DNA of 64,000 nt from Thermanaeromonas sp. GTDB taxonomy: Bacteria; Bacillota; DSM-521; Neomoorellales; Neomoorellaceae. Position numbers and translations under genes: made by a program. The first letter of the stretch is position 1, and each line of letters opens with the position of its first letter. The notes under the pieces were generated by a model that worked only from the letters and a program-made list of their open reading frames with translations, was not told the origin of the DNA and did not search any database. The stretch lies in NCBI RefSeq assembly GCF_021890735.1, contig NZ_JAKKUR010000001.1, positions 41,792-105,791 of the forward strand, read 5' to 3'. This document shows positions 1 through 64,000 of this stretch, in pieces.

Positions 1-3000
1 GCGACTTGATGGTAAACACCGAACCTTTGCGCCAGGATTTTACCACTTCCAATAATGCTTTGGCCGTGTCCAGGGAAGTGAGGCAAGGTATGCCCAGCTC
101 TGCAGCCGCTCGCCGGATTTTAAACCCGTCCCTCTCTGGTATCCTTCCACGTGTCAGGGTATTTATAATAAAATCCACCTTCCCTTCCCGTATATAATCT
201 AGAATGTGCGGGGAACCCTCCCGTAGTTTGGCGACACGCTCGACAAACAGTCCTGCCGCCGCCAGGGCGCCGGCCGTACCGGCGGTAGCCATAATTTTAA
301 AACCTAGCTCTGCAAAACCCTTAAGAAGGGGAACGGCTTCGGCCTTATCTTTATCCGCTATTGTAGCCAGCAGCGTACCCTGCACAGGTATATTACAACC
401 TGCCGCTACTAAGCCTTTATATAGAGCCCGCTCGAAGTCCACATCTATACCCAGCACTTCCCCGGTAGATTTCATCTCCGGGCCCAGGAAAGTATCTACC
501 TGTAGCAATTTCCCAAAGGAAAATACGGGCACCTTTACAGCCGCATATTTAGTAGGTGGCAACAATCCTCCCGCATAACCCTGGTCTTTTAGACTCCGGC
601 CGAGCATGATATTGGTTGCCAGAGATACCATGGGTACACCAGTTATCTTGCTTATATAGGGAACTGTACGGCTAGACCTCGGGTTTACCTCCAGTACATA
701 CACTTCGCCTTCGTAGATCACAAACTGGATATTGAGCATTCCTTTGACCTTAAGGGCCCTGGCCAAGCGAAAAGTATAATCAACAATTTTATCCTTGATC
801 TCCTTACTTAAGGAGCGGGCCGGGTATAGAGCTATACTATCCCCGGAGTGTACCCCTGCGCGCTCCACGTGTTCCATGATACCCGGTATGAGTACTTCTT
901 CTCCGTCGCTCACAGCATCCACTTCTACTTCCTTACCGGGCAGATATTTATCCACTAGAATAGGGTGCTCGGGTGTAACTTTTACCGCCGTGGTAGCGTA
1001 CTCCAGGAGTTCTCCTTCATTATGCACTATTTCCATAGCCCTTCCGCCCAATACGTAAGAAGGACGTACCAGCACCGGGAAGCCCAGTTCTTTGGATGTG
1101 CGCATTACCTGCTCTACCGAGCTTGCCGCTCCACCGCGGGGTCGGGGGATACCCAGCTCCTCTAAAAGGTTGTCGAATTTCTCCCGGTCTTCCGCACGGT
1201 CGATATCTTCCACTGCGGTACCTAAAACCCGGAAACCGGCTTCTTCCACAAACCGGGCTAAGTTTATAGCCGTCTGGCCTCCGAACTGAACAATCACTCC
1301 TTGAGGTTCTTCCCTTTCCAGTACGTTAATTACGTCCTCAGGTGTGAGGGGCTCGAAATAAAGGCGGTCAGAAGTATCGAAGTCAGTGCTCACTGTCTCC
1401 GGATTGTTGTTAATGATGATAGCCTGTATCCCTGCCTTCCGCAGGGCCCACACCGAATGCACGCAACAGTAATCGAACTCTATACCTTGACCAATACGTA
1501 TGGGTCCACCACCCAGGACTACTACTTTGGACCCCGGCAGGATCTTACCCTCATCTTCCCGGTCATAAGTCGAGTAGAAATAGGGTGTAACAGCTTCGAA
1601 TTCTGCTGCACAGGTATCGACCATTTTATATACCGGTTTAAGGTTGTAAAGCTTCCTCTGCTGCCTTATTTCCCCTTCCTTAAGCCCTGTCAAGCGGGCG
1701 ATCTGGGAGTCGCTAAAGCCCATTTCCTTGGCCTGGCGTAAAAGATCCGCCGTAAGGCCTCCTGCGCCCGCCCGCCTGAGGTTCTGCTCCATTTCCACTA
1801 TATTGCGTATCTTCACCAGGAAAAAGGGATCTATACCCGTAAGCTCGTTTAATTCCTTAATATCATAACCTCTTCTTAAAGCCTCAGCCACAGCAAAAAG
1901 CCTTTCATCATCGGCTTCCTTAAGCTTTTGCTTTAAGGAGCTATCCGTCAATCTAGCAAGGCTTTCTACATACAAGCCGTCGAGCTTAAGCTCTAAAGAA
2001 CGTACGGCTTTGAGCAGTGCTCCCTCAAAAGTGCGGTCAATAGCCATAACTTCCCCTGTAGCCTTCATTTGAGTCCCCAGGGTCCTGTCAGCCAAAGAAA
2101 ACTTATCGAAGGGGAAGCGAGGTATTTTTATTACACAGTAATCAAGTGCCGGTTCGAAACAGGCTTTAGTGCTTCTCGTCACAGCATTAGGTATCTCATC
2201 AAGGGTTAGACCCAAAGCTATTTTGGCCGCCACACGCGCTATGGGGTATCCGGTGGCTTTAGAAGCTAAGGCGCTCGAACGGCTTACACGGGGATTAACT
2301 TCTATAACATAATACCGCCAGCTCTGGGGATCCAGAGCGAACTGGATGTTGCACCCTCCCTTAATATCTAAAGCCCTAATGATCTTTAGTGCTGCGGCAC
2401 GGAGCATGTGATATTCCTTATCGGAAAGGGTTTGGGACGGGGCTACGACTATGCTATCTCCTGTATGGATCCCCATGGGATCGATGTTTTCCATATTACA
2501 AATGGTAATGCAGTTATCGGCGCCATCCCGCATAACCTCGTATTCAATTTCCTTCCAGCCAATAACGCATTGCTCTACAAGAACCTGGTTTATGAGGCTA
2601 AGTTTAAGTCCCTTTAATACAATCGCCTTCAATTCTTCTTCGTTACGGGCTACACCGCCCCCGGTGCCCCCCAGCGTGTAGGCAGGCCTCACTATCACCG
2701 GGTACCCGTTCTGCCGGGCGAAATCTAGGGCTTCCTCAATTCGAGTAACGATGCAGCTTGCAGGAACAGGCTCACCTATAGATACCATCAAAGACTTAAA
2801 CTGCTCCCGGTCCTCTGCCTTCTGTATCGCGCTTAAAGGCGTACCCAAAAGCTCTATTCCCAACTCTTCCAAAACGCCGGCCTCTGCAAGTTTAAACGCC
2901 AGGTTAAGGCCTACTTGGCCTCCTAAAGTAGGGAGGAGCCCATCGGGGCGCTCACGGCGCAATATGGGCACGACGAAATCTAGGGTTAGGGGTTCAAGGT

Positions 3001-3193
3001 ATACCCGGTCCGCCATCTCGGTATCCGTCATTATGGTAGCGGGATTAGAATTAACGAGTACAACTTCCAGGCCTTCTTCCTTCAAGGCCCGGCAAGCTTG
3101 GGTGCCCGCATAATCGAATTCAGCAGCTTGGCCTATAACTATAGGACCCGATCCTATAACCATGACTTTTTTAAGATCCTTGCGCAGGGGCAT
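1..3193 (-). CDS. carB: Carbamoyl-phosphate synthase large subunit (3' end runs off window)
   Basis: Minus-strand reading from ATG at 3193 gives [30 protein letters not shown]..., typical CarB N-terminus; open to the window edge so absent from ORF track; follows carA. Confidence 0.95.
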
Positions 3194-3250
3194 CCCTTCC
3201 TTCACCTCCCCAAAATATATGAGCTGTCTCGAACTTTTCGGCATACTGGA

Positions 3251-4324
3251 CTATCTATTTTGTATAAGCTCTAAGAACTCCTTAAAGATATACTCGCTGT
3301 CTGTAGGTCCTGGCCCCGCTTCGGGATGATATTGAACTGAAATTACGGGGAGGAACTTGTGACGGAAACCCTCTACGGTGTCGTCGTTTAAATTAATATG
3401 AGAAACACAAACTTCCTCCGGTGGCAAAGAGCTGGCCACAACCGCATATCCGTGGTTTTGGGAAGTAATGTATACTTTACCGGTTGCAAGATCCTTAACG
3501 GGATGATTACCTCCCCGGTGGCCGAAGCGAAGTTTAAAGGTGTCACCGCCCAAAGCGAGGGCCAAGATCTGGTGCCCCAAACATATCCCTAAGATGGGCA
3601 CCTTGCCCAAAAGTCCTTTTACAGTTTCCACCCCGTAGGGCACATCCTTAGGGTTCCCGGGCCCGTTGGAAAGCACTACCCCGTCAGGCTTAGAAGCAAG
3701 AATTTCTTCGGCAGTGCTATGCGCCGGAAAAACGATGACGCTACAACCTTGCTTTACAAACCATTCTAAGATGCTACCTTTGACCCCCAAATTATAGACA
3801 GCTACCCTGGGCGAACCCTCTCCCAAGACATAAGGCCGGCTGTTGGTCACCGTAGGTACGAGCTTATCTCCACTCAAAGGAGGTTTCTCCCGTACAAGAC
3901 GCTTAATCTCTTCTAAATCCACTGGACCTGAAGTTAAAATCCCGTACATGGTACCCTTACTACGCAGGTGGCGGGTCAAAGCCCGCGTGTCCACCCCCTG
4001 GATAAAGGGGACGCCGTGCTTCTTAAGGTAAGAGATTAGGTTTTCCTGCAAACGCCAGTTGCTCGGCTCCCGGCAAATCTCTCGGGCTACCAACCCCTGA
4101 ACCTGTGGTCGTGGAGCCTCCCTGTCCTCCTCATTTACACCATAGTTGCCTATAAGGGGGTAAGTCATAACAACAATTTGGCCACAATAGGAGGGGTCGG
4201 TGAGGATTTCCTGATAGCCGGTCATGCTGGTGTTGAACACCACTTCTCCGTGGCAAAAATATCCCTCTTCCAAGGCTTCCCCCTGGAATATGGTCCCATC
4301 TTCTAAGACCAAGTAAGCTTCCAC
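3251..4324 (-). CDS. carA: Carbamoyl-phosphate synthase small subunit
   Basis: 357 aa; glutaminase motif GICLGHQILALALGG; pyr operon context. Confidence 0.97.
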   Translation of the reverse strand: MEAYLVLEDGTIFQGEALEEGYFCHGEVVFNTSMTGYQEILTDPSYCGQIVVMTYPLIGNYGVNEEDREAPRPQVQGLVAREICREPSNWRLQENLISYLKKHGVPFIQGVDTRALTRHLRSKGTMYGILTSGPVDLEEIKRLVREKPPLSGDKLVPTVTNSRPYVLGEGSPRVAVYNLGVKGSILEWFVKQGCSVIVFPAHSTAEEILASKPDGVVLSNGPGNPKDVPYGVETVKGLLGKVPILGICLGHQILALALGGDTFKLRFGHRGGNHPVKDLATGKVYITSQNHGYAVVASSLPPEEVCVSHINLNDDTVEGFRHKFLPVISVQYHPEAGPGPTDSEYIFKEFLELIQNR

Positions 4325-4398
4325 TGGAAATCCCCTCCTAAACAGCTTACTTCAAATATCCTAAAACCAGACCTGGTAACTCGGGCCGGCCTAATTCT

Positions 4399-5694
4399 CT
4401 AATACAGGACCCGTCCATTCTCCATTACTAGCCGCCCGGCCACAATGGTAACTAAAGGCCAGCCTTTAAGCTTTAACCCCTGGAAGGGTGAGTTCTTACC
4501 CAGGGAATAAAAAGTATCCACATCTACTTCTTTTTCCCAGTCGGGTGCAATAACTGTAATATCGGCTATACTTCCTTCCTTAAGGGAGCCACCGGGAATA
4601 TTTAAGATGCTGGCTGGGCGGCAGCTCCAAGCCTCTATGAGACGCTGCCAGGATAATCTTCCTTTTTCCACCAACCGGGTCACCACCAGGGGTATAGCTG
4701 TCTCCAGACCGGATATGCCGAAGGGAGCAATATCGTACTCCACGTCCTTTTCTTCTTCTGTGTGCGGGGCATGGTCCGTGGCCAGGACATCCAGTAAGCC
4801 ATCCCTTAAGGCTTCTTCCAGGGCCTGCCGGTCTTCCTCGCTCCTTAAGGGAGGGTTGACTTTAGTAGTAGTGTCGTATCCTATTACTGCCTCATCGGTT
4901 AAACAGAGATGATGGGGTGTTACTTCAGCGGTAACCTTGACCCCCTTGGATTTAGCCTCCTTTAAAATATGCAAGGACCCCGCACTGCTTAGGTGTGCGA
5001 GGTGAAGCCTGCCTCCCGTAAGCCCGGCCAGGATGACATCACGTGCGACCATAACTTGCTCGGAAGCGGCGGGTATACCTCTTAATCCCAAAATCGTGGA
5101 AACGAAACCTTCGTGCATTACTCCTCCGGCAGTAAGGTTAAGATCCTCACAATGGGATATCACCGGAATATTAAATAACCGGGTGTACTCTAGCGCCCGG
5201 CGCATAACTTCCGCATTCATAACAGGGTTCCCATCGTCGGAAATGGCTACAGCCCCGGCCTCCACCAGATCGTAAATCTCGGCCAGCTCTTCGCCTTTCG
5301 AACCTTTGGAAAGAGCACCTATGGGATAGACACGAACCACCCCAACGGCTCTCGCCCTTTCCCTTATATATGCAATAACCGCTGCATTGTCAGCTACGGG
5401 CTGGGTATTGGGCATGCAAGCCACCGCGGTGAAACCCCCGGCCGCTGCGGCCCGAGTCCCCGTAGCTATGGTTTCCTTCTGCTCGTAGCCAGGTTCCCGG
5501 AGGTGTACATGCATATCAATAAAACCGGGAGCCACAATGCAACCGCCCACGTCTAAGACTTTAGTTTCCCGGTCCTTTTCTAAATTTTCTCCTATAGCCG
5601 CTATACGGTCACCGGAAACTAAAACATCGGCCACTTTATCCAAATCCTGGGAGGGATCAATAACCCTTCCACCCCGGAGCAAGATTTTCATCAT
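4399..5694 (-). CDS. pyrC: Dihydroorotase
   Basis: [25 protein letters not shown] motifs; overlaps pyrB. Confidence 0.97.
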
Positions 5695-6614
5695 CTTCCA
5701 CCTCCAATGAGCAAGTACAGCAAAGCCATGCGGACAGCCACCCCGTTGGTCACCTGTTCAGTTATGGCCGACTGCAAGCCGTCGGCTACAGCCGGAGAGA
5801 TCTCTATTCCGCGGTTCATGGGGCCGGGGTGCAGGACCAGTGCACCGGGCTTGGCCAGCCGGAGCCTTTCTGGTGTGAGCTGATAAAGGAGGGCGTATTC
5901 CCGTAGGGAAGGGAACAGCCCCTTTTTCTGCCGCTCCCTCTGGATGCGTAGGACGTTTACTACGTCAGCACCTCTCAAAGCTTCCTCCACCCGGTAAAAT
6001 ACCTTTACCCCTAAGTTCTCTATCCCTTCCGGTATCAGGGTCGGTGGCCCGACTACCCTCACTTCCGCTCCCATCTTAGTTAATCCCCAAATGTTGGACC
6101 GGGCCACGCGGCTATGAAGTATATCTCCTAAAATTACCACTTTAAGCCCCTCTATACGACCCATCTTTTCCCGAATAGTAAACATATCCAGGAGAGCCTG
6201 CGTGGGATGTTCATGCATGCCGTCTCCGCCGTTGATTACCGAAGCCTTGATATACCTCGCTAGTAGTACCGGACTCCCTGCCGCGGAATGCCGGATGATC
6301 ACCGCATCAGCCCCCATGGCGGCCAGGGTTTGGGCTGTATCCCGTAAGGACTCTCCTTTAGCTACACTGCTAGTAGAAGTAGCTATGCTCACAGTATCCG
6401 CGCCCATATATTTGGCGGCCAGCTCGAAGGAGGTGCGGGTGCGGGTGCTGGGTTCATAGAAAAGGGTGACCACCAGCTTCCCCCTCAACGTGGGGACTTT
6501 CTTAATATCACGCTGGATTATTTCTTTCATAGGTCCGGCGGTATCCAGTATAAGTTCGATCTCTTGGCGAGTGAGATCCTTAAGCCCTAACAGATGCTTG
6601 CTCTTAAGAACCAT
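5691..6614 (-). CDS. pyrB: Aspartate carbamoyltransferase catalytic subunit
   Basis: [30 protein letters not shown] motifs. Confidence 0.97.
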
Positions 6615-6621
6615 ATAAATT

Positions 6622-6690
6622 AAAAACCTCCTTATCGCCCGAGGCTAATAAGGAGGTCTCCTGCCGTCCTTATTAGCCTCACGGGACTAA
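6622..6690 (-). promoter_or_regulatory. PyrR-dependent attenuator between pyrR and pyrB
   Basis: Minus strand: PyrR-loop-like AGTCCCGTGAGGCTA; antiterminator GAGGCTAATAAGGA/TCCTTATTAGCCTC (14 bp); mutually exclusive terminator CCTCCTTAT/ATAAGGAGG followed by TTTTT. Confidence 0.9.
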
Positions 6691-6692
6691 TT

Positions 6693-7370
<678 letters not shown>

Positions 7371-7392
7371 AAAGGATGCTCGCTTACTCTAA

Positions 7393-7420
7393 TTTATATT
7401 ACTCTTATCTGCCCTGTCAA
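7393..7420 (-). promoter_or_regulatory. Sigma-A-type promoter of pyr operon
   Basis: TTGACA - 16 bp - TATAAA just upstream of the PyrR leader. Confidence 0.75.
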
Positions 7421-7627
7421 TAGCTAATTGTTTTGAGTTACTGCCATTTTTTTCAGGAGAGGGCTGCTTGTACTTGCAAACGAGCGCTCTTCACCCAAGC
7501 GGCCACCCCCAACAAGGCAGCCGCCGGGCAAGCCATAATCTGGCCAGCAACCTAGAAGGTATCTCCCCGGCTTATACGCCTAACCAGGCTTTCTGCTTTG
7601 GCCATCAACCGCCTTTTAACTTCGCCA

Positions 7628-8443
7628 CTAAAGCTTCAAATTATACTTGTACCTCCGGGAAAGAGTCTCCAGCTTCTTCGCTAAAAGTTTCAGGTACCCG
7701 CGCGGGTCGCGGAGAAAGCGCTCTAGATGTGTTAACGCCCAGGAAAGCTTTTGTTCATAGGTAATCCGCAGCCGCTCTACGGCTGCCGGGTAGGGGTTTA
7801 AAGGATCCAGATAGACCTCTCTAACCCCGATATCCCTTAGACTGGCTAGAAGCTCTTCCAGCGCCCCCGGTGCATCGGTTAATCCCGGAAGGATAGGGGC
7901 TATAAATACCCACACGCTTATACCTTCACCAGCAAGCTTTTTTGCAGCTTGAAGGCGCGCTGAAGGCGGAGCGGCTCCCGGCTCCACAATATTCGCAACA
8001 GCATCATCCGGGGTGGTTAAGGTAAAACCGACCGAACAGTTTCTAAGTTGTTTAAAGAGCTCTATGTCCCGGACTACAAGGTCCGATTTGGTAAGTAGGT
8101 CGATGTTTATTTCCGGCCTTTCTTCCGCAAGAACCCTCAGCGAGGCCCTAGTAAGTCCGTATTCGCCCTCTGCCGGCTGGTAGGCATCTGTCACAGTGCC
8201 TAAGATAACCTTACCTAAAGGAGCTCGCTTCCGCCTTATCTCGCGGCTTAACACCTCCGGAAAATTGATCTTGGCATACACAAATTCTCCCCACTTGGCT
8301 TCCCGGCCGTAAAACCTGAGCACCGTATCTGCGTAACAGTAACGACATGCATGGGAACATCCTGAGTAAGGGTTCAAACAGTAACGGTAGCCCGGGATCC
8401 CCGTCCTGTTAAGGGCAGTCTTGCAATAGCCGGGCTTTAGCAT
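7628..8443 (-). CDS. Radical SAM protein (SPL-like / Rv2578c-like family)
   Basis: CLNPYSGCSHACRYCYA radical SAM CxxxCxxC motif; LLTKSDLVVRDI. Confidence 0.88.
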   Translation of the reverse strand: MLKPGYCKTALNRTGIPGYRYCLNPYSGCSHACRYCYADTVLRFYGREAKWGEFVYAKINFPEVLSREIRRKRAPLGKVILGTVTDAYQPAEGEYGLTRASLRVLAEERPEINIDLLTKSDLVVRDIELFKQLRNCSVGFTLTTPDDAVANIVEPGAAPPSARLQAAKKLAGEGISVWVFIAPILPGLTDAPGALEELLASLRDIGVREVYLDPLNPYPAAVERLRITYEQKLSWALTHLERFLRDPRGYLKLLAKKLETLSRRYKYNLKL

Positions 8444-9312
8444 CTTTTACCTTCGCCGGCCGCTAACTGGCTTAAAATTTCTTCATTCATCCCAAAAGAG
8501 TGCTCCGGCCCTGGGAATACCCCTTCAGCAACTTCGGAAGCATATCTCTTAAGAGCTTCCAGGATCTGAGGCGCAAGATCCGCATATTTCTTCACAAATT
8601 TAGGTACAAAGCGCTTAAACATACCCAGCATATCGTGTATGACCAGTACTTGTCCATCGCAATAGGGTCCAGCGCCTATACCTATAGTCGGTATGCTTAC
8701 CCTTTCCGTAATGGCCCTCGCCAATGGAGAAGGTATGCACTCAAGTACTATAGAAAAAGCTCCTGCGGCTTCTAGAGCTTGAGCCTCTTCTAGTAACCTC
8801 CTAGCTGCCTCTATATCTTTCCCCTGTACTTTAAACCCGCCTAATTGGGTAGCCGTCTGTGGAGTAAGCCCTATATGCCCCATAACCGGGATTCCGGCAC
8901 TGACCAACGCTTCTACGGTCTTCACTACATTCAAACCGCCTTCCAGTTTGACCGCATCCGCTCCACCTTCTTTAAGGATCCTGTTGGCGTTATGGATAGC
9001 GCTTTCTATACTTTCGTTGTACGACCCAAAGGGCATATCACCCACTACAAAGGTATTACGTGCTGCCCTTACTACGGGCTTAATATGGTGTAACATCTCT
9101 TCCATGGTGACTGGCACAGTACCTTCGTAACCGAGGACTACCATACCCAGAGAATCTCCGACAAGGATCATTTCAATATCCGTTTCCTCGACCAGTAGAG
9201 CCGTTATATAGTCATAGGAAGTTACCATCCGGATCTTTTTTCCCTCTCTTTTCATATTCAGCAACTCCGGAATAGTCACCTTTCTCTTGGGCATATCTAT
9301 GACCTCCTGCAA
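8437..9312 (-). CDS. panB: 3-methyl-2-oxobutanoate hydroxymethyltransferase
   Basis: VTSYDYITALLVEETDIEMILVGDSLGMVVLGYEGTVPVTMEEM, GHIGLTPQ motifs. Confidence 0.96.
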   Translation of the reverse strand: MQEVIDMPKRKVTIPELLNMKREGKKIRMVTSYDYITALLVEETDIEMILVGDSLGMVVLGYEGTVPVTMEEMLHHIKPVVRAARNTFVVGDMPFGSYNESIESAIHNANRILKEGGADAVKLEGGLNVVKTVEALVSAGIPVMGHIGLTPQTATQLGGFKVQGKDIEAARRLLEEAQALEAAGAFSIVLECIPSPLARAITERVSIPTIGIGAGPYCDGQVLVIHDMLGMFKRFVPKFVKKYADLAPQILEALKRYASEVAEGVFPGPEHSFGMNEEILSQLAAGEGKRC

Positions 9313-9330
9313 CCAAAAAAGCTTAAGCTT

Positions 9331-10248
9331 TTATAGATATGTTTTCTCCAAAGCCTTAATGAGAAGCATTAAGCTCTCGTTGTAAGGGGTGGGGATCCCT
9401 AAAACTTTTCCCTCCCTAACGATCGTCCCGTTTATCACGTCTATCTCGGTCGGGCGCAAGCGCTCAACGTCTTGCCTCATAGAAGAAATATTGTTTGCTG
9501 TAGCTCGGGCCACTTCCTTTACGTACCCGAGAGGATCGGAAACTACCAGTCTAATACCTTTAGCCTCCGCAACTTTCAATGCCTCCAGTACCGCTTTCTC
9601 CATAAGTACCTCTGCCGGCCCAATCTCCAAAAGTTGCCCATTACGCACCTTAAGAAGGGCTGTCAGAGCGTTAATACCTACATTAGCCAACAGCTTAGTC
9701 CACAATACACCCATCACATTGTCAGTAACCACAGGACGAAGTCCAGCCCGTTCAAAAACCTGTGCAATAAGATTAAGCCTATCTGTAATTTTGCCATCCA
9801 ACTCACCCAGATACGTATCCCCGCTTCCGGCGTAACTGATCCTGCCCGGCTCTAAGACATTAGCCCCAAAAGCAGTTGACCCTGCCAGCACCTTCTCCCT
9901 TCCTACTATCTCTGCTATCTTCTCCGCGTTACCCACGCCGTTCTGTAAGGTCAGAACCATTGTATTCTTCCCTATGGTAGGAAGGCCGTTCCGCAGGGCC
10001 TCCTCGGTAGAATAAGATTTAACAAAAACCAACACAAGCTCGGCTTCCCCCACCAAAACCGGATCTGTAACGGCCCTAATTTTTATATTCTTCTCTTTGC
10101 CTTGGGACACAAGAATTAATCCTCTGTTGTTTATAGCCTCAACGTGTTCCCTCCAGACATCCACCAACCATACCTCTTCTCCCGCCTCCGCCAAAAAACC
10201 CCCGAAGAGGCTACCCATACTACCTGCGCCCAGGATGGCAATTTTCAA
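9331..10248 (-). CDS. panE: 2-dehydropantoate 2-reductase (ApbA/PanE)
   Basis: N-terminal GAGSMGSLFGG, KLLANVGINALTAL motif; adjacent to panB. Confidence 0.93.
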   Translation of the reverse strand: MKIAILGAGSMGSLFGGFLAEAGEEVWLVDVWREHVEAINNRGLILVSQGKEKNIKIRAVTDPVLVGEAELVLVFVKSYSTEEALRNGLPTIGKNTMVLTLQNGVGNAEKIAEIVGREKVLAGSTAFGANVLEPGRISYAGSGDTYLGELDGKITDRLNLIAQVFERAGLRPVVTDNVMGVLWTKLLANVGINALTALLKVRNGQLLEIGPAEVLMEKAVLEALKVAEAKGIRLVVSDPLGYVKEVARATANNISSMRQDVERLRPTEIDVINGTIVREGKVLGIPTPYNESLMLLIKALEKTYL

Positions 10249-10334
10249 CCCTATTCACCTCTAACTTGTTTGCTCCCATTTAGCCTAATATCTATAAAAC
10301 GTGTTACGGATCTGCACCTCAAAAAAAGGACCCA

Positions 10335-10502
10335 CTATTCTACATTATCCTCTTTATCCTTTACTTCTTCCTTAAAACCGCGAATTGCCTTACCGAGGCC
10401 CTTACCCAGCTCGGGCAGTTTGCCGGGGCCAAACAAAATCAACGCCAGCACAAGAATAAGTATCCAAGCCCAAGGGCTTAAAATGCTACCAAAAATAAAC
10501 AT
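10335..10502 (-). CDS. tatA: Twin-arginine translocase TatA/TatE subunit (55 aa; not in ORF track)
   Basis: Minus-strand translation [76 protein letters not shown] hallmark. Confidence 0.95.
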
Positions 10503-10584
10503 GCAACGAGCTCCTTCCCGGGATTAAATCTTTCTAACCGAGTATCTATCACCATAGATAACATAAGAGCTGCTCCCGAGCAAG

Positions 10585-10613
10585 TTGCTGCGGATCTTTC
10601 AACAGGCTATAAT
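10585..10613 (+). promoter_or_regulatory. Promoter for ABC exporter genes
   Basis: TTGCTG - 17 bp - TATAAT about 65 bp upstream of ATG 10680. Confidence 0.75.
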
Positions 10614-10679
10614 AATAGCTGCCGTCGAACTCTTTCTCCATGGAACGAACAAACCGGAGGAGCAAAGAGACGATTACAA

Positions 10680-11618
10680 ATGGGTGTGTATCCGGATATT
10701 GTTGTCGAGGCCAAAAACCTCGTTAAATCCTATAACGGAATCCCGGCAGTAAAGGGAATAAATTTCGTTATAAGAGCGAGGGAATGTGTGGGGTTTCTGG
10801 GACCTAACGGGGCTGGGAAAAGTACCACAGTTAAGATGATCTACTGTTTTCTTCCTATAACCGCCGGCGAGCTGTATGTTTTAGGCCTTGATGCCCGCCG
10901 TCACCAGCGGTCTATTAAATCGCAAGTAGGAGTTGTCGCCCAGGAAGATAACCTGGATCCCGAGCTGACTGTGAAAGAAAACCTGCTCCTTTATGCCAGC
11001 TACTTCGACCTGCCGGGCCGGGTGGCCCAGCAGAGGGCGGAGGAATTGATGAATTTTATAGACCTAAAGGATAAAGCTTCAACCCCTGTGGAAGAGCTTT
11101 CTGGCGGCATGAAGCGGCGCCTAGCCATCGCTCGAGCCCTGCTCAACAATCCCAAACTTCTCATTCTTGATGAACCGACGACCGGTTTGGATCCGGAAGC
11201 CCGGCGCCTGATATGGGAAAAGCTGTGCCAGTTAAAAGAACGGGGGGTAACCCTCCTCTTGACCACCCACTACATGGAAGAAGCCGCTTACTTGTGCGAC
11301 CGGATTCTGATTATGGACGAAGGCCAGATACTGGCCGAAGGCTCGCCAGGGGAATTGGTGAACAAATATATTGGTAAAGAAGTAATAGAGCTGGCCCCCG
11401 TTCAGGAGGCCCAAGCGGAAAAGCTGGTTGCTGCCTTGGCCTCCAAGGTTTTGGGATACCAACTCGTGGGAGAAACCCTCTTTTTGTACTCCAACAACGG
11501 CCGTAGCATCTGGCAGGATATCAGCGGGCGCCACCGCTATCTTCGCCACCAGATATTACGGCCGGCTACCTTGGAAGATGTGTTTCTCAAGCTAACGGGC
11601 CGGGGACTAACAAAGTAA
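10680..11618 (+). CDS. ABC transporter ATP-binding protein (NodI/DrrA-like)
   Basis: Walker A GPNGAGKST; signature LSGGMKRRLAIARAL; Walker B LLILDEPTTGLD. Confidence 0.95.
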   Translation: MGVYPDIVVEAKNLVKSYNGIPAVKGINFVIRARECVGFLGPNGAGKSTTVKMIYCFLPITAGELYVLGLDARRHQRSIKSQVGVVAQEDNLDPELTVKENLLLYASYFDLPGRVAQQRAEELMNFIDLKDKASTPVEELSGGMKRRLAIARALLNNPKLLILDEPTTGLDPEARRLIWEKLCQLKERGVTLLLTTHYMEEAAYLCDRILIMDEGQILAEGSPGELVNKYIGKEVIELAPVQEAQAEKLVAALASKVLGYQLVGETLFLYSNNGRSIWQDISGRHRYLRHQILRPATLEDVFLKLTGRGLTK

Positions 11619-11646
11619 ACTCTGCTTCAGAAGGAGGCTTAGCCGG

Positions 11647-12414
11647 TTGAGGCTAGAGATCTCCCACCGCACGTGGAAGGTCTTCTGGCGAAATTTTGTC
11701 GTATTCCGGAAGACCTGGTTGGCCAATATAATGTTTAACTTCGTAGAACCCCTTCTCTATTTAGGGGCCATGGGACTGGGGTTAGGAGCCTATGTACCTT
11801 CCATCGAAGGGTTAACCTACCTCCAATTTATAGCCCCTGGTATCATCGCCTCTTCTGCCATGTGGGCTACAGCTTCAGAATGCACCTACGATAGCTTCAC
11901 ACGGATGCATTACCAAAAGATCTACCATGCTCTCGTCGTTACCCCAATAAGCCTTGAAGAGATCGTCCTGGGCGAGCTACTCTTCGGCACCTTTAAAGGG
12001 GTTTTATACGGAACGGTAATACTATTGGTGGAGGCCGCGTTAGGCCTCATCCTTTCTCCCTTAAGCCTCCTTATCCCTCTTGTACTAGCTTTATCGTGTT
12101 TTACTTTTGCTGAATTGAGCATGATATGGACGGGCTTGGTACCTAAAATCGATACTTTTAGTTATTATTTTACCTTGATCATTACCCCCATGTTCCTTTT
12201 CTCCGGTGTTTTCTTCCCTGTACAAGCGATGCCTTCTTTTGCCCGGGGGCTTGCCTTTTCGTCTCCCCTTTACCATACTGTGGAATTAGTACGTCCCCTG
12301 GCCTTAGGGCAGGCGACTAGCACTGCCTGGCTCCATATCCTCTGGCTTGTAGGGTTTTCTGTTCTTTTCTTTTATCCTCCTATCTACCTCTTCAAGCATA
12401 GGCTATTAAAATAA
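11647..12414 (+). CDS. ABC-2 type transporter permease (NodJ-like)
   Basis: Hydrophobic, six-TM-like; LQFIAPGIIASSAMW, TPMFLFSGVFFPVQAMP typical of ABC-2 permeases; TTG start. Confidence 0.9.
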   Translation: MRLEISHRTWKVFWRNFVVFRKTWLANIMFNFVEPLLYLGAMGLGLGAYVPSIEGLTYLQFIAPGIIASSAMWATASECTYDSFTRMHYQKIYHALVVTPISLEEIVLGELLFGTFKGVLYGTVILLVEAALGLILSPLSLLIPLVLALSCFTFAELSMIWTGLVPKIDTFSYYFTLIITPMFLFSGVFFPVQAMPSFARGLAFSSPLYHTVELVRPLALGQATSTAWLHILWLVGFSVLFFYPPIYLFKHRLLK

Positions 12415-12430
12415 CGCTATAAAACCGAGC

Positions 12431-13651
12431 CTACCTGTTTAAGGGTCTTAAGTTTACCCTCTGCCGGGAATAGTTAAGCCCCAATAAGCTACATAATCTG
12501 AGAGCTAGCCTTACGGGCCACAAAGAAAGTTGCTTCTTTAACTCCTGTTTTTCCCGTTGGAGTTCAGCCACCGCCCTTTCTAGGTCTTCATTGGCGATTA
12601 AGGTAGTCTGTAACCGATATTCCTGTTCCCTTAATTGTTGTTTTAACTTAGCCTGCTCAGCCTGGGCATCAGCCACGGCCTTATTTAGGGCGCCTTGCAG
12701 TTGCATAAGCCGGGTTTCCAGGTGGCTCACCCTTTTCTTTAGGGCATCCCTTTCTACACGTAAGCTCACTAGTTGTTCCTCTACATGTGTCAACTCCTGC
12801 CTAAGTTCCTCTTTTCTTTGGTGTAGCTTTTCCAAATCAGCGAGAAGGTTTCTGTTTTCCCGGCGTAGTTCTTCCACTTCCTGGCGCAAGGCTAGTACTT
12901 CCTCATTATCTTCCTGGGATCCACTGGCTTCCCGGTTACTACTTGCCGTGCGGCTTGACCTACCCCCTTCCACCAAGGTGAGAGTAGCTACCTCGGCTCC
13001 TGCTGCTACTTCTTCGGAAACCGAAACAAGTTCAGCGGCAAAGGGCGTAAACTTCCCGCCCTCGTAGGAAGGCAAGGGAAGAAGTTTATCCCAAAGATCC
13101 TTCTGCTTTTGCTCCTCAGGTTCTTTAGGTGGGTTAGCCAAAGGATATATGGGCTCTTCAACTTCTGGCGCCCTTTTTGTTTCCTCGGAAGGTTCTACGT
13201 AGGACCAGTGGATTAACCCCCATCTCCCATCCTTAAGCCGGACGAATCTACCATCATGGACGAGCTTCTGCTCCCCTTGCACCTCAGGCTGACCCATATC
13301 CCGCAAGTGCCCGTTGATCTCATCAAGGCGTAGAGCTTCACCTTTGCTCTGCAGGAGCCTGTGAGCCGGATCGTTCTCTTTTAAGCCATCCAGCCGAAGG
13401 CACCACAATCCCTTGCCTTCATGGCGAAAGCAGGGATTCCTGCTTAAACAACGGTTGACATTCTTCTGGATTTTAGCCGTAGATTGGCCGCTTAAAAGCT
13501 TTTTTTGGGCTGCAGTAACCAATTCGTCTACAGGCTGGGGCGAATATTCAAAAAGGCGCAATTTCAAGAGGTCTGTGAGGGAATCTAGCCTGCCCGTAAC
13601 CTGAACTTTAGCCACTTTAGGAACAGGAGCGGGCTTCCCTTTTTTGGCCAT
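12431..13651 (-). CDS. Hypothetical protein: N-terminal winged-helix/HARE-HTH-like repeats plus long coiled coil
   Basis: LRLFEYSPQPVDELVTAAQKKLLSGQ...FRHEGKGLWCLR and a second ...LVHDGRFVRLKDGRWGLIHW; C-terminal half Glu/Leu-rich coiled coil. ATG 13651 with GGAGAGG SD preferred over GTG 13660. Confidence 0.75.
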   Translation of the reverse strand: MAKKGKPAPVPKVAKVQVTGRLDSLTDLLKLRLFEYSPQPVDELVTAAQKKLLSGQSTAKIQKNVNRCLSRNPCFRHEGKGLWCLRLDGLKENDPAHRLLQSKGEALRLDEINGHLRDMGQPEVQGEQKLVHDGRFVRLKDGRWGLIHWSYVEPSEETKRAPEVEEPIYPLANPPKEPEEQKQKDLWDKLLPLPSYEGGKFTPFAAELVSVSEEVAAGAEVATLTLVEGGRSSRTASSNREASGSQEDNEEVLALRQEVEELRRENRNLLADLEKLHQRKEELRQELTHVEEQLVSLRVERDALKKRVSHLETRLMQLQGALNKAVADAQAEQAKLKQQLREQEYRLQTTLIANEDLERAVAELQREKQELKKQLSLWPVRLALRLCSLLGLNYSRQRVNLRPLNR

Positions 13652-13718
13652 TGGTGTCACCTCTCCTTTAGATATTTCTATAACTTGGTATCAGAGGAAT
13701 TATTTGACACCAATGACC
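13646..13718 (-). repeat. 14-bp inverted repeat enclosing translation start of the downstream coiled-coil gene
   Basis: RNA sense: GGUCAUUGGUGUCA ... UGACACCAAUGGCC (one G.U), 45-nt loop; 3' arm contains the AUG. Confidence 0.8.
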
Positions 13719-13727
13719 CCAATTCCT

Positions 13728-14714
13728 TCAGGAAAAAAGTAGGGTTATGTCAATATTTGTTTCGCCCGATAAAAGTTCTAGTACATGTAAAAAAGCCTGG
13801 GGTAAAGGGGCTGTAAATTCCAGATAATCCCCGCTACGAGGATGATAAAACCCCAGTTTTGCAGCATGAAGAAGCTGGCCTGGAACTTTAAAGGCCTGTT
13901 TCTTCGGTCCGTATAAGGCATCGCCCACTACCGGGTGTCCCACATAAGCCATGTGGACACGTATCTGGTGGGTTCTCCCAGTTTCCAGGCGCACCTCCAA
14001 CAAGGTAAAACCGTCAAAACGCCTAAGAACACGGTAATACGTCAGGGCTGGACGCGAATTTTTTAAAGTTACCGCCATCCTCTGGCGGTCCACAGGATGA
14101 CGGCCGATAGGAGCCTCTATTTTCCCTGCGGCCTCTTTAATTTCTCCATATACAAGTGCCAGATACACACGTGTTACCTTCCTGGCTTTGATCTGAGCAG
14201 CAAGGGACCTGTGAGCGAAGTCGTTTTTTGCCGCGACCAGTAGACCCGAGGTGTCCTTGTCCAGCCTGTGAACGATCCCGGGGCGAATGGCACCACCCAT
14301 CCCGGATAGGCCACCACAATGATAAAGCAAGGCATTTACAAGGGTTCCGCTCTCGTTCCCTGGCGCCGGGTGCACTACCATTCCCTGGGGTTTATTAACT
14401 ACGACCAAATCTTCATCTTCGTAAACTATATCCAAGGGGATGGGTTCCGGCCGGGCCTTAAGGCTCGGGCGCGGCGGTACCTCTCCCCAGATCTTTTGCC
14501 CCGGCCGTACCTTATGGCTGGCCTTTGCCGTGTTCCCCTCCACCAATATTAGGCCCTGTTCTATAAGTTCCTGGATACGCGAGCGGGAAATACCGGGCAG
14601 CTTCTCTGTAAGCCACACGTCCAGGCGCTTTCCGGCCTCCTCAGGTCTGACCTCTACAGAAAAGCGCCCGGTCACTGGGCTCCCTCTTTCTCCTCCCTTC
14701 TCCACAGCTCCCAT
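13728..14714 (-). CDS. rluD: RluA/RluD-family pseudouridine synthase
   Basis: S4-like N-terminus; RPGIVHRLDKDTSGLLVAAK, LETGRTHQIRVHM motifs. Confidence 0.95.
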   Translation of the reverse strand: MGAVEKGGERGSPVTGRFSVEVRPEEAGKRLDVWLTEKLPGISRSRIQELIEQGLILVEGNTAKASHKVRPGQKIWGEVPPRPSLKARPEPIPLDIVYEDEDLVVVNKPQGMVVHPAPGNESGTLVNALLYHCGGLSGMGGAIRPGIVHRLDKDTSGLLVAAKNDFAHRSLAAQIKARKVTRVYLALVYGEIKEAAGKIEAPIGRHPVDRQRMAVTLKNSRPALTYYRVLRRFDGFTLLEVRLETGRTHQIRVHMAYVGHPVVGDALYGPKKQAFKVPGQLLHAAKLGFYHPRSGDYLEFTAPLPQAFLHVLELLSGETNIDITLLFS

Positions 14715-15121
14715 ATGGTAAGCCCTACCCCCAAAACGATTGCCACATCAGCTAGGTTAAATACCGGCCACACCCGAAAATCCAAAAAGTCCACTACATA
14801 ACCGAAGCGTATCCGGTCCAAAAGGTTACCCAGAGCTCCACCGAGCTGGAGAGCCAAAGCGAGCTTAAGGGTAAGCCGGTGAACAGGAAACTGCTTGTAA
14901 GCTATAACAATTAGCGCTATGACAGCCAGGGTGGAAATTATAAATAAAGGGGTTTGGTAAGCCAAAATGCCAAATGCCGCACCGGGATTATTGATGTAGG
15001 TCAGGTGAAATATATTCTTCAACACGGGAATGCTTTGGTTGGGCTCTAACCACTGGCGTACCAGCAGCTTGCTTATCTGATCAGTTAAGAGAACTACCAG
15101 GGTCAGCAATAACACAGGCAT
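14672..15121 (-). CDS. lspA: Lipoprotein signal peptidase II
   Basis: NNPGAAFGIL, GALGNLLDRIRFGYVVDFLDF, FNLADVAI motifs. Confidence 0.96.
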   Translation of the reverse strand: MPVLLLTLVVLLTDQISKLLVRQWLEPNQSIPVLKNIFHLTYINNPGAAFGILAYQTPLFIISTLAVIALIVIAYKQFPVHRLTLKLALALQLGGALGNLLDRIRFGYVVDFLDFRVWPVFNLADVAIVLGVGLTIWELWRREEKEGAQ

Positions 15122-15151
15122 GTTCCGCCTTTACCTCTCTCCTTAAGCCAT

Positions 15152-15952
15152 TTAATTATCTTCCCAAGAGTAATACGGTGCTAAATGATGAAGGCAGCCG
15201 TAACCTGCACCTACCGGTCTGCCGGCGAGCATGGCTTGACGGACATACTCTTTTGCCTTCTCCACCGCCTCGGGTACCTCCCACCCTCTGGCCAGAAAGG
15301 CTGTTATGGCGGCTGCAAAAGTGCAGCCTGTACCGTGGATGCTAGAAGTAGTAAGGCGGGGGCTGCTAAAACGTAACACTTCCTTCCCGTCAAATAATAT
15401 ATCCAGAGCTTCTTCCCCCGCTAAATGGCCACCCTTAACTACTACAAACTTAGGCCCCCACTCCCGTATCTGCCGGGCCGCCTCCACCATATCTTTTTCA
15501 CTTTGTATGGATAAACCGGTGAGGGCCTCGGCCTCATCTATATTGGGAGTAACTACCAGGGCTAAGGGAAAAAGCTCCTTCTTCAGTACTTCCCTAGCTT
15601 CAGGAGTTAAAAGGAAGTGGCCGCTTTTGGCTACCATCACAGGGTCCACAACTAACCTTGTAACACCGTATTCTTTGAGCTTAGCGGCCACTGTGCTAAC
15701 TATTTCAGCATTGGCCAGCATACCCGTCTTTACCGCGTCAGCCCCTATGTCCCCCAAAACAGAATCTAATTGTCGGGCTACAAAATCAGCCGGCAGATCG
15801 TAGCTCCCTTGTACTCCCAAGGTATTCTGGGCTGTAACCGAGGTAACAACACTGGTGCCGTATACTTTGAGGGCAGCAAAAGTTTTAAGGTCCGCCTGCA
15901 GCCCCGCTCCCCCTCCGGAGTCCGAGCCAGCTATAGTTAAAGCTTTGTACAT
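15152..15952 (-). CDS. thiD: Hydroxymethylpyrimidine/phosphomethylpyrimidine kinase
   Basis: [32 protein letters not shown] motif. Confidence 0.94.
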
Positions 15953-16021
15953 TTGTTACCCCTCTCCCTAGGTTTGTGTCGCTTAAGTTTATAATATCAT
16001 ACTTTTTCTCGCCCGTAGAGG

Positions 16022-16753
16022 TTAATCCTCTAACTTATCCCACCCCTCATCTCCGACAACCCGCTCCCGTGGAGCTCCCTCATCATCAAAGTAAGCTCCC
16101 GTATCCTTGTAAAACATGCCATCTGCTCCCTTAAAATAAGGAATACCGTCCACCGGCTCTACATATCCCCGGTCTTCGTCTAAGTCCAAGGGGCCATAGT
16201 AAGCCCCTACTCCTGCCTCGGAAGCATGTTCGGTAGTCTTGGCCAATTCCTGCCAGGCATCCTCCCCATCATATTCCTGTTCATCTTCAGCGTCAGGTTG
16301 CTCCCTGGGGCTGGTGTCATGGGTTATCCCGCCAAAAGGGGGGGCTATCACATCCTCTTCGATGGGGCGGGGGTGGCGCTCGCCCAATCCTTCCGTTACT
16401 TTCCGACATTCCAGGCAAAGAGTGCTTTCAGGAGCGGCCTCTAGTCGCTCCAGCGGTATTTCACGCCCGCATTCCTGACAGCGCCCGTAAGTCCCCTGAC
16501 GGATACTGGCTAAGGCGTCTTCTATTTTCTTAAGTTGAATGATAATGTTGTCCCGTAAAGCGAGATCCTTGCTTCTTTCAAATAGCTCGCTTCCCAGGTC
16601 CGCCGGGTGGTTATCGTAGCTAGAAAGTTCCTCTACCGAATCCCTGAGGGACTGGGCAAGCCCTCCTCTCTTAATCGAGTCTAACTGCTCTTCATAAGAA
16701 GCCCGAAGGGCTAAAAGTTTCCTGCGGAAGTATTCTAGTTTTTCTCTTTCCAT
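16022..16753 (-). CDS. TraR/DksA-type C4 zinc-finger protein (YteA-like)
   Basis: IRQGTYGRCQECGREIPLERLEAAPESTLCLECRK zinc finger. Confidence 0.9.
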   Translation of the reverse strand: MEREKLEYFRRKLLALRASYEEQLDSIKRGGLAQSLRDSVEELSSYDNHPADLGSELFERSKDLALRDNIIIQLKKIEDALASIRQGTYGRCQECGREIPLERLEAAPESTLCLECRKVTEGLGERHPRPIEEDVIAPPFGGITHDTSPREQPDAEDEQEYDGEDAWQELAKTTEHASEAGVGAYYGPLDLDEDRGYVEPVDGIPYFKGADGMFYKDTGAYFDDEGAPRERVVGDEGWDKLED

Positions 16754-16780
16754 ACCGGCCGTTCCTCCTGCACTTAAGTT

Positions 16781-17080
16781 TTAAGGGAGGTAAATCTCCT
16801 TCTGGACCATACGCACAATTTCGGCGATGAGTTTGCCAATTAAGGGGAGATTCTGAAGAGCCAGCTCCCTCACCAGGTAGATGATAAGTGTTCCTAACAC
16901 GGTCACCCCTAACGCTATGCCCAAACCGCGCGCTACGCCGGCGATAAAATTGAGGTAGACCAGGCGGGCCGGACGGCGGTAAAGTTCGACCCATTCAGCT
17001 AAACTGGCCTTCTCCAGGGCTAGTATAAGTTCCTCCACCTTTTCTACAAGCCCTTCTTTTCCCGGCCCACGATCATCCAC
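16781..17080 (-). CDS. Small membrane protein, DUF5665-like
   Basis: SLAEWVELYRRPARLVYLNFIAGVARGLGIALGVTVLGTLIIYL; one to two TM segments. Confidence 0.75.
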   Translation of the reverse strand: MDDRGPGKEGLVEKVEELILALEKASLAEWVELYRRPARLVYLNFIAGVARGLGIALGVTVLGTLIIYLVRELALQNLPLIGKLIAEIVRMVQKEIYLP

Positions 17081-17135
17081 CTTCCATCCCCTCCTGCTAA
17101 ATATTACCCTTCCCGGCCGGGCTTTAAACAGGAAA

Positions 17136-17164
17136 ATAAAAAATCCTGCCCGTCAGGGCAGGAA
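17136..17164 (-). terminator. Rho-independent terminator downstream of ileS
   Basis: Minus strand CCTGCCCTGACGGGCAGGATTTTTTATTTT. Confidence 0.9.
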
Positions 17165-17197
17165 ATCACGCCAAAGCTATCTCATCTATTTTTCGCA

Positions 17198-20032
17198 CTA
17201 TTTTTCGCACGATAACTCTCCTTGAACGTTCAAGGACCGCAGCACCGCAGCGCACCGCAAGCAAACGTCCGGATAGGCAGCCTCCTTGCCCACGTCTTCC
17301 GTAACCCGCCAGCATCTGTCGCATTTACGCCCAGAGGCCGGCTCTACATAAATCTGTAGCCCTTCTATCTCAGTAGCCCCTAGACTGCCTTCCGGTGCCT
17401 CTTCGCCAGGTACATGCAAGACAACCTGGGAAACTATGAAGGCCGTAGGCAGCTCATCCTCCAGGGGCTTAAGGAAGCTGTATAGTTTTTGGTCAGGGTA
17501 TAGATGCACGCACGCATTTAAAGAATTGCCCAGGCCCTGTTCCCGGCGTGCCTCCTCCAAGGCACGGTTAACTTCTTCCCGAACCTTAAATACCCTGGTC
17601 CACTTGGCCTCCAGCTCCTCATCCATATATTCCTTCCTGACAGACGGCCAGGGGCAAAGCTGTACGCTCCAGGGCTTATCCTTCCCGGGCAGGTGCTGCC
17701 ACACCTCTTCCGTGGTGAAAGCCAAGATAGGAGTGAGGAGGCGTACCAAAACATTTAATATCTGATAGAGAGCAGTCTGAGCGGAGCGCCGACCAAGGGA
17801 TTTGGCTTCCCATGTGTAAAGGCGATCCTTTAAAATATCCAAATACGTGGCACTTAAATCTGACACACAGAAGTTAGATATAGTATGATAAACAATATGG
17901 AACTCGTATTCCTCATAAGCGTGGGTAACTCTTTCTATTACGCGCTGTAACTTCCCTAAGATGAAGCGATCGAGTTCCAACATCTGGTCGTAGGGAACCG
18001 CATCTCGCTCCGGGTCAAAATCATACAGGTTTCCGAGAAGGAAACGGAAGGTATTGCGTATTTTCCGGTAAGCGTCCACCACCTGGCGGAAAATGTTAAA
18101 AGAAGCCGCCACATCCCGGCGATAGTCGGAAGAAGCGACCCATAGCCGCAGGATATCTGCGCCCATAATCTTAATAACATCCGCCGGATCGATGCCGTTC
18201 CCTAAGGACTTGGACATCTTCCGGCCCTCCTCATCCACCAGGAAGCCGTGGGTAAGGACTGCCCGGTAAGGCGCCTGACCCCTGGTAGCTACCGCAGTGG
18301 AAAGGGAGGAATTAAACCAACCGCGGTACTGGTCGCTCCCCTCTAAATATAGATCAGCGGGCCAGGAAAGTTCCGGGCGGGTTTCTAAAACCGCAGCATG
18401 GCTTGATCCAGAATCAAACCACACATCCATAATATCCGTCTCCTTGCGGAACTCCCGGCTTCCGCACTCCGGACAGGCAAGCCCCGGCGGAACTAGTTCC
18501 GCCGCCTCCCGGGCAAACCACACATCTGAGCCGTACTGCCGGAACAACCCTTGAAGGTGCTTTATAGTGGTATCGTTTATAATTTCTTTGCCGCAACGCG
18601 CACAGTAGAAAATAGGTATAGGAACCCCCCAGCTGCGCTGGCGGGATATACACCAATCGCTCCTCTCAGCCACCATCCGGTAGATACGCTCTTCTCCCCA
18701 GGCGGGGATCCATTTTACCTTTCTTATAGCCTCCAAAGCTTCCCGCCGGAAGCCGTCTATAGAGGCGAACCACTGTTCTGTTGCTCGAAAAATCACAGGG
18801 TGTTTACAACGCCAGCAATGGGGGTACTGGTGGGTTATGAAACCAAAATTTAGTAAAACCCCTCTCCTTTCTAGTTCTTTAACTATCTCCTTGTTGGCTT
18901 CTTCGACAAAAAGGCCCTGGAGCTGGGGAACTTCAGAAGTAAAGCGTCCCTGATCATCCAAAGGTGAAAGCACGGGAAGCCTATAGCGCTGCCCGATTTC
19001 AAAGTCCTCCAAACCGTGGCCGGGAGCTGTATGCACGCAACCCGTACCTTGATCCATGGTGACGTGCTCCCCCACTATAACGAGAGACTCCCGATTCATG
19101 AGAGGATTGCGGCATACTACCCCCTCTAGCTGAGCTCCTTGGAAGCGCCCTACTACGCGGAAATCTTTTAGCTGTAAAAGCTCCGTCATCCTCTCATGCA
19201 AGGGCTCTGCCCAAAGGAGCTTTTCTGCTTCAACGTCTACTACGAGGTAAGTTGCTTCAGGATGCAGGGCAATAGCCACGTTTGCCGGTAAAGTCCAGGG
19301 CGTGGTAGTCCAAATCACTATAGAAGTAGTGCCGGATTCCAGAATACCTCGCCCGTCTATAACGGGAAACTTAACGTATATAGAAGGTGAACGCTTTTCC
19401 TCATATTCCACTTCTGCCTCAGCCAGGGCTGTCTCGCAGTCGGTACACCAATAAACAGGTTTGCGCCCCTTGTATATATATCCCTTTTTAGCCATCTCTC
19501 CAAAAATACCGATCTGGACGGCCTCGTATTCTGGTTCCAAAGTGAGATAAGGGTGCTCCCAATCCCCTCGCACTCCCAAACGTTTAAATTGTTCCCTCTG
19601 GATATTTACATATTTTAGGGCATATTCCCGGCAGCGCTTGCGAAATTCCAACACATCCACCTTCCGCCGGTCGAGCCCCAAATTCTTAATGGCCTGCTGT
19701 TCTATGGGAAGCCCGTGGGTGTCCCAGCCGGGCACATAAGGCGCATCATAGCCGTTCATAGAGCGGTACTTTATTATAATATCCTTTAAAATCTTGTTCA
19801 AAGTATGCCCTAAATGTATATCTCCGTTGGCATAAGGCGGCCCGTCATGAAGGATGAATTTGGGTTTTCCTCGGTTGGCCTCCTGGACTGCCTTATACAA
19901 TCCCTTTTCTTCCCAGAACTTTAGAATCTGTGGCTCCTTCTGAGGGAGGTTGGCCCGCATGGGAAAATCGGTCTTCGGCAAGTTTAAAGTTTTGCTATAA
20001 TCCATTACCGTATACTCACTCCTAAAACCCAA
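17198..20032 (-). CDS. ileS: Isoleucyl-tRNA synthetase
   Basis: [16 protein letters not shown] signatures; C-terminal Zn motif CDRCWR...CLRC. Confidence 0.98.
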
Positions 20033-20082
20033 AATTTGCTTTAGTTTTAAGTATACCGCCTTAAAATAACTCCCGTCAAATG

Positions 20083-20580
20083 TTAAGCCTGAAGTGCCTC
20101 TTGGCCATCATCTTTTTCTACCGCAATTGAAGAAATCTCGTCTTCGCTATCTAGAAGCTTAAGCTGGGCAAGAAGGAAAGAGCGCAGGCGGGCTTTAAAG
20201 GCACGAGCCTGTTCCTCTAGGGAAGCCAAGCGCCGTTCAGCCTCAGCTACTTTATTTAGGGCCTGACTCATGATCTCCTGGGCCCTGGCTTCAGCTTCCT
20301 TTAAAAGAGTCTCAGACTCTCGCCTGGCGTTTTCCCGCGTCTCCTCGGCCGCCCTTTGGGCAACAACCAGGGTCTCTTTTAGAGTGTTTTCCAGACGGGT
20401 AAACCGCTCAAGCTCTTCCTCTAGCCGCAATACTTTATCCCGGAGCTCCTGGTTTTCCCGGAACACCTGGGTGTAATCCTTTAAAAGCTGCTCCAGGAAT
20501 TCATCTACCTCTGGGCAGGAATAACCCCGGAATGAACGGCGGAACTCCTTCTTGTTTATATCTAAGGGTGTGAGAACCAC
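20083..20580 (-). CDS. divIVA: DivIVA-domain protein
   Basis: [36 protein letters not shown], coiled coil. Confidence 0.94.
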
Positions 20581-20630
20581 GTTCCCTCAACTCCCGGTTT
20601 CACTTTAAATTTTGCTAAAGAAAACCTATT

Positions 20631-20885
20631 CTAAAGAAAACCTATTATAAAATGTTCTAAGAGCTGAATCACCAGAATGGCCACTAGAGGAGAAAAATCC
20701 AGGGGCAAGGGGGTGGAAGGTAGGAGGCGGCGGAAAAACCCGAGTATAGGTTCAGTCATGTCGTAAATAAAGCTTATAACCGGATGGCGGGGATTATGGG
20801 GGATAAAAGAAATGAAGACTCGGGCCACGATGAGCCACTGTAATATCTCCAGGGCTACCTTTACAATAGTTGCCAGGGAGATCAT
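20631..20885 (-). CDS. YggT-family membrane protein
   Basis: LVARVFISFIPHNPRHPVISFIYDMTEPILGFFRRLLPS. Confidence 0.92.
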   Translation of the reverse strand: MISLATIVKVALEILQWLIVARVFISFIPHNPRHPVISFIYDMTEPILGFFRRLLPSTPLPLDFSPLVAILVIQLLEHFIIGFL

Positions 20886-21694
20886 TCCTTATGCCCCTCA
20901 CTCAAGGCCCTGGCCCGTTCAGCCCCCGCCTTTACAGCTTCCATAAGGGCTCCCCGTACCGCACGCCTTTCCAAAACTTCTAGCCCGGCTATGGTAGTGC
21001 CCCCTGGCGAAGCCACCCTGTCCTTCAGCACTGCAGGGTGCTCCCCGGTCTGAAGAACCATCTTCGCGGCCCCTAAAAGTGTCCGGGCTGCCAGCTCCAA
21101 AGCTACATCCCGGGATAGCCCGCACCATACTCCTCCGTCAGCCAGGGCCTCTATCATTAGATAAGCATAGGCAGGGCCACTACCACTCAAACCTGTAACC
21201 GCATCGAGCTGTTCTTCCGGTAACAGTACCGCTCGTCCTACACTACCAAAGATGGCCAGAGCCAATTCCTTCTGCTCTGTACTGACCACGGGGTTGGCAG
21301 CTAAAGCCGTTATCCCTTCTCCCACTAAAGCAGGAGTATTAGGTACAGCACGTATAATGGCCAGATTAGGCCCCAGCCAGTTCATAAGTTGCTTTAAAGC
21401 AATGCCTGCCGCCACGGAAATAATCAGGTGGGAAGGCTTAAAATTTAATCCCTGCACCGCCTCCGGAAGGTTTTGGGGTTTTACGGCCAGTATTATAACT
21501 TCTGCCTTATCCAACACTTCTTGGCTATTATACGCTATCTGTATTCCGTATTCCTCTCCAACATTCTCCAGACGTTCCCGACAGATATCGTAGGCATAAA
21601 TTTTACCGGGAGAAATAAGGCCGCTCTTGATTAACCCTGCTATCAGGGCACCTCCCATGGCCCCTGCGCCGATAAACCCGATGGTCTGGTTCAT
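20882..21694 (-). CDS. proC: Pyrroline-5-carboxylate reductase
   Basis: IGFIGAGAMGGALI; RAVPNTPALVGEG; ASPGGTTIAGLEVLE. Confidence 0.96.
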   Translation of the reverse strand: MNQTIGFIGAGAMGGALIAGLIKSGLISPGKIYAYDICRERLENVGEEYGIQIAYNSQEVLDKAEVIILAVKPQNLPEAVQGLNFKPSHLIISVAAGIALKQLMNWLGPNLAIIRAVPNTPALVGEGITALAANPVVSTEQKELALAIFGSVGRAVLLPEEQLDAVTGLSGSGPAYAYLMIEALADGGVWCGLSRDVALELAARTLLGAAKMVLQTGEHPAVLKDRVASPGGTTIAGLEVLERRAVRGALMEAVKAGAERARALSEGHKE

Positions 21695-21697
21695 ACT

Positions 21698-22132
21698 CTA
21701 CCTTCTTCCTCCAGAAGAATTTAATTCCCAAAAAAATGCACCACCGCCGGGTTTAAGCTCTTGGTCAACACTTAAGTCAATGTTGCTCGGTGTAAAGAGA
21801 AAAATACCATGGCTTACCTTGCGTACCTGTCCGCCCAGGGCAAAAGCGGCTCCGCTTAAAAAATCCACGAGCCTGCGAGCCTCTTCAGGTTCCATCCTCT
21901 CCAGGTTAACAATTACCGGGCGATAGTTCTTTAGATTTTCAGCCAAGGCAGCTCCCTGCTCGTACGATTGGGGGTGTACTACCACTAAGCGCATCGCCCC
22001 TCGGGCGGTAGGTAGCCCCACCACTTTAGCTGTTCTGGGCAGAGGAGGGGCCTCTACAGCAACGGGCTCTCTTTCCTCTTCCTCTTGCTCGTATCCCAAC
22101 CAATTAAGAAAAGCTTCCCAAATCTTGCCCAT
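21698..22132 (-). CDS. sepF: Cell division protein SepF
   Basis: [68 protein letters not shown]. Confidence 0.95.
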
Positions 22133-22147
22133 ACTTTCCCTTACCCC

Positions 22148-22837
22148 CTATTCGCGCGGGCCAAAAATAGCAGTGCCTATCCGTACCATGTTGGAGCCCT
22201 CTTCTATAGCTACCTCGAAATCATTACTCATACCCATAGATAAGTATCTCATCTCCACTTTTGGTAATCGCAAGGCTTCAACCTCCCTGGCCAGCTCCCT
22301 CAAACGCCTAAAAACGGGCCTTACTTCTTCGGGATCATTAACTAAAGGAGCAACGGTCATAAGTCCAAGAATACGCAGGTGGTCGAAACCTACCACTTCC
22401 TTTAAAAAAGAGGGAACCTGTTCCAAAAAGAGCCCGAACTTTGTACTTTCTTGGGCCACATTAACCTCCACCAGAACATCAACCACGCTGCCGGCACTCC
22501 CCGCCCGTTTATCTAGCTCGCGGGCAAGCTCTATGCTATCTAAGGAATGTATAAGCTTTACCCGGTTAAATACGTGCTTGACCTTGTTGCGCTGGAGATG
22601 CCCTATAAGATGCCAGTTAATCCCCAGATCACTTAAGAGAGGCTGCTTTTTAAGTAGTTCCTGCACCCGGTTTTCTCCTAGGTCCTTCAACCCCAGGGCC
22701 ACAGCCTCCCTTATAATTTCAGGCGGAACAGTCTTAGTCACTGCCACTAAAGTGATCTCGTCAGGGTTGCGCCCTGCTTTACCCGCAGCTCGCGCTACAC
22801 GGTCCCAAACCCGTTCTATATTTTCCTTCAGACCCAC
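22148..22837 (-). CDS. YggS-family PLP homeostasis protein
   Basis: AVTKTVPPEIIREAV, LGENRVQELLKK, WHLIGHLQRNKVK, LSMGMSNDFEVAIEEGSNMVRIGTAIFG. Confidence 0.95.
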   Translation of the reverse strand: MGLKENIERVWDRVARAAGKAGRNPDEITLVAVTKTVPPEIIREAVALGLKDLGENRVQELLKKQPLLSDLGINWHLIGHLQRNKVKHVFNRVKLIHSLDSIELARELDKRAGSAGSVVDVLVEVNVAQESTKFGLFLEQVPSFLKEVVGFDHLRILGLMTVAPLVNDPEEVRPVFRRLRELAREVEALRLPKVEMRYLSMGMSNDFEVAIEEGSNMVRIGTAIFGPRE

Positions 22838-22915
22838 ACCACAACCCTCTCCTTTCCCTAAAATTTCTTTCTACAGTTCTGCCGGGAAATCCTGCCGGTG
22901 AGCTTTTAAGTTTCC

Positions 22916-23863
22916 TTACAGCCAGCGTGTCCAGAAAGGGTTTAGGATAACTTCTACGTTAGGTTTTATACCTTGCACGCTCATCTTATCCCCTACTGTT
23001 CCTACAATCTGTACTTCTTGGAAGCGAACCCCCTTCCCCGACAATATGTAAACTCCCTTAGAACCGTCAGGAAGAATCACCAGAGCCTTTCGCGGCAGTA
23101 TAAATCCTGAATAATGCTCTACCACGGCTTCTACTTCTACCAATCGTTTGTCTAACCATTCGCTACCCCAATTATCTAGGCGCAGAACCACGACCTTTTG
23201 GTTATTCACTGTATAAAGCTTAACCATTTTAACCTTAAGCCTATCTTTTTCACCAGGCCAAACTAAGGTCACCTGCTTCTTTTCTTCCCACTCTTGGGGT
23301 AACCCGTCCACCACGGCGCACAGGAAAAGGGGATGTAGATTGTTGGCTAGCCTTATCAAGGGCTCGCCGGTTCTTACTGTTTCTCCCGGGCTGTTAGGGG
23401 TGGCTTTTTGAGCCAGAGAAAAAATGTCATGATGAGATATTTTTTCCCATACACCTGGCTTAAGGGTGTTCTCCAACCCGTCAGGGTGAAAGCAGACTAG
23501 ACCCGCGAATGGAGCCACAATATTCCTTACCCCTGTATCACCAGGCTCCACACCGGCAAGCTTAACCCGGGCTATGGTCCCCCCAGCAGCTACCCTTTCG
23601 CCTTCCGGGACTACCCTCTCCAAAGTTCCTCCTGCTGGAGCAGTAAGAAACGTTTCCTCCCTGATAACCAATGCTTTCAAATGCGTCGTCTTTTCTAACA
23701 CACCTGCCTGCGGCCGCTCGGTATCCAAGGCCCGCCACGCTACCAGCCTCATTATCCCCAACCCGGCTTGATAAAGCACAAGACTTAAAAAAGCCAGGCC
23801 CAGAAGAGCAGGAAAAAGATAATGGCGCCTGAAAGTTTGCTGCCGTCTTTTTCCCTCCTTCAT
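22916..23863 (-). CDS. HlyD-like / membrane-fusion-type protein
   Basis: One N-terminal TM, lipoyl-like TAPAGGTLERVVPEGERVAAGGTIARV; no transporter partner adjacent. Confidence 0.7.
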   Translation of the reverse strand: MKEGKRRQQTFRRHYLFPALLGLAFLSLVLYQAGLGIMRLVAWRALDTERPQAGVLEKTTHLKALVIREETFLTAPAGGTLERVVPEGERVAAGGTIARVKLAGVEPGDTGVRNIVAPFAGLVCFHPDGLENTLKPGVWEKISHHDIFSLAQKATPNSPGETVRTGEPLIRLANNLHPLFLCAVVDGLPQEWEEKKQVTLVWPGEKDRLKVKMVKLYTVNNQKVVVLRLDNWGSEWLDKRLVEVEAVVEHYSGFILPRKALVILPDGSKGVYILSGKGVRFQEVQIVGTVGDKMSVQGIKPNVEVILNPFWTRWL

Positions 23864-24675
23864 TCCCCGTCAAGCCTCCAGCCCAAAAGGGCACCAAGAC
23901 GTCCGGTATGGCCCCCAGAACCTCGGTGGGAAAAGAAAATATCGGAATGGCAAGCAGTACAAAGACTTGCTACAGCTATTCTTTCGGGGAGCAAACCCAT
24001 ATCTAAAAGGGTTAAGCGGGTGGCTTCCCAAAGGTCAAGGTGAAGGCGTCCACCTTCACCGGGCTTTAAAACTTTTCCCGCCCAGGAAAAACTTTTGAAA
24101 CTTTCCTCCACTTCTGGTCCCACTTCGTAACAGCAGGGCCCTATGGAGGGGCCAACAACCGCCCAGCAGTCCCTTCCCCGGGACCCGAAGACCTCGTTCA
24201 TTAGCTCTACGGCCCTGGCAGCAATCCGTTTGACCGTACCCCTCCAGCCCGCATGTACTAATCCGATAACCTGCCTTTTAACATCCAACAAGTATACCGG
24301 AACGCAGTCCGCGAAAAAGGCCGCCAGTACTACGCCCTTATCGGCGGTGATGAGGCCGTCCACTCCCTTTAAGCTTGTACCGGGGTCCTCCGCCCCGCTC
24401 CCTGCCTGTCCGCTGTCCACCACCGCCACTTTTGCTCCGTGTACCTGTTCTCCAGCGACCCACTTTTCGAGGGGAAGGCCACTAACTTCAGCCAAAAGCC
24501 TCCGGTTCGCCAAAACTTTGGCGTAATCATCACCTACGTGAAATCCCAGATTAAGGCTCTTGTAAGGCCCTTCCGATTGTCCTCCTTGGCGGGTGCTAAA
24601 AATAGCTGTAACCGGAGCTAGTTTCTCTAAGAAAGATACCCTAAAGAAAGGCAAAGGGCCTCCAACTTGCTTCAA
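23860..24675 (-). CDS. pgeF: Multicopper polyphenol oxidase-fold protein (PgeF/YlmD)
   Basis: FSTRQGGQSEGPYKSLNLGFHVGDD, DCVPVYLLD, GLVHAGWRGTVKRI, GPSIGPCCYEVG. Confidence 0.93.
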   Translation of the reverse strand: MKQVGGPLPFFRVSFLEKLAPVTAIFSTRQGGQSEGPYKSLNLGFHVGDDYAKVLANRRLLAEVSGLPLEKWVAGEQVHGAKVAVVDSGQAGSGAEDPGTSLKGVDGLITADKGVVLAAFFADCVPVYLLDVKRQVIGLVHAGWRGTVKRIAARAVELMNEVFGSRGRDCWAVVGPSIGPCCYEVGPEVEESFKSFSWAGKVLKPGEGGRLHLDLWEATRLTLLDMGLLPERIAVASLCTACHSDIFFSHRGSGGHTGRLGALLGWRLDGE

Positions 24676-24736
24676 GACACCCAGCAGTTACTCACCTCTG
24701 GCGTCTATTATATAATATCTCCTTGCTGATACGAAA

Positions 24737-24762
24737 GGCCGGGTTTTTCCCCGGCCCAGGTT
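24737..24762 (-). terminator. Probable terminator downstream of ymxH-like gene
   Basis: GGGCCGGGGAAAAACCCGGCCTTT hairpin, short T tract. Confidence 0.55.
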
Positions 24763-24791
24763 TATTTAAGCCCAGTTTTACCTGTAAGCAC

Positions 24792-25076
24792 CTAAGTTCT
24801 CTTAAGATGTTTTGGGGCCACTACGCTGGGGTTCTCTACCAAGATAACGTCTATACCTACTTTTATCACCTTTTCCCACGGAATTACAAGATCCTCATTG
24901 TGGCCGAAAAAAAATAAAAACTTTCCGCCTTGCCCGGGCAAAACAAGGGCTTTAATTTTTCCCTCTGCTACGTCCAGCTCCACATCTTTAATAAAACCCA
25001 GCCTCCGACCGTCTACCACGTTAATAACATCCCTCTGGCGGAGTTCAGAGACTTTAATCACCCCCGCCACCCCCAA
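24792..25076 (-). CDS. PRC-barrel YlmC/YmxH-family sporulation-associated protein
   Basis: VSELRQRDVINVVDGRRLGFIKDVELDVAEGKIKALVLPG. Confidence 0.92.
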   Translation of the reverse strand: MGVAGVIKVSELRQRDVINVVDGRRLGFIKDVELDVAEGKIKALVLPGQGGKFLFFFGHNEDLVIPWEKVIKVGIDVILVENPSVVAPKHLKRT

Positions 25077-25145
25077 GATTTAAAAATACCCTCACCTTTA
25101 ACACCATTATATGCAAGGGGGCTAAGGATATTTTATCTTGGAAGC

Positions 25146-25781
25146 TTACCACCACCAGAGGGATGCCAGGCGCTGCGTAGAAGCCCGTAAAACTTCCAGG
25201 ATTTTAAACCGCAGTTCTATTGAGGTTTCGAGAGAGCCTTCTTCAGGCCAGGCCACAACCTCCCGGCTCGTTTCTCCCTCTGCTACATCCACTAGGCAAA
25301 GGGGCGGGAAAAGAACACACCACCAGTTTTCCCCCTTCCCCTCCCCGATTATCAACCGCAAGGCTTCATACCTGCCTGCAGGGAGCACCAACTCTCTATA
25401 GGAACGGGTAGGAAAATTGAAATCGCCCACTTGGGCCCGGACAGAGTAAGTATACCCTTCCTTTTTAAGCTCTTGCTGGGCGACCCACACCAGACCCGGT
25501 AAATTTTCAGCCAACCACTTGCGAGCTTCTTCCGGCTCCCTAGCTTTCGCTAATTCTTCCCCGGCCTTTTTAATAATGGCATCCCGTACCTTCAATTTAA
25601 GGTTTTGATCTTCAGGCGTGTCGCTGTTAGCAATAACGTGCAGTCTTATAAGGTTGTCGGGCTGCAAAGGAACATTAAGTACAGCCGGGGTCTTGGGTTT
25701 TAAGAAAATTGCTGCAGTTAAAGCTACCAGCATGGTCACCGTCAGACACCACAATAAAAACTGGCCTTTTAAGGCCTTCAC
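25146..25781 (-). CDS. spoIIR: Stage II sporulation protein R
   Basis: LIRLHVIANSDTPEDQNLKLKVRDAI; ENWWCVLFPPLCLVD. Confidence 0.95.
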   Translation of the reverse strand: MKALKGQFLLWCLTVTMLVALTAAIFLKPKTPAVLNVPLQPDNLIRLHVIANSDTPEDQNLKLKVRDAIIKKAGEELAKAREPEEARKWLAENLPGLVWVAQQELKKEGYTYSVRAQVGDFNFPTRSYRELVLPAGRYEALRLIIGEGKGENWWCVLFPPLCLVDVAEGETSREVVAWPEEGSLETSIELRFKILEVLRASTQRLASLWWW

Positions 25782-25801
25782 CCTCTTTCTTCCCTCCCCT
25801 T

Positions 25802-26575
25802 TTAAATATATTTACGCATGTGATTTAAAGCAGCTTTTTCCAGTCGGGAAACTTGGGCCTGGGAAATGCCTATCTCTTCAGCTACCTCCATCTGCGTCTT
25901 GCCTTCGAAAAAGCGGAGGCAAAGGATAAGCCTTTCTCTTTCACTTAATCTGTTAAGCGCTTCCCTGACCGCTATACTTTCCAGCCAATTGCTATCGTGA
26001 TTTTTGTCATCCCCTATTTGGTCCATTACGTAGATGGGATCTCCCCCGTCATGATAAATGGGCTCGAAAAGGGAGACCGGCTCTTGAATGGCGTCCAGGG
26101 CCAATACTACCTCTTCCGGAGGCAAGTTGATCTCCTGGGCGATTTCGCCTACCGAGGGTTCCCGGGCGTACTTGCTAACCAAAGCATCCCTGGCCTGGAG
26201 GGCCCGGTAGGCTACATCCCTCAAAGATCTGCTTACACGAATGGGATTGTTATCCCTCAAATAACGCCGGATCTCTCCGATAATCATGGGCACTGCATAA
26301 GTGGAAAATTTAACGTTTTGTTCGAGATCAAAATTGTCTATGGCCTTCATCAGGCCTATGCAACCTACTTGGAAAAGGTCATCTACATATTCCCCCCTGT
26401 TGGTAAAGCGCTGGATAACACTTAAAACTAATCTTAAATTGCCCTGGATAAGCTTTTCTCGAGCGCTTTTATCTCCGGCTTTCATCCGCTTAAAAAGCTC
26501 CCGCATCTCCTCGTTAGTGAGCAGGGGAAGCTTGGAGGTATTTACCCCGCAGATTTCTACTTTGTTGACCATCAT
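25802..26575 (-). CDS. sigG: RNA polymerase sporulation sigma factor SigG
   Basis: VEICGVNTSKLPLLTNEEMRELFKRMKAGDKSAREKLIQGNLRLVLSVIQRF. Confidence 0.96.
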   Translation of the reverse strand: MMVNKVEICGVNTSKLPLLTNEEMRELFKRMKAGDKSAREKLIQGNLRLVLSVIQRFTNRGEYVDDLFQVGCIGLMKAIDNFDLEQNVKFSTYAVPMIIGEIRRYLRDNNPIRVSRSLRDVAYRALQARDALVSKYAREPSVGEIAQEINLPPEEVVLALDAIQEPVSLFEPIYHDGGDPIYVMDQIGDDKNHDSNWLESIAVREALNRLSERERLILCLRFFEGKTQMEVAEEIGISQAQVSRLEKAALNHMRKYI

Positions 26576-26614
26576 GGGTGCAAAACCTCCGTCCCCTTTA
26601 AAGGTCAGCAGTTA

Positions 26615-26644
26615 AATTATTACCACCCTGGCACGTTTTTATAC
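26615..26644 (-). promoter_or_regulatory. Sigma-F/sigma-G-type promoter upstream of sigG
   Basis: GTATA - 15 bp - GGTAATAATT; close to GYATA-N15-GGNNANANTR. Confidence 0.75.
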
Positions 26645-26647
26645 GAA

Positions 26648-26676
26648 AATAAAAAACCCGCTTATTCCATGCGGGC
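26648..26676 (-). terminator. Terminator overlapping the end of sigE
   Basis: AGCCCGCATGGAATAAGCGGGTTTTTTATTTT; the sigE TAA lies in the hairpin. Confidence 0.85.
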
Positions 26677-27387
26677 TATTTCTCTGCGCAACCTTTTAAT
26701 AATCCTTTTCTCCAATCGTGATATATAAGATTGGGATATACCCAGGATATCGGCTACCTCTTTTTGGGTCTTTTCTACCCCGTCCACAAGTCCGAAACGG
26801 AACTCCATGATCTTTCTTTCCCGGGGGCTGAGCTTGTGCATGGCTGCATGTAGGAGCTTCCGTTCCATTTCCTCTTCAATGGATTTGTAAATTATATCGT
26901 TATCAGTACCCAAAACATCCGACAAGAGCAATTCATTTCCGTCCCAATCTATATTTAAAGGCTCGTCAAAAGATACTTCCACCCTGGTTTTGTTATTGCG
27001 CCTAAGGTGCATCAAGATCTCGTTCTCAATACAGCGTGAAGCATAAGTAGCAAGTTTTATACGCTTTTTGGGATCGAAGGTGTTCACTGCTTTAATAAGG
27101 CCGATCGTACCTATAGATACCAGATCTTCTATCCCTACGCCGGTGTTTTCGAACTTGCGAGCAATATACACTACCAAACGCAGGTTCCGTTCAATCAAGG
27201 TAGTTTTAACCCCAGTATCTCCTTTTTCCAACCGGCTTAGTAAATTGTTTTCCTCGTCACTAGTAAGGGGCGGGGGTAACGCTTCACTGCTACTTACATA
27301 GAAGATCTCCTGCAACCACCGGATGGTGGCCAAAACTTTACTTAAGTTTAGCCTTAAAGCCAAATTCAACCGGTTCCAAGCGCTCAT
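26662..27387 (-). CDS. sigE: RNA polymerase sporulation sigma factor SigE
   Basis: [14 protein letters not shown]-type pro-region; [59 protein letters not shown]. Confidence 0.96.
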
Positions 27388-27412
27388 AGAGCATACCCCC
27401 TTAAATTCCGAA

Positions 27413-28366
27413 TTATACCCTGGTCTCTACCTCCAAAAGGTCGGGATGCAGTAAAGCCCGGTAGTTACCACCCGGGGCCAACCGGTTCCAGCATAAGCCT
27501 ACTATAACATCCGTTATTTTGATGAGCTGCTCCTCCCAAAAAATGATGACTTCGTCTGGTTTAAAACCTAGAAGCAATCCACCGGTACGCCCCAAGGAAT
27601 GAAAGGGTATGATACGTACCTTGGTCGCCCAAGCTGTACCTGCCAGGGACGTTACAATTTTCTCCAGCTCGGGTTCCTCTCCAGCCCGTACCCTTGAGCG
27701 GATTTCTTCAGGAAGAATGGGCTTTAAAGCCTGGTACTCGACTATAATCACCGGACGACCGGTAAGAGGATCCCGCAAATTATTCCCGGTATCCACCAGA
27801 GCTTTAAGGGCCAGCCTTTTCCCTTCCAACCCGATCACTATGGGCAGCTGCAACAGGGCTTGCCAAAAATTCTTTTTTATAGTGGCGCTCCCCCAGTTGA
27901 CCAGAAAAACGGCCGCCAAAACACCTAAGACCAACCACGCAGAAGGCAAAGGATGAACAAGGAGGCCCCTCCCGGCCAGAGCCGGGGCTGCAAGAAGATT
28001 GTTACTCAAGTACAACCCGCCGACCACAGCCCCGCCCATAATGAAAGAAACCAGATAAAAGCACCCGAAGACCTGTAATAGTTTCTGCCAGGTTAAAGGA
28101 TAAAAGGCCAGCAACAACATAAGAAAGGAAAATAATATCTTAACCAAAAACCACAGCCAGGGCTCCCGGTGGGGAAAAAACAGGGTCAAAGCATAGGCCG
28201 CGCCCAGGGTAGCACCAGCCAGTAAACGCCACCCGTTCGTACTTACCTGGGCCAACCTCCCGGTAGCCCACAGAATTATATAATCCATTATAAGGTTAAC
28301 AAGGAGGACCATGTCTAGGTAGACAATTTGTACTCCCGCCACGGTCCTTTCCTCCAGTTCCTCCAC
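27413..28366 (-). CDS. spoIIGA: Sigma-E processing peptidase SpoIIGA
   Basis: Membrane N-terminus; aspartyl-protease-like [22 protein letters not shown]. Confidence 0.95.
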
Positions 28367-28422
28367 TCAATTATTACCATCATATGAGGCAACTGGCATT
28401 TTAAGACCAATTTCCCATCTCC

Positions 28423-28455
28423 ATTATACAGAAGTCTTGAGGAAAAAAATGTCAA
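28423..28455 (-). promoter_or_regulatory. spoIIG-type promoter with long spacer
   Basis: TTGACA - 21 bp - TATAAT upstream of spoIIGA. Confidence 0.75.
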
Positions 28456-28467
28456 GAACTGGTGAGA

Positions 28468-28502
28468 CAAAAAATTAAGGCTGCCTTTTCGGGCAGCCCC
28501 AC
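28468..28502 (-). terminator. Terminator downstream of ftsZ
   Basis: GGGGCTGCCCGAAAAGGCAGCCTTAATTTTTT. Confidence 0.9.
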
Positions 28503-28522
28503 ATCATTCACTTTTCCCACGC

Positions 28523-29587
28523 TCAACGCCTTCTTAAGAAGGCAGGTATATCTAAATCTTCAAGGTTAAAGCTTTTAACTTCTACCTCCCTTGTTGCCGC
28601 CACTTGCTTTACGGCGCTTTCCCGCCTGTGGCCCTCAAAACCGGTAGCAATGACAGTCACCCTGACCTCATCTTTAAGGTTTTCATCGATAACTGCCCCG
28701 AAAATGATGTTGGCCTCGGGATCAGCCACCGAAGCTATGATCTCTGCCGCCTCATTAACTTCGAACAGGCCCAAATTGGGCCCTCCCGTAATGTTAAGGA
28801 GGACACCCCGGGCACCTTCGATGGAAGTTTCTAAAAGGGGGCTGGATATGGCCATCTTAGCCGCTTCTACAGCCCGCTTCTCACCCGTTGCCCGCCCTAT
28901 ACCCATTAAAGCCGAACCCGCATCGCTCATTATGGTCTTTACGTCGGCAAAGTCCAGGTTTATCAGGCCAGGAACTGTAATAAGATCGGAGATGCCTTGT
29001 ACCCCCTGTCGCAGTACATCGTCTGCAATCCGGAAGGCCTCCGTAATGGATGTTTGCTTGTCCACAACTTGAAGCAGTCGGTCGTTCGGAATCACTATTA
29101 AGGTGTCTACCTTGGTTTTAAGCTCGGCAATACCATTTTCAGCCTGGAGGGCGCGGCGGCGCCCCTCGAAGCTAAAAGGGCGTGTTACGACGCCTACGGT
29201 TAAGGCCCCTACCTCTTTGGCTATCTGGGCTATAACCGGTGCAGCACCCGTTCCCGTACCGCCACCCATTCCTGCGGTGATGAAAACCATGTCGGCTCCT
29301 TGTAAGCGTTGAGCCAACTCTTCCCGGCTTTCTTCAGCCGCCTTCTTGCCGATCTCGGGATTGGCACCAGCCCCGAGGCCTTTAGTCAACTTCGCACCGA
29401 TCTGGATCTTCTGTTCTGCCTGGCATAAACGCAAGGCCTGGGCATCGGTATTGATGCTGATAAATTCCACTCCCTTAAGTCCAGCTGCTATCATCCGGTT
29501 GACGGCATTGCTACCGCCCCCACCTACCCCTACTACTTTTATTACTGCAAACTGGTGATTGAGTTCCCCATCTTCAAACTCTAGCAA
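28523..29587 (-). CDS. ftsZ: Cell division protein FtsZ
   Basis: Tubulin signature [17 protein letters not shown]-terminal [11 protein letters not shown]. Confidence 0.98.
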
Positions 29588-29612
29588 CTTCCATACCCCC
29601 TTCTCCCCCGGG

Positions 29613-30887
29613 CTATTGAAATAGCTCTCTTAGCCATGCCCTAAAATAACCCCAGAGGCTTCCCCAGAACCCTTCCCTGCTGGCTGCAGCCTGGGATTTG
29701 GATAGCTGTTTTATCCCGTGTATTACCAATCCCACCGCCGTGGCATAAGCCGGGCTAGCCACCATATCTGCCAAGCCGCCCAAACGGCTCGGAAAGCCTA
29801 TCCTTACCGGAAGCTCTAAAATTTCACTCGCCAACTGTGCCATACCCGGAAGCAAGGCCCCGCCACCTGTCAAGACCACACCTCCGGGAAGCAAACCCTT
29901 AAAATCGGCCCGGCTTATTTCCTGGCGGACTAACCCCAATATCTCTTCTACCCGCGGCTCTATGATTCCCGCCAGCATCTTTTGAGAGACCGTATGGGTG
30001 CCTTCTCCCCCTACATTAGGCACCTGAAACAGTTCGTTCTCGGGAACTGAGCTAGAAGGTAGCCTGCCCCACTCTTTTTTGATCCTTTCAGCCTGGTTTA
30101 TGGGCGTGCGCAAGCCTACCGCTATGTCGCTGGTAATGTGCTCTCCCCCCACAGGCAACACAGAAGCAAACCACAAGCCGCCTTGAGCAATAATGGCTAT
30201 CTCTGTGGTCCCCCCGCCCAGATCGACTACCACCGCCCCCAGTTCCCTTTCTGCTACCTGGAGTACAGCCTCTGCCGAAGCAAGGGGATTGAGCACAAGT
30301 TCCTGTACCTCTATCCCGGCCCGCTGGACACTCTTAACCAGGTTCTGTACTGCCGCTCCAGCCGCCGTTACGATAAGGGTCTCCACCTCTAGCCGGGAAC
30401 CTGTCATACCTACAGGGTCAGTTATACCACCGTAGCCGTCTACAATGTACTGCCGGGGAAGTACGTGGATAATCTGGCGTTCAGAAGCTAAAGGTATAAC
30501 TTTGGCCGCCTGCAAGACCCTTTCCACATCTTCTATCGTTACTTCCCTATTTTCCCCGGCAACTGCTACTATCCCCCGGTTGTTTATAGATTCTATATGA
30601 GGCCCTGTGATCCCCACAAAAGCCCTTTGCAGGCGGTGCCCGGCCATCCTCTCGGCCATATCTACAGCTTGCGCTATAGCCTGGGCAGTGTGTTCTATGT
30701 CTACGACAATACCCCTCCGGAGGCCCCCAGAAGGAACTTCCCCTAAACCTATGACACTGAGGTGTCCCCCTGCCTCAACCTCTGCGGCTATGGCTACTAT
30801 TTTGGTACTGCCAATATCCAAACCCAATACTACTTCTCCTTTGGGCAAATCTGGCACCCCCGGAGTTTTAAAAAGGAAATTCAACAC
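29613..30887 (-). CDS. ftsA: Cell division protein FtsA
   Basis: [41 protein letters not shown]. Confidence 0.97.
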
Positions 30888-30922
30888 AACCCCTTATTTT
30901 CCCTTTTAGCTCTCAGATAAAT

Positions 30923-31252
30923 TTATCGCTTTAAAAGATGTCTGCGTATGATAGCTAGATTTTGAAAGAGGCGGGCACCGAAAACAAATACGGCAGCCAA
31001 ATACAGCTCCACCCCCAACTGATCGCCGATATAGGCTAGAAAAGCAGCAAGCAGGGTATTAGCAAAAAAGCCGGAAAGGAAGATGGAATGGTCAAAACTG
31101 TCTTCTAAAGTAGCGCGTAAGCCCCCGAATACAGAATCCAGGGCAGCCAATACGGCGACGGACATGTACTTAGCGTAAGCTACAGGTATCTTTACCGGGA
31201 TAAGCAACCCCACCAATATTCCTATCAAAAGCCCTAACAGGGGTAGCCACAT
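30923..31252 (-). CDS. Small basic protein (DUF1290/Sbp)
   Basis: IPVAYAKYMSVAVLAALDSVFGGLRATLEDSFDHSIFLSGFFANTLLAAFLAYIGDQLGVELY. Confidence 0.93.
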   Translation of the reverse strand: MWLPLLGLLIGILVGLLIPVKIPVAYAKYMSVAVLAALDSVFGGLRATLEDSFDHSIFLSGFFANTLLAAFLAYIGDQLGVELYLAAVFVFGARLFQNLAIIRRHLLKR

Positions 31253-31258
31253 GTCTGT

Positions 31259-31990
31259 TCACCTTTTTTCCCTAAATTTTATAACCGGCGGCCCGTCAAA
31301 GCTTACATCTATGTATTCTAACAATCCTAATTGTTGCGTTTCCCTTAATACCCCCTCTAAGCGAACCCATTTCTCTTTTACCGAACTAGCATTGCCAAAT
31401 TTCACTTTAACCCTTTCGGGTAAATAAAGCAACAGGTTTTCGGGGTCTATAACCTGGATCTCTTTTATCTTTTCCCTGGCCTCAAGGGGAAGAACCTTTA
31501 AAACCTCTAAAGCCGGTTTAAGCCGCGGGTCCTCAACCTTAGCTCCGGGGCCCGCATCATCTTTTACCTGGATCCCGGAAATAAAGGGGAGCTTACTAAG
31601 AGCTATCATACTTGAGCCTTCCATAATATAGCCTTCACCATCGACAATCCAAAATACACCGTGTCCGGGAACAAAAGCTAGAGGCTCCCTTTCTGTAACG
31701 TAGATTACCAAAGCGTGGGGCCACTTGCGCTTAACGCTTGCTTCTTTAAGTAGAGGGTGCGCCTTAAGGCGTTCAACCACTCCTTCGGTATCTATGCGCC
31801 ACAGGTTAACACCGTATTCTAACCCAGCTAAGCTTAAGAGCTCCTCCGTAGGGATCCTTTTGTTACCTTGCACCTCCACCTTCTGCAGACTAAAAAAGTC
31901 AGATTGTAGGAAAAAAAAGAAGGAAATACAACATAACATACATATCATTAGCCGCCGGGCACGATAAGGGCGGCGCTTATTTATCGCCAT
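31259..31990 (-). CDS. ftsQ: Cell division protein FtsQ/DivIB
   Basis: POTRA-like VQGNKRIPTEELLSLAGLEYGVNLWRID; likely start MAINKRRPY at 31990 rather than 32110. Confidence 0.92.
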   Translation of the reverse strand: MAINKRRPYRARRLMICMLCCISFFFFLQSDFFSLQKVEVQGNKRIPTEELLSLAGLEYGVNLWRIDTEGVVERLKAHPLLKEASVKRKWPHALVIYVTEREPLAFVPGHGVFWIVDGEGYIMEGSSMIALSKLPFISGIQVKDDAGPGAKVEDPRLKPALEVLKVLPLEAREKIKEIQVIDPENLLLYLPERVKVKFGNASSVKEKWVRLEGVLRETQQLGLLEYIDVSFDGPPVIKFREKR

Positions 31991-32039
31991 TATAACAGAA
32001 GGCTCAGGTTTGTCCAAGGTGAGGCCAAAAAAGGGAAAT

Positions 32040-33332
32040 CTATTCTGTGCCTTCCCGCCATAACTTGGCTCCCAAAGATTGTAGCTTTTCCTCCAGTCTC
32101 TCGTAGCCACGGTCTAGATGTTGCACCCCTTCCACAGAGGTTAAACCTTGGGCCATTAACCCGGCAATTACTAAAGCCGCGGCCCCCCTCAGGTCCCTAG
32201 CTTCGACAGGAGCACCGCTTAAAGCAGGCACTCCTGTAACGACAGCAATTCTCCCTTCAATTTTAATATCGGCACCCATTCTCTTAAGTTCGGCCGCGTG
32301 GTGGAAACGATTCTCAAAAATGCTTTCAATAATTATACCGGTTCCCTGGGCGGTAGTCATTAAGGCCATAATTTGCGGTTGCATGTCAGTAGGAAACCCC
32401 GGGTAGGGTAAGGTTTTACAATCTACCGCTTGTAACCGGTTCGTCACTTCCAAATAAATACCGTCTTTCTTACACCCTACGTATGCCCCCATCTCCTGTA
32501 ATTTCGCTATCACAGCGGCAAGGTGTTCCGGCTGGGCCCCCTTCACAAAGGCCTTCCCCCTGGTTGCCGCTACAGCCACTAAAAAAGTTCCGGCTTCTAT
32601 TCGGTCAGGTATGATACGGTGTCTCGCTCCCCGCAGTTCTGATACTCCTTCTATCCTGATAACATCCTGACCCGCCCCTTGTATCCTGGCTCCCATTTTA
32701 TTGAGAAAATTTTGTAAGTCAACAATTTCAGGTTCTCGCGCCACATTCCTTAACACAGTCACCCCCTCAGCCAGCACAGCCGCCATCATGAGGTTTTCCG
32801 TTGCCCCGACACTGGGAAAGTCCAGGTGTATATCAGCTCCATGTAACCTCGGTGCCGTAGCTTCAATAAAACCCTGGCTTTCCCGAATCGTAGCACCCAT
32901 AGCCGCGAACCCTTTAAGGTGCAAATCTAAAGGTCGTGCCCCTATAGCACACCCTCCCGGGTAGGCCACCCGGAAACGGTGCCACCGACTAAGCAAAGGA
33001 CCCATCACCAGGTTTGAAGCTCTTAGCCGCCTGGTTAACTCGGGCTGGACCTCCTTTTCCTCAGCTAAGGAAGGGTCTATATAGAGGCTGTCGCCCTCCT
33101 TTTTAACCTCCGCTCCCAGGGTTTTTATAACTTCTCCCATCACTTTTACATCAATTAAATCAGGTACTCCTTCCAGGTAACAGGGATGCCGGGTTAATAA
33201 AGTGGCTGCCATAATGGGGAGAATGGCGTTCTTGGCCCCGCTAACCTCGACCTCTCCTTCTAACTTATAACCCCCGACAATATTTAAAATTTCCAAGGCC
33301 TTTCCCTCCCCTTCTAGGGGCCCTCTCCCCAA
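32040..33332 (-). CDS. murA: UDP-N-acetylglucosamine 1-carboxyvinyltransferase
   Basis: VSGAKNAILPIMAATLL; AYPGGCAIGARPLDLHL. Confidence 0.97.
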   Translation of the reverse strand: MGRGPLEGEGKALEILNIVGGYKLEGEVEVSGAKNAILPIMAATLLTRHPCYLEGVPDLIDVKVMGEVIKTLGAEVKKEGDSLYIDPSLAEEKEVQPELTRRLRASNLVMGPLLSRWHRFRVAYPGGCAIGARPLDLHLKGFAAMGATIRESQGFIEATAPRLHGADIHLDFPSVGATENLMMAAVLAEGVTVLRNVAREPEIVDLQNFLNKMGARIQGAGQDVIRIEGVSELRGARHRIIPDRIEAGTFLVAVAATRGKAFVKGAQPEHLAAVIAKLQEMGAYVGCKKDGIYLEVTNRLQAVDCKTLPYPGFPTDMQPQIMALMTTAQGTGIIIESIFENRFHHAAELKRMGADIKIEGRIAVVTGVPALSGAPVEARDLRGAAALVIAGLMAQGLTSVEGVQHLDRGYERLEEKLQSLGAKLWREGTE

Positions 33333-34231
33333 ATTTCGATCTCTAGGTCAAGGTAAATACCGAAACGTTTAAACACTTCTTCCCGCACTCTCTCTATCAA
33401 GCCCAACACATCGGAGGCCGTAGCCCTTCCGCGGTTAATAATAAAGTTGGCATGGATGGTAGAAACTTCGGCATCCCCCCGGCTCCAACCCTTGGCTCCT
33501 ACCTGTTCTATCAACCACCCGGCAGCATAACCTGGGGGATTCTTAAAGATGCACCCGGCGTTGGGCCAAGCCAAAGGCTGTTTCTTCTTGCGCAAGGCTA
33601 GCCTTTGAGCTATCAACCTATCAATTTCTTCAGGGTGCCCCGGTTTTAGGGCCAACAGTACAGCTACCACTACTTGGCCGGAACCCTTAATCCTACTCTC
33701 CCGGTATCCAAATCCCAGCTGGCTACCGTCTGCAATTACGAAGCGGCCTTCTTTATCCAAGACCTCCACCCTTGCCACTACATCTTCCATGGAGCCTGCG
33801 GGCGTTCCGGCATTCATTACTGTGGCCCCGCCTAAGGTGGCTGGAATTCCGGCAGCAAATTCCAGCCCGGAAAGACCGGCTTTCTGGGCCTTTGAAAGAA
33901 CCCTAGCCAGCAAAACCCCAGCCTCTGCCCAAATATTTGCATCCTTCACCTCTAGACGGGATAGACCGGTGGTCTTTATTACTAAGCCCCGGACCCCCTT
34001 TTCTCGTACTAGAAGATTGGACCCATTACCCAGAATATAAAAGGGCAGGCCCTTCTCGCGGCTAAAACTTATACAAGCCTCTATATCTTCACGGTTCGTA
34101 GGTAAAGCTAGAAGATCGGCCGGCCCGCCTATACGGAAAGTGGTGTGCCGCGACAAGGGCTCCTCAAGTAATACCCGGCCGGCGATAGAACGCTGTAATT
34201 CCCCAGCCAAAAGAGTAAGATAATCGCCCAT
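33314..34231 (-). CDS. murB: UDP-N-acetylenolpyruvoylglucosamine reductase
   Basis: TTFRIGGPADLLALP; LGNGSNLLV; AGCIFKNPPG. Confidence 0.97.
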   Translation of the reverse strand: MGDYLTLLAGELQRSIAGRVLLEEPLSRHTTFRIGGPADLLALPTNREDIEACISFSREKGLPFYILGNGSNLLVREKGVRGLVIKTTGLSRLEVKDANIWAEAGVLLARVLSKAQKAGLSGLEFAAGIPATLGGATVMNAGTPAGSMEDVVARVEVLDKEGRFVIADGSQLGFGYRESRIKGSGQVVVAVLLALKPGHPEEIDRLIAQRLALRKKKQPLAWPNAGCIFKNPPGYAAGWLIEQVGAKGWSRGDAEVSTIHANFIINRGRATASDVLGLIERVREEVFKRFGIYLDLEIEIWGEGP

Positions 34232-34243
34232 ATCCTTTAACCT

Positions 34244-35677
34244 TTATCCTCCCACCTGGGGTATCTTCCCCGCCTGGAGGTAACGCGCTAGGTGTTCTCC
34301 AATCTGGTATACATCTCCTGCTCCCAATGTGAGGATGAGATCCCCGGACCTTAAATCTTTCCTCAAAAACCTTAAAGTATCTTCTCCAGAGGGGATGTAG
34401 TAAACTGCGGGATGCCCTATTTCTTGCAGCGCTTGAACTATTAGCCGGGCATGGACTCCGGGCAAAGGTTTCTCCCCGGCGGCATATATATCGTTTACAA
34501 TTACCACATCTGCTTCTTGCAAGGCACGACCTAACTCGCGGTGCAAGTAAAAGGTACGTGTATACCGGTGGGGTTGGAACACTGCAATAATACGCCTCGC
34601 TCCTACCTGGCGTGCAGCCGCTAAAGTAGCCCGGATTTCGGTAGGATGGTGCGCATAATCGTCTACCACCCAGATGTCACCGGCGTCCTGCAAAATTTGG
34701 AACCTCCGCTCTACCCCCCGAAAGGACCCTAATGCCTCTTGAAGTATCATCCAAGGCAATTCTAGCTGGTGTGCTACAGCTACAGCAGCTAAAGCGTTAA
34801 GGACGTTGTGCCTACCAGGTACTTTAAGCTCTAGTTCCCCCAGGTATTCCCCATGATAATAAATTTTACTCCTGCTACCCAGACCCTTAAGCTCGATATC
34901 CCGGGCCTGGTAATGGGCTTCCGGGCAGAAACCATAAGTTATTAGCGTCCTTTTTATCCCCGGAGTCAATTCCCGCAATAAAACATCTTCCAGGCAAAGC
35001 ACAACCTTTCCCTTAGGTTTTACCCCTTGCAAAAACTCCTGGAAGGCCTCTACAATGTTTTCTAAGCTCCCGTAATGGTCCAGATGATCATCTTCGATGT
35101 TAGTGGCTACCGCTATTTCGGGATGGAGCCATAAAAAGGAACCGTCGCTCTCATCAGCTTCCGCTACAAAAAAGTCGGAATTCCCCAGGCGAGCGTTGCT
35201 CCCCAGAGGAGGAACATAGCCCCCAACGACCACCGTGGGATCGAGTCCGCCTTGCCACAGGGCAAGGCTGACCATAGCCGAGGTGGTCGTCTTTCCGTGG
35301 GCTCCCGCTACCGCGATCCCCCTTTTGGAGGACATTAGCTCGGCCAGCAGTTTCCCCCTTTTAATTATCTCCAGCCCCCGCCTTTCTGCCTCTTTCACCT
35401 CCGGATTTTCCGGGGAAATGGCCGAAGAGATTACCACCCGCCGAACCTCGGGATGGAGGTTACTGGCGTTATGGCCCTGGTAAATCAGCGCGCCGCGTTT
35501 TTTAAGAAGTTCTGTATACCTGTTTTCTTTTATGTCCGAACCCGAAACCTTATGTCCTAACCCCAAAAGCAACTGCGCAAGTGCGCTCATGCCTACCCCG
35601 CCAATACCAACAAAGTGGGTCCAACCTTCTACCGGCAAGCTTCCATCTCCTTCCCCCCACCAGCAGCCTGGTTTCAC
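34244..35677 (-). CDS. murC: UDP-N-acetylmuramate--L-alanine ligase
   Basis: [41 protein letters not shown]. Confidence 0.97.
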
Positions 35678-35700
35678 CTGTATGATATGCTTTAGCTACT

Positions 35701-36858
35701 TTAAGGGTGACATTCCTCTGCCAGCGCAAGTATTTTATCTACAATCTTCTCCAAAGCATCTGGTCTACCCAAACGAGCACTCGCCTGAGCCATCTTTTTA
35801 AGCCTTTCAGGGTCGGCCAAAAGGCTTTCTACTGTGCGCAGGAGCTTTCCCGCCGCCAACTCATTGTCACGTATTATTATGGCTGCCCCCTTTTCGGCCA
35901 ACGCACGGGCGTTGTACTCCTGGTGATTGCCGGCCGCATACGGGTACGGTATAAGAACGGCCGGTAAACCCTTGACCAGAACCTCGGCTAGAAAAGAGGC
36001 TCCCGCCCGACCTATTACGAGATCCGCCGCGGCCAAAGCTAGATGTATATCGTGTAAATAAGGTACAATGGTAATATTTCCATTTCCATCCACATATATC
36101 CCCAACTTTGCAGCCTCGGCTTTTAATTGCTCATAATCTTTACGGCCCGCTACATGTAAAATCTTAAGGGAGGGCCGCCCCTGGTAAGCGCGAAAAAGAG
36201 AAAGCGCTGCATAATTTAAACTCCGGGCGCCTTGGCTTCCTCCCACAATCAGGATAAAAAATTGGTCCGGTCCAATTTTAAGCTTAGCTCTCGCCTCTTC
36301 CCTGTTCGTCGCTAAGATCTCCGGCCTCACGGGTAGACCTGTAGTGACTAATTCCACCCTGGAAGGAAAATATTTTTTGGCCTCCGGAAAGGTGAGGCAA
36401 ACTGTCCGGGCCACCCTAGATAAAATGCGGTTGGTAAGGCCAGGAAAGGCGTTCTGTTCATGGAGGATAACGGGGATCCGCAGAATAGCAGCCACCATAC
36501 ATACGGGGGCACACACATAACCCCCTGTACCCACTACCACCTGAGGCCGGAAGAGACGAAGTAAACTATAAGCTTCCCACAAGCCCTGCCCCAGCCGGGC
36601 CAGGGCTTTAAAATTCTTCCAAAGGCGCCTTCTCTCAAGTCCCTGTACCTTTATCGTAGCGAAAGGGAGCCCTGCCCTGGTAACCACTTCAGCCTCTAAG
36701 CCCCGGTCGGTGCCGATATATAAGATCTCTATCCCCGGCTTAGCCTTAAGAAGACCCTGGGCGATAGCCAGAGCTGGATAAACATGCCCTCCCGTACCCC
36801 CACCGGTAACTACTACTCGCAAGGGAAGGCACCCCCTCCTGTATCTAGGTCCGTACAT
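35701..36858 (-). CDS. murG: UDP-GlcNAc--MurNAc-pentapeptide pyrophosphoryl-undecaprenol GlcNAc transferase
   Basis: VVTGGGTGGHVYPALAIAQGL; GGSQGARSLN; GRAGASFLAEVLVKGLPAVLIPYPYAAGNHQ. Confidence 0.97.
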   Translation of the reverse strand: MYGPRYRRGCLPLRVVVTGGGTGGHVYPALAIAQGLLKAKPGIEILYIGTDRGLEAEVVTRAGLPFATIKVQGLERRRLWKNFKALARLGQGLWEAYSLLRLFRPQVVVGTGGYVCAPVCMVAAILRIPVILHEQNAFPGLTNRILSRVARTVCLTFPEAKKYFPSRVELVTTGLPVRPEILATNREEARAKLKIGPDQFFILIVGGSQGARSLNYAALSLFRAYQGRPSLKILHVAGRKDYEQLKAEAAKLGIYVDGNGNITIVPYLHDIHLALAAADLVIGRAGASFLAEVLVKGLPAVLIPYPYAAGNHQEYNARALAEKGAAIIIRDNELAAGKLLRTVESLLADPERLKKMAQASARLGRPDALEKIVDKILALAEECHP

Positions 36859-37948
36859 AGCGGGAAATATTAAGCAGTATACCTATCCCCGCCAGGGTAA
36901 AAACAAGGGAGGAACCCCCGTAACTTACCAGAGGCAAGGTTATACCGGTGACAGGCAGTAGCCCTGTAACTACCCCCATGTTGATCAGGGCTTGAAGGGT
37001 TATCATAATGGTGATACCTGCAGCAAGAAGAGAGCCAAAGGCATCCGGTGCCTTCATGGCTGTCCGGAAACCCCGCCAGAGCAAAAGGCTAAAGGCGGCC
37101 ACCACCAGGGCCGTACCTATAAACCCCAGCTCTTCACCTAAAATGGCAAAAATAAAATCCGTATGTTCCTCGGGAACATAATAGAGTTTTTGCCGTCCCT
37201 GACCGAGCCCTGTACCAAAAGGACCTCCTGACCCTAAGGCTAAGAGGGACTGTATAGTCTGGTACCCCTTCCCCTGGGGATCAGCCCAGGGGTTTAAAAA
37301 AGCCGTGAAGCGCGCCATGCGGTAGGGAGCTATAACTATGGCCAGGGCGACCAGGGCAAGGCCCGCCAGAAATAAGACCGCCAGGTGCCTGCGGTCAGCT
37401 CCGGCAGCGACCAACAGCAAGTAAGATGTACCTGCTACGGCTACGGCTGTCCCCAAATCGGGTTGGGCGAGGATTAACCCGCATACGAAGAAGATAAGTA
37501 AAAGATATGGTCCCAAGCCCCTTATGAAGGAACTACCGAGGTGGCGCGAATCTTCGGCAAGCCTTGAGGCCAAGAATATCACTATAGCCAGTTTAACTAC
37601 CTCGGAGGGCTGGAAAGAAAGGGAGCCCACCCCCAGCCACCGGCTAGATCCTTTGGCGCTGATACCTACAATAAGTACTAAAATAAGGAGCAGTAAAGAT
37701 ATCCCTAAAAGGGGGTTGGCCAGCCGGCGGAAAACGGTGTAAGGCATGCGCATCAAAGTAGCCATGCCCGTAAGACCCAACCCAGCCCAGGCGAGCTGGC
37801 GTTTAAGAAAATAAAAGGCATCACCTAAATTGTTGGCCGCGGTTACAGCGCTAGCGCTGAATACCATGATAATACCCATACTCAAAAGGACCAAAACGCT
37901 TAAAAGAAGCCCAAAATCAATTGTGCCGGCCCGCCGCAGCACAATCAT
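36845..37948 (-). CDS. ftsW: Peptidoglycan glycosyltransferase FtsW/SpoVE
   Basis: SEDS motifs; [31 protein letters not shown]. Start MIVLRRAG at 37948 preferred. Confidence 0.95.
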
Positions 37949-39311
37949 TCCTCCCCTCGGATAGAGAACGCACCAAGGTCTTGAAAAGATTGCCCCTCTC
38001 CTCATAATTCCGGAACATATCCCAGCTGGCGCAAGCCGGGGAAAGTAGAACTACATCGCCGGGACTAGCAAGTTCCCTGGCGCGTTCTACGGCTTCTCCT
38101 AAATCCCGTACCATAAAAATAGAGGTTAGTCCGGCCTTTTGGGCGGCCTGTCTAATAGCAGGTGCTGCCTCACCCAAAAGTATAAGGTGTTTCACCCTCC
38201 CCACCATCTTCTGGGCAAGGAAACTGAAATCGCTGCCCTTATTTTTACCTCCAGCAATCAAAATAAGGGGCTCGGAATAAGCCTCTATGGCTTTAATAGT
38301 AGCCTCGGGGTTAGTCCCTTTAGAATCATTTACGTAAAGAACACCATCCACACACGCTACGGGTTCTAAGCGGTGTGGAACTCCTGGGAAGGTTTTTAAA
38401 GTATAGCTTAAGGTGGAAGGTGAAATTCCCAGGATTCCTCCAATAGCTGCCGCCGCCAAAGAGTTTTCTAGATTATGTACACCTTTAAGGGCTAGTTCCT
38501 CCACGCGGCATATAGGGTGTACTCCATTCCCTAGGTCAAGGCAAATAACTCCATCCTTGACAAAGCACCCCAAACTTAAAGGTTCTCGGTGGCTAAAATA
38601 CACCAGGTGCCCTTTGACCTGTTTTTCTAGATTTCGCGTGTTAAGGTCATCATAATTTAGTACAGCAAAGTCCTCAGGCCCTTGCAAACTTAAGAGCCTA
38701 GCTTTAGCTTTAACGTATTCCGAAAAACTTCCGTGCCGGTCCAGGTGGTCAGGGGTGATGTTAAGTATAACAGCTACATTGGGGTGAAAAGTCTCTACCG
38801 TCTCCAGTTGGAAACTGCTTACCTCCAAGACGAAATACTGTCCCGGAAAGGCTTCGCCTACTTTTTCTATCAAGGGTACACCAATATTACCCGCTACTAC
38901 CACGGGATACCCCGCATCTTTAAGCACCTGCCCCGCCAGCGCGGTAGTTGTTGTTTTACCGTTGGTCCCGGTTATGGCTATTATTTTTACGCCAGCGGGA
39001 AGAAGCCTAAAAGCAAGCTCCAGTTCCCCCCATATGGAGATACCCGCTTGCCTGGCCGCTTTCAAAGGAGGCTCCTCTAGGGGTACTCCAGGGCTAGCTA
39101 CTACAAGGTCTGGGCAGACTTCCCCAACTTCAGGGTAACCCCCTACAAACACAGTTACCCCTAGTTCTTTAAGGGGCCTGATCTCCTCTTCGCTTTTCAC
39201 ATCCTTATCACAGGCGCAAACTTTGGCCCCCAACCCGGCCAGCACCCGGGAGGCTGCCATACCGCTTTTTCCCAATCCGACTACCAACACTCTTTTAGAA
39301 TGCCATTCCAT
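37917..39311 (-). CDS. murD: UDP-N-acetylmuramoylalanine--D-glutamate ligase
   Basis: [51 protein letters not shown]. Confidence 0.97.
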
Positions 39312-39356
39312 ACTTTCAACTACCTTTCTTAAGCGTGATTAATTTCAACCCTCGTT

Positions 39357-40316
39357 TTAGCTCCAGGACAAGCCATATAGCCCCAAGCCACAAAAAACCA
39401 GGCCTAATACCCAAAAAAACAAGACTACCTTGGTCTCGGACCAACCCACCAGTTCGAAATGATGATGCAAGGGGCTCATGCGGAAAAGGCGCCGACCCGT
39501 TAAACGAAAGTATACTACTTGCAAAATCACGGATAACGCTTCTAAGACATAAACTCCGCCTAAAATAGGAAGAACAAGTTCTGTCCTCGTTAAAACACTC
39601 AAAATACCCACAGCCCCTCCTAAAGCCAGGGAGCCCGTGTCACCCATGAACACACGCGCAGGATGGAAATTGTACAGTAAAAACCCCAAACATCCACCCG
39701 CTAGCGCCCCTGCAAAAATCACGAGCTCAACCTTGTCCAAAGCTAGGGTAAGAATGAAATAGGCCAGGGACACTAACAGAGTAGTTCCCGCCGCCAGCCC
39801 GTCCAATCCGTCTGTTAAATTCACAGCGTTGCTGGTCGCCACCAACACCACCGCGGCTAAAGCAGGATAGTACCATCCCAAGTCCCACTGCACAGAGCTG
39901 AAAGGGAGTGTTACCTCAGTACCCCGGTCTAAATAAAGCATGGCCACTATTCCCGCTAATAAACCCAAAGCTAGCTGCCCGGCCAGCTTCTGCCTGGCCA
40001 AAAGCCCTAAGGGGCGCCGCATAACCACCTTCAGCATATCATCTATCCAACCCAGTAGGCCATAACCCCAAGTAATACCTAATAAAGTAAATGAAAGTAG
40101 ACTGCGTTCACTTAAAATCAAGACGGCCAGGGTCAGCCCTATAAGGAATATAAGTCCTCCCATGGTGGGAGTTCCTGCCTTGCTAAGGTGTCTCCGGGGC
40201 CCGTCATCCCGTACTGTCTGGCCAGCTTTCATCAACTGTAATACTCTTATAAGCGGAGGCGCTAGAAGGGCGGTAAACGCAAAACTTAAAAGGAGTGCAA
40301 CAAGCCCTGCTTTCAT
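39357..40316 (-). CDS. mraY: Phospho-N-acetylmuramoyl-pentapeptide transferase
   Basis: KAGTPTMGGLIFL; NAVNLTDGLDGLAAG; FMGDTGSLALGG; SPLHHHFELVGWSETKVV. Confidence 0.98.
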   Translation of the reverse strand: MKAGLVALLLSFAFTALLAPPLIRVLQLMKAGQTVRDDGPRRHLSKAGTPTMGGLIFLIGLTLAVLILSERSLLSFTLLGITWGYGLLGWIDDMLKVVMRRPLGLLARQKLAGQLALGLLAGIVAMLYLDRGTEVTLPFSSVQWDLGWYYPALAAVVLVATSNAVNLTDGLDGLAAGTTLLVSLAYFILTLALDKVELVIFAGALAGGCLGFLLYNFHPARVFMGDTGSLALGGAVGILSVLTRTELVLPILGGVYVLEALSVILQVVYFRLTGRRLFRMSPLHHHFELVGWSETKVVLFFWVLGLVFCGLGLYGLSWS

Positions 40317-41704
40317 CCTCTCACCTCTTTTAGCTCCTCTAAAGCCTGCTCCAACTTTACCGCCCTCGAACCCTTAAGAAGCGCTACATCCCCGCGCTGC
40401 AGGTACCGGGCAAGGAACCGGCCAGCCTCGCTAGGATGAAGAAAGGAAAATACCTGCTCCTTTGGCATCCCAGAGGCAATTGCCCCGGTAGCTATCTCCC
40501 GGGCCAGCTCCCCCACAGTCACCAGAACTGCTACCCCCGCCTCTGCAGCTCGTCTCCCCACTTTCCGGTGAAGCTCCGGACCTTCTTCCCCTAGCTCAAG
40601 CATGTCGCCCAACACAGCGATCTTCCGGCCTGGCAGCTCTTTTAAAACCTCCAAAGCGGCTACAACGGATTCCGGGTTCGCATTATAAGTATCGTTGTAA
40701 ATCACGGAACCCCGGGGGCCCGGCAGAACTTCCTGCCTTAGGCTTTCGACCGGCCATTCCTGCAACCTAGTCACCATATCATCTATATTTACCCCCAAAA
40801 TGTATCCCACGGTTAAGGCGGCTAGGCTATTTAAAACGTTATGCTTCCCCGGTACCGGAAGATGGACCTTCGCTTCTTTTTCCGGAAACCTTGCTACAAA
40901 TTCTACGCCTTCTAATCCCCTCGTTGCCATGTCCCGTGCTTGAACGGTGGCTCCATTCTCAAAGCCGTAAAATACAGTACGCACGGGTAGCCCCTCCGCC
41001 AGGCGCCGGCACCAAGGGTCATCTCCATTTAAGACGGCCAACCCGCCTTCAGGAAGTGCCTCCAAAAGTTCCCTTTTGGCCCGGGCTATGTTTTCCACCG
41101 AGCCTAGCCTTCCCAGGTGGGCCGTACCGATATTTGTTATGACACCCACCGTGGGCCGGGCTATCCTACAAAGGGAGGCGATCTCCCCCTTTCCCCGCAT
41201 CCCCATCTCCACCACCACAACCTGGTGGTCGGGTTTAAGATTTAGCAGGGTCAGGGGGAGGCCTATTTCATTATTGAAATTACCAGGATTTTTCCATACC
41301 TTAAACTTGGCCTCTAAAACCCGGGCCAAGAGATTCTTTGTAGTAGTTTTACCGCATGAGCCCGTAACCCCTATAAGCTCTCCTTTGAATACGGTTTGCC
41401 GATGATAAAGGGCCAAATCCTGAAGGGCCTTTAAAGTATCGCGCACCAAAATAAGCCCGCCCCGGCCTATCCCCTCCACCCGCCTGTCCACCACAGCCGC
41501 TACTGCTCCTTTAGCCAAAGCCTCTCCCACAAAATCGTGACCGTCAAACCGCTCACCTTTTAGGGCGAAAAATACTTCTCCTCCCCTAATCTGGCGGCTA
41601 TCCGTGCTGATGCCTTGTACTTTAACATCGGGTTCTCCTAGGAGCAGCTCTCCTCCCAATACACGGCAAAGGTCTCCAACGCTAAAGGAGATCATCTTTC
41701 CCAC
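40313..41704 (-). CDS. murF: UDP-N-acetylmuramoyl-tripeptide--D-alanyl-D-alanine ligase
   Basis: GVTGSCGKTTTKNLLARVL; NDTYNANPESVVAAL. Confidence 0.97.
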   Translation of the reverse strand: MGKMISFSVGDLCRVLGGELLLGEPDVKVQGISTDSRQIRGGEVFFALKGERFDGHDFVGEALAKGAVAAVVDRRVEGIGRGGLILVRDTLKALQDLALYHRQTVFKGELIGVTGSCGKTTTKNLLARVLEAKFKVWKNPGNFNNEIGLPLTLLNLKPDHQVVVVEMGMRGKGEIASLCRIARPTVGVITNIGTAHLGRLGSVENIARAKRELLEALPEGGLAVLNGDDPWCRRLAEGLPVRTVFYGFENGATVQARDMATRGLEGVEFVARFPEKEAKVHLPVPGKHNVLNSLAALTVGYILGVNIDDMVTRLQEWPVESLRQEVLPGPRGSVIYNDTYNANPESVVAALEVLKELPGRKIAVLGDMLELGEEGPELHRKVGRRAAEAGVAVLVTVGELAREIATGAIASGMPKEQVFSFLHPSEAGRFLARYLQRGDVALLKGSRAVKLEQALEELKEVRG

Positions 41705-43230
41705 CCCAGACGTCTCAGTTCTTCCCGGGCTACTTCTCTATCATCAAAGGGTAAAACCTTATCACCAATTACCTGGTAAGTTTCGTGGCCCTTCCCTGCA
41801 ATGACGACGGTGTCTCCCGCCCTCGCCATTTCTAATGCCCGGGCAATGGCTAGGCGCCGGTCTACTTCCACCATATAATCCCTATCTTTAACACGTTGCA
41901 CACCTGGAAGAATATCCTTTATGATGGCTTCGGGATCCTCGCTCCGGGGGTTATCAGAGGTTATAATACAGAAGTCGCTTAGCCTGGCCGCCGCTTCCCC
42001 CATAAGAGGACGCTTCGTCCGGTCCCGGTCGCCACCGCAACCGAATACTACTATAACCCGTCCTGGTGTCACCTGCCGAGCTGTCTTAAGCACGTTTTCT
42101 AAACCGTCCGGAGTATGGGCGTAGTCCACTATCACCATAAAATCCTGGCCTGCGTCTACTTTCTCAAAGCGCCCCGGCGCTCCTTCTAGCTGGCTTAATA
42201 TATCGGCTAATAACGGCGGTTCTATCCCTTCCTGCCATCCTACAGCCCACGCAGCCAAGACATTATAGACATTAAACTGGCCTACTAGCTTCAACTGTAA
42301 CGTATAGCGTTTGCCGTCACAGACCACTTCCAACAGAGTCCCCGTACTTCTAAGTTGTATATTTTCCGCCCGGACCATAGCCGCTGTGTTTAAACCGTAG
42401 GTAATAACCGGCACCTTCGTTAAAGTGATAAGCCTTTGGCCCCAGACATCATCACAATTTATTACGGCATACTTATAACCCGGCTTGTGGCCCTCTTTTA
42501 AAGAAGTAAAAAGCTTGGCCTTGGCGTTAAAGTAATCCTCCATAGTCAGGTGAAAATCCAGGTGATCCTGGGTCAAGTTGGTGAATACGGCGACATCGAA
42601 TTCCGTACCCCGCACGCGGTCTAAACTTAGGGCATGGGAAGATACCTCCATAACTACAGCTTTAGCCCCATTGTCGGCCATCCAAGCTAAAATTTTCTGG
42701 AGATCTAAAGATTCGGGGGTAGTGTGTTCCGTAGTTAGCACTCGCCCCCCCAACCGGTTGGTTACCGTACCCAGCAGGCCTGTAGCACAACCAGCAGAGT
42801 TCAAAATTCCCTCAATAAGATAAGTAGTTGTGGTTTTCCCGTTGGTTCCCGTGACACCGAACAAGCGTAGCCGCCGTGAGGGATACCCGTAAAAGTAAGC
42901 TGCCAGGTCGGCCAGAGCTTTGCGAGAATTCTCCACCTTAATCCACGACATCCCCGGGGGCAAGGGCGCCTCCTTTTGGATCACCGCTGCCACTGCCCCC
43001 CGTTCTGCCGCATCCCTAAGAAAAAAATGACCATCGGTACGGAAACCAGGTATGGCTACAAAAAGAAACCCGGGCTCCACCCGGCGGGAGTCATAATGGA
43101 TCCCGCGTATGGGCAAATCCTGCCGCCCACCGCGATCCAGAACTTCCACCACAGAACACAGTTCCTGCAAGCTAAACATAAACAACTGCCCCCTTTGTTT
43201 CCCCCTCACCCGCCGGCGCAACTGAATCAA
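41692..43230 (-). CDS. murE: UDP-N-acetylmuramoyl-tripeptide synthetase
   Basis: [31 protein letters not shown] (DAP-type motif DNPR). Confidence 0.97.
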   Translation of the reverse strand: MIQLRRRVRGKQRGQLFMFSLQELCSVVEVLDRGGRQDLPIRGIHYDSRRVEPGFLFVAIPGFRTDGHFFLRDAAERGAVAAVIQKEAPLPPGMSWIKVENSRKALADLAAYFYGYPSRRLRLFGVTGTNGKTTTTYLIEGILNSAGCATGLLGTVTNRLGGRVLTTEHTTPESLDLQKILAWMADNGAKAVVMEVSSHALSLDRVRGTEFDVAVFTNLTQDHLDFHLTMEDYFNAKAKLFTSLKEGHKPGYKYAVINCDDVWGQRLITLTKVPVITYGLNTAAMVRAENIQLRSTGTLLEVVCDGKRYTLQLKLVGQFNVYNVLAAWAVGWQEGIEPPLLADILSQLEGAPGRFEKVDAGQDFMVIVDYAHTPDGLENVLKTARQVTPGRVIVVFGCGGDRDRTKRPLMGEAAARLSDFCIITSDNPRSEDPEAIIKDILPGVQRVKDRDYMVEVDRRLAIARALEMARAGDTVVIAGKGHETYQVIGDKVLPFDDREVAREELRRLGWER

Positions 43231-43279
43231 AGGCTGTCATTTCTATTTTTAACCATCTACATATCTTTTAGACAACAGG

Positions 43280-45403
43280 TTAGGGTCCTAAAGTAGGACG
43301 GGTGGGTTCGTAAAACTTTACTTTTACCTGCGTACCGCGCGGTACGCGGGTACCTGGTACGGGATTTTGCTCGCCTGCTTGGCCGCTGCCTTCCGGCCAC
43401 AACTTAAGACCCAAAGCTTCTAGGACTTCTGCCGCCTCAGGAATACGGAGCCCCGTTAAATCCGGCACCCTGGGCTCTTCACCCTGCCCTTGGAGAAAAA
43501 GGATAACCTTACTACCTTGGGGGACCATCACACCTTCCTTAGGTATCTGGGCTACCACCACCCCGCCCTCTCCTTCTACCCGGGCTTCTAACCCCAAGGC
43601 TGCCAACTTGGCTTTAGCTTCCTGCACGGACAACCCCGTAAGGCTAGGAACTTCTACCGACTTCTTTTCTCCTTCTTCCTTGGGGGTCTCAACATACTGT
43701 GGAGGTATTTTTAGATAACGGAGCGCATCGGCTACCACCCTCTGAAAGATGGGCGCGGCCACTACTCCACCATAGTAGGGATAACCCTGGGGTTCATCTA
43801 CTATAACTAGAGCCAGTATCTGGGGATCGTTGGCCGGAGCAAACCCTATAAATGACGCAACATACTTTCCCTCTTGGTAACCTCCCGGTCCGGGCTTCTG
43901 GGCCGTACCGGTCTTTCCCGCCACGCGGTACCCGGGAATATAGGCATTTCTCCCCGTTCCTCCGCTCACTACCCCCTCCAGAAGCTGGCGAAGAACCTGG
44001 GCTGTAGCTGGAGATATTATCTGCCGTTGTACCTCCGGCTCTATACGCCGTACCACTTTCCCCTCGCTGTCCAAAATCTCCTTAACCAAGTGGGGCTTTA
44101 CGATCTTCCCCCCGTTAGCCACGGCAGCTACAGCCACGGCGAGCTGTATAGGAGTAACGGCTATGCCCTGGCCGATGCCAATGGTGGCAATGTTGATGGG
44201 CTTTAATTCTTCCCGGGGAATAAGTATCCCTGTCCCCTCACCCGTCAAATCGATCCCGGTGGGGCTTCCGAAACCGAAGCCCTGTATGTAATCATAAAAA
44301 CTCCCCGCTCTCTTCTCCTCCAGTTTTAAAGCTACGCTAACAAAAACGGGATTACAAGAATTCTTTACCCCTTCGGCAAAAGTCTGGCTGCCGTGAGCTA
44401 AGGGATAGGCCCAGCATCTAATGGAGTCCTGGCCTACCTGGATGTAACCCGGATCGTAAAATTTATCCTCAGGTTTTACCACACCTTCTTCCAGGGCTGC
44501 AGCTGCAGTTATGATTTTAAAAGTTGAACCCGGCTCGTAGGCATCCCTTACTACAGGATTGCCCCAGACCTCCGGAGGCGACTCGGAGAAACGATTGGGA
44601 TCAAAGGTAGGCCTGCTGGCTAGGGCTAGGATCTCTCCGGTATGGGGGTTCATAATTAGAATACTGGCCTTGCGGGGCTTGGTGGAGCTATGCATGAGCT
44701 GATCTAATTCTCTTTCCGCTATATATTGGAGGGTCTGGTCGATGGTTAAAACTAAGCTGTGCCCGTTCTGGGGTGGTACGTAATGGTGGGTAGCCTGAGG
44801 TATCTCACGGCCTAAGGCATCGAACTCCCGGGCGATCTGTCCGGGTACACCGCTAAGCTCCTTATCGTACATAGCCTCCAGCCCCTCGAGGCCCTGGTTA
44901 TCTATACCAGCAAATCCCAGAACGTGGGCAGCTAGTACGCCATTAGGGTAATACCTGCGGTTTTCCGGCACCACCACTATACCTGGAAGCTTAAGCTCCC
45001 TTATTTTGCGCGCTTTCTCCAAGTCTACGCGGCGAGCTATAAATTCAAAGCCGGTAGGACGTGTGATTTTTTCTAATATCTCCTCTTGAGGCTGTCCCAG
45101 AATCTCAGCTAGCTTAGCAGCTATCTCCTGCTGCCGGCCAGAGTCCCTGACCTCCGGCGGAAAGACTCCTATGTAGTCACTAGTTATATTTATCGCCAAC
45201 TCCCGCCGGAGGCGGTCATAAATAATGCCCCGCTGGGCTGGTACCGGAACAACGGCCAACCTGTTCTGCAGGGCCTTTTTCTGTAAATCCCCTCCACGAA
45301 CTAACTGTAACCAAGTAAGGCGCAACATAATAATGAAAAGGCCGGCCGAGAGAAGCAAAAAGACAACCAGTAGCCGCTTCTTGAGGTTTATACTGGTATA
45401 CAT
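43280..45403 (-). CDS. Penicillin-binding protein 2 family (FtsI/SpoVD) with two C-terminal PASTA-like repeats
   Basis: EPGSTFKIITAAAALEEG; VAGKTGTAQKPGPGGY; VPSLTGLSVQEAKAKLAALGL and VPDLTGLRIPEAAEVLEALGL. Confidence 0.95.
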   Translation of the reverse strand: MYTSINLKKRLLVVFLLLSAGLFIIMLRLTWLQLVRGGDLQKKALQNRLAVVPVPAQRGIIYDRLRRELAINITSDYIGVFPPEVRDSGRQQEIAAKLAEILGQPQEEILEKITRPTGFEFIARRVDLEKARKIRELKLPGIVVVPENRRYYPNGVLAAHVLGFAGIDNQGLEGLEAMYDKELSGVPGQIAREFDALGREIPQATHHYVPPQNGHSLVLTIDQTLQYIAERELDQLMHSSTKPRKASILIMNPHTGEILALASRPTFDPNRFSESPPEVWGNPVVRDAYEPGSTFKIITAAAALEEGVVKPEDKFYDPGYIQVGQDSIRCWAYPLAHGSQTFAEGVKNSCNPVFVSVALKLEEKRAGSFYDYIQGFGFGSPTGIDLTGEGTGILIPREELKPINIATIGIGQGIAVTPIQLAVAVAAVANGGKIVKPHLVKEILDSEGKVVRRIEPEVQRQIISPATAQVLRQLLEGVVSGGTGRNAYIPGYRVAGKTGTAQKPGPGGYQEGKYVASFIGFAPANDPQILALVIVDEPQGYPYYGGVVAAPIFQRVVADALRYLKIPPQYVETPKEEGEKKSVEVPSLTGLSVQEAKAKLAALGLEARVEGEGGVVVAQIPKEGVMVPQGSKVILFLQGQGEEPRVPDLTGLRIPEAAEVLEALGLKLWPEGSGQAGEQNPVPGTRVPRGTQVKVKFYEPTRPTLGP

Positions 45404-45460
45404 GTTAGCCTGCCCCTTGTTCAGTCCCCCAGCTTTGGCTCCCCTTATCCCCGGTAATTT

Positions 45461-45955
45461 CTAACTGTCAGCAGCTTCGGCCGGCCGGGCCCCCGCTAAC
45501 CATTGTTGCAAAGCCTGGCCGACCCTTAACCAGAAGGAATGCATTTTCGTCTCCTGGGAGTACTGGGTGGCTGGGGAATTCTCAGCTACCTTAGGATCAT
45601 CATCCCAGGTTGAAGTGCTAAGGCGCACATCTTGGGGCGCCGGCTTAACCATCCCCAACTTGGTGGTAGCTAACTCCGCCACCCGTTCGGGAGACTTAAG
45701 GCGTGCTACCTCCAGCTCTAACTGTTCATTAGCTTGCTGCAAGGCAAGGATCTCTCTTTTGATCCTGGTCAGCTCATATCCTTTTAGTGTTAAGAAGACA
45801 CATTGTACAGTCCAGGTTAGACCTATGGCAAAGGCCAGCAAGACTAATACTACGGCCATTGCTTTCGGCTTGCCTCGAGCTTTGCTTCTTTGGGGATAAG
45901 GTTGCACCAAGGGTTGCTGGGGCCAGGATAACTTAACCTGAGGTGCCGCTAACAC
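45461..45955 (-). CDS. ftsL: Cell division protein FtsL-like
   Basis: Position between rsmH and PBP; one TM plus coiled coil ILALQQANEQLELEVARLKSPERVAELATTKLGM. Confidence 0.88.
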   Translation of the reverse strand: MLAAPQVKLSWPQQPLVQPYPQRSKARGKPKAMAVVLVLLAFAIGLTWTVQCVFLTLKGYELTRIKREILALQQANEQLELEVARLKSPERVAELATTKLGMVKPAPQDVRLSTSTWDDDPKVAENSPATQYSQETKMHSFWLRVGQALQQWLAGARPAEAADS

Positions 45956-45958
45956 AAC

Positions 45959-46867
45959 TTATTCACCTTCCTCCTTTTTTAGAACACGCCTGGCAGCCCG
46001 CAACTTTGCGCTGCGTGCCCGGGGGTTAGATTCAATCTCTTCTAAAGAAGGCACTACAGGTTTCGGGGTCAGTATTTCTAACAGCCTTCCGCTAAGCTCT
46101 TTAAAGGTTTGCTTTACAATCCTGTCCTCTAAGGAATGAAACGATATGACTACGATCCGTCCTCCCGGATTGAGCACGCGTTCTAGCTCAGCAAGCGTCC
46201 TCCGCAGCTCCCCTAACTCGTCGTTTACTGCTATACGTAAGGCTTGAAAAGTCCTTTTAGCAGGATGGGGGCCGCTCCTTCTAAATCTGGCGGGGATGGC
46301 AGCCTTAACGATGTCCACAAGCTGCAAGGTGCTCAATATAGGTCTTTTCTCGCGGGCCCTAACTATGAAGTGGGCTATACGCGCCGCCCAGCGTTCTTCA
46401 CCGTACTCCTTTAAGATACGGGTCAGTTCCTCCTCCGGCCAGGTATTTACGATTTCCGCTGCTGTTAGTTCCTGCCGGCGGTCCATGCGCATATCCAGGG
46501 GAGCGTCAACCTGATAGGTGAACCCGCGCTCTGCATTTTCCAGGTGATAAGAAGACACTCCTAAATCGAAAAGCAAGCCATCGGCTCCCTTTAACCCTTC
46601 TACCTCCAGGATAGAGGATAACGAGCTAAAGTTAGCGTGAAAGAGTTTAAACCTCCCCTCGAAGGGTTTAAGTTTTAGGCCGGCTGCATGTACGGCCTCT
46701 TCATCCCGGTCCAGGCCTATAAGGAAGCCTCCGGGCTGCAGACGCTCCAAGAGAGCATACGCATGCCCCCCACCGCCCACGGTAGCATCTATAAAAATCT
46801 CACCTGGCCTGGGATCGAGGAAACGCAAAACCTCCGACAAAAGAACAGGTTTATGAACAAAATTCAA
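45959..46867 (-). CDS. rsmH: 16S rRNA (cytosine1402-N4)-methyltransferase
   Basis: [50 protein letters not shown]. Confidence 0.97.
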
Positions 46868-46887
46868 GTAGGATAAGACACCCCATT

Positions 46888-47319
46888 CTAAAAGCCTAAA
46901 TCACCCATCTTCTCCGCTAGAGCTTCGTACTGGGCGGCAGTCTCCGCCAAATATTTCTCCCATAGCTCCCGGCTCCAAATTTCTACGCGGGTAGAAACCC
47001 CGGCGATGACCACTTCCTTTTCTAAGCGGGCATATTCCCTTAGGCTTGCCGGCAGCAATATTCTCCCCTGGCGGTCGAACTCACATTCCGTAGCTCCGGA
47101 GAAAAAAAAGCGCATAAAAGCCCGGGCATCAGCTCTGGTGAGAGGCCAGGATCTGAGCTTCTGTTCTATCTCCTCCCAGTTTTTACGGGGATAAACGAAG
47201 AGACAATTATCCAGGCCCTTCGTAACAATAAACCGGTCTCCCAGCCCCTCGCGGAAGCGGGCCGGGATGATGAGGCGACCCTTTTCATCTATGGTGTGGT
47301 AATACTCTCCGATAAACAA
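46888..47319 (-). CDS. mraZ: Transcriptional regulator MraZ
   Basis: (L)[46 protein letters not shown] start at 47319 fits family N-terminus better than GTG 47334. Confidence 0.96.
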
Positions 47320-47345
47320 GGACCCGGGCCCCACTTTCTTTCCCT

Positions 47346-47375
47346 ATTTCACCACTATCAACCACTTTCCACCAC
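47346..47375 (-). promoter_or_regulatory. Three tandem 10-bp MraZ-box-like repeats
   Basis: Minus strand GTGGTGGAAA GTGGTTGATA GTGGTGAAAT immediately upstream of mraZ. Confidence 0.8.
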
Positions 47376-47417
47376 ATATATTCTTCACCAGGAGGAAAAT
47401 TCCTGCCAAGGAAAAAT

Positions 47418-47465
47418 AAAAAACTCCCTCCAGACTTTTAAATAAAGCAAGGGAGGGAGTTTTCT
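47418..47465. terminator. Terminator (can work both ways) downstream of the MetE-core-like gene
   Basis: AAAACTCCCTCCC ... GGAGGGAGTTTTTTATTTTT. Confidence 0.85.
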
Positions 47466-47491
47466 CATGCTCGGTTTAAAAACTCGTACAG

Positions 47492-48577
47492 TTATTCCCC
47501 AGCCATTGCTTCCGCGACCTCAAATGTAAGTTGGTAGACCCGTCTAGCCAATTCTTCATCTAGTACACCGGTACCGCAAGAAGGAGTTACCAATCCTTGC
47601 CGGTAAAGGCGGCTAGAGTTTACTCCCCTTTTCACCAGTTCCTCGATATAATTTTTGAGGAGAGCGCACAAGGTGGCACAACTTTCTTCCCAGGCCTTCT
47701 CATAGGTGGGTACGATACCCCACGCCAGGGTCCCTCCTTCATTAAGAAAATCCTCGACCTGGGAAGCATACACCTTTAGGCTCTCAAAATAGTTATAGGC
47801 ATCGAAGCTTATTATCCGGAAACCGGATACCATAAAAATGGACCAGTCTACGCCGCTGCAGGAGTGTGCTCCGGGGATCCCCGGGGCGTTGATAATTTCT
47901 AAAGCCACCTCTTTTAAAGCTTCTATCACTTCCTCCCGGTTTAAGGCTACGTGGGTCGAGGTACCGTAGGCGGATAAAGCCGGGTCATCCACAAAGATTA
48001 TGGCCGGTAGGCCCCTTGTTCCTAAAACCTTGGCCTGCCAGCGTGCCTGCATAGCCGTAGTTTTTACGATTAAATCCCGGAGCTGAGGGTCATAAAACGC
48101 GTAACGTCCCTCGGCATCGGTTAAGTATAATCCCGCTGTTAAAGGGCCGGCCACCTGTCCTTTAAGAAATAAAGCTTGCCCTGTTCCTTCACGCGACAGG
48201 AACTCAACAAAAGCATAAAAACCCCGGCCGGCCTCCCTAGGGATGGCAAAGTACTCTAAGGCCCGGGAGTGTCCCGAAGCGGCATCCAAAAGTAGCGTAT
48301 AAAATTGAGTAAGCTTCTCCGGCCAATCTGAAGCCCTGGTATTAAAGTAAGGCAACCCCTCACCCTCGGGTACTACAATCAGCCCCAACCGTACCAAAGG
48401 AGCTAGGCTCTGGTATACAAAATGCTCCACCCGTCCCCTCTTGGGTAACTGCGGCCAATGGGGGATCTGAGGCATGCTTTTAAAAATTAGCTCCAGCGCA
48501 GGCTCGGGCTCTTTAAAAGGTAAGCTGCCGATACCGCAGGGCCAAAAATTTCCCGGCACCTGCACGGTTTCCACCAC
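47492..48577 (-). CDS. UroD/MetE-fold (core-MetE-like) methyltransferase, function uncertain
   Basis: GIGSLPFKEPEPAL; HSC zinc-ligand-like motif (GAHSCSGVDW); late Cys TPSCGTGVLD. Confidence 0.7.
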   Translation of the reverse strand: MVETVQVPGNFWPCGIGSLPFKEPEPALELIFKSMPQIPHWPQLPKRGRVEHFVYQSLAPLVRLGLIVVPEGEGLPYFNTRASDWPEKLTQFYTLLLDAASGHSRALEYFAIPREAGRGFYAFVEFLSREGTGQALFLKGQVAGPLTAGLYLTDAEGRYAFYDPQLRDLIVKTTAMQARWQAKVLGTRGLPAIIFVDDPALSAYGTSTHVALNREEVIEALKEVALEIINAPGIPGAHSCSGVDWSIFMVSGFRIISFDAYNYFESLKVYASQVEDFLNEGGTLAWGIVPTYEKAWEESCATLCALLKNYIEELVKRGVNSSRLYRQGLVTPSCGTGVLDEELARRVYQLTFEVAEAMAGE

Positions 48578-48637
48578 CTTTCAAGGCAGTACTCTTGCGT
48601 TTAATCTTTGTGGAGCGCGTGGTATTATAAACATTGA

Positions 48638-49156
48638 GTGATTATGGAAGTAATCTGCCTTACCGAAGCGGCTCAGTTTAATAGAATGCGCCATGCCCTT
48701 ACCGATATTTATCTTTCCGGCTACGCCACCATACCGGAATATGCTTACACGACCACGCAGGACATCTGGCATTACCTCAAGTGGCTCTTCCACCGGAGCC
48801 GGGGAGGGTTTTTCCTCTTGCTGCACTCGGAGCTACCCCGGGGGTTTATATGTACCGATCCGGACTGGAGGGATTTGGACGACAAAAGGATCGGCGAAAT
48901 CCATGAACTAGTAGTTACCCGGGAATTTCAGGGTAGGGGTGCGGGTAGCCTCCTCCTGCACTGTGGCATTCGTTTTCTATATTCTAGAAAACATAGACGT
49001 ATCGGCTTGTGGGTGGGAGCCCGTAATTACCGTGCCATCCACTTTTACCTCCGCCACGGTTTCAGGTACGGACCTGTAAGGGGAGTCTGGCAACGCATGT
49101 ACCTCGATACCGATAAAGTAGAACTACAAACCGCCAGCGGCCTTCCCCTGCAGTAG
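48638..49156 (+). CDS. GNAT-family N-acetyltransferase
   Basis: IHELVVTREFQGRGAGSLLLHCGIRFL ... NYRAIHFYLRHGFRYGPVRG. Confidence 0.88.
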   Translation: MIMEVICLTEAAQFNRMRHALTDIYLSGYATIPEYAYTTTQDIWHYLKWLFHRSRGGFFLLLHSELPRGFICTDPDWRDLDDKRIGEIHELVVTREFQGRGAGSLLLHCGIRFLYSRKHRRIGLWVGARNYRAIHFYLRHGFRYGPVRGVWQRMYLDTDKVELQTASGLPLQ

Positions 49157-49158
49157 GT

Positions 49159-50151
49159 CTATTCATTACACCCCTTTTCCAAGAGGCTTAAGGCTAAATA
49201 GGCCGCTCCTACAAACCCGGCTTTATTGCCCAGACGGGCCGCAAGCAAGGGTAACGGCCTTATCTGCCACGGGCCTAAAGCCTCAACAAACCTCTCCTTA
49301 AGAGGCTTTAAAATCACCTCTCCCGCCTGAGCCACCCCCCCTCCTATAATAACCACTTCCGGCCCTAAAAGAAAGACGGCATTGGCCAGGGCTATTCCCA
49401 GGTAACTTGCCGCCCTATTTACTACTTCCAGAGCCAGCTCGTCGCCCTCGCGGGCCGCAAGTAAAACATCCTTGGCCTCCAAGCCCGGTTTATGTTGTAA
49501 TGAAGAAGGCCGCCCTCTTTTCAATTCACGCTCTACCTGGTGGACTATGGCCGTGGCTGAAGCCAGCGTTTCCAGACAACCCCGACCTCCACACTGACAT
49601 AGGGCGCCCTCGGGATCTACCTTAACATGTCCCAACTCGGCTCCGTAACCCCAAAAACCCCGGCGGACTTCGCCGTCTAATATTACCGCGGAGCCTATAC
49701 CCGTACCAATGGTAACCATCAAAATATCCTTGTAGTTCCGGCCGGCCCCTTGCCACATTTCCCCTAAAGCAGCGACATGGGCATCATTATCTAGGGACAC
49801 CGGAATCCCCAGGACCTTTTCCATTTTCTCTTTTAACGGGAAGTTGGACCAGTGAAGGTTGGGGGCTAGCCTTACTAAGCCTTTTTCCACATCTACTGAA
49901 CCAGGAATACCCACGCCTGCCCCCTGGAGCTCGCTTTCCTTTATACCTGCAGTGACCTTGAGTACTTCGGTCAAGGTTGCCATCTGGGCTAAAACTACTT
50001 CCGCTCCATCTTGAGCTTTAGTAGGGACTTGCCCCTGGGCCAAAATGCGCCCTTCCTTATCTACAATTCCCCCCTTTATACTGGTACCACCCAGGTCGAT
50101 GCCTAAAAAATACACCCCTGTTCCCCTTTCTTTAGCAGGAATTTTCTGCAC
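49159..50151 (-). CDS. ROK-family glucokinase-like sugar kinase
   Basis: LGIDLGGTSIKGGIVD; GVGIPGSVD; CQCGGRGCLETLAS zinc motif. Confidence 0.93.
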   Translation of the reverse strand: MQKIPAKERGTGVYFLGIDLGGTSIKGGIVDKEGRILAQGQVPTKAQDGAEVVLAQMATLTEVLKVTAGIKESELQGAGVGIPGSVDVEKGLVRLAPNLHWSNFPLKEKMEKVLGIPVSLDNDAHVAALGEMWQGAGRNYKDILMVTIGTGIGSAVILDGEVRRGFWGYGAELGHVKVDPEGALCQCGGRGCLETLASATAIVHQVERELKRGRPSSLQHKPGLEAKDVLLAAREGDELALEVVNRAASYLGIALANAVFLLGPEVVIIGGGVAQAGEVILKPLKERFVEALGPWQIRPLPLLAARLGNKAGFVGAAYLALSLLEKGCNE

Positions 50152-50235
50152 ACTAACGAATTTTTATCATAACATCCAACACATGTAAAGTTCGCCTGGC
50201 GGGGAAAACTAACTTACCGAGGGGGAATCTAGAAT

Positions 50236-51564
50236 ATGAAGATAGCCTTAATTGCTCCAGCCTGGGAAGATCCCTTGTGGAAAAGCGAAAAGGAAAAATC
50301 TATTTTTCCACCTTTAAACCTGATCACACTAGCTGCTTTGACCCCGCCAGAACATGAGGTCATAGTAATAGATGAAAGCGTCACGGATATCGATTGGGAA
50401 GAAAAATACGACTTAGTAGGCATATCGGCCATGACCGCCCTGGCCCCGAGAGCATACACCATCGCCGATGCTTTCCGGAGCCGTGGGATACCGGTAGTCC
50501 TCGGGGGCATGCACCCCTCCACCCTCCCCGACGAAGCCAAGATGCACGCCGATGCAGTAGTCATCGGTGAAGCTGAAATTACTTGGCCCCTCCTGCTGGA
50601 AGATTTATCTCGCGGTGAGTTAAAGCCCTTCTACCGCCAGGAAAAAATAACCCCGCTAAGAAATATGGCGGTTGCCCGCCGGGACCTTTTGGATCGGGGC
50701 CGCTACCTTGTCCCCGACACTCTTCAGACTACACGGGGATGCCCCCATTCCTGCTCCTTCTGTACCGTAAGCCAGTTTTTCGGTCGCCGCTTCCGCTTCC
50801 GGCCGGTGGAAGAAGTGGTAAATGAAGTAAAAACTCTGGAAGGCGAAGTTATTGCCTTTGTAGACGACAATCTCATAGGAAATCCTTCTTACGCTAAACG
50901 CTTGTTTAAGGCCCTCGCTCCCCTTAAGATTAAGTGGTTTAGCCAGGGGTCTCTTAATATAGCAAGGGATGAAGATCTCCTGCGCCTGGCTGCGGAGAGC
51001 GGCTGTATCGGGTTGTTTATTGGCTTTGAATCCCTTTCCCCCGATAACCTTGCCGCAGTCGGGAAATCCTTTAATAAGGTTGAGGAATACAGTGCAGCCA
51101 TAAAAAGGATCCACGACCACGGTATCGCCATTGAAGGAGCTTTCATTTTCGGCTTTGACGAAGACGATGAAAGTATCTTCGAGCGTACGGTAAAATTCGC
51201 CCAGGAAAACAGGTTAGAAGCAGCTCAGTTCGGTATCCTAACCCCCTTTCCCGGTACCCCTCTCCGTCAAAAACTGGAAAAAGAACACCGGATATTGAGT
51301 AATGATTGGAGCGAGTATACCATAAACAAAGTAGTCTTTGAGCCCAAACGTATGAGCCCCAAAACCCTTCAAGAAGGTTTCAACTGGGCCTGGCAGGAAT
51401 TCTATTCTTTAAGCTCCATCTCGCGCCGCCTCGGACTGGTTAAAAAGCATGCCGCCATACTGTGGGCCTTGAACTTAAATATACGCAAACGTTTCCAGCA
51501 CTTCCTGGACCGCTTAAGCAACTTAACCCTTCCTTCTCCTTCGCTGGCTAAACAAAGCAGCTAA
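50236..51564 (+). CDS. B12-binding domain radical SAM protein
   Basis: N-terminal B12-like domain ... VVLGGMHPSTLPDEA; TRGCPHSCSFCTVSQFFG radical SAM motif. Confidence 0.93.
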   Translation: MKIALIAPAWEDPLWKSEKEKSIFPPLNLITLAALTPPEHEVIVIDESVTDIDWEEKYDLVGISAMTALAPRAYTIADAFRSRGIPVVLGGMHPSTLPDEAKMHADAVVIGEAEITWPLLLEDLSRGELKPFYRQEKITPLRNMAVARRDLLDRGRYLVPDTLQTTRGCPHSCSFCTVSQFFGRRFRFRPVEEVVNEVKTLEGEVIAFVDDNLIGNPSYAKRLFKALAPLKIKWFSQGSLNIARDEDLLRLAAESGCIGLFIGFESLSPDNLAAVGKSFNKVEEYSAAIKRIHDHGIAIEGAFIFGFDEDDESIFERTVKFAQENRLEAAQFGILTPFPGTPLRQKLEKEHRILSNDWSEYTINKVVFEPKRMSPKTLQEGFNWAWQEFYSLSSISRRLGLVKKHAAILWALNLNIRKRFQHFLDRLSNLTLPSPSLAKQSS

Positions 51565-51567
51565 ACT

Positions 51568-52266
51568 TTACTCGTTCCCTTGTCCGGAGCTTTTCTGGGC
51601 CATTTCCTGGGCTTGTTTTATCATCTCCCGGACGTGTTCGGCAGTTTCTTCGTCCGGATTGTTATTCAATATCTCTTGCCATTGATTTATAGCTCCTTGG
51701 TAGTCGGACTTCACCCAGGCCAAAAACATGGCGTAGGACATCCTGGCACTATTGTCCTTGGGATCTGCAGCGACGGCCTGGCGGTAGTTAGCTTCCGCCA
51801 GGTTATTATCTCCCAAAAAAACCGCTGTTTTGGCCAGCCTTAGGTAAACCCCTTTTTCCTGGGGATTAAGTTCTTGTACCTTTTGGTAACTTGCCAAGGC
51901 TCCCTTAAAAGCAGTTTCTGCCTTAGCCGTGTCATTACCGGTAAGAAGATATAGAGACCCCAGCGTATAATGTCCATCGCCCAACTTTAGCCACAAACCG
52001 GCATCCTCCGGCTTCTCCTGAACCTGCTTTTCCAGTTCCTTAACTTCTTCCTCTGTCTGTTTTATCTGTTGCTGGGCTGCCTTCTGCCAAGCCTCAACCT
52101 GGCTTTCCAGTTCACTAGTCGCCTGGCCTGTATTTGCGGAGTTACTGGAGGGAAGGGCCCAAAACACATAGCTGGCAATGAGTCCTAAACTAATGATTAC
52201 TGTTAATGCTATGCCAAGTACAGGTCGCTTCCTGCTCAAGTTCCTCAAATTGCTCATGAAACCCAC
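51568..52266 (-). CDS. Membrane-anchored TPR protein
   Basis: Single N-terminal TM; repeated TPR-like AETAFKGALASYQKVQELNPQEKGVYLRLAKTAVFLGDNNLAEANYRQAVAADPKDNSARMSYA. Confidence 0.88.
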   Translation of the reverse strand: MGFMSNLRNLSRKRPVLGIALTVIISLGLIASYVFWALPSSNSANTGQATSELESQVEAWQKAAQQQIKQTEEEVKELEKQVQEKPEDAGLWLKLGDGHYTLGSLYLLTGNDTAKAETAFKGALASYQKVQELNPQEKGVYLRLAKTAVFLGDNNLAEANYRQAVAADPKDNSARMSYAMFLAWVKSDYQGAINQWQEILNNNPDEETAEHVREMIKQAQEMAQKSSGQGNE

Positions 52267-52349
52267 CAGTATACAACCCCTTCCTCAAAGGCTTACCACC
52301 AAGGATTTTACAACGTACTTACCTAAGTGGCAAGAAGAACGCCTTGCTC

Positions 52350-52383
52350 AAAAAAATAAAACGCCCCTTGATTCCAAGGGGCT
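52350..52383 (-). terminator. Terminator downstream of fmdB-like gene
   Basis: GAGCCCCTTGGAATCAAGGGGCGTTTTATTTTTTT. Confidence 0.88.
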
Positions 52384-52422
52384 CACTTATCTCACAGGGC
52401 CCACGGCCCTGTAAAACTACGC

Positions 52423-52620
52423 TCAGCTAAAGGGACTACCCGCGGGAGTGCTGCAGCCGCCAACCTTAGAGCTGCCACCCAGTATGGTTATACCGCTAAA
52501 GAGCTGCTTTAAGTTCCGGCCTTTACAGGAAGGGCAAGTCGCTTTATCCTTTTCTTGCCAGGAAACCCGAACCGAAAACTTTTCCCCGCAATCCTTGCAC
52601 TGAAACTCATAAAGTGGCAT
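52423..52620 (-). CDS. FmdB-family zinc-ribbon protein
   Basis: MPLYEFQCKDCGEKFSVRVSWQEKDKATCPSCKGRNLKQLFS. Confidence 0.92.
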   Translation of the reverse strand: MPLYEFQCKDCGEKFSVRVSWQEKDKATCPSCKGRNLKQLFSGITILGGSSKVGGCSTPAGSPFS

Positions 52621-52653
52621 CCCTCTCACCCCCTAGGTCCTGTGACTGTTTCT

Positions 52654-52682
52654 ATTGTACTGTGTGTAATTTACGCTGTCAA
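52654..52682 (-). promoter_or_regulatory. Promoter of fmdB-like gene
   Basis: TTGACA - 17 bp - TACAAT. Confidence 0.8.
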
Positions 52683-52807
52683 TAGAGAGCATTTATCCTT
52701 GGCCCGCCTAACTTTCCCTTTTTATCCGCTAACTGCGGACGAAGGTTTTTGCTCCGAATGGCCGCACGTCTTAAATGCCTAAGACCAGGAATCTCACTAA
52801 CACCAAA

Positions 52808-52832
52808 ATAAAAACCCCGTTAACAACGGGGC
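52808..52832 (-). terminator. Terminator of small ORF
   Basis: GCCCCGTTGTTAACGGGGTTTTTATTTT. Confidence 0.88.
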
Positions 52833-52851
52833 CCTACGCTGGATGTCTGTT

Positions 52852-52965
52852 TTAATTCTTATCTTCTGCTACCTTCTCTACATTGATACCCAACCATTTC
52901 AGGCGCTCAAGCCAGTTTTCCGGGTTAAGCTCTGGATATACGCTGAGTTCGCTTTCGTGGTTCAT
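52852..52965 (-). CDS. Small protein, 37 aa, unknown function (not in ORF track)
   Basis: MNHESELSVYPELNPENWLERLKWLGINVEKVAEDKN; SD TAGGAGGCGGCGATT-ATG; own promoter and terminator. Confidence 0.75.
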   Translation of the reverse strand: MNHESELSVYPELNPENWLERLKWLGINVEKVAEDKN

Positions 52966-53008
52966 AATCGCCGCCTCCTAGGTGCAAAACTTAATCTTTG
53001 TTCTTTAT

Positions 53009-53036
53009 TCTATAATACCTTTAGGTATTTTCGCAA
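53009..53036 (-). promoter_or_regulatory. Promoter with palindromic operator for the 37-aa small protein
   Basis: TTGCGA - 16 bp - TATAGA; AATACCT-AA-AGGTATT palindrome (53014-53029) fills the spacer and touches the -10. Confidence 0.65.
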
Positions 53037-53104
53037 GTACTATGGGTTAAAAAGTAACTTTCTGGGTCTAGAGTGCAAAAATATTATTCCCAACGGGTGA
53101 ATCT

Positions 53105-53785
53105 TTAAACCCAATCTTTAAGAAGTTCCGGCCGTAGGACGGTTATCCGCTGCCTCTCTACTTTAATAGCTCCTAGGCGCTTAAATTCTCCTAAAATCCT
53201 GGCGACGGTCTCTCTGGAGGCGCCTATTAGATTTGCTATTTCTTGCTGGCTTAAGGACAAGACAATGGTCACTCCATCGTCTTCCTTCTCCCCGTATTCC
53301 TCGGCAAGATTAAGCAACATACTAGCCAGCCGGCCGTAAGCTCCCTTGAGGGCTAAATCCCGGATATGGAGCTGAGCTTGTCTTAACCTCCGGCTCATCA
53401 CTTTAATAATCTTTACTGCTATCTCACCATGCCGGCGCAACAGTTCTTCCATATCTTCGTTCCGGATATAACCTACTTCAGTATCCTCCAAAGCCTGGGC
53501 AGTAGCAGGATAAGGACCCCCGTCGAAAAGGACAACTTCGGCAAAAATCTCCCCTTCCCGAACAAAATGGAGAATTTTTTCCCGTCCGTCCTCTAATACC
53601 TGGAAAAGTTTAATGGCTCCTGATTTAACAAAGTAAAACGCCTTCCCCGGCTCTCCTTCGAAGAAAATATAGGCATTCTTAGGGTACCGCCTGGTCAGAG
53701 CTAGGCCAGCGATCTTCTTAAGGTCTTCCTCCTCCAGATCGGCAAAAACAGGTATCTGCTTCAGATACTTCCAGGCTTCCTTCAC
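53105..53785 (-). CDS. Crp/Fnr-family transcriptional regulator
   Basis: cNMP-like domain; HTH LSQQEIANLIGASRETVARILGEFKRLGAIKVERQRITV. Confidence 0.95.
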   Translation of the reverse strand: MKEAWKYLKQIPVFADLEEEDLKKIAGLALTRRYPKNAYIFFEGEPGKAFYFVKSGAIKLFQVLEDGREKILHFVREGEIFAEVVLFDGGPYPATAQALEDTEVGYIRNEDMEELLRRHGEIAVKIIKVMSRRLRQAQLHIRDLALKGAYGRLASMLLNLAEEYGEKEDDGVTIVLSLSQQEIANLIGASRETVARILGEFKRLGAIKVERQRITVLRPELLKDWV

Positions 53786-54213
53786 CTACTATCCTCCCCC
53801 GCTCCTCCGGGCTTATCTGTCCTGCTACTCCGGCAATGCGCGCACAAGCCATAAAATTCTAATCTGTGGTAATAAACATCGCCTACCCCGGTTTTCTCTA
53901 CCTCCCTTTCCAGCTCACCGCGCACTGGTATATCCACATCCTCCACCCGGCCGCATTTCAAGCACACGAAATGATAGTGGTTTTCAGGGTTACCGTCATA
54001 CCGGCTGTAAGTGCTACCGTAACTTAACTCCATGATCTGCCCATCTTCCTTAAGAATGGCCAGATTCCTGTAAACTGTACCCAGGCTTATGCTCGGGAGC
54101 ACCTTGCGGGCTTGGTCGTAAATCCAGTCGGCTGTGGGGTGGGACTTTGTACTGCGCAGAATCTCCAATATCAGCCTCTTTTGTTTGGTCATACGCCTGA
54201 TTACCCGCTTCAT
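53782..54213 (-). CDS. Fur/PerR-family metalloregulator
   Basis: SLGTVYRNLAILKEDGQIMEL, RYDGNPENHYHFVCLKCGRVEDV, CAHC. Confidence 0.95.
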   Translation of the reverse strand: MKRVIRRMTKQKRLILEILRSTKSHPTADWIYDQARKVLPSISLGTVYRNLAILKEDGQIMELSYGSTYSRYDGNPENHYHFVCLKCGRVEDVDIPVRGELEREVEKTGVGDVYYHRLEFYGLCAHCRSSRTDKPGGAGEDSR

Positions 54214-54238
54214 ATAATCACCCGCACAGGCTTAAAAT

Positions 54239-54253
54239 CAATAATAGTTATCA
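54239..54253. promoter_or_regulatory. Fur/PerR-like operator upstream of the fur-family gene
   Basis: TGATAACTATTATTG vs 7-1-7 consensus TGATAATNATTATCA (11 of 14 defined positions). Confidence 0.55.
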
Positions 54254-54321
54254 ATCTAGTCGATTCCATTCTAACTTTCGTTATCCGTGCTGTCAACTCG
54301 GCTTTCCCCATTACAGGCCAT

Positions 54322-54349
54322 AAAGAAAAAGCCCGGTCATCCCGGGCTG
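54322..54349 (-). terminator. Terminator downstream of exchanger gene
   Basis: AGCCCGGGATGACCGGGCTTTTTCTTT. Confidence 0.88.
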
Positions 54350-54400
54350 TACTATGCGCAAATATATAATTAAGGGAGAGCCGCCTCTGATTTCCGCTAC

Positions 54401-55405
54401 TTATCTTATAACTCCGGCAAAAACCAAGACTACAAATATCAGGTAAAATGCCCCACCGCCCATAAGGGTATACGGCGTTAAATGTTTCTTCCAGCGGATC
54501 TGCAGGTATACAGCCCCTGCTGAAAGAATGGCTAGAACCGCACTGATCATCGCACCAACAGTAAGGTCCCAACTGGTCATGGTTATTCCCAGTGCAGGCA
54601 GGAGGGAACTTTGGAAAACCATGGCCCCCGTAATGTTACCCAAAGCTAAGGTATCCTTCCCCCTACCTATCCAGATGATACTATTAAACTTCTCGGGAAG
54701 CTCTGTAGCTATCGGTGCTATGATGAGGGATAATACAAAGGCCGGTACACCTAACAGGTTAGATAAATGCTCCACGCCTCTGACAAAAATGCGCGCCCCT
54801 CCTATAATCAATCCCAGGGCTACTAAAACCTGAAATACGACCAACCCTAAGGCAGGGTCTTCGCTACGCCGCGCAAAATAAAGCGGGTGTAACTCCTCTT
54901 CTTCGTTATTGCCGCTTTCCCGGGTTACGGTAAGATAGGCGTAAACAAAGTAGGCTATGGCGAGGAAAATGGCTATTATCTGCTTCCATAGATGTGTTTT
55001 TAATAGGGCAGCCAGGATAGCTACAGCATAAACAAGCAAAAAGAAGGCCAGGTCCCGCCCCATGATCACTGTATTAATGCGCATGCGGGGAAAATCATGG
55101 CGCCTGCCCCGGTAGGCAATTACGGCGAGACCTACAATGAAAAAGGCTAAAGTACTAAGCATAAAAGGTGCTCCTAAAATAGCCCCGATACCTACCTCTT
55201 CTCCTACGTGACCGCCTCCAAACAGGATGGCTACCACCGGGATCATGCTCTCGGGGAGGGCAGTCCCCACGGCTGCAAGTATGCTGCCCACAGCTCCTTC
55301 ACCGAGGTTGAGTTTTTTGCCCAACCATTCCACACCATTAGTGAACACTTCTGCTCCGAGTAAGATGATTCCGAGGCTGATAACGAGCAAGACTATATCT
55401 GCCAT
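54401..55405 (-). CDS. Sodium/calcium exchanger-family membrane antiporter
   Basis: GEGAVGSILAAVGTALPESMIPVVAILFGG and second alpha-repeat LSLIIAPIATELPEKFNSIIWIGRGKDTLALGNITGAMVFQS. Confidence 0.92.
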   Translation of the reverse strand: MADIVLLVISLGIILLGAEVFTNGVEWLGKKLNLGEGAVGSILAAVGTALPESMIPVVAILFGGGHVGEEVGIGAILGAPFMLSTLAFFIVGLAVIAYRGRRHDFPRMRINTVIMGRDLAFFLLVYAVAILAALLKTHLWKQIIAIFLAIAYFVYAYLTVTRESGNNEEEELHPLYFARRSEDPALGLVVFQVLVALGLIIGGARIFVRGVEHLSNLLGVPAFVLSLIIAPIATELPEKFNSIIWIGRGKDTLALGNITGAMVFQSSLLPALGITMTSWDLTVGAMISAVLAILSAGAVYLQIRWKKHLTPYTLMGGGAFYLIFVVLVFAGVIR

Positions 55406-55470
55406 ACACCTTCACCCCCGATTAATCATAAGCTTCACAGGAACTTCTTAAAAATCTCAAATCTTACCTG

Positions 55471-55516
55471 AAAAAATTAAGAGACCTCCCCCCCCTAACT
55501 TGGGCGGTAAGGTCTC
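55471..55516 (-). terminator. Riboswitch expression-platform terminator
   Basis: GAGACCTTACCGCCCAAGTTAGGGGGGGGAGGTCTCTTAATTTTTT; 5' arm is part of the aptamer 3' end. Confidence 0.82.
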
Positions 55517-55617
55517 GCCCTTATGTAAACCGGATCCGGGCCATATACGCCGTGCTGACGGATCCTGGTACCGGGTCGTTCTGTATGAGTCCCGGCGGCT
55601 ACTCCCCTTAGAGCCCA
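55501..55617 (-). ncRNA. yybP-ykoY-type (Mn2+) riboswitch aptamer
   Basis: Minus strand TGGGCTCTAAGGGGAGTAGCC ... GGGCGAGACCTTACCGCCCA; hallmark AAGGGGAGUAGC and GAGACCUU; P1 UGGGC/GCCCA. Confidence 0.85.
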
Positions 55618-55731
55618 CACCATGTATGTTACTTGTTTTCAGCTCCTCTATGGAAGCTGTAGAGTATCCTCTGCCACCCTTACCGTGTGTGTTAGATGTC
55701 CCTTAGAGCACAATCTCCCAACCTATTTGTG

Positions 55732-56487
55732 CTACTCTAATGCTATAACTTCCCTTCTTCTCTCCCTAAAGGTCACAAGTTTGGTATAACCTATTCTTTT
55801 GAGTAGGCGAATGGCTTTCTCCCGGCTTCTACCCACCTCCTCCGGACTATGAGCATCCGAAGACACGGTTACCGGAATGTTAAGCTCAAAGCAGCGCTCC
55901 AACAGCTCCACCGAAGGGTATATTTCTCCCACCAGCTTGTACAATCCTGCAGTATTTACCTCCACTGCCACACCGGCCCGGGCGACAACCCTAAGGGCAG
56001 GCTCAGCCAGCTCCACCACAGGCCTTCGCGGCCTATGTCCGTATAACTTTATCAGATCTAAGTGCCCAATTATCTGGAAAAAACCGCTGGAAGCAGCCCG
56101 GGCAACCAGTTCAAAATAAACACTGTAAAGCTCGTCCATATCCCAATCAGCATAAAAGGCCTCTCCGCCCGGGCTGTCAAACCCCCAAGCCCCAATATCG
56201 TGAACAGAAGCGATAAGGTAATCCCAGGGGCGGGAGGCAACAGTCTCTAAATCACACCTGTCAGGCCGGAAGCTAACCTCCAGCCCCCTCTTTATTTCTA
56301 TAGGAGATAACCGGCGTAACTCTTCAAAAACCTTAAAATCCAGGCCGTAGAGGTATTCATCGTGCTCGGCAAAACCGAGTTCTCTCAAGCCCTGCTTTTG
56401 AGCCGCTTCAACATAAGGCCACAGCCGTTCTATCGTATGAGGCGGACCGATATGTCCCAAGCCATGGACATGCAGATCAGTACTCAT
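55732..56487 (-). CDS. PHP-domain protein (histidinol-phosphatase/HisJ-like)
   Basis: STDLHVHGLGHIGPP; GFAEHDEYL; EVNTAGL; SSDAHSPEEVG. Confidence 0.88.
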   Translation of the reverse strand: MSTDLHVHGLGHIGPPHTIERLWPYVEAAQKQGLRELGFAEHDEYLYGLDFKVFEELRRLSPIEIKRGLEVSFRPDRCDLETVASRPWDYLIASVHDIGAWGFDSPGGEAFYADWDMDELYSVYFELVARAASSGFFQIIGHLDLIKLYGHRPRRPVVELAEPALRVVARAGVAVEVNTAGLYKLVGEIYPSVELLERCFELNIPVTVSSDAHSPEEVGRSREKAIRLLKRIGYTKLVTFRERRREVIALE

Positions 56488-57310
56488 TGGGCAACTCCTT
56501 AAGCTGCGCCAAAGTGAACACCGGGCCGTCCAGACATACGTATTTGCTTCCCAAGTTGCACCGCCCGCATTTTCCGATACCGCACTTCATGCGCATCTCC
56601 AGGGTGGTAACAATCTGGTCGTCTTTGAAGCCCAACTTCTCCAGTACCTGCAGGACAAACTTAATCATTATGGGCGGCCCGCAAGTTACCGCTACCCTGC
56701 CTTGAGGCGTAGGCTTAAGCTCCTCCACAAAGGCGGGAACAAAACCTTCGTGCCCGGTCCAGGTGTCGTCTCCTTTGTCTACTGTGACGTCTACACGGCA
56801 ATTCTCCACTTTAGGCCAGTTTTCAAAAAGATCCTTCTTAAAGCACAGGTCAGCCGGTGAGCGGGCCCCGTAGATGATCCACAAATGCCCAAATTTATCA
56901 CGGTGTTCAATACAGTAATTGATCAGGGAGCGTACCGGGGCCAGCCCTATACCGCCGCCGATGAAGAGAACGTCTTTACCGTAAAACATTTCCAGGGGGA
57001 ACCCGTTGCCATACGGACCCCGTATGCCAACGGTCTGGCCTACCTCAGCTTCATGAAAGGCCTCCGTCAGGGTGCCCACTTTTTTAATAGAAATCTCCAG
57101 GTGTTCAGGCCCCTGCGAAGTAATAGAAAACATGGCTTCTCCCACGTTTAATAATGATAACATAGCTAGCTGGCCAGGTAAAGGAGTAAATGGTTTACCT
57201 TGGTCGGTAGTTATATAAAAAGTCTTTATATCCGGCGTCTCCTCAACGATGTTTATGATCCGGCCGAGCTGCGGTACCAAAGGATTCCCGTTTCTAAAAC
57301 TTTCAGCCAT
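56477..57310 (-). CDS. FAD/NAD(P)-binding oxidoreductase subunit (FlxA/AsrB/HydG-like) with 2Fe-2S motif
   Basis: LFIGGGIGLAPVRSLINYC; CGIGKCGRCNLGSKYVC. Confidence 0.88.
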   Translation of the reverse strand: MAESFRNGNPLVPQLGRIINIVEETPDIKTFYITTDQGKPFTPLPGQLAMLSLLNVGEAMFSITSQGPEHLEISIKKVGTLTEAFHEAEVGQTVGIRGPYGNGFPLEMFYGKDVLFIGGGIGLAPVRSLINYCIEHRDKFGHLWIIYGARSPADLCFKKDLFENWPKVENCRVDVTVDKGDDTWTGHEGFVPAFVEELKPTPQGRVAVTCGPPIMIKFVLQVLEKLGFKDDQIVTTLEMRMKCGIGKCGRCNLGSKYVCLDGPVFTLAQLKELPNEY

Positions 57311-58307
57311 CCAAGGCCACCTCCTTTATGGCCTGGATTATTTTGGTGATATCCATATGCACCGGACAGCGTTCCAAGCAACGGCCACATCCCACGCAAC
57401 CCAGCTTACCATAGCGCTCGGGGAAGTACCGGAGCTTGTGTAAAATGCGGTTGCGTACCCGTTCTTTCCTTGTCGGTCGGGGATTATGGCCGCCGGCCAT
57501 GCGGGTGTACTCTGCAAACATACATGAATCCCAGCACCTAAATTTAAAACCCTCATTGCCCCGGTTTTCGCTCTGAATGTCGAAACAGTGACAGGTGGGG
57601 CAGAGAAAGGTACAGGCCGCACAACCTACACATTTGTGCCACAGGTCATCCCAGAAGGGATGCTCAAACATCCTTTGGAGCTTTTCCGTAACCCCTTCCG
57701 GGTCTACCTCCAACGAAGGACGAGCCCCAGCAGGAGGTTCCTCAGATACCTCGGTCAATAGAGTTCCTACCTTATCCAGAAGAGCCTTGCCCCTTTCACT
57801 GGTGGCTTGCAAGAGGTACCCGTCGTCTTTCTCCCAGGCCTGGATATCCACTCCCTCGGCCCGGGCCGGGTCGACGCCTAAGGAGGTGCAAAAGCAAGTA
57901 TCTAGTGCTTCCCGGCAGGCCAGGGCTACTACCAAGGTATTCTCCCGCCTCCGGCGGTAGAATTCATCCACATACCCTTTGGTAAGGAAAACGTCGTCTA
58001 AAAGCAAAAGACTCCGTGCGTCGCAAGAGCGCACCCCGACCAGCACGCACTTTTGTTGGGGAAGAGAAAGCTCCTCTAAAAAAGCCGCCTGGCCTTCTAC
58101 ACGGTATCGGTACATTTCTTCCGTACGCGGGAAAAATAACTCCTTGGGCGGCAAAACTGTGCTTCCGGGTTTAAAAGTTACTTCTGCCTGCCCGGTCCAG
58201 GGGCGGAAGGTGCTGACACCGTCCTCTTCCTGGGGAGTATATACCACAGCCTCCTCCGACCATACAGATAAAACTTGGGGTAATTTATCTCTTTTAACCT
58301 TTAACAT
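57303..58307 (-). CDS. 4Fe-4S dicluster protein (FlxB/AsrA-like)
   Basis: CVGCAACTFLCPTCHCFD and CVGCGRCLERCPVHMDI. Confidence 0.85.
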   Translation of the reverse strand: MLKVKRDKLPQVLSVWSEEAVVYTPQEEDGVSTFRPWTGQAEVTFKPGSTVLPPKELFFPRTEEMYRYRVEGQAAFLEELSLPQQKCVLVGVRSCDARSLLLLDDVFLTKGYVDEFYRRRRENTLVVALACREALDTCFCTSLGVDPARAEGVDIQAWEKDDGYLLQATSERGKALLDKVGTLLTEVSEEPPAGARPSLEVDPEGVTEKLQRMFEHPFWDDLWHKCVGCAACTFLCPTCHCFDIQSENRGNEGFKFRCWDSCMFAEYTRMAGGHNPRPTRKERVRNRILHKLRYFPERYGKLGCVGCGRCLERCPVHMDITKIIQAIKEVALDG

Positions 58308-58321
58308 TTCAGCACCTCCCT

Positions 58322-59227
58322 CTAGACAAAGTAATCAGGATCCTCTGTCCGGTAGGTACCCAAAGGTGGCGGGGTTTCCGTATCCAGGCCGGCTTCATAC
58401 GGTCCGAAGAGTTCGTTAAGATCTTTGATTATCTTCCTGTGCAGGCTCATGATGGGAATCCCCACCGGGCATACCCGCTCGCACTCCCCGCACTCAATAC
58501 AGCGTCCCGCCACATGCAATGCCCGGGTTAAACCGTAAAATTCATTTTCAGTTTTAACTATGCGCTTGCTGCACCAACCGGATTGGGAACGATCGAAGAT
58601 GCACTCCCGGCAGTTGCACGCCGGGCACACGTTGCGGCAAGCGTAACAGCGCAAGCACCGTTCATACTGCTTTGCCCAAAACTCATAACGTTCATCAGGA
58701 CTTAAAGCCAGTAAGCGTTCTACTTCCGTAAAGCGGTCCCGGGGCTCCTTTTCCCCTCTACCGGGTAACTTCTCGCCTGTATTGATGATCTCGTCAAAAA
58801 TCACAGGTTCCGGACGGGTACAAAAAGTACATCTTTCTTCTAAGTCAATCGTTTCCAAGGCCTCCGGGCCTTTCCCCCGGGCCTTACGAGCATCCCGCAC
58901 CCCGGGACATGTGATACCGATGATATATACTTTCTCCCTCTCTATCTGCTGGTCCTGCAGGAGCCTGTTTATACCCTTCGAATCGCATCCTTTTACGAAC
59001 AGCGCTACTTTCCCCTCCAGCTGGGTAAAATCCAGGAGATACTTGGCCAAATTGTTGGCGCAAAAATCATCCCAAATTAAGCGCTCCACTTCCTCCGGAC
59101 GGCGTACGAAAGCCGGCGAAGAATGATACCATAAAGAACCCTTCTCCCAACCGATAACCCATTCAACCTCACCTTTGGCAAGGAGCTCCTGGGCGCGTTC
59201 CCGCATCCTTTCGGTGATCTTGTTCAT
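58322..59227 (-). CDS. Iron-sulfur protein with FrhB-like N-terminus (FlxC-like)
   Basis: CLRCYACRNVCPACNCRECIFD; CIECGECERVCPVGIPI. Confidence 0.82.
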   Translation of the reverse strand: MNKITERMRERAQELLAKGEVEWVIGWEKGSLWYHSSPAFVRRPEEVERLIWDDFCANNLAKYLLDFTQLEGKVALFVKGCDSKGINRLLQDQQIEREKVYIIGITCPGVRDARKARGKGPEALETIDLEERCTFCTRPEPVIFDEIINTGEKLPGRGEKEPRDRFTEVERLLALSPDERYEFWAKQYERCLRCYACRNVCPACNCRECIFDRSQSGWCSKRIVKTENEFYGLTRALHVAGRCIECGECERVCPVGIPIMSLHRKIIKDLNELFGPYEAGLDTETPPPLGTYRTEDPDYFV

Positions 59228-59661
59228 ACCACATCCCTCAGCTTCCTATTGGGGCCTAATGCCCTGATCTCTTCGGTCATTTGGGTAATTATTTCTGCAA
59301 AACGAGGGCCTTCCGAGCCCGAAACCCAGCGCACCCTAAACCGAGCGGGCTCAATGCCTATAAATTCTAGAACACGCTCTAACACCAGCAACCGCCGGCG
59401 GGCGTGATAATTGCCACTAACATAGTGGCAGTCGCCCGGGTGTCAACCGGCCACCAGCACACCATCCGCTCCGCGTTGGAAGGCACGGAGAACAAATTGC
59501 GGATTTACCCTCCCAGAACAAGGTACCCGTATAATGCGGACATTGGCCGGATAACTAAGACGGTTTAGCCCTGCCAGGTCCGCGCCAGCATATGCGCACC
59601 AGTGGCAACAGAAAGCAATTATCTTAGGCTCCCAACGACTGGCCTCTTGATTTACAGACAT
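59224..59661 (-). CDS. mvhD: MvhD/FlxD-type electron-transfer subunit; in-frame UGA at 59443-59445 predicted as selenocysteine
   Basis: [72 protein letters not shown][U][39 protein letters not shown]...RKLRDVV; UGA replaces Cys of GCHPGDCHY. Confidence 0.9.
59412..59430 (-). other. SECIS-like stem-loop of mvhD
   Basis: TGCCACTATGTTAGTGGCA, 8-bp stem starting 12 nt after UGA. Confidence 0.7.
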
Positions 59662-61634
59662 GCTGCATCCACCTCCGCTAGTATCTGCTCGTTGGTAAAC
59701 CCGCGCAGGTTCAGGGCACCAGACCTGCATACAACGGTGCAGGAGCCGCAACCTTGGCATAATCCCATATTGACACTGGCTACCCGGCGGGCTACGGTCT
59801 TACCTGCCACCCTTTCGGTAATGGTCTTCATATCGATGGCCTTATATGGGCAGACAGGCTGGCAAAGGCCGCAACCCGAACATAAATTTTCGTCCACCGT
59901 AGAGATCATGGGATCGGTAGCCATCTCATCTTTGCTTAAAAGCTGGCACACCTTCACTGCCGCGCCACTAGCCTGGGCCACTGTATCCGGTATATCCTTG
60001 GGCCCCTGACAAGCCCCCGCTATGAACACTCCTGCCGTATAGGTTTCCACCGGACGCAGTTTAGGATGGGCTTCCTGGAAAAAGCCGTCCTTATCCGTGG
60101 CCAACCCCAACATCTTGGCCAATTCTTCCCATCCGCGACTGGGCACCATAGCTGTGGCCAGAACCACCAGGTCCGCAGCCACCGTGACCTGCCTACCTAA
60201 CAGGGTATCCTCGCCGCAGACGATAAGTTTGTCTCCTTCCTGATAGATACGGCTTACCCGACCTCGAACGTATACTGCTCCTTCGTGGACGGTCCGCGAA
60301 TAGAATTCTTCATAAGCCTTGCCCGGTGTACGGACGTCCATGTAGAATACAATAGCCTGGGCGCCCGGTATCTTCTCTAGCACCTGGTGGGCATGTTTGG
60401 CCGTATACATACAGCACGCCCGGGAACAGTAACTTTTACCCTTAGCCTCATCACGCGAACCTACGCATTTGATAAATACTACAGTCTTAGGCTCCTTACC
60501 GTCTGAGGGCCGTACGATCTTACCGCCTGTGGGGCCAGAGGCGCTGTTCATACGTTCAAAATGCATACCGGTGATGACGTCTGGGTAGCGGCCATAACCG
60601 TACTCTCCGTATACTTGCTCCCAAGGGAAAAGTTCATAGCCCGTAGCTACAACGATGGCCCCGAAGCTTTCCGTGACTACCTCATCCTGCTGCTCGTAGT
60701 CTATCGCCTTTGTAGGACAAACCTTCTGGCATACCCCGCACTTCCCCTTGGTGAACTGGCGGCAGTGCTCCTTGTCGATAACCGGCACGGCGGGAACGGC
60801 CTGCGGAAAAGGTATATATATGGCCTTACGCTTGCCCAAGCCTAAATCAAACTCACTGTCCACCTTAGTCGGACACTTCTCCCAGCACGTACCACAACCC
60901 GTACACTTGGTAGCGTCCACCATACGGGCTTTCTTGCGGATCGTTACCTGGAAATTACCTACGTACCCCGCTACCTGTTCCACCTCAGCATAGGTTATAA
61001 CCTGAATTTGAGGGTGCTGCGCCGCAGCAACCATCTTAGGCGTGCTTATTCAGGCAGAACAATCAAGGGTAGGGAACGTCTTATCCAGCTTGACCATGTT
61101 CCCCCCTATGGTAGGCTCACGGTCCAGGAGGACCACCTCATATCCTGCATCGGCAATATCTAAAGCCGCCTGCATACCCGCTATGCCAGCCCCTATTACT
61201 AAGGCCCGCTTGGTAATGGGGATGGTACTGGGTTTAAGGGGCGCATTGAGGCAAGCCTTGGCCACAGCTACGCGTACCAATTCTATAGCCTTTATTGTAG
61301 CTCCTTCTTTGTCCTTGGCATGAACCCACGCACACTGTTCACGGATATTGGCCATCTCTAAGAGGTAGGGATTTAGCCCCGCACTTTCCAGGGTTTTACG
61401 AAAGGTGGGTTCGTGCAGCCTGGGGGTGCAAGAGGCTACCACTACGCGGTTCAAGCGCTGTTCCTTAATGGTCTTACGAATAAGCTCCTGACCGGGGTCC
61501 GAACACATATACTGGTAATCAGTAGCAAAAACTACACCGGGAAAGCTCCGGGCCGCCTCTGCTACCCGCTTAACATCCACCACCGAAGCAATATTTGTCC
61601 CGCAGTGGCAAACGAATACCCCTACCCGCTTCAA
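59652..61634 (-). CDS. hdrA: CoB-CoM heterodisulfide reductase-like subunit HdrA; in-frame UGA at 61050-61052 predicted as selenocysteine
   Basis: 61634-61050 and 61034-59652 are in the same frame; read-through gives [10 protein letters not shown][U][16 protein letters not shown] at the conserved Cys of FPTLDCxxCxxTPKM. Confidence 0.92.
61013..61032 (-). other. SECIS-like stem-loop of hdrA
   Basis: GGTTGCTGCGGCGCAGCACC, starts 17 nt after UGA; resembles E. coli fdhF element GGUUGCAGGUCUGCACC. Confidence 0.75.
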
Positions 61635-62530
61635 GCCGTCTCCCTCCTCGTTGCAGGATGTCGTAAAATCTCCTTGCTCTCTAATAAGGGTAACGGGTTA
61701 ACAAAATGCTTGGACAAGCCTAACTCCTTGGGCGGGTAACCCAGTGCTATCCCTATAAGTTCGGTAAAGTAGAATATAGGAATATCAAGGCTCTCCTGGA
61801 ATCGGCGCTTGGCCTCCCCTTGACGCATGTCGAGATTAAGAAAACATAGCGGACAGGCCACGGCTATACAATCTGCGCCACTGGCCTTGGCATGTTTTAA
61901 AATCCGGAAGATGGGCCACAGCCCTATATCCGTCCGTGATGTAGCAAGGCTAGCGCTGCAGCACTCGGTCTTAAAAGCCCAGGGTACCGGCGTAGCTCCC
62001 AAGGCTTCCACCAGCCGGTCCATAGTCTGCGGATCCTCAGGGTCATCAAATCCCGTAAGCCCCGGTGGCCTCACCAGAAGGCACCCGTAATAGGCTGCTA
62101 CTTTAAGCCCCGTAAGGGGCCGGGTTACCAAGCCCTGGATTTTTTCCAATCCCACTCCGTTCACCACAACATCCAAAAAAGCCCGCACTTCGACCCGTCC
62201 CTGGTAATCCATCCCGATTATTTCTTTGATAGTGTTGCGCATCTCTTCTGACCCGCGTACCGCCACTTGGGAAGCCTTTAGCCGGTTAAAGCAAGCAGCA
62301 CAAGGAACGGCCACATCCAGGCCCTCCCTTTCGGCAATGGCCAGATTCCTAGCCGGAAGGGCAAGGGCCAGGAGATGATCGGTATTATGAGCTGCCGAGG
62401 CTCCACAACAGTTCCATTCCGGGATCTCCCATAGCTCCAAGCCCAGATGCTTGGCCACCAACCTGGCAGAGATATCGTATTCCACTGCTGTGGCGTGAAG
62501 GGAACACCCGGGGTAATAGGCGTACTTCAA
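61631..62530 (-). CDS. hdrB: Heterodisulfide reductase-like subunit HdrB
   Basis: YYPGCSLHATAVEYDIS; EWNCCGASAAH; VPCAACFNRLK; two CCG-type domains. Confidence 0.93.
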   Translation of the reverse strand: MKYAYYPGCSLHATAVEYDISARLVAKHLGLELWEIPEWNCCGASAAHNTDHLLALALPARNLAIAEREGLDVAVPCAACFNRLKASQVAVRGSEEMRNTIKEIIGMDYQGRVEVRAFLDVVVNGVGLEKIQGLVTRPLTGLKVAAYYGCLLVRPPGLTGFDDPEDPQTMDRLVEALGATPVPWAFKTECCSASLATSRTDIGLWPIFRILKHAKASGADCIAVACPLCFLNLDMRQGEAKRRFQESLDIPIFYFTELIGIALGYPPKELGLSKHFVNPLPLLESKEILRHPATRRETA

Positions 62531-63108
62531 TGCTCAGCACCTCCTCGGGAGCGCACCCTTTGGAAGATGGCTTTAACTGCCGCGCTATCCTTAATCCGGG
62601 AAGGGAAAGGGCTTATTTTACCGTTCAAAAATAGGGCGGGAGCCAATCCGGCATCCTTGAAGGGCTGGCCAGACTGGAGGTTAAACTGCACTATAAGCCC
62701 CATCTCGTGCACCCTTCCGTAACGTTCCACAGAACCTAAGAAGGCTCGGTCGAAAAGGTGTACCTTCTTATCCGTTACCAGGCCCGCACGGCCAGCCTCC
62801 TGGCGCAAAGCTTCCATAAGCCGCGGCAGGTCTACCTCTTTAGGACAACGCGTATAGCACGTCTGGCAATGTGCGCATATCCATATAGTCCGGCTCCTTA
62901 AAGCTTCATCAACAAAACCCAGCTGTAGCAAGCGTATTATCTGCCGGGGAACGTAGTCCATAGCGAAGGCCATGGGACAGCCGGCCGAACATTTGCCGCA
63001 TTGATAGCAATTTTTTACGTCCACACCGCTTCTTCTCTCTACGCGCTTAAGCAAATCCCAATTTTGAGCCATTATGCTGGATAACTCGCGGGGCTCCATA
63101 CTTTTCAC
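62527..63108 (-). CDS. hdrC: Heterodisulfide reductase-like subunit HdrC
   Basis: CYQCGKCSAGCPMAFAMDYVPRQIIRLLQLG; CAHCQTCYTRCPKEVDLPRLMEALR. Confidence 0.94.
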   Translation of the reverse strand: MKSMEPRELSSIMAQNWDLLKRVERRSGVDVKNCYQCGKCSAGCPMAFAMDYVPRQIIRLLQLGFVDEALRSRTIWICAHCQTCYTRCPKEVDLPRLMEALRQEAGRAGLVTDKKVHLFDRAFLGSVERYGRVHEMGLIVQFNLQSGQPFKDAGLAPALFLNGKISPFPSRIKDSAAVKAIFQRVRSRGGAEH

Positions 63109-63187
63109 CTCTTTATAAATCCAAACTGTAACTTTTTATTCTCCTTTGAGCCTCAAAATCCTCTTGGTTTCACACAAAGTCCAGGTC

Positions 63188-63226
63188 TAAAACAAAAAAA
63201 TCCACCGTAGAGTCTTGTACGGTTGG
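63188..63226 (-). terminator. Terminator-like hairpin in the intergenic region upstream of hdrC
   Basis: Minus strand CCAACCGTA-CAAGACTC-TACGGTGG-ATTTTTTTGTTTT. Confidence 0.5.
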
Positions 63227-63249
63227 GGCAATTCAAAGGGGGACGAACC

Positions 63250-64000
63250 ATGGGGAAAATACTTTTCGGGCTTACCGCAGGCATAGGGCTACTTTTATTG
63301 GGGGTTAATTTATTACGCTCCGGCCTCGTCTCTTTAAGTCACAGCCGCCTGGAAAGGCTTTTGCAAAGGGCCACCGATAACCCCTGGAAGGGCTTCTTCT
63401 GGGGAACCTTAGCTACGGCCCTGGTGCAATCCAGCACGGCCACCACGGTGTTGATCGTAGGTATGGTAGACAGCAAAACAATCTCCTTTTATCAAGGCTT
63501 AAGCCTGGTCTTGGGTGCCAATGTAGGAACTTGTTTGACCGTCCATCTCCTGGCCTTTAACCTGCAAACCCTGGCCTGGCCGGCCGTAATCTCGGGTTTC
63601 CTTTTTCTCATCCTGCGTTTCTCCCGGCCAGTGGGCTTAAGCCTGCTGGGCTGCGGACTTATATTTTCCTCCCTCTACCTTTTGTGTTGGGCTTCGGCAC
63701 CCTTAAAGCATAGTACGAGTTTGCCCGGGCTTTTAACCGCCTTGGGCACCTCCCCTTGGCAGGCTTTACTGGCAGGGATGGTCTTTACTGCCTTCCTTCA
63801 CTCCAGCAGCGCTGTTACAGGAATAACCATGGTACTGACCGCCGAAGGAGTAGTTACCATGCCCGGCGCCTTGAGCATAGTTCTCGGTGCTAATATAGGC
63901 ACCTGTAGTACGGCTTTGATAGCTGCTTTGTTTTCCTCTCGTGCGGCCCAGCGTACAGCCTTGGCCAACCTCTTAATCAATATCGGAGGTGCTTTGCTAA
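63250..64000 (+). CDS. Na+/phosphate cotransporter family protein (NptA-like; runs off window)
   Basis: MGKILFGLTAGIGLLLLGVNLLRSGL...ATALVQSSTATTVLIVG...FLHSSSAVTGITMVL...LGANIGTCSTALIAA; QSST/HSSS repeats. Confidence 0.92.
   Translation, partial: MGKILFGLTAGIGLLLLGVNLLRSGLVSLSHSRLERLLQRATDNPWKGFFWGTLATALVQSSTATTVLIVGMVDSKTISFYQGLSLVLGANVGTCLTVHLLAFNLQTLAWPAVISGFLFLILRFSRPVGLSLLGCGLIFSSLYLLCWASAPLKHSTSLPGLLTALGTSPWQALLAGMVFTAFLHSSSAVTGITMVLTAEGVVTMPGALSIVLGANIGTCSTALIAALFSSRAAQRTALANLLINIGGALL

Follow-up and report, generated by a model that had tools for sequence, protein, structure and literature searches.

Bacterial proteins shorter than 50 aa, though conserved, are easily missed by annotation. 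The stretch of DNA analysed here (64,000 nucleotides from Thermanaeromonas sp., below called the window) raises the question whether a 37-aa reading frame behind a Crp/Fnr-family regulator gene is a real gene, and what its product might do. The first-pass annotation had described a full minus-strand unit at 52808-53036, and the promoter, palindrome, AGGAGG, ORF, and terminator were all found there. The features of the locus are the following.

52811..52835, minus strand: intrinsic terminator of the small open reading frame (smORF) transcript; hairpins also lie 3' of many orthologs
52852..52965, minus strand: 37-aa microprotein gene (smORF), MNHESELSVYPELNPENWLERLKWLGINVEKVAEDKN; orthologs and purifying selection
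52974..52979, minus strand: Shine-Dalgarno sequence AGGAGG, 8 nt ahead of the ATG
53007..53036, minus strand: sigma-70-type promoter, TTGCGA plus TATAGAAT; 9 of 12; kept in 12 orthologs
53014..53029, no strand assigned: palindrome AATACCTAAAGGTATT; present, probably incidental
53105..53785, minus strand: Crp/Fnr-family regulator (crp), 139 bp upstream of the smORF
53782..54213, minus strand: Fur/PerR-type regulator, sharing 4 bp with crp and likely on the same transcript

The 37-aa frame as a conserved gene

A search of 61 relatives recovered clear smORF orthologs, and a profile was built from 15, then 21 members. The profile matched 17 of the 22 genomes of the window's class and 22 of 399 sampled genomes of the phylum; one extra phylum match (E = 0.005-0.007) lay inside a long frame and was discounted. 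A contig scan with a strict pattern confirmed 5 loci only. Orthologs were found at 26 loci in 25 genomes, covering at least 8 families of one phylum and including Moorella species; a purine-rich Shine-Dalgarno sequence was seen in orthologs as well. Comparison of the window smORF with that of the sister species gave a dN/dS of 0.13, indicating purifying selection, rather than a ratio near 1, the value which the first-pass annotation had named as counting against the gene. When five pairs were pooled, 35.5 synonymous and 43.5 non-synonymous differences were counted over 129 and 480 sites, respectively (p = 4e-6, binomial), with pN 0.09 versus pS 0.27. The microprotein had no significant match in Pfam, NCBIfam, or PHROGs (best E 0.03 or worse, from single members only), its PDB search returned one chance match (E = 0.81), the viral collection held no relatives, and nothing on this gene was found in the literature. 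Judged by its orthologs and substitution pattern, the smORF is a real, conserved, and previously unnamed microprotein family, with a clear signature that is kept in several families.

The predicted smORF transcript is about 200 nt long and has its own promoter and terminator, and such an RNA could be the functional product as a small regulatory RNA, instead of the peptide. However, selection was seen on the amino acids while synonymous sites diverged freely, and Rfam gave only a sub-threshold match to a CRISPR repeat. We consider a purely RNA-level function extremely improbable.

Alignment of 21 members showed a nearly invariant core with the consensus W[LVI]xxLxWLG[IV]xVE[KEG]P, in which W18, L22, L25, and G26 were invariant in 21 of 21. 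The flanks of this core were free in both length and sequence, and family members ranged from 36 to 51 aa. AlphaFold2 predicted a single helix at residues 15-25 with moderate confidence (pLDDT up to 86 in this block) and the remainder as extended, a model that was uninformative on a partner. Most of the 21 members were acidic and hydrophilic, and none of them had a membrane-like segment, the maximum 19-residue hydropathy being 0.49 in the family and -0.39 in the window protein. The microprotein thus modelled would be soluble, and its conserved part would be a short amphipathic helix with a strand-like tail. A short protein with a tryptophan-bearing amphipathic helix might also be a small membrane-active peptide or a type I toxin. 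That reading does not agree with the acidic, hydrophilic composition and the absent membrane segment, nor with genes that were chromosomal, mostly single copy, and retained beside crp; no Rfam antisense RNA and no viral relatives were found either, and only a very slight chance is left to it. A metal or redox role of the microprotein itself, as raised in the first-pass annotation, is also unlikely, because cysteine occurred in only 1 of the 21 aligned members and no histidine was conserved.

Promoter, palindrome, and transcript

The -35 element TTGCGA lies at 53036-53031, and two -10 registers fit equally well, TATAGA at 53014-53009 (spacing 16) and TAGAAT at 53012-53007 (spacing 18). The sequences ahead of the smORF in 12 Moorella-family genomes aligned as cTTGCG[A/T]aaa followed by a GGTATTATAnAAT-like sequence, so that TTGCG[A/T] and a TATAnAAT-like -10 element precede 12 orthologs of this family. 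The promoter motif was also tried as a regulon signal and rejected: in the tested genomes, all matches at 0-1 mismatch were at the smORF itself, except one other in G014. Since the matches were nearly confined to the smORF, the promoter is, as far as the alignments tell, conserved and gene-specific, and no regulon motif. In one genome (G007; locus L007 on C1), about 190 bp extra stood between the conserved promoter (749309) and the ORF (start codon near 749604), which was not the case in its close relative G009.

The perfect palindrome AATACCT-AA-AGGTATT (53029-53014) sits between the -35 and -10 elements, from which the first-pass annotation had suggested repression; it would then be a repressor operator, and the smORF product would act in a stress or metal response under local regulation. 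The comparison with orthologs spoke against this: they lacked the left arm, and the right arm falls within the conserved -10 region. First-order Markov copies of the region contained a 7-bp-arm repeat in 12% of cases, and 10% of the 139-bp tiles across the window had one. Furthermore, the genome-wide motif search gave no excess, with one exact copy and, at <=2 mismatches, 17 sites versus 13 for the reversed control. As an operator, AATACCTNNAGGTATT was neither kept at orthologous promoters nor repeated in the genome. The palindrome is probably incidental and peculiar to the window genome, and with conserved Cys and His also lacking, the operator reading is very improbable.

The gap between crp and smORF was free of terminators in the measured genomes, save one weak match in G015, and read-through from crp is therefore likely. 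The first-pass description of the unit as self-contained held for its own promoter and terminator, but not for its separation from crp. The smORF is probably also transcribed by read-through from crp besides its own promoter. Given this gap and the 4 bp overlap of fur and crp, the three genes may be transcribed together, with the smORF at the end of the transcript and served by a promoter of its own as well.

Linkage and co-occurrence with the Crp/Fnr regulator

The smORF was found directly behind crp in 18 genomes, and the gap measured 127-146 bp in 11 of 14 measured genomes, covering three families. Crp orthologs were called at E <= 1e-65. By this cut-off, the Crp ortholog was present in 18 of 19 relatives with the smORF versus 6 of 42 without it (Fisher p = 2e-9, uncorrected for phylogeny and genome size); outside the window's own family the association gave p = 0.007, likewise uncorrected for phylogeny. 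Six of six further smORF-bearing genomes also had it, making 24 of 25 in total; the exception was G021, in which the smORF was present and the Crp ortholog undetected. In G018, G019, G131, and G135 the Crp ortholog was present elsewhere in the genome, unlinked to the smORF, and simple linkage is thus an insufficient explanation. The Crp/Fnr proximity pointed out in the first-pass annotation looks meaningful in view of this adjacency and of co-occurrence even when the genes are unlinked. The Fur-type gene did not share it: it adjoins crp in the window and lies 2-3 kb off in most relatives, so the proximity does not support a specific link between Fur and the smORF.

The Crp ortholog was also missing where the smORF was missing: in the window's family from G002, G004, G005, and the incomplete G017, in its order from G020, and in the class of G131 from G054 and G095. 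It was found without the smORF in G051, G058, G032, and others, which makes the dependence one-sided, and no diverged smORF lay behind crp in smORF-lacking genomes. On the Crp tree, the smORF label required 4 changes, compared with a mean of 8.6 after shuffling; a single old origin of the smORF with some losses is possible on this tree. The smORF-lacking relatives within the window's family had small genomes, and the co-occurrence is partly owed to shared ancestry, to adjacency (joint loss), and to genome size.

The window Crp carries PF00027 and PF13545 and has a CRP-like recognition helix, SRETVARIL (SRETVxRIL). CRP has an Arg-Ser that contacts cAMP, and FNR has Fe-S cysteines. Although the regulator is a member of this family, PYPATA replaces the cAMP-contact Arg-Ser, the window protein contains no cysteine, and no cysteines are conserved, so that the Fe-S cysteines are absent. 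Lacking both, it has no known ligand, and it appears from its residues to be an orphan, cAMP-independent regulator.

The genes on the other sides of the smORF varied. On its 3' side, fmdB-tpr followed in the window, G006, G015, and the second copy of G023; a response regulator and kinase in G001, G012, and G003; MoxR-VWA-tpr in G053, G130, G094, G062, G102, G011, and others; and tpr immediately in G131. The second smORF of G023 (L065, C110:119389-119466) lies 27 kb from the first and precedes fmdB-tpr, and it is not behind crp. By eye, bshB1 was ahead of the smORF and bshC ahead of bshB1 in G062, G102, and G131 (L069, L071, and L070); bacillithiol-type bshC/bshB1, assigned by sequence, were also near the smORF in G023 (L064). 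In G018 (L062), G019 (L059), and G021 (L063), a 50-aa four-cysteine mini-protein, for example MAKVTEVARCGNCGKLYRKDGLRLVSEFWGPKSLCRKCYQVYQYRQWGYW, was encoded directly 5' of the smORF, with an almost invariant QWGYW end. The genes crp - MoxR ATPase - CoxE-type VWA - membrane TPR formed a conserved block (L057, L060, L064, L066-L069, L071, L073), and in G032 MoxR came immediately after crp, with the smORF missing between them.

Such neighbourhoods allow a different partner. The microprotein might, independently of Crp, help another protein or complex, for instance a core machine or the membrane-anchored TPR protein, its place behind crp being inherited gene order. In about 14 loci the TPR gene was no more than a few kb downstream, in G131 it followed the smORF immediately, and the 5' neighbours changed with the lineage (crp; bshC-bshB1; the four-cysteine mini-protein). 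Against this, the Crp ortholog was present even when unlinked, and the crp gap was unusually constant. We rate this account as a serious possibility, short of probable.

Another account attaches the microprotein as an accessory to the MoxR ATPase - CoxE-type VWA pair (AAA_5, PF05762), its core resembling the N-terminal helix of VWA. MoxR and VWA were downstream of the smORF in about 10 loci, and hhalign mapped the core onto VWA residues 9-28, but with a probability of 0.3% and E = 0.2. The pair is a frequent downstream neighbour in relatives, but it is not near the window smORF, and the window genome lacks this VWA. Used as a control gene among the same relatives, VWA showed no association with the smORF (p = 0.33): 13 of the 19 smORF-bearing relatives had no VWA ortholog, MoxR-VWA was often found in genomes without the smORF, and no hidden smORF was seen beside 9 MoxR-bearing loci. 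A MoxR-VWA accessory is accordingly quite improbable.

A candidate role in the Crp circuit

Fixed spacing and near-absence without Crp make a modulator or a dedicated output of the adjoining regulator the simplest reading. We tentatively propose, from gene order and co-occurrence, that the microprotein could work in the pathway of this Crp in one of these two capacities. The sigma-70-type promoter of the smORF would drive its transcription, probably supplemented by read-through from crp; the helix of the microprotein would then dock on a protein, most plausibly the Crp/Fnr regulator encoded upstream, and the docked microprotein would tune Crp activity. As the second choice under this model, the microprotein would instead be a dedicated output of Crp. 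The region upstream of the smORF was searched for a CRP-like TGTGA-N6-TCACA site; none was found, counts being at chance, and the missing site mildly favours partner over target. We infer both the binding to Crp and the direction of its effect. The pathway link as a whole we hold to be possible but short of probable, and direct binding takes roughly half of that credence. In a more specific form of the proposal, the microprotein would be the dedicated protein ligand of this cAMP-independent Crp, made from the same transcription unit, with a peptide standing in the place of the small molecule; this form we hold to be rather unlikely.

SpfP, a 15-aa small protein of E. coli encoded on Spot 42 RNA, is a reported regulator of CRP (PMC11955535), and by analogy it shows that the principle of a small protein regulating CRP exists. 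The likeness would consist in a very small protein in a Crp-family circuit, which for the microprotein is a proposal only. SpfP differs in being encoded inside an sRNA, in acting with the cAMP-binding CRP, and in its 15 aa, whereas the microprotein is longer and is encoded by a separate gene that follows a Crp lacking the cAMP-contact residues; the two were compared by description. The smORF has one specific candidate partner in the Crp/Fnr regulator, and if the link to Crp is true, it would show how orphan regulators are controlled in acetogens and their relatives.

Elsewhere on the minus strand of the window (56477-61034), genes for sulfite-reductase AsrA/AsrB-like proteins and an HdrA-like iron-sulfur protein were named by eye from the ORF list.
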